From Bacteroidota bacterium (GTDB taxonomy: Bacteria > Bacteroidota > Bacteroidia > Palsa-965): a stretch of 37,021 nucleotides of DNA. The position numbers were made by a program, and so were the translations under genes. Shown here in pieces: positions 1-37,021 of this stretch (the first letter of the stretch is position 1; every line of letters starts with the position of its first letter). The notes under the pieces were generated by a model. It did no database searches. It worked only from the letters and a program-made list of their open reading frames with translations, and was not told where the DNA came from. The DNA is taken from contig PLXK01000225.1 in assembly GCA_003151415.1 (NCBI GenBank), positions 18,236 to 55,256 of the forward strand. The letters are read 5' to 3'.

Positions 1-2
1 CA

Positions 3-1031
3 TGCGCTGTGCGCGGACACAGCAATGTGCAGGGAATAGGCTCTGTTGGCGTTACCCCCGTGCTGAAAGAGAAGGTGCTCGAAAAACTGCAACACATGCT
101 GGGCCGGGAGCTTCCATCCAAAACAGGGCTGGACACTATGCAATGCATGCAGGCTGCGCATGACAGAAAAATGGATGCTGCTTTCCTCATGGGAGGCAAT
201 TTATACGCTTCAAATCCGGACAGTACCTTTTCAGAAGAAGCGCTCAACCGCATTCCGTTCAAAGTGTTCCTGAACACCACACTCAACCAGGGGCATTTGT
301 TTGGTGTGGATGAAGAAGCCATCATTCTGCCGGTGGCCGCACGCGATGAAGAGAAACAGTCAACGACACAGGAAAGCATGTTCAGCTTTATCCGCTTGAG
401 CGACGGAGGCATTGTGCGGCTGAACAATGTAAGGTCAGAAAATGATATCCTCTGCGACATTGCCATTGGCGTGCTGGAGGAAAAAGATATCCGGTTTGCC
501 GAATACAAGAAACACAACAATGTGCGCCAGGCCATTGCTGCCACAATTCCGGGTTTTGAAAAAATAGAAAACATCGGAAACACAAAAAAGGAATTTCAGG
601 TAAGCGGAAGAATCCTGCACGAACCCTTTTTCCCCACACCCGACAAAAAAGCAAATTTCAAAACCATCGCCATTCCTCCGCTGAAAGGAGAAAAAGATGA
701 ATTCCGACTGATGAGTATCCGTAGTGAAGGCCAGTTCAATTCCATTGTCTACGAAGAATATGATTTATTCAGAAAACAGGAAGAAAGATGGATCGTTTTG
801 ATGAATCCGGAGGACATCGGAAAACTCGGAATTGCAGAAAATGATTTCATCACGCTTCACAATTCAACAGGTACTATGGAAAGACTGAAGGTAAAAGCAT
901 TCAATATCAGAGCCGGAAACCTGGCCGCTTATTATCCCGAAGCCAATATCCTGATTCCGCACACCACCGATTCCAGAAGCAAGACACCCTCTTTCAAGGC
1001 TGTGGCGGTGAAAGTGACTTTATCTGTCTGA
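3..1031 (+). CDS. FdhF/YdeP-family molybdopterin oxidoreductase, C-terminal part (5' truncated by window)
   Basis: This is the C-terminal ~340 residues of a molybdopterin (bis-MGD) oxidoreductase of the YdeP type; the frame is open to the left edge, so the start lies outside. The first visible residues carry RGHSNVQG, a signature of YdeP-like proteins, followed by MGGNLYASNPD and a region with NTTLNQGHL that fits the third cofactor-binding domain. The end, from about residue 235 of the visible part (SIRSEGQFNS, then NPEDIGKLGI), is a typical molybdopterin dinucleotide-binding C-terminal domain. Family members are about 750 residues, so roughly half is missing. The substrate is unknown: E. coli YdeP is linked to acid resistance and others resemble formate dehydrogenase alpha subunits without proven activity. 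Cofactor-assembly genes follow at once on the same strand, which fits a Mo enzyme. Family assignment is firm; the reaction is not. Confidence 0.85.
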   Translation, partial: CAVRGHSNVQGIGSVGVTPVLKEKVLEKLQHMLGRELPSKTGLDTMQCMQAAHDRKMDAAFLMGGNLYASNPDSTFSEEALNRIPFKVFLNTTLNQGHLFGVDEEAIILPVAARDEEKQSTTQESMFSFIRLSDGGIVRLNNVRSENDILCDIAIGVLEEKDIRFAEYKKHNNVRQAIAATIPGFEKIENIGNTKKEFQVSGRILHEPFFPTPDKKANFKTIAIPPLKGEKDEFRLMSIRSEGQFNSIVYEEYDLFRKQEERWIVLMNPEDIGKLGIAENDFITLHNSTGTMERLKVKAFNIRAGNLAAYYPEANILIPHTTDSRSKTPSFKAVAVKVTLSV

Positions 1032-1083
1032 TGATTTTCAACAACAACAACACGGTTTCAAATCTTAACTTACTTCTCAGGAA

Positions 1084-2316
1084 ATGACCAAGGCAAATAC
1101 GCAGGGAAAAGGAAAAACAATGATCTCGCCGGAGCAAGCCTGGAAAATAATTGCCAAAACCATCGGTAAACCGGCAACCGAATCCAAATCCATCACCGAC
1201 TCCCTGGGTTGCATCCTTGCAGCAAGTGTAAAAGCCCCTCTCGATCTTCCGGTATTTAGCAACAGCGCCATGGACGGGTTTGTCATCAGGCATTCGGATT
1301 TTAATGAAGGCCTGAGAACATTCCGCATTGCAGGAGTTATTGCTGCAGGAAAAACAAAACCCCTGCCGGCATTAAAGAAAGGTGAAGCTTACCGCATTTT
1401 TACGGGAGCAATGATTCCTTCGGGAGCTGACACCATTGTGATCAAAGAAAATACAAAGGAACTCGGACAAAATTTTCACATCCTCCAGACCGCTTTGAAT
1501 AAAGGCGCGAATATCCGTTTCCGCGCAGCGCAATTGAAAAAGGGAGATGCGGCCCTTGAAAAAGGACATCTTCTGGGTCCTGCAAGCATTGGATTTCTGG
1601 CCGGAATGGGGATAAACAAAGTTTCAGTTTATAAGAAACCGCGCATATCCATCATCGTTACCGGTGATGAACTTCAGGTGCAGGGCAAAAAACTCAGTCC
1701 GGGTCAAATCTATGAATCCAATTCCTTTGCTCTGCAAATGGCCCTTCGCGCAAGCGGCAATGAGCCTGTTTCGCTGGTACATGTAAAAGACAATGAAAAA
1801 CAAATCCGATCGGCCCTCGAAAAGGCATTGAAGGCATCCGACATCATTCTTCTTACCGGAGGGATTTCAGCCGGGGATTGCGATTTTGTAAAAACGGCTC
1901 TTCCGAAAACACGGATAAACTGTTTATTCTACAAGCTGGCACAAAAGCCCGGCAAACCGATTTATTACGGCAAAAAGAAAAACACGGCCATCTTTGCCCT
2001 TCCCGGAAATCCGGCATCGGTGCTGACCTGCTTTTATGAATATGTTTATCCCGCCTTGCGCATGATGAAGGGATTCAACAAACCCTTTTTGGAAAAAAGA
2101 CAATGCGTGCTGGCCAAAGAATACCGAAAAACAAGCGATTTTTCGTTGTTTCTGAAAGGCAAAACGGAAAACAACACCGTCCATATTCTTGAAGGGCAGG
2201 GGTCGGATACCATGCAGTCGTTCGCATTGGCAGATTGCCTGATCTATATGCCACCGGGAATACGGGTTGTTGAAAAGGGAACATCCGTCGAAACACATAT
2301 TATTCTCAATGGCTGA
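1084..2316 (+). CDS. moeA: Molybdopterin molybdenumtransferase MoeA
   Basis: MoeA inserts molybdate into adenylylated molybdopterin to give molybdenum cofactor in the cytoplasm. The 410-residue product has the expected length and motifs in order: SAMDGF near residue 60, the MPT-binding-fold segment VTGDEL near 195, LLTGGISAGD near 257 and ALPGNPAS near 305, then the C-terminal MoeA domain IV. The start is uncertain. ATG 1084 gives a 12-residue leader not expected in the family; ATG 1120 (MISPEQAW) matches the usual MoeA N-terminus and has an A-rich, AAGGAAA-containing upstream stretch. It lies 52 bases after the YdeP-like gene and 30 bases before mobA, so probable co-transcription with both. 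Confidence 0.93.
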   Translation: MTKANTQGKGKTMISPEQAWKIIAKTIGKPATESKSITDSLGCILAASVKAPLDLPVFSNSAMDGFVIRHSDFNEGLRTFRIAGVIAAGKTKPLPALKKGEAYRIFTGAMIPSGADTIVIKENTKELGQNFHILQTALNKGANIRFRAAQLKKGDAALEKGHLLGPASIGFLAGMGINKVSVYKKPRISIIVTGDELQVQGKKLSPGQIYESNSFALQMALRASGNEPVSLVHVKDNEKQIRSALEKALKASDIILLTGGISAGDCDFVKTALPKTRINCLFYKLAQKPGKPIYYGKKKNTAIFALPGNPASVLTCFYEYVYPALRMMKGFNKPFLEKRQCVLAKEYRKTSDFSLFLKGKTENNTVHILEGQGSDTMQSFALADCLIYMPPGIRVVEKGTSVETHIILNG

Positions 2317-2346
2317 TCCAATACCTTATGTTTAAAGCAAACAGGG

Positions 2347-2928
2347 ATGTCTGAAAAACCAAACGGAATTATTCTTGCCGGCGGCAAAAGCAGCAGGATG
2401 GGTGCCGAAAAGGGCCTGCTGAAAATCAATGGCACACCCATGATCGAGCTGGCCATCCGCGCACTGGAGCCGGTTGTTTCAAACATCCTGATCATTTCAG
2501 CCAACAGCAATTATCTGTATCTTGGCCGTCCGCTTTATCCCGACAGGATTGAGGATTGCGGTCCTTCGGGCGGCATTTATACAGGATTGCTTCATTCATC
2601 AACAGACATGAATATCGTATTGAGTTGTGACACTCCGAATATAACAAGCGCATTTCTGGAGTACCTGATTCTCCATGCAGCAGAAGAAGATGTGCTTGTT
2701 CCTGTGTCACTGGGCACAAAACACCCTTTGTCTGCCGTTTACAAAAAAGGTATGCAGGAGAAACTGATGGCCTGCATTGCTGCAGGAGAAAAGAAAATGA
2801 CAACGCTGCTCGGGCAGTTCCGTGTCAACTATCTGGACATGGACAAACAAACACAATTCGATTCCGAAATCCTGTTCCGGAACATCAATACACCGGAAGA
2901 ACTGCAAACAGAAAATAACCGTCACTAA
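2347..2928 (+). CDS. mobA: Molybdenum cofactor guanylyltransferase MobA
   Basis: MobA transfers GMP from GTP to Mo-molybdopterin, making the MGD form used by DMSO-reductase-family enzymes such as the YdeP-like protein just upstream. The N-terminus has the nucleotidyltransferase signature LAGGKSSRMGAEKG (residues 10-23) with the GTP-contacting Gly-rich loop and Lys, and LSCDTPN near residue 97 supplies the metal-binding Asp. Length (193 residues) is normal for MobA. Some Bacteroidota members of this family act as CTP-dependent MocA; the visible motifs do not settle this absolutely, but the neighbouring bis-MGD enzyme favours MobA. It starts 30 bases after moeA and stops 9 bases before the moaC-moaB fusion. 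Confidence 0.9.
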   Translation: MSEKPNGIILAGGKSSRMGAEKGLLKINGTPMIELAIRALEPVVSNILIISANSNYLYLGRPLYPDRIEDCGPSGGIYTGLLHSSTDMNIVLSCDTPNITSAFLEYLILHAAEEDVLVPVSLGTKHPLSAVYKKGMQEKLMACIAAGEKKMTTLLGQFRVNYLDMDKQTQFDSEILFRNINTPEELQTENNRH

Positions 2929-2937
2929 CATTTCCGT

Positions 2938-3849
2938 ATGGTCGATATCACACACAAAACATCCAGCCACAGAAGAGCCATAGCCAAAGCGGTTTTGAAA
3001 ACAAGTTCCGAAAAAACCATTGAGGCCATTGTCAAAAAACAGGTTCCCAAAGGCGATGTTTTCGAGATGGCAAAAGCCGCCGGCTTACTGGGTGTCAAAA
3101 AAACCAGTGATCTGATTCCGGATTGTCACCCCCTGCCAATTGAATATACAGCCATCCGGTATGAAATCAAAGGACTTGAGGTGCATATCGAAGTGGAGGT
3201 GCATACCGTATACAAAACCGGTGTGGAGGTGGAAGCCATGCACGGCGCATCTCTGGTTGCCTTGACGATGTATGATATGCTGAAACCCATCGACAAGGGG
3301 CTTGAAATCTGTTCCATCCGATTGATGGAAAAAATGGGCGGCAAAGCGGATTATACCGATACTTTCAAAAAAGATCTTAAAGCGGCAGTCATTGTTTGTT
3401 CGGATAGCGTTTCGGCTGGAAAAAAAGAAGACAAAGCCGGAAAAACCATCGAAGAAAAACTGAAAAGCCTGAACCTCGCCGTAACCGATTATGTGGTTAT
3501 CCCTGATGTACTCGAAACCATACAATCCGTCACCCTGGATCTGGTGGCAAACAAAACCGATCTCATTGTCCTTACCGGAGGTACCGGACTTTCTCCCAGA
3601 GACATCACCCCGGAAGCCATCCGCCCTTTACTCGACCGGGAAATCCCGGGAATTATGGAGGCTGCCAGAAGCTATGGACAGGATAGAACACCCTTCTCCA
3701 TGTTGTCAAGAGGTGTGGCCGGCATGAAAGGCAACACGCTCATACTCGCTCTTCCAGGTTCAACACGCGGAGCTCAGGAAAGCATGGATGCTCTATTTCC
3801 CTTTATTCTTCACATCTACCGCATCATTGAAGCCGCCCGGCACGACTAG
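2938..3849 (+). CDS. moaCB: Bifunctional MoaC / MoaB(MogA) molybdenum cofactor biosynthesis fusion protein
   Basis: Two enzymes are joined in one 303-residue chain. Residues 1-138 are MoaC (cyclic pyranopterin monophosphate synthase): [14 protein letters not shown] around 54-67 and the catalytic-loop match [10 protein letters not shown] (112-121, Lys116 corresponding to the catalytic Lys of E. coli MoaC), then LMEKMGGK. Residues 148-303 are a MoaB/MogA molybdopterin adenylyltransferase: CSDSVSAG near 154, [16 protein letters not shown] near 214 and ALPGSTRGA near 272. MoaC acts early and MogA late in the pathway, so the fusion joins non-consecutive steps; such fusions are known in Bacteroidota. 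MoaA, MoaD, MoaE and MoeB are not in the window and are presumably elsewhere. Confidence 0.93.
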
Positions 3850-4094
3850 GGAACAAATTATTCCACAATGTCCGGTCTGTCATTTTTTTTCTCCCGAAAA
3901 AGAAAGGCCCTTTTCCGTATTGCCGGGAATCCGAAGCTCCTATTCACCTTCTTAAGCCCAAAGTCCTCCCACTGAACGAATATTAAACCGGGTTAATACC
4001 GCCTGAACTATCTTCACTTTGTATTGAATAGGCAATCACCGTTTCATGCCGAAGCGGTTGATTTTCTGTCGTTTGTATTTAAATCGTAACGCCA

Positions 4095-4826
4095 ATGAAC
4101 CATCTGGAAGATTTTCCGACAACAGCGCCCAATGGCATAGAAAAAAAGTTTGCCGAGAACGAAACCCTCCGGTACAAGAAACAGCTTTTCAATCTTCAAA
4201 ATATACTCTTCGCAGAACAAAAACACAGTGTGCTGATCATCCTTCAGGGGATGGATGCGGCCGGTAAGGACGGAACAATCCGGCATGTTTTTTCAAGCAT
4301 GAATCCCATGGGAGTCAACATCAAGGCTTTCAAAATTCCCTCATCTGAAGAAAAGACGCATGATTTTTTGTGGAGAATACATCCCCACGCCCCGGCAACA
4401 GGAATGATAGAAATCTTCAACCGCTCCCACTACGAAGACATCCTCGTTCCATCTGTACACAAAACCATTTCCCGAAAAGGACTTGACAGCCGCTACGATT
4501 CCATCAACCATTTCGAGCAGCATCTGCGTGCCTCGGGTACGGTCATCCTGAAATTTTTTCTTCATATTTCAGAAGAAGAACAGGTGCTTCGCCTGAAAGA
4601 AAGACTCAACATTCCCCATAAAAAATGGAAATATGACCCTGCCGACAGCACCGAATTTTCTCACAGACAGGCTTACCTGAAAACCTATGAACGGATTTTT
4701 GAGCGCTGCGGAACCAAACAGCCCTGGTTCATTGTTCCTGCCGATCAGAAATGGTATAGAAATTTCTTTATTGCCCGGCAGGTCAGAAATACACTGAAGG
4801 CGCTCAAAATGAAATACCCCTCATGA
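4095..4826 (+). CDS. ppk2: Polyphosphate kinase 2 family protein (PPK2)
   Basis: Single-domain PPK2 of 243 residues. PPK2 enzymes move phosphate between polyphosphate and nucleotides, usually phosphorylating NMP or NDP at the expense of polyphosphate. The Walker A loop is GMDAAGKDG (residues 52-60), the Walker B/lid region is IFNRSHYEDIL (107-117), and the C-terminal half has the family's KFFLHISEEEQ and PWFIVPADQKWYRN segments. Class III members, which can take AMP up to ATP, share this short form and the HYED lid sequence, but class is inferred, not shown. A 37-base gap to the DUF748 gene suggests co-transcription. The 245-base spacer upstream has a weak promoter-like TCACTTTG at 4014-4021 (one mismatch to TAnnTTTG). 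Confidence 0.92.
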   Translation: MNHLEDFPTTAPNGIEKKFAENETLRYKKQLFNLQNILFAEQKHSVLIILQGMDAAGKDGTIRHVFSSMNPMGVNIKAFKIPSSEEKTHDFLWRIHPHAPATGMIEIFNRSHYEDILVPSVHKTISRKGLDSRYDSINHFEQHLRASGTVILKFFLHISEEEQVLRLKERLNIPHKKWKYDPADSTEFSHRQAYLKTYERIFERCGTKQPWFIVPADQKWYRNFFIARQVRNTLKALKMKYPS

Positions 4827-4863
4827 TGTTATTCCTGAGCGCCCATAAATTAATTTCAGTCAA

Positions 4864-7137
4864 ATGAAGAGTTTGTTTCTCCGCATTAAAAACAGGTTTC
4901 TAAGAATAACGGCCATTCTTCTGGTTAGTGTTACCGCACTTGTCATTGCCGTGATCATTTTCATTTCGCCCATTGCCAAATACCTCATCGAAAGATACAG
5001 CGAAGAATATACAGGCCGGAAAATGGAAATGAGCTGGCTGTATGTCAATCCCTTTACCGGACGTTTTCATGCCTATGGCTTTATCATTCATGAAAAGAAA
5101 AGCAAAAGCAATTTCATCTCTGTTGGCGATTGCTCGTTCAACATTTCCCTGCTTAAATTGCGTTCCAACAGCATTGATGTTTCTTCCATCACCCTCGACC
5201 ACCTCTGGATCAACATCGTTGAAAATAAATCGCAATTCAATTGGGACGGTTTTTTCAACAGCGATTCCACAAAAGCCAAACCGGCATCAAAAAAGGCCAA
5301 AGCGTGGGCCTTCTCGTTCAGGGACATCCGACTGTTGAACAGCGAGGTGGTTTACAACGAAACATCCATACCTGTACATTACAAGGCCACGAAACTGAAT
5401 GTGGAATGTGCAGCCATTCAATCAGACCTGGCCGCATCGGCATTTAAATACGATTTCACCTTCCAGGAAAAAAGCGGCAACGTCAGCGGATTGTTCAAAA
5501 TGAATTTCAAAAATAACGACTATGACCTGAAAACGGTCATGAAAGATTTTGACATGAAAACGCTTGACCAGTATCTCCGGGAAATGACCACCTATGGTTA
5601 TTTCTCCGCCATGCTGAATACCGACATTGATGCCAAAGGCAATTTCAGCAATGCGAAAAACCTCATTGCCACCGGCAAGCTGGCCCTCACCGATTTTCAT
5701 TTCGGCAAAAGTGCCAGTGAAGACTATCTGAGTTTCACCAAACTGGCATTCGATGTGGATACCCTGAGTCCGATGAACAGCAAGTATCTGTTTCGCTCGG
5801 TGTTTCTGGACAGCGCCTACGTGAAGTACCAGCTCTATGATTCGCTCGATAATTTTACACGAATGATCGGTTCCAAGGGCGAACAGGTCTCCACGGCCTA
5901 TACAGACCATGCGCGGGAAAACATCGTCTTCCAGATTGCTCATTACATCGCATTGGTGGCCGAAGACCTTATTCACAGTCAGTACCGGGCCGACGACTTC
6001 AAAATATCCAATGCCAAAGCCCTTTATGAAGATTATTCGCTCACACAAAAATTCGCCGTATCGGTGAGCCCACTCAATATCACTGCAGAGCATGTAGACA
6101 CACGGGCCAAACGCACCGATGTAACATTGCACACCAAACTCAACCCGTTTGGTGATCTGGACATCAAACTCAATGTCAATCCGCTGGATTTCGGAGATTT
6201 CGTTCTCAGTTACAACATCGGTCATGTTCCCGTACCCCTGTTTAACCCCTATTCTGTTTATTATACATCTTATCCATTCGACAAAGGCACGCTGGCTTTG
6301 AACGGCACCTGGGTTGTGAAAGACAAACAAATCGGCAGCAGCAATCATTTGCAGGTCGCAAATGCAACTCTGGCCACAAAGGTGAAAAAAGATGACACTA
6401 AAAAATTTCCCATACGCGTCGCCCTGTTTTTCGTACGGGATGTAGACCGCGAGATTGATCTGACCATACCCATTACAGGAAACCTGAACAACCCCAAATA
6501 CCATCTCCGCTCAGCCATCATTCAGGTGATCAGGAACCTTTTTGTCAAGCCTCCCTCTTTCCCTGTGCTCAAAGTCAAATCCGTTCTGGCTATTGAAAAC
6601 AAAAACTATGATCTTGTTGAGTGGCCCCTGATGAGCTCAAAAATGAATTTTATTCATGAAGCCCAATTGCGCAAGATAAGCCGGTACCTTTTCTTCCATC
6701 CCAAAGAAAGGATCACTGTCATTCCCTGTTATTTCGAATCACGGGAAAAAGAAGCCCTGTTGTTCTTTGAAGCAAAAAAGAGATTTTTTTGTCTTCAAAA
6801 TCACAAACCCGAAAGCCTGTTTAGCGGAAAAGACTCTGCTGAAACAAACCGACTGTCCATAAAAAACCGGGCTTTTGTGCATTATCTCAATCTCCAGAAT
6901 AACGCTTCATCAGAATTCACAACGCAAGGGAAGTGCCTGCTTCTTATCGGACAGGCAAAAGTGAACGAAGACTATCTCCGTCTGAACAACGAAAGAAAAC
7001 GATATCTGGAAAGCTATTTCAAAGAACACAACGAACCCGAACATTTAACTTTTGGGAAAACCGTCTCTGAAATTCCTGCTTCCGGATTTTCTCATTACCG
7101 TCTTTATTATTCCATTCCGGAGGAGGATAAGAAGTAA
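4864..7137 (+). CDS. DUF748 domain-containing (AsmA-like) envelope protein
   Basis: A 757-residue protein with one N-terminal membrane segment (about residues 12-38) followed by a long, beta-rich region expected in the periplasm. The stretch around residues 470-560 (LNGTWVVKDKQIGS, then DLTIPITGNLNNPKY) is the characteristic DUF748 core, and the 590-660 segment has the family's terminal part that resembles OmpA/Pal-like folds. DUF748 proteins are AsmA-related and are thought to bridge the periplasm, possibly in lipid transport; that role is family knowledge and not tested here. Adjacent to PPK2 with a short gap. No frameshift or truncation seen. Confidence 0.82.
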   Translation: MKSLFLRIKNRFLRITAILLVSVTALVIAVIIFISPIAKYLIERYSEEYTGRKMEMSWLYVNPFTGRFHAYGFIIHEKKSKSNFISVGDCSFNISLLKLRSNSIDVSSITLDHLWINIVENKSQFNWDGFFNSDSTKAKPASKKAKAWAFSFRDIRLLNSEVVYNETSIPVHYKATKLNVECAAIQSDLAASAFKYDFTFQEKSGNVSGLFKMNFKNNDYDLKTVMKDFDMKTLDQYLREMTTYGYFSAMLNTDIDAKGNFSNAKNLIATGKLALTDFHFGKSASEDYLSFTKLAFDVDTLSPMNSKYLFRSVFLDSAYVKYQLYDSLDNFTRMIGSKGEQVSTAYTDHARENIVFQIAHYIALVAEDLIHSQYRADDFKISNAKALYEDYSLTQKFAVSVSPLNITAEHVDTRAKRTDVTLHTKLNPFGDLDIKLNVNPLDFGDFVLSYNIGHVPVPLFNPYSVYYTSYPFDKGTLALNGTWVVKDKQIGSSNHLQVANATLATKVKKDDTKKFPIRVALFFVRDVDREIDLTIPITGNLNNPKYHLRSAIIQVIRNLFVKPPSFPVLKVKSVLAIENKNYDLVEWPLMSSKMNFIHEAQLRKISRYLFFHPKERITVIPCYFESREKEALLFFEAKKRFFCLQNHKPESLFSGKDSAETNRLSIKNRAFVHYLNLQNNASSEFTTQGKCLLLIGQAKVNEDYLRLNNERKRYLESYFKEHNEPEHLTFGKTVSEIPASGFSHYRLYYSIPEEDKK

Positions 7138-7250
7138 AATGAATGCCTCGAACTCTCCGGTTGGGCAAGGGCTCAAACAAACATTTGTCATGTGGGGCCA
7201 TTCAGAACCAGCGCTCATCGAAAAAGAGGGCGGCAGATGTAAAGCCGGAG

Positions 7251-7258
7251 TATATTTG
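7251..7258 (+). promoter_or_regulatory. Putative Bacteroidota -7 element (TATATTTG)
   Basis: TATATTTG matches the TAnnTTTG core exactly. Transcription starting a few bases downstream would leave a leader of about 40 bases before the ATG at 7304. No TTG lies at the usual -33 distance, so the call rests on the core only. Confidence 0.35.
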
Positions 7259-7303
7259 GGCAAGAATAAGCCTGAAAATTCAATCTCAAAACGCATTTGG
7301 GTC

Positions 7304-7690
7304 ATGAAAAGAACTGCACTTTTAATCCTCCTTGTCTTTGTCTTCGGCAATTTCCAGGCACAAAACAATCAAAAGGGGCCGCAGCAGGGGGTCGTTAAAA
7401 CGGACAAGAACTGCAAAATCGAATTCCTGGGATGCATGGACCACCTGGAGATTTATCTCTATGACAGCTCCTTTCAGGCCATGAACAATTCAGACATCAC
7501 CGGACAGGTGCAGTTTTACCATAACGACAAGACAATCACAACAGCTCCCTTGGTTCCTTACGGCAAAGAAGGTTTTACCGCAAAACTTCCAGTCAAAGCA
7601 TACAAAGAATGCCTGGTGAGGCTTGAAATCAGAAAAACCATTCTCTCGGCAAAGTTTGTCAACGAATGTGTTATTGCCCAAACCAAATAA
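7304..7690 (+). CDS. Small secreted protein of unknown function, four cysteines
   Basis: The open frame extends upstream into the DUF748 gene, but the ATG at 7304 begins a clear Sec signal peptide (charged MKR, a hydrophobic run, then a cut likely after FQAQ around residue 20), so this start is preferred. The mature ~108 residues contain four cysteines (two about six residues apart near residues 35-42, two in the C-terminal third), which could form two disulfides in the periplasm. The middle (TGQVQFYHNDK followed by VPYGKEGFTAKLP) resembles small secreted beta-sandwich proteins of Bacteroidota of the type found near metal-efflux genes, but this is an impression, not a firm family match. Function unknown. 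Confidence 0.7.
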   Translation: MKRTALLILLVFVFGNFQAQNNQKGPQQGVVKTDKNCKIEFLGCMDHLEIYLYDSSFQAMNNSDITGQVQFYHNDKTITTAPLVPYGKEGFTAKLPVKAYKECLVRLEIRKTILSAKFVNECVIAQTK

Positions 7691-7820
7691 TGCCCTTCAC
7701 CTTCTTTTAATTGTTCGGAAAAACAAGGTGTTTTTAATCCAAACACGCTAATTTAGCCACGCTTAAGCAAGACCTTCGAATGCTCCATGCAGACGGGTTG
7801 CCGCTTCTTAAGTTCGTGTC

Positions 7821-8558
7821 ATGAAAGCCCTCTTACCCCTTTTACTTGGTCTTCTTCACTGCTTTCCGATCGTCGCACAAAAAGTGATGCCTCTCTCCAT
7901 TTCCCGGCTTGTAAACAACTTCTATATATACACCACCTGTCAGCCGGTTAACGGGGAGCCTTTTCCGTCCAACAGCATGTATGTTGTCACCAGCGCTGGA
8001 GTCATCCTCATCGACACGCCCTGGGATGAAAATCAGACAAAACCCTTGCTCGATTCCATATGGAAAAGACATGCCCAAAAGGTCGTTCTCTGCGTGGTCA
8101 CCCATTTTCATGACGACCGCACCGCAGGCCTGGATATACTGAAAGAAAACGGAGTGACTACCTACTCTTCGTCTCAGAGCAAAGTGCTGGGCATGGAAAG
8201 ATCAGACAAGCTGGCCATGCATTGTTTTTTAAAAGACACGACGTTTATAACCGGCAACATTTCCTTTGAAACCTTTTATCCTGGAGAAGGGCATACAAAA
8301 GACAATCTGGTTATTTGGTTTCCGGAACAGAAAATACTATACGGCGGCTGTCTGGTCAAAAGCAGCGAAACAAAGAGCCTGGGAAATACGGCCGATGCCA
8401 ATCTGAAAGCATGGCCGGGAACAATCGGACGCCTCATACAGAAATACCCCCATGCCAGGTATGTCATTCCGGGGCATCAGGGCTGGAAAAACAAACGCGC
8501 TTTGAAACACACCTTACACCTTTTGAAACGTTCCGGAAAATACTATTTTTATCATTGA
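7821..8558 (+). CDS. Subclass B1 metallo-beta-lactamase
   Basis: A 245-residue periplasmic zinc hydrolase with a Sec signal peptide ending near VAQ (residues 18-20). All subclass B1 zinc ligands are present: Zn1 site His95, His97 (THFHDDRTAG) and His158 (GEGHTKDN); Zn2 site Asp99, Cys177 (YGGCLVKS) and His219 (VIPGHQGW). Lys180, three residues after the Cys, corresponds to Lys224, which contacts the beta-lactam carboxylate, and SLGNTADAN (187-194) matches the Asn233 region. In these blocks it resembles the BlaB/IND/CcrA group. Length equals that of known B1 enzymes. Expected activity is hydrolysis of penicillins, cephalosporins and carbapenems. LLHC in the signal peptide is not a lipobox because the residue before Cys is His. 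No mobile-element sequence is nearby, suggesting an intrinsic gene. DUF1697 follows after 18 bases. Confidence 0.9.
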   Translation: MKALLPLLLGLLHCFPIVAQKVMPLSISRLVNNFYIYTTCQPVNGEPFPSNSMYVVTSAGVILIDTPWDENQTKPLLDSIWKRHAQKVVLCVVTHFHDDRTAGLDILKENGVTTYSSSQSKVLGMERSDKLAMHCFLKDTTFITGNISFETFYPGEGHTKDNLVIWFPEQKILYGGCLVKSSETKSLGNTADANLKAWPGTIGRLIQKYPHARYVIPGHQGWKNKRALKHTLHLLKRSGKYYFYH

Positions 8559-8576
8559 ACCTTTACATTCTATACG

Positions 8577-9119
8577 ATGAGCAGATACATTGCCTTTTTA
8601 CGCGGAATTAATGTCGGCGGGAATAACATTATAAAAATGGATGCTTTGAAAAAAATGTTCCTGTCTTTCGGCCTGAAGGAAGTCAAAACATATATCCAGA
8701 GCGGAAATGTCATTTTTGAAAGCGCCGAATCAAATTCCGTCAAACTCAGAAAAAGCATTGAAAAAAAACTCGGTCAGGCGCTTGGCTATGAGGTGGCTGT
8801 CATACTCAGAACACAGGCAGAAATGGAGGTTCTGGTGAAACTGGATCCTTTCAAGGCATTCAAGCCCAATGCGGAAGAAAAAATGTATGTTGTTTTACTT
8901 TGTGAAGAACCTCAGAACAAACCCAAAATTCCGCTTTTGTCGGCCAAAGAAGATGTAGAAGTTTTTCAGATGAGCAAGCTGGATGCGCTTTGTATATCGA
9001 GGAAGAAAAATGGCAATTTCGGCTTCCCCAATGCCCTCATCGAGAAAGAAATGAAGGTGGCAGCCACAACCCGCAATTGGAATACAATCATTAAAATTCT
9101 TGCACTGGCTCAAATCTGA
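8577..9119 (+). CDS. DUF1697 domain-containing protein
   Basis: A 180-residue cytoplasmic protein whose opening residues RYIAFLRGINVGGNN and the following TYIQSGNVIFES are diagnostic of DUF1697. The C-terminal end (ATTRNWNTIIKIL) also fits, so the gene is full length. The family is widespread, has a ferredoxin-like alpha/beta fold and no established biochemical role. It starts 18 bases after the beta-lactamase stop and is probably read from the same message, although DUF1697 genes occur in many unrelated contexts, so functional coupling should not be assumed. Confidence 0.9.
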   Translation: MSRYIAFLRGINVGGNNIIKMDALKKMFLSFGLKEVKTYIQSGNVIFESAESNSVKLRKSIEKKLGQALGYEVAVILRTQAEMEVLVKLDPFKAFKPNAEEKMYVVLLCEEPQNKPKIPLLSAKEDVEVFQMSKLDALCISRKKNGNFGFPNALIEKEMKVAATTRNWNTIIKILALAQI

Positions 9120-9274
9120 ATGCAACAAATCAGCGGAGACAAAGCAAGCTCCCTTTAATCGGCTTGCCGCTGCAAAAGCGATTCAACCTCCCTTTTTTCG
9201 GTTTAGATCAATATCTTCGCATGCGGATCCCGGCTTGCGGATCTTTTTCCTTCAAAAAAAGCTAAGAAATATAC

Positions 9275-10705
9275 ATGGTTTTCAGCAGCATTGTCTTTCT
9301 TCTTTATTTTCTGCCTTTGTTTCTGTTGACCTATTATCTGTGTCCCGACAGATTTAAAAACGTTCTTCTTCTGGCCTCCAGTATTTTCTTTTACAGCTGG
9401 GGGGCACCCAAATTTATTTTTGTCATTCTGGGAACCACCCTCATTGATTTTTTTCTTGTCCGGTTCTTGTCGCAACAAACGAACGACCGGTCACGCAGGC
9501 TGTTCCTGGTTCTCTCCATCAGCCTGAATCTGGGGCTTCTGTTTTATTTCAAATACTGCAATTTTTTTATAGACAACCTCAACACCCTGCTTTCTGCGGG
9601 AGGATTGAAAGCGGTGCCTTTGCTCCATGTGGTGCTTCCCATCGGAATTTCCTTTTACACTTTTGAAAGCCTGACCTATGTCATAGACGTTTATAGAAAG
9701 GAACATGCCCCACTCAAAAATTTCATGCACTACCAGTTGTACATCATTTTGTTTCCAAAACTGATTGCAGGGCCCATCATCCGGTACAAAGACATGGCCG
9801 ATCAGATAACCGGCCGTTTTGATTCGTTCACGTATTCCATGGCGCTGAAAGGATTTCACCGGTTTGTTATCGGTCTGTCAAAGAAAGTTCTGCTGGCCAA
9901 TACCCTTGGCGATTATGCCGACAAAGCTTTCGCCATGGACCTGAATCTGATTAACGGACATGTTGCCTGGCTCGGTGCCATCTGTTATACGATGCAGATT
10001 TATTTTGATTTTTCCGGCTATTCCGATATGGCCATTGGAATCGGTCAGATGCTCGGATTCCGTTTTCCGGAGAATTTCAACAATCCCTATACCTCCCAAA
10101 GCATAACCGAATTCTGGAGAAGGTGGCACATGACTCTGGGCGCCTGGATGCGGAACTATCTGTATATTCCACTGGGAGGGAACCGTGTTTCTTCCAGGCT
10201 GCGTCTGTATTTCAATTTGTGGATTGTCTTTGTTCTTTCTGGGTTCTGGCATGGAGCCTGCTGGACCTTTGTGATCTGGGGTGTCTTTCACGGAACCTTT
10301 CTGATCCTGGAACGGGGCAGGTACGGCAAATTCCTGCAGCGCATTGGAAAATGGCCGGCACTGATCCTTACGTTTCTGGTCATCAATTTTGGCTGGGTTT
10401 TTTTCCGGGAAACCACTGTCAATGCCGGATTTCGTTATATCCAGGCCATGTTTTGTTTTGACCGTCCATGGCTTGAAGCCCATGCGAATATGCATGAAGT
10501 CTCCGTCTTTTTGATCCTTGCCTTGTTTTTCTCCTTTTTTACAACATTCGGATTTTTGAAGAAGATCCAGAACAGAATTTATACCGATTCGCTTAACCTG
10601 GCAGAAACGTTTCTTTATACGGCGCTCTCGCTTGCCTTTTTAACGCTTTCTGTTGCTTTCATCACCGCTTCGGATTTCAATCCTTTTATCTATTTCAGAT
10701 TTTAA
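9275..10705 (+). CDS. MBOAT-family O-acyltransferase, AlgI-like
   Basis: A 476-residue polytopic inner-membrane protein of the membrane-bound O-acyltransferase family. The N-terminus (FSSIVFLLYFLPLF, then FYSWGAPKF) and the conserved cytoplasmic segments QIYFDFSGYSDMAIG (241-255) and TEFWRRWHMTLG (278-289) are typical of AlgI/DltB relatives. The catalytic histidine is expected at His326 in SGFWHGACW, with a second conserved His339 in WGVFHG. These enzymes pass acetyl groups across the membrane to modify an extracellular polysaccharide. The AlgX/AlgJ-like partner starts 2 bases after the stop, the usual arrangement. The polymer modified cannot be told because no polysaccharide synthase is in the window. 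A weak promoter-like TATCTTCG lies near 9214-9221. Confidence 0.93.
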   Translation: MVFSSIVFLLYFLPLFLLTYYLCPDRFKNVLLLASSIFFYSWGAPKFIFVILGTTLIDFFLVRFLSQQTNDRSRRLFLVLSISLNLGLLFYFKYCNFFIDNLNTLLSAGGLKAVPLLHVVLPIGISFYTFESLTYVIDVYRKEHAPLKNFMHYQLYIILFPKLIAGPIIRYKDMADQITGRFDSFTYSMALKGFHRFVIGLSKKVLLANTLGDYADKAFAMDLNLINGHVAWLGAICYTMQIYFDFSGYSDMAIGIGQMLGFRFPENFNNPYTSQSITEFWRRWHMTLGAWMRNYLYIPLGGNRVSSRLRLYFNLWIVFVLSGFWHGACWTFVIWGVFHGTFLILERGRYGKFLQRIGKWPALILTFLVINFGWVFFRETTVNAGFRYIQAMFCFDRPWLEAHANMHEVSVFLILALFFSFFTTFGFLKKIQNRIYTDSLNLAETFLYTALSLAFLTLSVAFITASDFNPFIYFRF

Positions 10706-10707
10706 AC

Positions 10708-12123
10708 GTGAAGACAAATCTCAACATAACGAGCGCGGTGCTTCTGTTTCTGGTTATCGGGATCATGCTCTTTCCTGCCGTTCAAAAGCAATTTCACATT
10801 TTCAATGAAAACCCATTGCATGGCGATGTGAGGCTCGCGCCCGACATTGCACCCAATGCCGGAGATTGGTTTGAAAGCCGTTTTTCACGGACGAAAGAAA
10901 AATACCTCAATGACAACTTTGGTTTCAGAAGCTGGTTTGTACGTTTAAAAAACCAGGTTTATTTTTCGGCTTTTCACAGGACATTTGAAAGAGAAGTGGT
11001 TTTTGGAAAATCAGGCTATCTCTATGAGGCCAGATACCTGAATACCTACGCAGGGAAAGATTACATGGGAGACCGGCAAATAGAAAACCGTTTTGAAAAA
11101 TTAAAACTGATCCAGGACAGCCTCTCGAAAAGGGGAATAACCTTTGTCGTTCTTTTTGCGCCCGGCAAGGCCTCTTATTTTCCCGAGTACATTCCCGATT
11201 CGTTTCCAGCGCACCCGGCCAGAACCAATTACCAGATGCACATACAGGCGGCCCGGAAATTTGGCATCAATCATATTGATTTCAATGGCTGGTTTTTGAA
11301 AACGAAAACAGAATCTGCTTTTCCCATGTATGCTCAAACAAGCACACACTGGAGCACCTATGCCATGTATGTGGCCTTTGATTCCATAAACAGGTATCTG
11401 GATCAGCTGCTTCATAAAAAGCTGCCCAGATATTCCATCGGTAAAGTGGAATGGAAAGAGCAGCTGAGTTTTTGGGACATGGATATGGAGGTGAGCCTTA
11501 ATCTGTTTTCGGCCCTTCCCCACCACAAGATGCCCTACCCGAGTATTGTCTGGGCCGACACGCAAAACTGTTTCAAGCCCCGCGTTTTAACAATTTCAGA
11601 CAGCTACTGGTCGGGGCTGAACGAATCGGGGTTGACAAAAAAGGTTTATACACAGCCCGAATACTGGTTTTACAATCAACTTGTTTTCCGCGGCGACAGC
11701 GCAAGAAAGGGATTCGTCTCCACCGACTTCGATTTAAAAACTGCCGTCGAGCAAAGGGATGTGGTCATGATCATGGCCAGCGAGGCCAACCTGCGTTTTA
11801 TGGGCTGGGATTTTATTGAGGAAGTGTACAACATGTATACCAATGGACCGGCATCTTACGCCAGGTTGCAGGCATCCCGTAAAAAAACAATCGAGATAAC
11901 ATCCATTAAAAATTTCATTGCTTTTGATGAAGTCTGGTTCAATTCGATAAAGGAAAAGGCACAAACAGAAAAAATCAGCGTGGATTCAAGTCTTCAGAAT
12001 GCTGCATTGAAGGAGTATGCAGAAAAACACAAATCAGATCCTCCGGATGTCAATAACTCCGGGCTAAAGAATTCATCCCTGAAGCGGGGATTCTGGAAAT
12101 TCTTTTTTTTCAATCCGGAATGA
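10708..12123 (+). CDS. AlgX/AlgJ-like SGNH-type acetyltransferase partner (DHHW family)
   Basis: A 471-residue protein with one N-terminal membrane anchor (about residues 8-24) and a periplasmic SGNH-hydrolase-like domain. GTG at 10708, directly after the AlgI-like stop, is the only sensible start because the next ATG would cut the anchor. The region NDNFGFRSWFVRLKN (68-82) and FGKSGYLYE (99-107) are typical of the family. SDSYWSG (297-303) supplies the presumed nucleophile Ser299, and THWS (213-216) the catalytic His214. In P. aeruginosa AlgX an Asp stands two residues before that His; here it is Ser212. It probably receives acetyl groups from the AlgI-like protein and transfers them to a glycan in the periplasm. 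Confidence 0.85.
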   Translation: MKTNLNITSAVLLFLVIGIMLFPAVQKQFHIFNENPLHGDVRLAPDIAPNAGDWFESRFSRTKEKYLNDNFGFRSWFVRLKNQVYFSAFHRTFEREVVFGKSGYLYEARYLNTYAGKDYMGDRQIENRFEKLKLIQDSLSKRGITFVVLFAPGKASYFPEYIPDSFPAHPARTNYQMHIQAARKFGINHIDFNGWFLKTKTESAFPMYAQTSTHWSTYAMYVAFDSINRYLDQLLHKKLPRYSIGKVEWKEQLSFWDMDMEVSLNLFSALPHHKMPYPSIVWADTQNCFKPRVLTISDSYWSGLNESGLTKKVYTQPEYWFYNQLVFRGDSARKGFVSTDFDLKTAVEQRDVVMIMASEANLRFMGWDFIEEVYNMYTNGPASYARLQASRKKTIEITSIKNFIAFDEVWFNSIKEKAQTEKISVDSSLQNAALKEYAEKHKSDPPDVNNSGLKNSSLKRGFWKFFFFNPE

Positions 12124-12139
12124 AAACAGAAAACCTGAT

Positions 12140-13063
12140 TTACAAATTGTAATAGCCCCTCAATCCGATTGAATTCGAAAGTACCGACTTCGGATCGATT
12201 CCCAGATTGATGCGGTCGTAAGAAGGGTTATAAACCAGCTGAACGGTCCATTTCTTGCTCATGCTTAAATTCAATCCAATTCCGCCAAACACCCCGATGC
12301 CGACTCCGGTGAGGTATTTTGCCTTGTATGTAGCGTATTCGGGAAGTGAATAATACGTAGTCAGATCGATCTGAAGGCCATTGATGTTGATGACATTCCG
12401 GTCGAACTTCGCCATGTTGGCTTCAAGTCCTCCTTCAAGAAAGACATTGAGTTTATCCACATCGCCCAGGATACGCTGGTAGCCCAGCTGGAGTATGGCG
12501 CGTCTTTCTCCTCCTATCAGAGAGAATGTGCGGTAAGGTCCTGTTCCGGGAGCCTGAATGCCAATGGTGGGGGTGACAATCTCAATTGTAAAATCGCCGT
12601 TGACCGTTAGTTTGCTTGCATTGGCATTGAAAAGAATGGCATTTTTTTTATCAATGCAATACCGGGTTTGTATACCGGCCATAATGGCCACATTGTATTT
12701 CAGATTAATGGGCATGTCTGTGGGGTTTTGAAAGGCCCAGTCGCCATGATTCACACCCAGGGCCTGAGCAATCAGATCGGGCTGGCCATTACCTCCGCCA
12801 TAGTCATTGTTGATTCTGCGGTACATGAAACTGTCGGCGAAATCCATTTTCGTTCCCAGCGCATCAAAGCCATAACCGTCATACATGCTGGCCGTGTATT
12901 TGCTGGTGAAGAATGATCCCACATAAAAGCCCACATGAAACTTTCTTTTGCTGTTGTATACGACATGCGAATCGTCTCCGTCGGATGACTGCGCATTCGT
13001 TTGCAGGGCACCTAAAAGAAAAAGCAGGAGGAGCCAGCTGCGGTTGGATTTCTCAACGATCAT
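12140..13063 (-). CDS. Outer-membrane beta-barrel protein of unknown function
   Basis: A 307-residue protein with a signal peptide (hydrophobic WLLLLFLLGALQTNAQ, cut near residue 25). The rest alternates polar and hydrophobic residues with Gly/Tyr/Phe-rich strands (for example KFHVGFYVGSFF, KYLTGVGIGVFGGIGLNL, KWTVQLVYNPSYDRINLG) in the manner of 8-10 stranded porin-like or PorT-like barrels common in Bacteroidota. It ends in an aromatic-rich strand without a terminal Phe. It converges on the AlgX-like gene with only 16 bases between the stops. I do not recognise a named family; it may be a structural protein or small-molecule channel. Confidence 0.75.
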   Translation of the reverse strand: MIVEKSNRSWLLLLFLLGALQTNAQSSDGDDSHVVYNSKRKFHVGFYVGSFFTSKYTASMYDGYGFDALGTKMDFADSFMYRRINNDYGGGNGQPDLIAQALGVNHGDWAFQNPTDMPINLKYNVAIMAGIQTRYCIDKKNAILFNANASKLTVNGDFTIEIVTPTIGIQAPGTGPYRTFSLIGGERRAILQLGYQRILGDVDKLNVFLEGGLEANMAKFDRNVININGLQIDLTTYYSLPEYATYKAKYLTGVGIGVFGGIGLNLSMSKKWTVQLVYNPSYDRINLGIDPKSVLSNSIGLRGYYNL

Positions 13064-13169
13064 GATTCAGATTTAGTAATTAAGCACCGGAAGTGTTTGT
13101 AACGTGTTGTGTTGGTCATACAAAAGCCTCTTTGGCTGGCAAAAGGGTTTCCTCCCGGTCACACAACAA

Positions 13170-13640
13170 TCAATACTCGATTTTATTTGTCTTGCTTGTC
13201 CAGGCTTTGAAAGCAGCCAAAGCTTCTTCGCGCATCAGCTGAACAAAAGGCAGGCTGCGCTGCTGCAAAGGTTTTTCTATTTCCTTGTAAATAAAATCAT
13301 CGTCAAAAAGTATTTCCGATGCATCTGTTTTTGTGCAGGCATAATACACCTTAGCCGGGCGGGCCCAGTAAATGGCGCCCAGACACATCGGGCAGGGCTC
13401 GCAACTGGTGTAAATCTCGCAGCCCTCAAGCTGAAAGGAATTGAGCGCTTTGCAGGCATTGCGGATGGCAACCACTTCGGCATGCGCCGTCGGGTCATTC
13501 AGGGAAGTAACCTGATTGTACCCGCGGGCAATAATTTTACCGTCCTTTACAACAACAGCACCAAAAGGCCCTCCATTTCTTTTTTCCACATTTTCGATGG
13601 CCAGGTGAATGGCCTCGTGCATAAATTCCTTCTCTGTCAT
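13170..13640 (-). CDS. guaD: Guanine deaminase (cytidine-deaminase-fold nucleoside deaminase)
   Basis: A 156-residue zinc deaminase converting guanine to xanthine for purine salvage and nitrogen supply. The zinc site is complete: His53 and Glu55 in TAHAEVVAIR, Cys83 and Cys86 in SCEPCPMC. The length and C-terminus, including FIYKEIEKPL and the last residues KTNKIEY, follow the B. subtilis GuaD type, in which the C-terminal tail swaps between subunits over the active site, rather than the tRNA adenosine deaminase TadA, which lacks that tail. Other nucleobase specificity remains possible. It stands alone, 106 bases upstream of the barrel-protein gene on the same strand. Confidence 0.87.
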   Translation of the reverse strand: MTEKEFMHEAIHLAIENVEKRNGGPFGAVVVKDGKIIARGYNQVTSLNDPTAHAEVVAIRNACKALNSFQLEGCEIYTSCEPCPMCLGAIYWARPAKVYYACTKTDASEILFDDDFIYKEIEKPLQQRSLPFVQLMREEALAAFKAWTSKTNKIEY

Positions 13641-14045
13641 CTTCTTGGACTGTATATATGTATGAATGTTTAATTTTTCGGTTTCAGAATGCTGAATTCA
13701 CACCTTTAAATTATGGATATTCCGCACCGGCACATCAAAAAGGGAAAGAAACCGGTCTGTTTTCGAGCTCAAAAATGAAACCCGGCAGCAGAATAAATGA
13801 TCGGAACGGCAGATTTTATGCACAATTTTATAAAACAACAGATAATTTCCGGAAGCCCTTATGCTTTTTTTTCTGTGCAGCCTGATTTTGTCGTTTTTGA
13901 AGAATAATGGCAAACAAACATCTGTTTTCTTCAAAATTAAACCATTTGTTTGCAATTTTGCCTTAAAAATGCAAAATAATCATGGGTGCCTTTCCATTGA
14001 TAATCACACTGTCTCCACCCAAATTTGAAGAATTTCTTCGATTTA
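13641..14045. other. Intergenic region between guaD and the cold-shock gene
   Basis: An AT-rich spacer between divergent genes. I see no convincing coding frame: the short open frames lack family motifs and start signals. The right end holds the 14027-14039 inverted repeat, and the cold-shock promoter follows at 14046. The left end presumably contains the guaD promoter, but no TAnnTTTG match is clear there. Confidence 0.5.
14027..14039. promoter_or_regulatory. Inverted repeat upstream of the cold-shock gene, possible operator
   Basis: GAAGAA-T-TTCTTC is a perfect 6-bp inverted repeat with a 1-base centre, and partial symmetry extends outward (AATTT left, ATTT right). It sits just upstream of the putative -33 TTG, a position suited to a dimeric regulator. 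AT-rich DNA can give such symmetry by chance. Confidence 0.3.
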
Positions 14046-14078
14046 TTGGGAGAATTTCAATAATTGTTCATATCTTTA
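14046..14078 (+). promoter_or_regulatory. Putative promoter of the cold-shock gene
   Basis: TTG at 14046-14048 and TATCTTTA at 14071-14078 (one mismatch to TAnnTTTG) are separated by 22 bases, inside the range used by Bacteroidota sigma factors. The leader to ATG 14101 would be about 15-18 bases, so no long cold-sensing 5' UTR of the E. coli cspA type is implied. Confidence 0.4.
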
Positions 14079-14100
14079 ACACTTATTAAAAACAAAACAC

Positions 14101-14292
14101 ATGCAAAAAGGTACAGTAAAATTTTTTAATGCAACGAAAGGATTTGGTTTCATTACACCTGAGTCAGGTGAGAAAGACATCTTTGTTCACTCTTCTGGTC
14201 TTATCGACGAGATTCGTGAAAATGACAAAGTACAGTTTGAAGTAGAAAGCGGACCAAAAGGTCTGAACGCTTCTAACGTAAAAGTTATCTAG
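14101..14292 (+). CDS. Cold-shock domain protein (CspA family)
   Basis: A 63-residue single cold-shock domain that binds single-stranded RNA/DNA and melts secondary structure. RNP1 is KGFGFI (residues 13-18) and RNP2 is DIFVHSS (26-32); the N-terminal GTVKFFN strand is also canonical. Length is at the short end of the normal 63-70 range. It is a single-gene unit with a promoter-like site upstream and a strong terminator immediately downstream. Confidence 0.95.
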   Translation: MQKGTVKFFNATKGFGFITPESGEKDIFVHSSGLIDEIRENDKVQFEVESGPKGLNASNVKVI

Positions 14293-14318
14293 TCGAAAAC
14301 TCTAATTTTCTGACGTTT

Positions 14319-14346
14319 AAAAAACATGCCTTCGGGCATGTTTTTT
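14319..14346 (+). terminator. Rho-independent terminator of the cold-shock gene
   Basis: A 12-bp perfect stem (14319-14330 with 14335-14346) closes a TTCG loop in C-TTCG-G context, a very stable tetraloop, and the 3' arm ends in six Ts followed by GTTTTTG. It begins 26 bases after the stop codon. Confidence 0.92.
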
Positions 14347-14638
14347 GTTTTTGGAGGGTGCGTAAATTCTGAATTTTTCAGGATCCTTTATTTTCAATAG
14401 ATCTGAAGCGTACAAAACGTTTTTGTAAAATTGTTCATTGCCATTTGATACCCGGTGCTATCAGGAAACAGTTTTTTTTACTCCTTCTTTTTCCGACCTT
14501 GTCCTGACAGAACCCCAGCATAAAGCAAAAAGCTTTGCCTTATCCAGAAATGAACTCCTTGACAGAACAAGAAGGCATCCTTCGCTCAGTTCTTTATTTT
14601 CAGAAACGGATAGTGATTTAGGCTAAAAACCAAGCTAA
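14347..14638. other. Spacer between cold-shock gene terminator and hemA control region
   Basis: Together with the repeats at 14639-14701 this forms a gap of about 400 bases before hemA. I see no supported gene; the only open frame of note (14438-14626) has no recognisable domain, composition unlike neighbouring proteins and no start signal. Confidence 0.5.
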
Positions 14639-14666
14639 ATGACGAAAGTCATGCACTTTTCGTCAT
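14639..14666. repeat. Imperfect inverted repeat upstream of hemA
   Basis: ATGACGAAAGT (14639-14649) and ACTTTTCGTCAT (14655-14666) are inverted copies with one extra T in the right arm and a 5-base centre. It lies about 80 bases before the hemA start. It could be an operator or an RNA hairpin; it lacks a T-run, so it is not a standard terminator. Confidence 0.5.
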
Positions 14667-14679
14667 AATGCCTTACCAT

Positions 14680-14701
14680 CATGACAATTCCATGACAATT
14701 C
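14680..14701. repeat. Two tandem 11-bp repeats upstream of hemA
   Basis: CATGACAATTC occurs twice in direct succession (14680-14690 and 14691-14701). It is followed by CATTTTTG at 14718-14725, one mismatch from TAnnTTTG, so the repeats sit roughly where the upstream promoter element and an activator or repressor site would be. The promoter assignment is weak because no TTG is found at the usual distance. Confidence 0.5.
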
Positions 14702-14743
14702 AGCCGTCTGATCTTCGCATTTTTGTGTTCCAAAGTACAGACA

Positions 14744-15979
14744 GTGCAGCGAATCAAAGTCATAGCTTTTACACACAAGAACATCGATTTGAAAGAAATC
14801 GGTCGTTTTCATCTGGAAGACGAAACCGTTCCTGAGCGTCTGGCCGAGCTGCGCAAACAAACGGGTGCCGATGAGCTCATGTATCTCAGTACCTGCAACC
14901 GGGTAGAGTTTCATGTCATCACCGAAACGGAAATAACAAAAACCTGGCTTCACACTTTTTTTACAGCCTTTAAGCCTGCCTGGACATCCGCGGATATTGA
15001 TTGGGCCGTTACACATGCTTCTGTTTTTGAAGGCGATGCTGCTTTGCGCCATCTTTTTAATGTGGCCTCTTCACTCGATTCATTGGTTGTGGGCGAACGG
15101 GAAATCATTACCCAGGTGCGCAACGCCTATGAGAAAAGCTCTGCGCTTGGACATACCGGCGATCTGCTTCGTCTGGCCGTGAAAAAAACAATTGAAGCTG
15201 CCAAGGAAATTTATACCGAAACGCAAATTGCGAAAAAGCCCGTTTCTGTTGTATCGCTTGCTTACAGAAGACTGCGTGAATTGAATGTCAACCTCGATGC
15301 CCGCTTTCTCATTATCGGTGCCGGCGTTACCAACAACAGCATGGCCAAATATCTGCGCAAACACGGATTCTCCAACTTTACAGTTTTCAACAGAACGCTC
15401 ATCAACGCACAAAAACTCGCCGCTGAATTAAACGGCCAATCGTTTCTTTTGTCTGAACTTCCACATTATATCGGCGGGTTTGACGTCATCGTCAGTTGCA
15501 CCGGATCATCGGAAAGCATCATCACCAAAGAGATTTATAAAAATCTTTGCGCCGGAGACGAGAGCCGGAAAATAGTCATCGATCTGGCCGTTCCCAATGA
15601 CCTCGACCCCGAAGTGCTCGACAGCTATGATGTTAACCTCATCGCAGTGAACAACCTGCAGGAGGTGGCCCGCGAAAACCTGCTTGAACGCGAAAAAGAA
15701 CTCGACGCCTGCATGGACATTATCGGCCGCAATATCGAAGAATTCAATGCCATCCTGCGCGAACGCAAAGTCGAACTGGCCATGAGCGAAGTGCCTCGCA
15801 AAGTGAAAGAGATCCGCGATACGGCCATGAACACCGTATTTGCCAAAGATATTGCCACACTGGATCAGCCATCAAAAGAGATTCTTGAAAAAGTGATTGC
15901 CTATATTGAAAAGAAATACATCAGCGTTCCAATGAAAATGGCCAAGGAAATTATGATCGATGATTCTTTCAAAGGATAA
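14744..15979 (+). CDS. hemA: Glutamyl-tRNA reductase HemA
   Basis: HemA reduces glutamyl-tRNA(Glu) to glutamate-1-semialdehyde with NADPH, the committed step of C5-pathway tetrapyrrole synthesis. The catalytic Cys is in LSTCNRVEFH (near residue 45), the tRNA/substrate block is SLDSLVVGEREIITQVRNAYE split over residues 101-121, and the NADPH-binding turn is IIGAGVTNNS near 190, a Bacteroidota-style variant of the usual GxGxxG. A C-terminal helical dimerisation domain is present. No ATG is available: GTG 14744 gives MQRIKVIAFTHKN, which matches the family start and yields 411 residues; TTG 14723 would add seven residues. First gene of hemA-hemCD-hemB. Confidence 0.93.
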   Translation: MQRIKVIAFTHKNIDLKEIGRFHLEDETVPERLAELRKQTGADELMYLSTCNRVEFHVITETEITKTWLHTFFTAFKPAWTSADIDWAVTHASVFEGDAALRHLFNVASSLDSLVVGEREIITQVRNAYEKSSALGHTGDLLRLAVKKTIEAAKEIYTETQIAKKPVSVVSLAYRRLRELNVNLDARFLIIGAGVTNNSMAKYLRKHGFSNFTVFNRTLINAQKLAAELNGQSFLLSELPHYIGGFDVIVSCTGSSESIITKEIYKNLCAGDESRKIVIDLAVPNDLDPEVLDSYDVNLIAVNNLQEVARENLLEREKELDACMDIIGRNIEEFNAILRERKVELAMSEVPRKVKEIRDTAMNTVFAKDIATLDQPSKEILEKVIAYIEKKYISVPMKMAKEIMIDDSFKG

Positions 15980-16077
15980 TTCTTTTTTATCTGGTATAAC
16001 CCTAATCTTACACCTCTTCTTTCCCGTCTTCAAACCAAACAGGAGTTTCTCAGGGAAACACGAATTTCTAAACTGAT

Positions 16078-17649
16078 ATGCAAAGTCCAATAATCATCGG
16101 TTCCCGCGGAAGCGAACTTGCACTCTGGCAGGCAAACCATGTTCAGGCACAGCTCAAAAAAGCCGGTCTTGAATCAACCATCAAAATAATCAAAACCCAG
16201 GGCGATAAAATTCAGGACCTGAGTTTTGACAAGCTCGAGGGAAAAGGTTTTTTCACCAAGGAAATAGAAGAGGCGCTTCTGAACAAGGAAATCGATCTGG
16301 CCGTTCATTCGCACAAGGACCTGCCGACTACTTCCCCCGAAGGCCTCATCGTTGCAGCCGTTTCCGAACGCGAAGACCCTTCCGAATTGTTGCTCATCAG
16401 GGAGGAGGCTGTGGATGCGGCTCACAAATTCGCCCTGAAACAAGGCGCCATTGTAGGCACTTCTTCGGCAAGAAGAAAATCACAAATGCTTGCCTTCCGC
16501 GAGGATGTGGAAATCCGGGAATTGCGCGGAAATGTTCCCACCCGCATCCAGAAACTCCGCGATAAACAATACGACGCCATTCTGCTTGCCGCTGCCGGCG
16601 TTGAACGGCTTCAGATTGACCTGGGCGAATTTCATGTCACCAAACTTGATCCCAGGGAGTTTGTTCCCGCCCCGGCCCAGGGTGTTCTGGCTTTTCAGAT
16701 CAGGGCTTCGGATACCGAACTTCAGGCTAAACTTCAGATTCTTCACCATCCCGATGTGGCACAGGCTATTGCTGTGGAACGCAAAGTGCTCAATATGCTG
16801 GACGGCGGCTGCCAGCTGCCCCTGGGCGTATACTGCATTTCGGATGAAGATGAAGAGGGTCATTCGTTTTTCCGCAGCTGGACTTCTTTTGCTCAAGCCT
16901 GGAACAGGATTCCCAAATGGCTCTACCATCAGCATGAAGAGACCGGCGCAATGGCCACGCACATCCTTGCCAAAATCAACCATACAAATCCACGTTCCGT
17001 TTTTATCACACGCAACCCAAACCGTTTTGATCTTTTCTCCAAATCGCTTCGTGACAACGGCTTTACTGTCCATTCAAAAGCGCTCATCGATATCCGGACC
17101 ATTACGCTCAAGTTCGTTCCCAAAACAGACTGGGTCTTTTTCACGAGCAAAAATGCAGTGAAGCATTTCTTTAGTCAAAACCCGGCCCTTGGCAATCCGA
17201 AATTCGGATGCGTTGGCAAATCAACAGCCGAAGCCCTGCGTCGTGCAGGCAAGAAACCTGATTTTATCGGCTATTCGACAGATACCCGGATGACCGGCAA
17301 ACAGTTTGCCGCAACTGTCGGTAGCGGCACCGTGCTTTTCCCACAGGCAAAAGAAAGCATGCGCAGCATCCAGCAGCAATTCAGCAACAGCAGTCAGGTG
17401 ATCGACGTTTCGGTGTATGAAACCATCCGGACAAACGATGTGCTCGTACCCGAAGTGGACATTCTTGTTTTTACCAGTCCTTCGAATGTCGAAGCCTTTT
17501 TCGAAAAGAACAAAGTCAAAACCGGTCAAAAAATTGTTGGCATGGGAGATGCTACTGCCAATGCCCTGAGACAATTCGGTGTGAAACATTGTGCCATGCC
17601 GGCAACGTTCGATGATATCGGACTTGCCCAGGCTGTTTATGGTTTGTAA
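16078..17649 (+). CDS. hemCD: Bifunctional porphobilinogen deaminase / uroporphyrinogen-III synthase (HemC-HemD fusion)
   Basis: A 523-residue chain covers two consecutive heme steps. Residues 1-300 are HemC, joining four porphobilinogens into hydroxymethylbilane: substrate loop HSHKDLPT with catalytic Asp81, GTSSARR (127-133), LRGNVPTR (149-156) and the dipyrromethane-cofactor Cys245 in LDGGCQLPLG. From about residue 305 the chain continues as HemD (NPRSVFITRN, then WVFFTSKNAV and VDILVFTSPSNVEAFF), which closes and flips the D ring to make uroporphyrinogen III. The HemD half is poorly conserved, as usual, but the two-lobe pattern is recognisable. It starts 98 bases after hemA and ends 37 bases before hemB. 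There is no in-frame stop at the junction. Confidence 0.9.
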   Translation: MQSPIIIGSRGSELALWQANHVQAQLKKAGLESTIKIIKTQGDKIQDLSFDKLEGKGFFTKEIEEALLNKEIDLAVHSHKDLPTTSPEGLIVAAVSEREDPSELLLIREEAVDAAHKFALKQGAIVGTSSARRKSQMLAFREDVEIRELRGNVPTRIQKLRDKQYDAILLAAAGVERLQIDLGEFHVTKLDPREFVPAPAQGVLAFQIRASDTELQAKLQILHHPDVAQAIAVERKVLNMLDGGCQLPLGVYCISDEDEEGHSFFRSWTSFAQAWNRIPKWLYHQHEETGAMATHILAKINHTNPRSVFITRNPNRFDLFSKSLRDNGFTVHSKALIDIRTITLKFVPKTDWVFFTSKNAVKHFFSQNPALGNPKFGCVGKSTAEALRRAGKKPDFIGYSTDTRMTGKQFAATVGSGTVLFPQAKESMRSIQQQFSNSSQVIDVSVYETIRTNDVLVPEVDILVFTSPSNVEAFFEKNKVKTGQKIVGMGDATANALRQFGVKHCAMPATFDDIGLAQAVYGL

Positions 17650-17686
17650 TTTCAACCTGATTCATATTTAATTTAAGACAATACGT

Positions 17687-18658
17687 ATGCTCATTCAACG
17701 CCCGCGCCGTCTGCGAAAAAATCCGATCATCCGCGAAATGGTTTCGGAAACGAAACTGTCCAGGAACATGTTTGTCTATCCGTATTTTGTTGTAGATGGA
17801 ACCGATATCGCCCACCCGATTGATGCCATGCCCGGCATTCATCACTTTTCGATCGATCGTCTTTTGCAGGATGTCAGCATTGGCCTTCAGATGGGCATTG
17901 ACAAGGTTTTGCTTTTCGGGGTGGGTGAAGAAAAAACGCCGGATGGCAGCTCTTCGCATACCGACCATACCATTGTTGCAAAGGCGGTAACGGCATTGAA
18001 AAAAAAATTTGGCGACCGGCTCTTTGTCATTACCGATGTGTGTATTTGTGCTTACACGACACACGGACATTGCGGGGTGCTTCACGAAGGGTATGTCGAA
18101 AACGATCCTTCTCTGGATATCCTCGCCAAAATGGCCCTTTCGCATGCACAGGCCGGCGCCGATATGGTGGCTCCATCCGACATGATGGATGGCCGTGTTG
18201 GCGCGATCCGCAGTTTGCTGGATAAAAACGGATTTGAGAATACCGGAATCATGTCTTACGCCGTAAAATTTGCTTCCGCTTATTACGGGCCTTTTCGTGA
18301 AGCCGCCGATTCCGCACCACAGGAAGGCGACAGGAAATCCTATCAAATGGACTTCCGCAACGGAAGAGAAGCCCTGCGTGAAGCCATTCTCGATGAAGAT
18401 GAAGGGGCCGACATCCTGATGGTGAAACCCGCCCTGGCATACCTGGATGTTATCTCCCGCCTGAGAAATGAAACCTTATTGCCGGTTGCCTGCTACAACG
18501 TATCGGGCGAATACACGATGGTGAAAATGGCTGCAAAACACGGGTTTATAGATGAGCAGAAAATTGTGATGGAGAATATGCATGCCTTTGCCCGTGCCGG
18601 CGCAGACATCATCATTACGTACCACACCCGCGATATCCTGGAAAAGGGGTGGCTTTAA
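17687..18658 (+). CDS. hemB: Delta-aminolevulinic acid dehydratase (porphobilinogen synthase) HemB
   Basis: HemB condenses two 5-aminolevulinates into porphobilinogen. The 323-residue product carries the two active-site lysines, Lys194 in SYAVKFASAYYGPFREA and the Schiff-base Lys247 in ADILMVKPALAYLD. The metal motif is DVCICAYTTHGHCG with Cys119, Cys121 and Cys129, the zinc-dependent form rather than the Asp-rich magnesium form. Length is standard. It is the third gene of the cluster, 37 bases after hemCD. hemL (semialdehyde aminomutase) and later heme genes are not in the window. Confidence 0.96.
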   Translation: MLIQRPRRLRKNPIIREMVSETKLSRNMFVYPYFVVDGTDIAHPIDAMPGIHHFSIDRLLQDVSIGLQMGIDKVLLFGVGEEKTPDGSSSHTDHTIVAKAVTALKKKFGDRLFVITDVCICAYTTHGHCGVLHEGYVENDPSLDILAKMALSHAQAGADMVAPSDMMDGRVGAIRSLLDKNGFENTGIMSYAVKFASAYYGPFREAADSAPQEGDRKSYQMDFRNGREALREAILDEDEGADILMVKPALAYLDVISRLRNETLLPVACYNVSGEYTMVKMAAKHGFIDEQKIVMENMHAFARAGADIIITYHTRDILEKGWL

Positions 18659-18711
18659 ACAGACCTTCGGGGTTTAGACGATACTCATTTGCCTGATTCG
18701 GTCTGTCCGGC

Positions 18712-21700
18712 TCAATGCTGATTGGTGTATTCAGGCAGGGATACATAAAAAGTACAGCCTTTGTTCTCCTCGGTTTCGAACCCGATTTTACCTTCAAAAT
18801 TTTCGAGAATGTTTTTGACCATGGCAAGACCCAGACCCATTCCTCCGGTCTTGGTGGTGAAGTTGGGAACAAATATTTTGTCGATCAGCTCCGGATTGAT
18901 TCCCGTACCGTTGTCTTTTATTTCGACGACAAGCATCCCGTTTTTTACCTTAAGATAAATTGACACAACGCCTTTCCTGCCGGCCGGTATGGATTGAATC
19001 GCATTTTTTATCAGGTTGTTGAATACCCTCAGGATTTGCTCCTTGTCTGCAAATACATAATAAGACCGGTTCCTGGTTTCACAAACAAAACTGATTTCAA
19101 CATCCGGCGAATCTTTGAAAAGTTCAATGGCGTTGTCGATGGTTTGCTTCAGATCCAGTTTCTCGCTGACGGCTTTGGGCATTTTAGCGAAACTCGAGAA
19201 CTCACTGGCAATGGATGACAAGGTATCAATCTGCTCAATGAGGGTCTTGGCCAGTCTTCTGACGCGCTCTTCCAGATCGGGGCTCTTGTCATCAAGCAAA
19301 CGCTGAATATGCTGGATGCTGAGTTTCATCGGCGTGAGCGGATTCTTGATTTCATGTGCCACCTGTTTCGCCATTTCACGCCATGCACTCTCCCGCTCCG
19401 ATTTGGCCAGCAGCTGCGCGCTGTCGGCAAGCTCCTCAATCATGCGGTTGTATTCGCTGATCAGACTGCCGATTTCGTCCTGCTGTTTCCATTCTATCAG
19501 CTCGTTTGTTTTGCCCAATTTCACCTTGCTCATTTTATCCTGTATGAGCTTGAGTGGTCGGGTCAGGTAATTGGAAATGGCAATGGCAACGATAATGGAC
19601 AGAGCAAACAGAAGTACATAGATATTAATCAGGGCCACCAGAAACGTTGAAATTCCTTTTTCAAGGTCGCTCTGTTTTGCAAAATAAGGGAGGTTCAGGT
19701 AAGCGATTTCCTTTCCGCTTCTGTTTTTAAACGGAATATAGGCCGAGAGGTAATTCAGGTTGCCGATGTTTTCGTCGTGCACAAATTCCGATTTTTTCTT
19801 TTCCGCCATTTGCAGATAGGCCACAGGATTCATCTTTTTCGATACCAGCCCCTCATCAAACACTTCCGGCCGCGAAGACACATAGAGGTTGCCGTTTACG
19901 TCATAGAGGTTGATGTCCGTAAAAAAGATGTTGGAGAGTTTTTTAAGAATATAAGAAGAATAATCCTTGTAGTTGCGATCCAGTTCATCCATATCCAGGC
20001 GGTTATCCACTTCCACCAGCACCGACTGCAGTTTTTCAGTTATGTTCTCCGTGTTCTTCACCTCGTATTGCTGGCGTATGTAAAATACGGTTCCAAATCC
20101 AAAAAGAGCCAGCGAGGCCAGCACAATAAACACGAGAATGGATTGAATTCTTGCTTTAAAGGAGAGACTGGCAAGACTGAATTCGGTGAAAAAAAGTTGC
20201 TTGCCGAGAAGAAGAAGAAGAAGAAGAAGACTGTAAAAGGCAAAGAGGTAAGAAAAGGTGGTCACATCTCCCAGAATACCCTCATCCGGCCTGCTGATGA
20301 CAATGAGCGAATTGGCATCGGGCCTGTGAACAAGATGATTGTATCCGTCCAGAGAAACAAAAGAGAAAACAGGTTTAAAGGATGCAAAGGCATTGGCGAC
20401 AACCGGATAGTGGTACTTTCCGTACTGGTTGATCAATTTACCATTGCGGTATTTGGCATATGAATAATTGGCGATTTGCTGGGAAATGCCAAGGTCACGA
20501 TCAAGCAGCAATGCCGGAAAGCCGATTTCCTCGGAAATAAATTTGGACTCCAGTTCAATAATCAGATGGCCCGGGGTCGGGTCGTTCTCATATCTTGGCA
20601 GCGGCAATTTAACCAGGTAACTGATTCTGCCCGAAAGGTTCTGCAGATAATACAGATTGCTGCTGAATGTTTCCTGGCCCGATTTTGCGATGAGATCGTC
20701 GAAGTGGGAGATGTTGTCCGGACTTTGTTTGCCCGGTCTGATGCGCGCATTACAGGCTGTATCAAAATAGGTTATACGAACATCGTATTTTTCCCAGTAG
20801 CCGCTAAAATAGCGCTGCATGAGCCGCTTTTCAAACACATCGGCCATTTTGGGGTCGTACAGATAATCGAGCAAAACACTGTCTTCCAGAATCTGGGGTT
20901 CAATTTCAGGATACAGGTGTTCGGCAATCGGGTCCTGCTCGGTGGCCAGTTTTTCGGCATACACCTTTCTGTTGTCGTTTTCTTTGATCTCTGTGTGCTT
21001 CAGAAAAGTATGAACCGAATATAAAGTGAGGATCATAACCAGAATGATGGACCCCGAAAAAGAATAGGAACGCAGGGATTGCCGCTTTATCCAGGCGACG
21101 ACGATAATCACCAGGAAGGACCACATGATGGCCACCAGATCGAGCAGCCCGAGCATGTGGCAAATCAGAATGTGCAAAGCCGCCGCCGGAATAAACAGCA
21201 TCAACATATCGCGCGAAGACAGGAACGAAGAGGACAGAAAATTCAGGACCTTATCCGTATACAGAAAGAATGCAAACAGAAGAAAGCCGATGATGACAAT
21301 ACCCAGAATGGAATAAATGTTCAGACTGAAAAGTTCGTTTACATTGAACGCGATTTCAGAATTGTGAATCAGCCCTTTAAAAAGTCCGTCAATGAGCCAG
21401 GAGAACCAAAACAAGGAAAGGAACAGCAGCAGAACCAGCAGACGTGAGGCAAACAGGCTGGTGCGCTGAAAAGGAAATTTCATTTGCCAGTTTCTGGAAA
21501 CATAAAAGGACAAATAAAAGATGAGCATTGCATTCAGTAAAAAATCGCCCAGAGAGGGCAGCCAGAAGGAACGGGCATCTCCGTAATATTGCGGGCCAAA
21601 AAGCGTGGCATCGTAAAAAGCCGATGGAAAATGAGCAAGGATGGTGAGAAAACGGCACGCGATCAGAGTTGCCGCAAACAAAATAACCGACCAGGCATTC

Positions 21701-22422
21701 CCGATTTTCTGGCTCAGCGCCTGACATTCATTTTTAATAAACAAAACCAGCGCCAGCAGCCCCAGACTGTTCAGCAGCAATTGCAGCCAACCTACAGGCC
21801 GTTCATCCGATGTGGCCGAAGAATCGGGGTGAATCGAAAAAAGATATTCTCCCTTGCTGTTTTTAACAGCCGGAAAAGTTTTCTGGTTTTCATTAATGAC
21901 CAGACGGGTCTGCGAGGTGATGTGAAAATCCTTTTGGAAGGCATTAATCAAATAATGATTTTGGTAGGGATACTCGCTTTTGATCTGGATCAGTCCGACA
22001 GCTATTCTGGAACCCGAAATGCGTTGTTTGACCACTTCAAACCACCCGTTCTTCAGCTTGGCCATGCGGTCATCCAGGCAAACTTCTTTGATGTAGTTTT
22101 CTACGGCCACAGAATTGTCAGACCAGAATTTCAAAGTGTCGTTGTCATAAACAAGCAACACGAGTCCTTCCTCTCTGAACAGGGATCCGTAATAGTCGGG
22201 CCGAAGCAAAAAAAGCTGGTGGTAGGAAAGCTTAGAGGCTTTGTCACTGATCTCGGAAAGCTCACCGGTGATCCGTTTTTCCTTGCCGTGCAGAATTTTA
22301 GCTATCTTCTGCGCGTCGGCTGCGGGGTCCTCTTTCCTGAGCGAATAAAATACCTGAGCCAGACCCAGCAGAAAGAGGGATCCAAACAGAAGAAAAAGGC
22401 GGCTTCGGGAAATGTTTTTCAA
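18712..22422 (-). CDS. Large NtrY-like sensor histidine kinase
   Basis: A ~1236-residue membrane kinase. An N-terminal helix is followed by a sensory stretch, a cluster of membrane helices (about residues 220-480), a large extracytoplasmic region, another helix pair bracketing a second sensor-like domain (about 750-940), then HAMP (LTRPLKLIQDKM onward), HisKA with phospho-acceptor His1023 in QVAHEIKNPLTP, and an HATPase_c domain (NLIKNAIQSIP, DNGTGI, MGLGLAM). The ENPLTP-like H-box context is NtrY type. No receiver domain or response regulator is adjacent. Start: TTG 22422 gives KNISRSRLF before the first helix and lies just after a TAGCTTTG element; TTG 22452 upstream overlaps that element and is less likely. 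Signal and partner are unknown. It converges with hemB. Confidence 0.85.
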   Translation of the reverse strand: MKNISRSRLFLLFGSLFLLGLAQVFYSLRKEDPAADAQKIAKILHGKEKRITGELSEISDKASKLSYHQLFLLRPDYYGSLFREEGLVLLVYDNDTLKFWSDNSVAVENYIKEVCLDDRMAKLKNGWFEVVKQRISGSRIAVGLIQIKSEYPYQNHYLINAFQKDFHITSQTRLVINENQKTFPAVKNSKGEYLFSIHPDSSATSDERPVGWLQLLLNSLGLLALVLFIKNECQALSQKIGNAWSVILFAATLIACRFLTILAHFPSAFYDATLFGPQYYGDARSFWLPSLGDFLLNAMLIFYLSFYVSRNWQMKFPFQRTSLFASRLLVLLLFLSLFWFSWLIDGLFKGLIHNSEIAFNVNELFSLNIYSILGIVIIGFLLFAFFLYTDKVLNFLSSSFLSSRDMLMLFIPAAALHILICHMLGLLDLVAIMWSFLVIIVVAWIKRQSLRSYSFSGSIILVMILTLYSVHTFLKHTEIKENDNRKVYAEKLATEQDPIAEHLYPEIEPQILEDSVLLDYLYDPKMADVFEKRLMQRYFSGYWEKYDVRITYFDTACNARIRPGKQSPDNISHFDDLIAKSGQETFSSNLYYLQNLSGRISYLVKLPLPRYENDPTPGHLIIELESKFISEEIGFPALLLDRDLGISQQIANYSYAKYRNGKLINQYGKYHYPVVANAFASFKPVFSFVSLDGYNHLVHRPDANSLIVISRPDEGILGDVTTFSYLFAFYSLLLLLLLLGKQLFFTEFSLASLSFKARIQSILVFIVLASLALFGFGTVFYIRQQYEVKNTENITEKLQSVLVEVDNRLDMDELDRNYKDYSSYILKKLSNIFFTDINLYDVNGNLYVSSRPEVFDEGLVSKKMNPVAYLQMAEKKKSEFVHDENIGNLNYLSAYIPFKNRSGKEIAYLNLPYFAKQSDLEKGISTFLVALINIYVLLFALSIIVAIAISNYLTRPLKLIQDKMSKVKLGKTNELIEWKQQDEIGSLISEYNRMIEELADSAQLLAKSERESAWREMAKQVAHEIKNPLTPMKLSIQHIQRLLDDKSPDLEERVRRLAKTLIEQIDTLSSIASEFSSFAKMPKAVSEKLDLKQTIDNAIELFKDSPDVEISFVCETRNRSYYVFADKEQILRVFNNLIKNAIQSIPAGRKGVVSIYLKVKNGMLVVEIKDNGTGINPELIDKIFVPNFTTKTGGMGLGLAMVKNILENFEGKIGFETEENKGCTFYVSLPEYTNQH
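20208..20230 (-). repeat. GAA/TTC triplet microsatellite inside the histidine kinase gene
   Basis: Seven consecutive GAA units plus two bases on the + strand. On the coding (-) strand they read as CTT codons followed by CTC and encode eight leucines in a row within a membrane helix (YS-Leu8-GKQ). Slippage would add or remove leucines without a frameshift. Confidence 0.9.
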
Positions 22423-22440
22423 GATTGAAAAAGCTAAATA

Positions 22441-22448
22441 CAAAGCTA
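22441..22448 (-). promoter_or_regulatory. Putative -7 element for the histidine kinase (TAGCTTTG)
   Basis: On the minus strand TAGCTTTG matches TAnnTTTG exactly, 18 bases before the TTG start at 22422. The nearest TTG upstream is 14 bases away, shorter than usual, so the -33 element is not convincing. Confidence 0.4.
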
Positions 22449-22500
22449 ACAATAACCTCTGACAAGAAGGAAAGAGGCCAGGGCAATACGAAAATAGGAC

Positions 22501-22530
22501 TTGTTAATTGGCAATTTTTAACGATTTTTG
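22501..22530 (+). promoter_or_regulatory. Putative promoter of the TMTC-like gene
   Basis: TTG (22501-22503) and GATTTTTG (22523-22530, one mismatch to TAnnTTTG) have a 19-base spacer, the preferred distance in Bacteroidota. The leader to ATG 22546 would be under 12 bases. It faces away from the kinase promoter in the same divergent spacer. Confidence 0.45.
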
Positions 22531-22545
22531 TCCCAAAGGGAATCC

Positions 22546-24594
22546 ATGGCCAAAGCCGCTAAAAAAGCTCCTGCACCTCTTCCGGAATTAAAACAACCCG
22601 GGCTGTTTCCATTCGGTACATTCCGGATACAGCTTGTGGTGCTTTTACTGATCGGGATTCTTTTTTATGCCAATTCGCTTGCCGATGAATACGCGCTCGA
22701 CGACGGGGTGATGATCAAGGAAAACACCTATGTGCTGGAGGGATTTAAGGGTTTGGGGAAAATATTCTCAAAACATTCGATGGCGGCGTATTATGAAAAA
22801 AACCACGCCACCGACCAATTTGAAGGAGGGCGTTACCGGCCCCTGTCCATTGCCTCTTTCGCCATCGAGCAATCGCTTTTTGGAATGAACCCCGGCGATG
22901 AGGTGACTTACCAGGATGAAAAGGGGCAATTCAAGAAAGGAAAAATAACCGGTCTGGATGCCTTTTTCGTGAATGTGGATTACACGGCAGCCGACGGCTC
23001 AAAACAGAATGAAAAAGTAATCGGTTCGGCAGTCAGCACATTTCATACCGAAACCATTGCCAGGCATTTTACAAATGTGTTTCTCTACCTGCTCACCATC
23101 GGCTTTGTTTTGTATCTCATGCGCGAACAGGTTTTCCGCGGCAGACCCGATCTGGGATTTCTGTGCGCCCTGATCTTCGCCATTCACCCCATTCATACCG
23201 AGGTTGTGGATAATGTCAAAAGCCGTGATGAGCTCATGGCCCTGCTTTTTCTGATCATGTCTTTTGTTTTTGCTTTCAAACATATCGAGAAAAAGAATTA
23301 CCTCCATCTCTTCCTCGGTATGCTCACCTTGTTCCTTGCCCTTCTGTCCAAAGAATACGGCGTGGTCATGTTTGTTCTGCTCCCCCTTTTCTTTTACATC
23401 GTGTCCAAAAAAGGATTGGGACGGAGCCTGGAGGCTTCCCTTCCCTATTTCGGAACGATGATCATCTATTTCATCATCCGTTTTTCAATCATTCCGTTTC
23501 ACACCGCTTCTTCTTTTCATGCTTCCGAAGTGCTCAACAACCAGTACATTGCCGCCACCGGATTCGAAGAAAAATTCAGTACCAAGATTTACGTGCTCAG
23601 CAAGTATCTCTGGCTTTTGATTTTTCCCAAAACACTGTGTGTGGATTATTCCTACAACCAGATTCCTTTTATCACTTTTAAAGACTGGCATTTCTGGTTT
23701 TCGCTTATACTTCATTTGGGTATCGTCGCCGGAACCGTTGTTCTCTTTTTGCGCCGCCACATTCTGAGTTTTTTTCTTCTTTTTTATCTTGCCCACCTTT
23801 TCCTCATTTCAAATCTGGCTGTTGAAATTGGAACCACCCTTGGCGAGCGCCTGATTTATCTGCCTTCGTTTGCCTACTGCATCATCTTTGCCTATGGCCT
23901 GTATTCTCTTCTCGAAAAGATCCGGGCCTTTTCCATTCGAAAGATTGTCACCATCGGCCTTTGCAGTATGCTCACCCTGCTTTGCCTGGTCAGGGTGTTC
24001 AGCCGCAATGGCGACTGGAAAAACGATTCCAGTATTTTCACACACGACCTTCCTCTTGCGCCCAACAGCGTGCTTGTCAACGGAAATGCCGGCAAGGCCT
24101 ATATCGACATGAGCAATTTGCCCGAAAACAAGGCCAGGGAAACCGAACTCGTTAAAAAATCGATTCCTCCCCTGATGCACGCATTGAACCTCCACCCGAC
24201 TTATGTAAACGGATACCTGAATCTGGGTGTTGCTTATTTCAAACTGGGCAATTGGGACAGCACCTATGCCAATTGCCTGAAATCGCACGACCTCAATCCT
24301 TACAATCCGCTGCTGCATCAGTTTGCAGGCCTGTTTGTGAACAAGGGACTCGAAGCCGCAAGAAAAAAGGACATGCCCATGGCTATCGATATGCTCAAGA
24401 AAGCGACCACACTCGACCAGGGCAATGCCGACGACTGGGCCAATCTGGGAGGAGCTTACTTTACGGTTAAAAATTATGCAGAAGCAAAAACCGCCTGGGA
24501 AACCGCTTTAACTTTAGATCCCAATCACAAGGAAGCACGCAGAGGATACCAGGCCCTGACAGGCTTGACGTCGCCCCCGGCAGCTCCAAAATAA
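22546..24594 (+). CDS. TMTC-like membrane glycosyltransferase with C-terminal TPRs
   Basis: A 682-residue polytopic membrane protein with the layout of TMTC/PMT-like O-mannosyltransferase relatives (GT-C fold). After one membrane helix (about 25-43) comes LADEYALDDGVMIKEN with the Asp52-Asp53 pair expected for lipid-phosphate-sugar use, then GGRYRPLS (94-101), and FAIHPIHTEVVDNVKSRDE with the second conserved loop, followed by about eight helices. The last ~130 residues are tetratricopeptide repeats (VNGYLNLGVAYFKLGNW; WANLGGAYFTVKNYAEAK) that probably present protein substrates. ATG 22546 is preferred over an in-frame TTG six codons earlier because AAAGGGA lies at ribosome-binding distance. 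Between residues 115 and 170 a charged insertion interrupts the usual loop. Sugar and substrates are unknown. Confidence 0.82.
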   Translation: MAKAAKKAPAPLPELKQPGLFPFGTFRIQLVVLLLIGILFYANSLADEYALDDGVMIKENTYVLEGFKGLGKIFSKHSMAAYYEKNHATDQFEGGRYRPLSIASFAIEQSLFGMNPGDEVTYQDEKGQFKKGKITGLDAFFVNVDYTAADGSKQNEKVIGSAVSTFHTETIARHFTNVFLYLLTIGFVLYLMREQVFRGRPDLGFLCALIFAIHPIHTEVVDNVKSRDELMALLFLIMSFVFAFKHIEKKNYLHLFLGMLTLFLALLSKEYGVVMFVLLPLFFYIVSKKGLGRSLEASLPYFGTMIIYFIIRFSIIPFHTASSFHASEVLNNQYIAATGFEEKFSTKIYVLSKYLWLLIFPKTLCVDYSYNQIPFITFKDWHFWFSLILHLGIVAGTVVLFLRRHILSFFLLFYLAHLFLISNLAVEIGTTLGERLIYLPSFAYCIIFAYGLYSLLEKIRAFSIRKIVTIGLCSMLTLLCLVRVFSRNGDWKNDSSIFTHDLPLAPNSVLVNGNAGKAYIDMSNLPENKARETELVKKSIPPLMHALNLHPTYVNGYLNLGVAYFKLGNWDSTYANCLKSHDLNPYNPLLHQFAGLFVNKGLEAARKKDMPMAIDMLKKATTLDQGNADDWANLGGAYFTVKNYAEAKTAWETALTLDPNHKEARRGYQALTGLTSPPAAPK

Positions 24595-24673
24595 CAACAG
24601 GTATTTCTTCCCTTCAGAAAAATTCAGGCCGGAAAAATTCCTGGAAAATCGGCTTCTTTATGCTTGGGGTGGA

Positions 24674-25405
24674 TTAGTGTTTGGCGGGATTCTCGTCTGC
24701 CTTCTTTACCGGAATTTCTTCCAGGATGGCATCCATTTTCGTATTCTCTGAAACAGAATGTGTTTCTGTTTCTTCTTCCTCGATAGGCGGTTTCTTCTTT
24801 TTATCGACGCCAAAAAATTTCTTCTGGAAAAGAATCACAATGATGACTCCTACGGTAATCGAAGAATCGGCAAAATTAAAGACCGGTCTGAAAAAAATAA
24901 ATTCTTCCCCTCCCCATATGGGTAACCAGCGGGGGAAGTGCCCTTCCATGATCGGAAAATAAAACATGTCCACCACTTTGCCGTGAAGAAAACCGGCATA
25001 GCCACCAGCGGCGGGAAGAAACTGGGCCACATTGGCATCATACGGACTGCTGTCGCTAAAAAGCATTCCGTAAAAAGCGCTGTCTATGATATTTCCGATT
25101 GCACCGGCGATGATGAGTGAAATGGCAATGATGACGATCGTCTCCTGTTTTTTCCTGATCACATTCAACAGAATGTAACAGAGTCCGGTCACGGCCAGAA
25201 TACGGAAAAGGCTCAATGCAAGTTTTCCATAGCCACCTGGAAGCGACATGCCGAATGCCATGCCTTCATTTTCTACAAAATGAATGATGGCCCAATGACC
25301 GGCCAGATGAAATTCCTGACCCTCGAACATGTGTGTTTTGATCCAGATCTTCAGAACCTGGTCGATAAACAAGACAAGAAAAATGATGAGACCTGCTTTT
25401 TTCAC
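24674..25405 (-). CDS. lspA: Lipoprotein signal peptidase (signal peptidase II) LspA
   Basis: LspA cuts lipoprotein signal peptides at the membrane after lipid attachment. The catalytic aspartates are Asp146 in GKVVDMFYF and Asp180 in FNFADSSI, with FIDQVLKIW (13-21) and ENEGMAFG (45-52) as further family blocks. At 243 residues it is longer than the ~165 of Pseudomonas LspA: residues 110-143 form an extra loop, seen in Bacteroidota, and residues 200-243 are a charged cytoplasmic tail (KKKK, then acidic) with no recognised motif. GTG 25405 gives the family-like start KKAGLIIFLVLFIDQ; an in-frame TTG at 25444 would add 13 unusual residues. A terminator separates it from the DksA-like gene upstream, so it probably has its own promoter. 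Confidence 0.92.
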   Translation of the reverse strand: MKKAGLIIFLVLFIDQVLKIWIKTHMFEGQEFHLAGHWAIIHFVENEGMAFGMSLPGGYGKLALSLFRILAVTGLCYILLNVIRKKQETIVIIAISLIIAGAIGNIIDSAFYGMLFSDSSPYDANVAQFLPAAGGYAGFLHGKVVDMFYFPIMEGHFPRWLPIWGGEEFIFFRPVFNFADSSITVGVIIVILFQKKFFGVDKKKKPPIEEEETETHSVSENTKMDAILEEIPVKKADENPAKH

Positions 25406-25410
25406 GGGAG

Positions 25411-25444
25411 CAAAGATAACAATACCTGTGAATTGAAATACCAA
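25411..25444 (-). promoter_or_regulatory. Putative lspA promoter, possibly giving a leaderless message
   Basis: On the minus strand TATCTTTG (25418-25411) matches TAnnTTTG exactly and a TTG (25444-25442) lies 23 bases upstream of it. Only five bases separate the core from the GTG start at 25405, so transcripts would have almost no leader. The upstream terminator requires a promoter in this spacer. Confidence 0.35.
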
Positions 25445-25483
25445 TACCAGATATCGGATAATCAGTTTATTACATTCAAATGC

Positions 25484-25515
25484 AAAAAAACAGCATCCTC
25501 TTTTGAAGGATGCTG
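25484..25515 (-). terminator. Rho-independent terminator after the DksA-like gene
   Basis: On the minus strand a 9-bp stem (25515-25507 with 25499-25491, CAGCATCCT and its complement) with a 7-base loop is followed by seven Ts (25490-25484). It ends 22-53 bases past the stop of the DksA-like gene. Confidence 0.9.
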
Positions 25516-25536
25516 CCTGCTCTTGTTGAATTTCAG

Positions 25537-26310
25537 TTATCGGTTCTGCTCAAGTTTTGCATCAATGCTAAGCGTTGCATGCGGAACACTGCGCAGTCTT
25601 TCTTTTGGAATGAGTTTTCCGGTTACGCGGCAAATGCCATACGTCTTGTTTTCGATGCGGATGAGTGCATTTTTCAGGTTCTGAATGTATTTCTCCTGAC
25701 GTGCGGCAAGATGAGCGGTTTCTTCTTTTGAAAGCACATCCGATCCGTCTTCGAGCAATTTGAATGTCGGAGAAGTATCATCTGTTCCATGATCATCTTT
25801 GTGAGAAAGCGTGTTTTTCAGCAATTCGTAATCGCGAGTTGCTTCTTCGAGTTTCTTGTGGATCAGTTCCTTGAATTCAACCAGTTCTTTGTCTGAATAA
25901 CGTGAGCGGGGATCCTGTTTCAATCCGACCGGATTCTTAGGTTGCTCGATTTTATTGAAAGCTGGCCTTGTTGTCACCGTTTCTTTGTAAATCTCTGTTG
26001 GCTTTTCAGCTCTCATTTCAACTTTGGCAACCGGTTTAGCCGAAACTGCCTTTTTTACTTCAACTGCTTTTTTAGCAAGCGGTTTTGATGCAACAGTCTT
26101 TGATGCAATAGGTTTAGCTACCGCTTTCTTAACCGCTTTGGGGGCCGGTTTTTTTGCAACCACTTTTTTAACAGCCGCTTTTTTTACGGGAGCGGATTTC
26201 TTGGGAGCCGATTTTTTTGTTGCCACAACTTTTTTAGGAGCCGGTTTTGTCTTATTCTTTACTTTGGAAGCCCCCTTTGAGGCGGCTTTTTTTTGTACTT
26301 TCTTAGCCAT
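25537..26310 (-). CDS. DksA/TraR-family protein with histone-H1-like Lys/Ala/Pro-rich N-terminal tail
   Basis: The 257-residue protein has two parts. Residues 1-100 are a low-complexity, strongly basic tail rich in Lys, Ala, Pro and Val with repeated KKxAPKK-like units, like histone H1 or the AlgP/Hc1 tails, expected to be disordered and to bind nucleic acid. Residues 138-257 match Bacteroidota DksA/TraR-like proteins: a helical coiled coil (KELVEFKELIHKKLEEATRD; acidic loop DDHGTDD at 172-178) and YGICRVTGKLIPKERLR (224-240). The C4 zinc finger has only Cys227, so zinc binding by the classical site is unlikely. DksA-type proteins bind the RNA polymerase secondary channel and tune transcription. 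It starts 11 bases after ileS stops and likely shares its message. Confidence 0.87.
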   Translation of the reverse strand: MAKKVQKKAASKGASKVKNKTKPAPKKVVATKKSAPKKSAPVKKAAVKKVVAKKPAPKAVKKAVAKPIASKTVASKPLAKKAVEVKKAVSAKPVAKVEMRAEKPTEIYKETVTTRPAFNKIEQPKNPVGLKQDPRSRYSDKELVEFKELIHKKLEEATRDYELLKNTLSHKDDHGTDDTSPTFKLLEDGSDVLSKEETAHLAARQEKYIQNLKNALIRIENKTYGICRVTGKLIPKERLRSVPHATLSIDAKLEQNR

Positions 26311-26321
26311 TGGAAATAGGA

Positions 26322-29300
26322 TTAATTGAACTTAGCTATGCTTATTAATGTCTGAATCTCGCCATCCACCTCAACCAACACCGCTTGCTCTGAATTGAGC
26401 TCATTCACCAGCTCTAAGGAAGATGCGAGAGTTTCAGAGCAAATATAGTGTAAATTATTGTTTACCGAGGCGTTAATAGCCTGATTTGACTTTATTTTGA
26501 CCGCAATCCGGTCGGTTATATCGAAATCCCTGTCCTTTCTCATGGTTTGGATCCGGTTCACCAGTTCCCGGGCAAGGCCTTCTTCCTTCAGCTGCGCACT
26601 GATCATGATATCCAGAGCCACGGTAAGCGGACCCTCATTCGCCACTTTCCATCCCGGAATGTCTACAGGAACAATCTCTACGTCCTCTTTATCAAGTACA
26701 TACGACGCGCCCTCGGCAAGAACGACCTTAAATTCTCCTGTTTTTTCGATCCCCTTGATGATTTCCGGGGCCTTTTCAAGCGCATACGCCTGAACAGCCT
26801 TCATGTCTTTTCCGCACTTTTTACCCAGGGTTTTGAAATTCAACTTCAGGTTTTTTACGATTTGCGTCTGCGATTCGTCTACAAATTCGATTTCCTTCAC
26901 ATTCACTTCCGAAAGGATGAGGTCGTTGACTGCTTCGATCCGTTTGCGGAAGGCATCATCCAATACGGGTATTTGTATTTTTTGAAGCGGCTGGCGGACA
27001 CGGATGTTCTCTTTTTTGCGAATGCTCAACACCATCGAGGAGATCTTCTGGGCAGTCTCCATTCTTTCTTCAAGATCCTTGTCGATAAATTGCTCTTCGC
27101 TCTGGGGCATATCCGAGAGATGCACCGATTCGGCATTTCTTCTTCCCGAAACCTTGTTGAGATCGGTAAAAAGCCTGTCCATAAAAAACGGCGCAATTGG
27201 CGAAGCAAGTCTGGCAATGACTTCAAGACAATGATAAAGGGTCTGGTAGGCAGAAATCTTATCCCTGGTATACTCCCCTTTCCAGAATCTTCTCCGGCAA
27301 AGACGCACATACCAGTTGCTCAGATGTGCATCCAGAAAATATTCCAGAGCACGGCCGGCTTTTGTTGGTTCGTATTCCGAATAGGCCGTGTCTACTGTTT
27401 TGATGAGCGAGTTGAGTTCCGACAAAATCCACCGGTCTATTTCCGGTCTTTCATTGACGGGAACCTCTTCTTCTTTCCATGCAAAGCCATCGATATTGGC
27501 ATAAATCGAGAAAAACGAATAGGTATTGTAAAGTGTCCCGAAAAATTTGCGTTGTACTTCTCCGATTCCATCGATGTCAAACTTCAGATTGTCCCAGGGA
27601 GAGGCGTTGGTAATCATGTACCAGCGGGTTGCATCCGGGCCATACTTTTCGATTGTGGCAAAGGGATCGGCGGCATTGCCCAGACGTTTGCTCATCTTGT
27701 TTCCGTTCTTGTCGAGTACAAGCCCGTTGGAAACAACGTTCTTATAGGCAACCGAATCAAAGCACATGGTGGCAATGGCGTGCAAGGTATAGAACCAGCC
27801 CCTGGTCTGATCCACGCCTTCGGCAATGAAATCGGCCGGGAAATACTTGCGCTGATCGATCAGTTCCTTGTTTTGAAAAGGGTAATGCAGCTGGGCATAA
27901 GGCATGGCTCCCGAATCAAACCACACATCGATCAGGTCGCTTTCGCGTGTCATTTTCTTACCCGATGGCGAAACCAAAAAGACATCATCCGAATACGGTT
28001 TATGCAAGTCAAACGTGTTGTAATTCTGTTTCGAAAAATCGCTGGGGTTGAATTGAGCCAATGGATTCGTTTTCATAAATCCGGCTTTCAGGGCTTTCTC
28101 TATTTCTGTTTTCAGTTCTTCTGCCGAACCGATGCACAGGGTTTCCATTCCATCTTCCGTTTTCCAGATGGGCAGTGGAATTCCCCAATACCGCGAGCGC
28201 GAAAGGTTCCAGTCGTTTGCGTTTTCAAGCCAGTTTCCAAAGCGGCCCGTGCCGGTGGATTCTGGTTTCCAGTTGATGGTTTTATTGAGCTCGACCATCC
28301 GGTCTTTTTTGTCGGTTACCTTGATGAACCAGGAATCCAGCGGGTAGTAAAGAATGGGTTTATCGGTTCGCCAGCAATGGGGGTAGCTGTGTTCATAGAC
28401 TTCTTTCTTGAAAAGAAGGCCTTCCTTTTCCAGTTTCAGCGCTATGCGTTTGTCGACATTGAGGTACTCCAGCTTGCTGGTATCCTTGATGATGCCCTTT
28501 AGTTTTTCTTTTTGCCTGACAAGTTCGATGGCTTTTTCTTCATCGGTCATATAGGCCTCTTTCACAAATTCTCCGGCAAAACCAAACACCTCATCCTGCA
28601 TTTCCTTTCTGAAGCGTCCCCTGAGGTCCACCAGCGGAACGCCTTTGCCGTTTTCATCGGGCACAAGCATGGCAGGCACCCCGGCCATTTTTGCAACACG
28701 CATATCATCGGCACCAAACGTAGGGGCGATGTGTACGATACCGGTTCCATCGACTGTCGTCACAAAATCGCCGAGGATTACGCGGAAAGCCTCTGAAGCA
28801 TTTTCGAAGGGCAGTGCATAGGGCAAGAGTTGTTCATATCTGATTCCTTCCAGATCAGCACCTTTGAATTCGCCGGCAAGTTCAAAAGGAAGGGCTTTGT
28901 CACCTGCCTTGTAATCTGCAAATTTCAAATCCTTGTTTTTTTCCGGGAAATATTTTCCGAACAAATCCTTTGCAAGTATCAGTGCATTGGGTTTGTGTGT
29001 GTGCGCATTGATGGTTTTAACAAGCACATAGGTGATGTTTTTTCCAACAGCCAGTGCTGTATTGCCGGGCAATGTCCAGGGAGTGGTGGTCCAGGCAAGA
29101 AAGAAAATCTCTTCTTCTCTGCCGCTAAAAAGAGAAGCGACATTTCGATTTTTTGTTTCATCGCAGGACTTCAGCCTGAACTGCGCGATGACGGTGTGGT
29201 CTTTCACATCCCTGTAACAACCGGGTTGATTCAGTTCATGCGAACTCAGGCCGGTACCCGCTGCCGGTGAATAAGGCTGGATGCTGTATCCCTTGTAGAT

Positions 29301-29816
29301 CAGATTTTTTGTGTACAGATTTTTGAGCAGCCACCAAACACTTTCGATATAGGTGTTTTCATAGGTGATGTAGGGGTCTTTCATATCCACCCAGTAGCCC
29401 ATGATGCGGGTGAGTTCTTCCCATTTGTCGGTATACTTCATCACCTCCTTGCGGCAGGCCTCGTTGTATTCTTCTATGGAAATCTTTTTCCCGATATCTT
29501 CTTTGGTAATGCCCAGCATTTTTTCTACCGCCAGTTCAATCGGAAGCCCGTGTGTATCCCAACCGGCTTTGCGTTTCACCTGTTTGCCCTTGAGCGTCTG
29601 ATAGCGGCAGAAAATATCTTTGATGGCGCGCGACATAACGTGGTGAATGCCGGGCATGCCATTGGCGCTTGGCGGGCCCTCGTAAAACACAAAAGGTTCT
29701 TTGCCTTCGCGGGTGCTTATGCTTTTTTCAAATATTTTATTGCTTTCCCATTCCAGCAGTACATCTTTGGCGGTCTGGCTGAGGTTGAGGTGTTTGTATT
29801 CGGGATATTTTTTCAT
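26322..29816 (-). CDS. ileS: Isoleucyl-tRNA synthetase, type 2 (IleRS2), with GIHH signature
   Basis: IleRS charges tRNA(Ile) and edits mischarged valine. The 1164-residue enzyme has the class I Rossmann core, an editing (CP1) domain (TTPWTLPGNTALAV; GTGIVHIAPTFGADD), the KMSKR loop (707-711, followed by LGN) and a long C-terminal anticodon-binding region typical of type 2 (eukaryote-like) IleRS. The first signature, usually HxGH, reads Gly56-Ile-His-His59 (codons 29651-29640), the GxHH swap seen in some IleRS2. WDTHGLPIE follows as expected. ATG 29816 (MKKYPEYKHLNLS) matches the family start; ATG 29864 would add 16 poorly conserved residues. It lies between ridA and the DksA-like gene on the same strand. 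Confidence 0.97.
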   Translation of the reverse strand: MKKYPEYKHLNLSQTAKDVLLEWESNKIFEKSISTREGKEPFVFYEGPPSANGMPGIHHVMSRAIKDIFCRYQTLKGKQVKRKAGWDTHGLPIELAVEKMLGITKEDIGKKISIEEYNEACRKEVMKYTDKWEELTRIMGYWVDMKDPYITYENTYIESVWWLLKNLYTKNLIYKGYSIQPYSPAAGTGLSSHELNQPGCYRDVKDHTVIAQFRLKSCDETKNRNVASLFSGREEEIFFLAWTTTPWTLPGNTALAVGKNITYVLVKTINAHTHKPNALILAKDLFGKYFPEKNKDLKFADYKAGDKALPFELAGEFKGADLEGIRYEQLLPYALPFENASEAFRVILGDFVTTVDGTGIVHIAPTFGADDMRVAKMAGVPAMLVPDENGKGVPLVDLRGRFRKEMQDEVFGFAGEFVKEAYMTDEEKAIELVRQKEKLKGIIKDTSKLEYLNVDKRIALKLEKEGLLFKKEVYEHSYPHCWRTDKPILYYPLDSWFIKVTDKKDRMVELNKTINWKPESTGTGRFGNWLENANDWNLSRSRYWGIPLPIWKTEDGMETLCIGSAEELKTEIEKALKAGFMKTNPLAQFNPSDFSKQNYNTFDLHKPYSDDVFLVSPSGKKMTRESDLIDVWFDSGAMPYAQLHYPFQNKELIDQRKYFPADFIAEGVDQTRGWFYTLHAIATMCFDSVAYKNVVSNGLVLDKNGNKMSKRLGNAADPFATIEKYGPDATRWYMITNASPWDNLKFDIDGIGEVQRKFFGTLYNTYSFFSIYANIDGFAWKEEEVPVNERPEIDRWILSELNSLIKTVDTAYSEYEPTKAGRALEYFLDAHLSNWYVRLCRRRFWKGEYTRDKISAYQTLYHCLEVIARLASPIAPFFMDRLFTDLNKVSGRRNAESVHLSDMPQSEEQFIDKDLEERMETAQKISSMVLSIRKKENIRVRQPLQKIQIPVLDDAFRKRIEAVNDLILSEVNVKEIEFVDESQTQIVKNLKLNFKTLGKKCGKDMKAVQAYALEKAPEIIKGIEKTGEFKVVLAEGASYVLDKEDVEIVPVDIPGWKVANEGPLTVALDIMISAQLKEEGLARELVNRIQTMRKDRDFDITDRIAVKIKSNQAINASVNNNLHYICSETLASSLELVNELNSEQAVLVEVDGEIQTLISIAKFN

Positions 29817-29897
29817 ACACGGATTCTCTTTCTGCTTGGTGCTAATTTTCGATTCCGGTTGCATTCCGGATATGGGTTGGTCGTTGTCTTTTAAACC

Positions 29898-30314
29898 TTA
29901 TTCTATCGTTGCAATGACTTTCAGTTCGATGGCAATGGGAGTAGGCAGGCAATTGATTTCAAGGGTCGTCCGGCATGGCTGATTGTCCTTAAAGTATTCG
30001 GCCCAGAGTTTGTTGTATACCGCGAAATCATCTTTCATATTGGTCAGGTAAACGGTCACATCCACAATCTTGTCCCAGCTGCTTCCTGCTTCTTCCAGAA
30101 TATATCCCACGTTGCGGAAAACACTGCGGCACTGCGTTTCAATATCGTGGCCGACAATATTTCCTTTTTCGTCGAGTTCCACACCGGGAATGTTTTTGTT
30201 CCCGCGTTCCCGTGGCCCCACACCCGAGAGAAACAACAGGTTTCCCACACGTCTGGCATGCGGGTAAAGCCCGACAGGTTCGGGGGCTTTGGATGAATTG
30301 ATTTTTTTGTCCAT
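29898..30314 (-). CDS. RidA-family protein (2-aminomuconate deaminase-like)
   Basis: A 138-residue RidA/YjgF/YER057c trimeric protein. Arg115 in PCRTTLEI is the residue that binds the substrate carboxylate in active RidA, and Glu130 in PIAIELKVIATIE matches the conserved catalytic-site Glu, so imine/enamine deaminase activity is plausible. The segments SSKAPEPVGLYPHAR and GVGPRERG are closer to the 2-aminomuconate deaminase subgroup (tryptophan/kynurenine catabolism) than to housekeeping RidA; no other kynurenine genes are in the window, so the substrate is uncertain. It sits upstream of ileS with an 81-base gap on the same strand. Confidence 0.87.
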   Translation of the reverse strand: MDKKINSSKAPEPVGLYPHARRVGNLLFLSGVGPRERGNKNIPGVELDEKGNIVGHDIETQCRSVFRNVGYILEEAGSSWDKIVDVTVYLTNMKDDFAVYNKLWAEYFKDNQPCRTTLEINCLPTPIAIELKVIATIE

Positions 30315-30421
30315 CAGGTTCTTGATCCCTTGTTTTACACGTTCAATATGGGCCGGGTAACAAGTCCATGTTGAACCGCCCGAAAAGGACAGCGAATTTA
30401 GGCTTTTTGAAGGAGATCCCC

Positions 30422-30456
30422 AAAAGAGAAAGAGCCCCGGTATATACCGGGGCTCT
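30422..30456 (-). terminator. Rho-independent terminator of the heme/copper T9SS protein gene
   Basis: A perfect 12-bp inverted repeat (30431-30442 with 30445-30456, AGAGCCCCGGTA and its complement) lies 45 bases after the stop codon. On the minus strand it is followed by TTCTCTTTTG (to about 30422), a broken T-run. The stem is very GC-rich and symmetric, so it may also stop transcription from the other side. Confidence 0.85.
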
Positions 30457-30501
30457 TCATATGCATCTCTTTTTCAGGTCGTTCTAAGGAATGGACCTGA
30501 A

Positions 30502-32160
30502 TTAATTTGTGATCACAAGTTTGCGGGAAACCGATTCTCCGTTGACAATGGTGGTGAGGAAATAGGTACCGGCAGCCAGGTTGTCGATTGTGTAATGATG
30601 CTCTCCGGCAGTTTGCGTTTCATTGGCAAGGCTGCGGATGTTTTGTCCCATGAGGTTATAGATGTCAATACGCACTTTCGATGCATCGCCAAGTGTATAG
30701 AACAATGTTGAAGCACCTGCGGCCGGGTTCGGGTAAACCATCATTTTTAGTGCCGTTCCCAGGTCTTCCTGAATGCCCGCAGCTGACAATGCAGCGCCGA
30801 GTGTGTACTGGATGTAAAACACCATCATTTCGTCTTTTGTTGTCAAACCCCATTGAACCGGAGCCGGACCGTTGTTGTTGTAGGTGGCCTGTGCAACAAA
30901 TCCGACGGTGGGATCGATCGGAACCATAGGAGTGCTCAATTCAACGGGAGGGTGTGCCCAGTCGAAATATCCCATATTGATACCCGATGTGTAGTCTTTC
31001 CATCCGTCATACATTTGTGTTCCTGTGGTGCCGTCTGCATTGCGTTCATAAATATCGAAATTCACGCCATACTTGTGTGTATGGCTGGACATGAACCAGA
31101 TGTTCCACATGTTCTTGGCTGTGGCTGATTTGACCGTTTGTGTGAATGTGATATTTTGAGCCGTGTTGGGAATGTAGATATTGGGGTTGTAAAAGAGCGA
31201 TGAATACATGATGTTCTGGCAGGTATGCTTGGGCTGGGTGTATACGTTGTAATAGATATCCATGGCCAGTACCGAATCCTGGTTGTAGTTATACAGGTGG
31301 TGGTTCATATCCAGGATACTTCCTGTTGGCCACTGGTAAGCCGTGGTTGGGGGAAGAAGATAATTGTAGCTGCGCTGCCAGGCACCGATGATGTTGGTGT
31401 AGCCTGTTGACGAACCTGCACCGGTAAGGGCGTTTTGAATGCGCATACCTTCACCGAAATTGGCTGCTGCTGCAGCGGTGAGGTATTTGTAGAGAATAAA
31501 ATGGTGACTGTGAACACCCATGAACAATTCGATGCGGTTGACTTCGATGGTATCGGAAAGACCCAGATCGTATTTCTGGAAATATTCCATTTCAGAAGCC
31601 GAATCGAGGAATATTTTTCCAAGGTGGACCTGATACGAACCAACGTCAGTCGGAAGGGGGTGACTCACCGGCTCTGAAGTGATGGCCTTGCCGGCGTAAT
31701 ATTTATTGATCATGTTGGTATCGGTAACCGTTCCGGTTTGAGGAGCGGCGAACTGGATCCACTGACGGACAAGTTCAATATTGGCCGGAGTCAGGGTGGT
31801 AACGCCTTTTGGACAAGGGGTTCCTTCACTGGCGCTCATCAGGCCATTGTCGGAATCCATACCGTTGATGATTTTACGAAGCAGAAAGCTGCTGTGGGCA
31901 TAACCGGGTTTAACGATTTTATCACCCCTGCCCGAAGCTGCAATGTTGGCCGGACTGTGATTCACGATATTGGCGTATACGGCTGCCGCTGTACCGCTCA
32001 GATCAAGACTTCCCGCTGGTGTGGCACCTCCGTGACAGCTTGAACAATTGGCCTGCAGCAGATTATACACTGCATTGTAGGTACTCTGCCCCTGAATCGT
32101 ATTCAAGGCAAAAAGGAACCCGGCCGAAAGGAAAATGCGTTGGGTAAAGGTTGATTTCAT
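30502..32160 (-). CDS. T9SS-exported c-type heme / PHM-like copper type II monooxygenase
   Basis: A 552-residue secreted protein in four parts. Residues 1-25 are a signal peptide. Residues 26-140 are a cytochrome-c-like module with one CxxCH site (Cys39-Ser-Ser-Cys42-His43) and Met108 as possible distal ligand. Residues 170-455 match the copper type II, ascorbate-dependent monooxygenase fold: CuH-like ligands His219-His220 (VHSHHFILY) and His287 or His288 (DMNHHLYN), CuM-like ligands His360-x-His362 (SSHTHKYG) and Met445 (KDEMMVFY). Residues 474-552 are a type A T9SS sorting domain (VYPNPAAG, then NLAAGTYFLT), so the protein is exported to or beyond the cell surface. A hydroxylation reaction fed with electrons through the heme is inferred; the substrate is unknown. 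Single-gene unit with its own terminator. Confidence 0.85.
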   Translation of the reverse strand: MKSTFTQRIFLSAGFLFALNTIQGQSTYNAVYNLLQANCSSCHGGATPAGSLDLSGTAAAVYANIVNHSPANIAASGRGDKIVKPGYAHSSFLLRKIINGMDSDNGLMSASEGTPCPKGVTTLTPANIELVRQWIQFAAPQTGTVTDTNMINKYYAGKAITSEPVSHPLPTDVGSYQVHLGKIFLDSASEMEYFQKYDLGLSDTIEVNRIELFMGVHSHHFILYKYLTAAAAANFGEGMRIQNALTGAGSSTGYTNIIGAWQRSYNYLLPPTTAYQWPTGSILDMNHHLYNYNQDSVLAMDIYYNVYTQPKHTCQNIMYSSLFYNPNIYIPNTAQNITFTQTVKSATAKNMWNIWFMSSHTHKYGVNFDIYERNADGTTGTQMYDGWKDYTSGINMGYFDWAHPPVELSTPMVPIDPTVGFVAQATYNNNGPAPVQWGLTTKDEMMVFYIQYTLGAALSAAGIQEDLGTALKMMVYPNPAAGASTLFYTLGDASKVRIDIYNLMGQNIRSLANETQTAGEHHYTIDNLAAGTYFLTTIVNGESVSRKLVITN

Positions 32161-32473
32161 GATGGTTGTAATTTATATCGTTATTAGTGTTTTTGTTAAT
32201 CCGGAGTGAAATTAAATCCCATCAACATGTATCTCGTTGAATGTCAGGACGCATCCCCAATCCCTGATAAAATGTCTACAAATGTAATTCTTTCCGTCAC
32301 ATGAGCAAAAGCATAGTATTTTTCATAATAAGGTTTCGGTAGCGCCTTTCCGCTCTGCGGATTCAACGTCAATGTAATGAGCAAAGGGGGTTCCGGACTC
32401 AGAGGGTTATTTTTCAGTCGGCCTGAATTGATTGAGAAGCATCTTCTTTTTTAACTATCGCCTGTACCGATAA
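32161..32473. other. Spacer between nadD and the heme/copper protein gene
   Basis: No supported gene. It should hold the promoter of the leftward heme/copper protein gene and the end of the yicC-gmk-nadD message. I find no clean TAnnTTTG on the minus strand here. A short AGAAG-CAT-CTTCT hairpin with Ts near 32432-32449 points to the plus strand, where no gene precedes it. Confidence 0.5.
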
Positions 32474-33049
32474 TCACTTTTCATAAAAATGCATTTCCCG
32501 CAGGTATTCATAGGCAGGGGAAGGAATAAAGAACCGGATGTCCTTTTTTGCTTTCAGTGCTTCTCTTAAAAAAGTGGCCGAAATATCCATAAAGGGGGCT
32601 TCCACAAATTTCACCCGGGGATGGTTTTTCAGTTCTCCGCCATCTGAATCGGGCCGGGGATAGATATAGATGTCATATTCGGCAAGAATGTGCTCGTAAT
32701 TTTTCCATTTGTGAAGGGTTTCCAGGTTATCCGAACCCATGATCAGGGCGAAACTATGCTGCGGATATTTTTCGGCGAGATGGGCCAGGGTGTTGACCGT
32801 ATACGAGGGCTTGGGCAATTTAAATTCGATATTGCTCGCCTTGTATTTTAAAGAATCCCCGATTGCAATGCTGACCAGTTGAAGACGATGATGATCGGCC
32901 AGAAGACTTGTCTTTTTTTTCAGAGGGCTTTGCGGGGAAACAACAAACCAGACTTGTTTGAGATCGGTAAATTCGGCCATATAATTGGCAATGGCCATGT
33001 GACCGATGTGAACGGGATTGAAAGAGCCGAAGAAAAGTCCGATTTTCAT
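32474..33049 (-). CDS. nadD: Nicotinate-nucleotide adenylyltransferase NadD
   Basis: NadD adenylates nicotinate mononucleotide to deamido-NAD, a required step of NAD synthesis. The 191-residue protein opens with GLFFGSFNPVHIGH, containing the (H/T)xGH ATP-binding signature at residues 14-17, and the C-terminal ISATFLRE matches the ISSTxxR motif. SPQSPLKKK and GSDNLETLHKW are further family blocks. Length is normal. It is the last gene of yicC-gmk-nadD, starting 20 bases after gmk, an order common in Bacteroidota. Confidence 0.95.
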   Translation of the reverse strand: MKIGLFFGSFNPVHIGHMAIANYMAEFTDLKQVWFVVSPQSPLKKKTSLLADHHRLQLVSIAIGDSLKYKASNIEFKLPKPSYTVNTLAHLAEKYPQHSFALIMGSDNLETLHKWKNYEHILAEYDIYIYPRPDSDGGELKNHPRVKFVEAPFMDISATFLREALKAKKDIRFFIPSPAYEYLREMHFYEK

Positions 33050-33069
33050 TGTAAAGCCTTTCTGACCTG

Positions 33070-33657
33070 TTACTTCGAAGAAGCAATGTGTAAAAACTCC
33101 CGGGTTATTTTTTGTGCTTCCAGAAAGGCGTGCTCCAGGGTATCGTTCAGTACAATGCGGTCAAATGCCGAGGATTTATCCATTTCCATACCGGCTTTAC
33201 CCATTCTGCGGGCAATGCTTTCGGGCGTTTCTGTTTCGCGTTTGCGGAGCCTTTCCTCCAGATGTGAAACCGAAGGAGGCATAACAAACACGGCCAGGGC
33301 CTTTTCTCTGAAAATGTTTTTGAGGTTAAGACCGCCATTCACATCCACATCAAAAATAACATGTTTCCCTTTTTTCCAGATCCGTTCGATTTCCGCCTTC
33401 AGGGTGCCATAATAATTGTCCGTATACACTTCTTCCCATTCGACAAACTCGTCCATGGCAATTTTGTGTTTAAACTCCTCCACACTCAGGAAATAATAAT
33501 CAGATCCTTCGGTCTCTTCCTTCCGTTTGGGACGGCTGCAGGCAGAAACCGAGAACTCCAGAAAATCGGGGAAAGTATCCAGCAGGTGATGCACGATCGT
33601 GGTCTTGCCGGCACCCGAAGGAGCAGAAAAAATAATGAGTTTGCCCGACTGACTCAT
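33070..33657 (-). CDS. gmk: Guanylate kinase Gmk
   Basis: Gmk phosphorylates GMP to GDP. The P-loop SAPSGAGKTTI is at residues 11-21, the GMP-binding segment follows (SVSACSRPKRKEETEGSDYYF, residues 37-57 in two halves around the conserved SxTTRxPR-like stretch, here SACSRPKR), and FVEWEEVYTDNYYGT (72-86) completes the GMP site. The SACSRPKR variant replaces the usual Thr-Thr by Ala-Cys, a mild deviation. Length 195 is standard. It lies between yicC (33 bases upstream) and nadD. Confidence 0.95.
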   Translation of the reverse strand: MSQSGKLIIFSAPSGAGKTTIVHHLLDTFPDFLEFSVSACSRPKRKEETEGSDYYFLSVEEFKHKIAMDEFVEWEEVYTDNYYGTLKAEIERIWKKGKHVIFDVDVNGGLNLKNIFREKALAVFVMPPSVSHLEERLRKRETETPESIARRMGKAGMEMDKSSAFDRIVLNDTLEHAFLEAQKITREFLHIASSK

Positions 33658-33690
33658 GGATGAATTTGAAACGATTTGTATTGAAAATGG

Positions 33691-34560
33691 CTATAACACA
33701 TTGTTGACCTGCTCTTTTATCTTTTCAAGTTCGTCTTTCATCTGCACAACGATCTTCTGAATGGTGGCATCATTGGCCTTGGATCCGATGGTATTGATTT
33801 CACGGCCGATCTCCTGAGTAATGAAACCCAGCTTCCTTCCGCTGCTGTCTTCGTTCATTGTCTTCAGATAATAATCGCAATGCGTCTTCAGCCTGACCTT
33901 CTCTTCGGTAATGTCAATTTTTTCAATGTAATAAACCAGCTCCTGTTCAAAACGGTTCTGATCTATCTTTTCCTTGTCCACAAACTCCGATATGTTTTTC
34001 CGGATGCGCTCCCGGACACTGTCCACTCTTTGTGCATCGGCTTTTTCAACATCGGCCAAAGAAGTCTGGATGAATCCAATTCGTTTTTCAAAATCCTCAC
34101 CGATACTTTTGCCTTCATCACCCCGGAAGCGTTGAAAATCCTTGATGGCCAAATCGATGGTGACTTTAAGCTGAGCCCATTCTTTTTCGTCCAACTCCTG
34201 GCGTTCGGCCCGCATCACTTCCGGCATTTTCATGGTCAGGGCAAGCAAATCGCTGTTGTTTGCCTGGAGTTCGGCTGCGAGCCCTTTGAGTTCGGCATAA
34301 TAACTTTTGGCAAGGGTTTTATTGATGCTCACCGCAGCTGCTTCACCTGTAAATTCTGAAAAAATACTGAAATCGATTTTTCCCCGTTCGAGCAGTTTGG
34401 CAATTTCCGAACGCAGTTCCGATTCTTTATCGCGGTAAAGGGAGGGGATACGCAGATTCAGATCGAATTGTTTGCTGTTGAGCGAACGAATTTCCACCGT
34501 AATCTTTTTTGCGGGAAGCTCGCAAACCGATTTCCCGTAACCTGTCATTGACCTGATCAT
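33691..34560 (-). CDS. yicC: YicC family endoribonuclease
   Basis: A 289-residue protein of the YicC/YloC family. The N-terminal YicC domain starts MIRSMTGYGK and continues with EIRSLNSKQFDLNLR; the C-terminal DUF1732 domain has GRKLGFITQEIGREINT with the conserved acidic residues, and ends in a helical tail. E. coli YicC is an RNase that acts on small RNAs; other members are reported to cut single-stranded RNA as a hexamer. It is the first gene of yicC-gmk-nadD. Confidence 0.94.
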   Translation of the reverse strand: MIRSMTGYGKSVCELPAKKITVEIRSLNSKQFDLNLRIPSLYRDKESELRSEIAKLLERGKIDFSIFSEFTGEAAAVSINKTLAKSYYAELKGLAAELQANNSDLLALTMKMPEVMRAERQELDEKEWAQLKVTIDLAIKDFQRFRGDEGKSIGEDFEKRIGFIQTSLADVEKADAQRVDSVRERIRKNISEFVDKEKIDQNRFEQELVYYIEKIDITEEKVRLKTHCDYYLKTMNEDSSGRKLGFITQEIGREINTIGSKANDATIQKIVVQMKDELEKIKEQVNNVL

Positions 34561-34984
34561 TTGATTTGGAAAGTGTTTAAGATGTACTTGATATATTTAC
34601 TTTTCCCATTTCCTGCGCCTCCCCTATCTGTGAATACACTTTCTTATATGCTGTTTGAACTTCGGTCATTCTTCACTCCGGCCGCCAAATAAATAGGACG
34701 GGTGATTTAAAGCTGCTTAATTTGGGTAAAAATACGAATTTGGCTCTTCAAAAAACCCCTTGTTCCATTTTAGACCAGGCCGGCTTCTTACTTTGAACCC
34801 TGGCTTCAGCCGCATCCCATCCCGGATTAATGCTTTTTCACCACTATTTAACGGGTTCCTGACGAAAAGCAGTCTTTATACCACCGGGCACACCTATCTT
34901 TAGCTTTCTTGTGTATATTCAACAATCCGAATACTCTATTGCTGTTTGCTCGGCCCACTGAGGGATTCAGATGATTTTAAGCGG
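34561..34984. other. Divergent spacer between yicC and the POTRA/barrel gene
   Basis: 424 bases between outward-facing genes, expected to contain both promoters. TATCTTTA near 34891-34898 on the plus strand is one mismatch from TAnnTTTG but has no TTG at the usual distance. I see no coding frame with a recognisable product and no strong hairpin. Confidence 0.45.
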
Positions 34985-36874
34985 ATGCAGAAATTATGTT
35001 TCTTTATATGTCTTTTCCTGTCCGGTCCCGGCCTTTTTTCTCAAAACATTGCGGTTCCCGATTCAGCATGCCACAAAGACTCGATTTGCATCCGAGACTC
35101 CTTGAAATTTTACAAAGATCTGCACCGGATTGCTTCCAAACGAAAAATTACATACATGCTTTACGGCGCTGTTTTTAAAGACCCGCCGGTTGGAAATGTA
35201 AAAGCTCCTGCCGCTTCCTTGCGCACCACCCCGGCAACCGCTCCCTCTTGTCCTCCCGTACCCGACGACAGTTACAAATGGTTTCAGGGAAAAATCATCG
35301 GCTCCATTCATATTGTCACCCTAGACCCTTTGGGAAAACTGCAAAACGACACGGTGATCCTGCCCGGCAATACCCTGACCCATTTTGGCAATAAAATGCA
35401 CGTCAAAAGCCGCCTTTTTATTATCCGCAACAAATTGCTTTTCGAAGAAGATGATGTGCTGGATTCGCTGAAACTGATTGAAAGCGAACGGATCATCCGC
35501 GCCTCAACAGGAATACGAGATGCCCGGGTCAGTCCCCAGTGCCCGGGCATTGACAACGATACCATAAAAATCCTCATCGTCGTACGCGATCTTTGGTCCA
35601 TCAATGGCGAGGCCGGCATCAGTCTCACATCCAATTTTCTGAACCTGTCGGACAACAATTTTCTCGGTTATTCACACCTTATCCACAACCGAGTTTCGTA
35701 CAGTCTGAATGATCCAACCAGCTTTACATCGATTGGAAATTACACGATTTCAAATATCCGGCACACCTTTATTACGGCTAATTTTTACTATACCTATTCT
35801 TACCTGAACAAGAATGCAGGACTCAGCCTGGATCGTGGTTTTATTTCTCCCCTGACCAAATGGGCGTTCGGAATTAATTTCAATCCGGTAAGCACCTTCT
35901 GGACTGCCACGGCGGATGGCCTGAGCAAGACAAGCTCCCTCATTTTCCGCGTGGAAGACCTCTGGCTTGGGCGGAGTTTTGGTCTATTCAAGGGAAAACA
36001 ACACGCCTACAACGACCCGCGCTTGGTGCTGGCGGCAAGGGTCTACGACATCCATTACATGTCACGGCCCGATTTCAAATACGACACCCTTCGTAAAAAT
36101 CAAAACTCCACGCTTTATCTGGGCAGCATCGGGTTTTGCAGCAGAAGCTATTACAAAGACGTAAATATCTATCGCTTTGGCCGGGTTGAAGATGTACCCG
36201 AAGGCCGGCTGATTGCTTTTACAGGGGGGTACCAGAAATCAGAGTTCTTCGACCAGTTTTATTATGGACTGAAACTGGCGGCGGGCAATCATATCAGGCA
36301 CACCGGATACATTTCAGAAAAAATCGAATACGGCACATTTCTGCTTAATAATAAAACAAGCAAAGGGGTGGTCACCGCCGAAATCAATTTTTTAACCGAT
36401 CTGCTGAAATATAAAAATTGGAGCGTCCGGGGCTTTGCCGATTTCAAATATGTAGATGGTTTTAACCGCGACGCGGGAGAAAGCGTCAACATCAATGGGT
36501 CAACGGGTCTGAACGGATTCAACAGCACTACCTTGTTGGGAACTAGCAAATCTGTCCTGAATCTGGCTCTTGTTTTTTATAGCCCCTTGAAGGTTCTTGA
36601 ATTTCAGTTTGCAGGAATTCTTTTTGCCGGATTCGGAAGAGTGGGCCAGGCCCCGGATACATTTGCCCCTCAACCCGTTTACCAAACATTCGGACTGGGT
36701 TTACTCATCCGCAACGAGAACCTCATCATCAGTACCATCCAGCTTTCCATGAATTATTACCCACAAACTCCGGGCAAAGCACCCAACAGCTTTCAGTTTA
36801 ACCCTTCAAGCATACCCGACATTCAGTTCAGCGACTATTACCTGAGCAAACCCAATGTTGTGGCTTATCAATAA
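34985..36874 (+). CDS. POTRA-domain outer-membrane beta-barrel protein (BamA/TamA-like)
   Basis: A 629-residue outer-membrane protein. ATG 34985 begins a good signal peptide (MQKLCFFICLFLSG, cut near FSQ, residue 20); an upstream in-frame TTG would bury it. After a linker, residues about 120-205 resemble a POTRA domain (KSRLFIIRNKLLFEEDDVLDS with SERIIRASTGIRDARVSP and IKILIVVRDLWS), the form found before the barrel in BamA/TamA relatives. The rest is strand-rich with alternating aromatic residues (for example NLSDNNFLGYSHL, SYSLNDPTSF, FADFKYVDGF). Only one POTRA is evident, fewer than in BamA, so this is a shorter paralogue. Its cargo or role is unknown. Confidence 0.8.
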   Translation: MQKLCFFICLFLSGPGLFSQNIAVPDSACHKDSICIRDSLKFYKDLHRIASKRKITYMLYGAVFKDPPVGNVKAPAASLRTTPATAPSCPPVPDDSYKWFQGKIIGSIHIVTLDPLGKLQNDTVILPGNTLTHFGNKMHVKSRLFIIRNKLLFEEDDVLDSLKLIESERIIRASTGIRDARVSPQCPGIDNDTIKILIVVRDLWSINGEAGISLTSNFLNLSDNNFLGYSHLIHNRVSYSLNDPTSFTSIGNYTISNIRHTFITANFYYTYSYLNKNAGLSLDRGFISPLTKWAFGINFNPVSTFWTATADGLSKTSSLIFRVEDLWLGRSFGLFKGKQHAYNDPRLVLAARVYDIHYMSRPDFKYDTLRKNQNSTLYLGSIGFCSRSYYKDVNIYRFGRVEDVPEGRLIAFTGGYQKSEFFDQFYYGLKLAAGNHIRHTGYISEKIEYGTFLLNNKTSKGVVTAEINFLTDLLKYKNWSVRGFADFKYVDGFNRDAGESVNINGSTGLNGFNSTTLLGTSKSVLNLALVFYSPLKVLEFQFAGILFAGFGRVGQAPDTFAPQPVYQTFGLGLLIRNENLIISTIQLSMNYYPQTPGKAPNSFQFNPSSIPDIQFSDYYLSKPNVVAYQ

Positions 36875-36948
36875 TAATCCATTCACAACCCAGGCATTCC
36901 GCCCCAAAAAAGGTCGATTTCCTCAGCTAAAGAAATGTAACAGTCCGA

Positions 36949-37021
36949 TTCAATCATGCAATCCTTCAATTCTGTGACTTAATTGTTCAATTCACCCACG
37001 CTATCGTTCAATTCTGTTACT
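36949..37021. repeat. Short repeats with TTCAATTC at exact 21-bp spacing, cut by window end
   Basis: TTCAATTC occurs at 36965, 36986 and 37007, each 21 bases after the last. Copies one and three extend to 15 bases with one difference (TTCAATTCTGTGACT and TTCAATTCTGTTACT); copy two shares only the first eight bases. A weaker TTCAATC lies at 36949. The array may continue past the window. It starts about 90 bases after the barrel-gene stop. Confidence 0.65.

Follow-up and report, generated by a model that had tools for sequence, protein, structure and literature searches.

A subclass B1 metallo-beta-lactamase gene of the B1-4 type, from a lineage without a name, in a metagenome-assembled Bacteroidota genome

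Results

The window, that is, the whole stretch of 37,021 nucleotides analysed here, contains an intact open reading frame for a B1 metallo-beta-lactamase, which starts with ATG, ends with TGA and codes for 245 amino acids. The gene, its active-site codons and its downstream neighbour are located as follows.

7821..8558, plus strand: subclass B1 metallo-beta-lactamase gene, group B1-4 type, 245 aa
7821..7880, plus strand: putative Sec signal peptide, residues 1-20, cleavage at about VA/Q or AQ/K, no lipobox (read from the sequence)
8103..8120, plus strand: HFHDDR motif with His95 and His97 (Zn1 ligands), Asp99 (Zn2 ligand) and Arg100 (residue check and alignment)
8292..8294, plus strand: His158 codon (H196 in BBL numbering), Zn1 ligand (residue check and alignment)
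8349..8360, plus strand: CLVK, with Cys177 (C221, Zn2 ligand) and Lys180 (K224) (residue check and alignment)
8385..8387, plus strand: Asn189 codon (N233 in BBL numbering) (residue check and alignment)
8475..8477, plus strand: His219 codon (H263 in BBL numbering), Zn2 ligand (residue check and alignment)
8577..9119, plus strand: DUF1697 gene, 18 bp downstream of the B1 gene (ORF list, Pfam)

A previous sequence-only reading had named eight active-site residues (His95, His97, Asp99, His158, Cys177, Lys180, Asn189 and His219), and each was found at the claimed position. They correspond to H116, H118, D120, H196, C221, K224, N233 and H263 in the BBL numbering, which was assigned from the established B1 numbering and an alignment to BcII, BlaB, VIM, IMP and NDM. 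All six zinc ligands of B1 enzymes (H116, H118 and H196; D120, C221 and H263) are present in the window protein. In these enzymes, K224 binds the substrate carboxylate. The six ligands and K224 are conserved without exception across 106 aligned relatives of the B1-4 type, which substantiates the earlier claim of an intact active site. The Asn233 column holds Asn in 67 relatives, Tyr in 30 and Phe in 9. Where columns are at least 85% conserved, the window protein differs only by a T to S (120) and an I to L (163) change, both conservative.

The N-terminus (MKALLPLLLGLLHCFPIVA/QK, the slash marking the putative cut) resembles a signal peptide when read by eye. This agrees with the signal proposed earlier and makes export of the protein likely. 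The residue preceding Cys14 is a His, and hence there is no lipobox. Residues 1-20 have low confidence in the AlphaFold2 model.

The protein scores 257.2 bits against the NCBI curated equivalog model for subclass B1 (NF033088; cut-off 200, E 1e-76). The nearest named-family model is that of BlaB/IND/MUS (NF012146), at 257.6 bits for a cut-off of 270, and the CAM model (NF033895) gives 246.8 bits for a cut-off of 535. Among the best 25 of 55 NCBIfam models, no named-family cut-off was reached. The best PDB sequence match is BlaB-1. The AlphaFold2 model, built from an alignment of 56 sequences, has a mean pLDDT of 92.3 and shows the alpha-beta/beta-alpha MBL fold of B1 structures. In a Foldseek search of the PDB, BlaB (1m2x) ranked first, with an rmsd of 1.0 A and a TM-score on target of 0.97, followed by other B1 enzymes.

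We placed the protein in a maximum-likelihood tree of 115 rows. It falls in a clade of 104 rows that also holds BlaB-1 and CAM-2 (bootstrap 100 / aLRT 99, the bootstrap of this tree being not fully settled). BcII lies just outside this clade, and the mobile IMP, GIM, VIM and NDM enzymes are more distant. The branch of the window protein is long (0.62), and the tree gives it no clear nearest neighbours inside the clade. A grouping with non-lactamase MBL-fold hydrolases, which would have contradicted the sequence-only reading, failed when tested. Altogether, the NF033088 score, the zinc ligands, the tree placement and the predicted fold bear out the assignment to class B1.

A scan of GTDB r220 contigs retained 80 loci at 45-61% identity to the window protein. 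Nearly all of them belong to Bacteroidota, Chlorobiota and Ignavibacteriota, plus one Acidobacteriota locus (L131) that passes the CAM model cut-off. The closest sequence found in these contigs is from a Flavobacteriales MAG (61% in the matched segment). The closest named enzyme found is CAM-2 (46-47%), and the closest on plasmids is GIM-1 (36%), all plasmid matches being below 60%. Within the phylum, 50 of 396 sampled genomes carry a relative (E <= 1e-30), 33 of them in the class of the host. Some of the genomes show further arrangements. In one (G265:C22:86710-87350), the B1 gene is split across two overlapping frames, which represents either a frameshifted copy or an assembly error. Two others carry two B1 genes each: the pair in G221:C1 (4431712 and 3172022) shares 39% and 31% identity with the window protein, and in G102:C3 (305359 and 284686) the second is short (a 196-aa frame).

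The B1 gene lies upstream of the hem cluster, in a region of variable content. A search of the sequence preceding the gene for Bacteroidota-type promoter patterns gave none, promoter and terminator patterns occurring at chance level. The DUF1697 gene is possibly co-transcribed with the B1 gene. We considered it as a functional partner and rejected it; it is probably none, because it does not adjoin the B1 genes of the 80 related loci. The ORFs of the 63-kb contig, the window proteins that were compared with Pfam and a tRNA scan of the window revealed no transposase, integrase or tRNA. Thus, the earlier statement that no mobile sequence lies nearby holds for an ORF reading of the entire contig. 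We also looked for carriage by phages and plasmids. Phage records gave no match and none was confirmed in IMG/VR, and no plasmid was found to carry this stretch. E. coli genomes gave no match at the DNA level.

The host genome is a MAG, 84.5% complete and in 268 contigs, and its order consists of a single family with 12 species in our sample. None of the three congener genomes examined (98, 59 and 62% complete, two of them thus incomplete) contains the B1 gene. In a sister genus, two genomes instead have a CHM/BMHC-like B1 gene that is 28-30% identical to the window protein (L003/L005 in G004:C15, and L004/L006 in G002:C63). In an empty-site comparison, the genes around the lactamase proved to be in a different order in congeners. 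The hem cluster is collinear, yet the content upstream of hemA is wholly different in one congener (G008), so that no clean empty site emerged.

All four genomes of the genus examined conserve another MBL-fold protein (G000:C250:7866-8393 in the host, and L008, L009 and L010), which has B1-model scores of 74-94 bits and resembles SoxH-related hydrolases. These proteins were rejected as B1 lactamases, since their scores are under the cut-off and Asp replaces Cys221. The genome of the window also contains a separate, intact class D beta-lactamase (G000:C72:6833-7606; L191:1441-2244, plus strand), with 269 bits on NF012161 (cut-off 250) and a lipobox-like N-terminus.

Two of the related loci, each from a MAG, encode an in-frame fusion in which a class D beta-lactamase forms the N-terminal half and a subclass B1 enzyme the C-terminal half.

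4182-5639, plus strand: class D-B1 fusion L077, single 486-aa ORF (DLGT01000129.1, Saprospiraceae UBA7687)
4185-5642, plus strand: class D-B1 fusion L099, single 486-aa ORF (JAHEYX010000058.1, Chitinophagales)

In L077 and L099, respectively, the class D halves pass NF012161 with 286 and 267 bits (cut-off 250), and the B1 halves pass NF033088 with 256 and 248 bits (cut-off 200). The serine motifs and the zinc ligands were found by eye. The two proteins are 71% identical and their joint is identical in place; the presence of the same joint in two MAGs at this identity makes an assembly error less likely. The class D half of L077 is 60% identical to the class D enzyme of the window's genome. No such fusion was found among the 396 sampled genomes of the phylum. 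Our literature search, of partial coverage and thus compatible with an earlier description, returned only class C-class D fusions, of which LRA-13 is the example (PMC5967600). The class D-B1 fusion is potentially more novel than the B1 gene of the window.

Discussion

In this study, we characterized a beta-lactamase gene from an uncultured Bacteroidota lineage. We consider it highly probable that it codes for an exported, two-zinc subclass B1 enzyme of the B1-4 group that hydrolyses beta-lactams, and that it is an accessory gene of chromosomal type. By analogy with BlaB, BcII and CAM, Zn1 would be held by His95, His97 and His158, and Zn2 by Asp99, Cys177 and His219. Together, the zincs would activate a bridging hydroxide for attack on the beta-lactam carbonyl, while Lys180 and Asn189 would position the substrate. 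The expected outcome is hydrolysis of penicillins, cephalosporins and carbapenems in the periplasm. Export, zinc occupancy, substrate range and expression are inferred; carbapenem hydrolysis by the window protein is likely.

The main alternative is that the protein has the B1 fold but hydrolyses carbapenems poorly, or does not act on clinical beta-lactams, and has another natural role, for instance one related to the cell wall or to natural beta-lactams. There is a precedent for such inactivity: out of 21 predicted B1 enzymes expressed in E. coli, 3 showed no activity in the Carba NP test; however, all three were B1-3 enzymes (PMC5637372). FIA-1, G37 and G58, which are all of the B1-4 genes tested in that study, each hydrolysed imipenem (PMC5637372). 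The B1-4 group has its hosts in Bacteroidetes and Firmicutes. It is dominated by Bacteroidota, and the window protein appears from its sequence to belong here. Activity is therefore likely, because the three B1-4 members tested were active and the failures were confined to B1-3. Moreover, the active site is full and the protein is nested with characterised B1 enzymes, so that we regard this alternative as very unlikely.

A second alternative is that the gene comes from another organism and was placed in the MAG by mis-binning. The number of contigs in this MAG and the congeners without the gene would fit such an error. On the other hand, HemA of the contig is 74-78% identical to its congener counterparts, compared with 56-63% for other genera, and PPK2 is 63-65% identical to that of congeners; both are closest to the congeners among the genomes of the family. 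The order of the hem cluster is common to the host and two congeners. The GC content of the gene (0.469) is also close to that of the window (0.458). Since HemA is nearest to that of congeners and the hem order is that of two of them, the contig is correctly binned, which supports the Bacteroidota host proposed earlier and leaves mis-binning highly improbable. The weakest alternative, a non-lactamase MBL-fold hydrolase mistaken for a B1 enzyme, could appeal to the many other activities spanned by Pfam Lactamase_B and to the B1-like protein of the same genome with just 74 bits, but with 257 bits for a cut-off of 200, Cys221 and Lys224 in place, the position in the tree and top fold matches that are all B1 lactamases, its probability is practically negligible.

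The idea that the gene is an intrinsic resistance reservoir stands in part. The contig is chromosome-like and correctly binned, with native composition. However, the gene is missing in three congeners and the sister genus has another B1 lineage, which indicates an accessory gene rather than a fixed trait. The differing B1 lineages within the family imply that B1 genes were gained or lost there. Any transfer of the gene of the window would be old or unmarked, given its native composition and the fact that the 63-kb contig showed no mobile element.

Families of B1 enzymes are defined by a rule of 70% amino-acid identity, and Bacteroidota is the phylum that most often carries B1 genes (22.4% of genomes) (PMC5637372). 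The sequence-only reading had suggested that an identity well below that of the named families would mark a new family. By the 70% rule, and judged on identity within the collections searched (best 61%; CAM-2 46-47%), the window protein would represent a new B1 family. The kind of enzyme is well known, very diverse and common in the phylum, and the window copy is a lineage without a name. Dozens of comparable B1 families have already been described. The gene is one further lineage among the many environmental B1 carbapenemases of Bacteroidota, and its sequence could inform surveillance databases, while the overall picture is unchanged. That this unnamed B1-4 family, accessory in an uncultured Bacteroidia order, also has an unusual substrate profile seems rather unlikely.

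One comparison is with CAM-2, the enzyme of the Acidobacteriota locus L131, from a Pyrinomonadaceae MAG (JAJQRF010000001.1). CAM-2 encoded on this contig confers imipenem and meropenem resistance on E. coli BL21 (PMC9241868). It shares with the window protein the clade, the ligands and the Lys and Asn residues. However, the window protein is far below 70% identity to CAM-2 and under the CAM cut-off. The BlaB/IND/MUS enzymes provide the best family-model score and the best solved structure and belong to the same clade, with 39% identity over 209 aa, but BlaB-1 has Tyr at position 233 where the window protein has Asn. BcII of Bacillus cereus shares the B1 ligands at 40% identity and a fold rmsd of 1.3-1.4 A; unlike the window protein, it is not placed by the tree within the Bacteroidota clade of B1-4 enzymes. 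The CHM/BMHC-like enzymes of the sister genus pass the subclass B1 model (265 and 270 bits) and their hosts are in the same bacterial family, but they have Cys at the R121 position and form a separate branch of the tree. Finally, GIM-1, IMP, VIM and NDM have the B1 mechanism and ligands in common with the window protein at 29-37% identity, and occur on plasmids, whereas the gene of the window does not.
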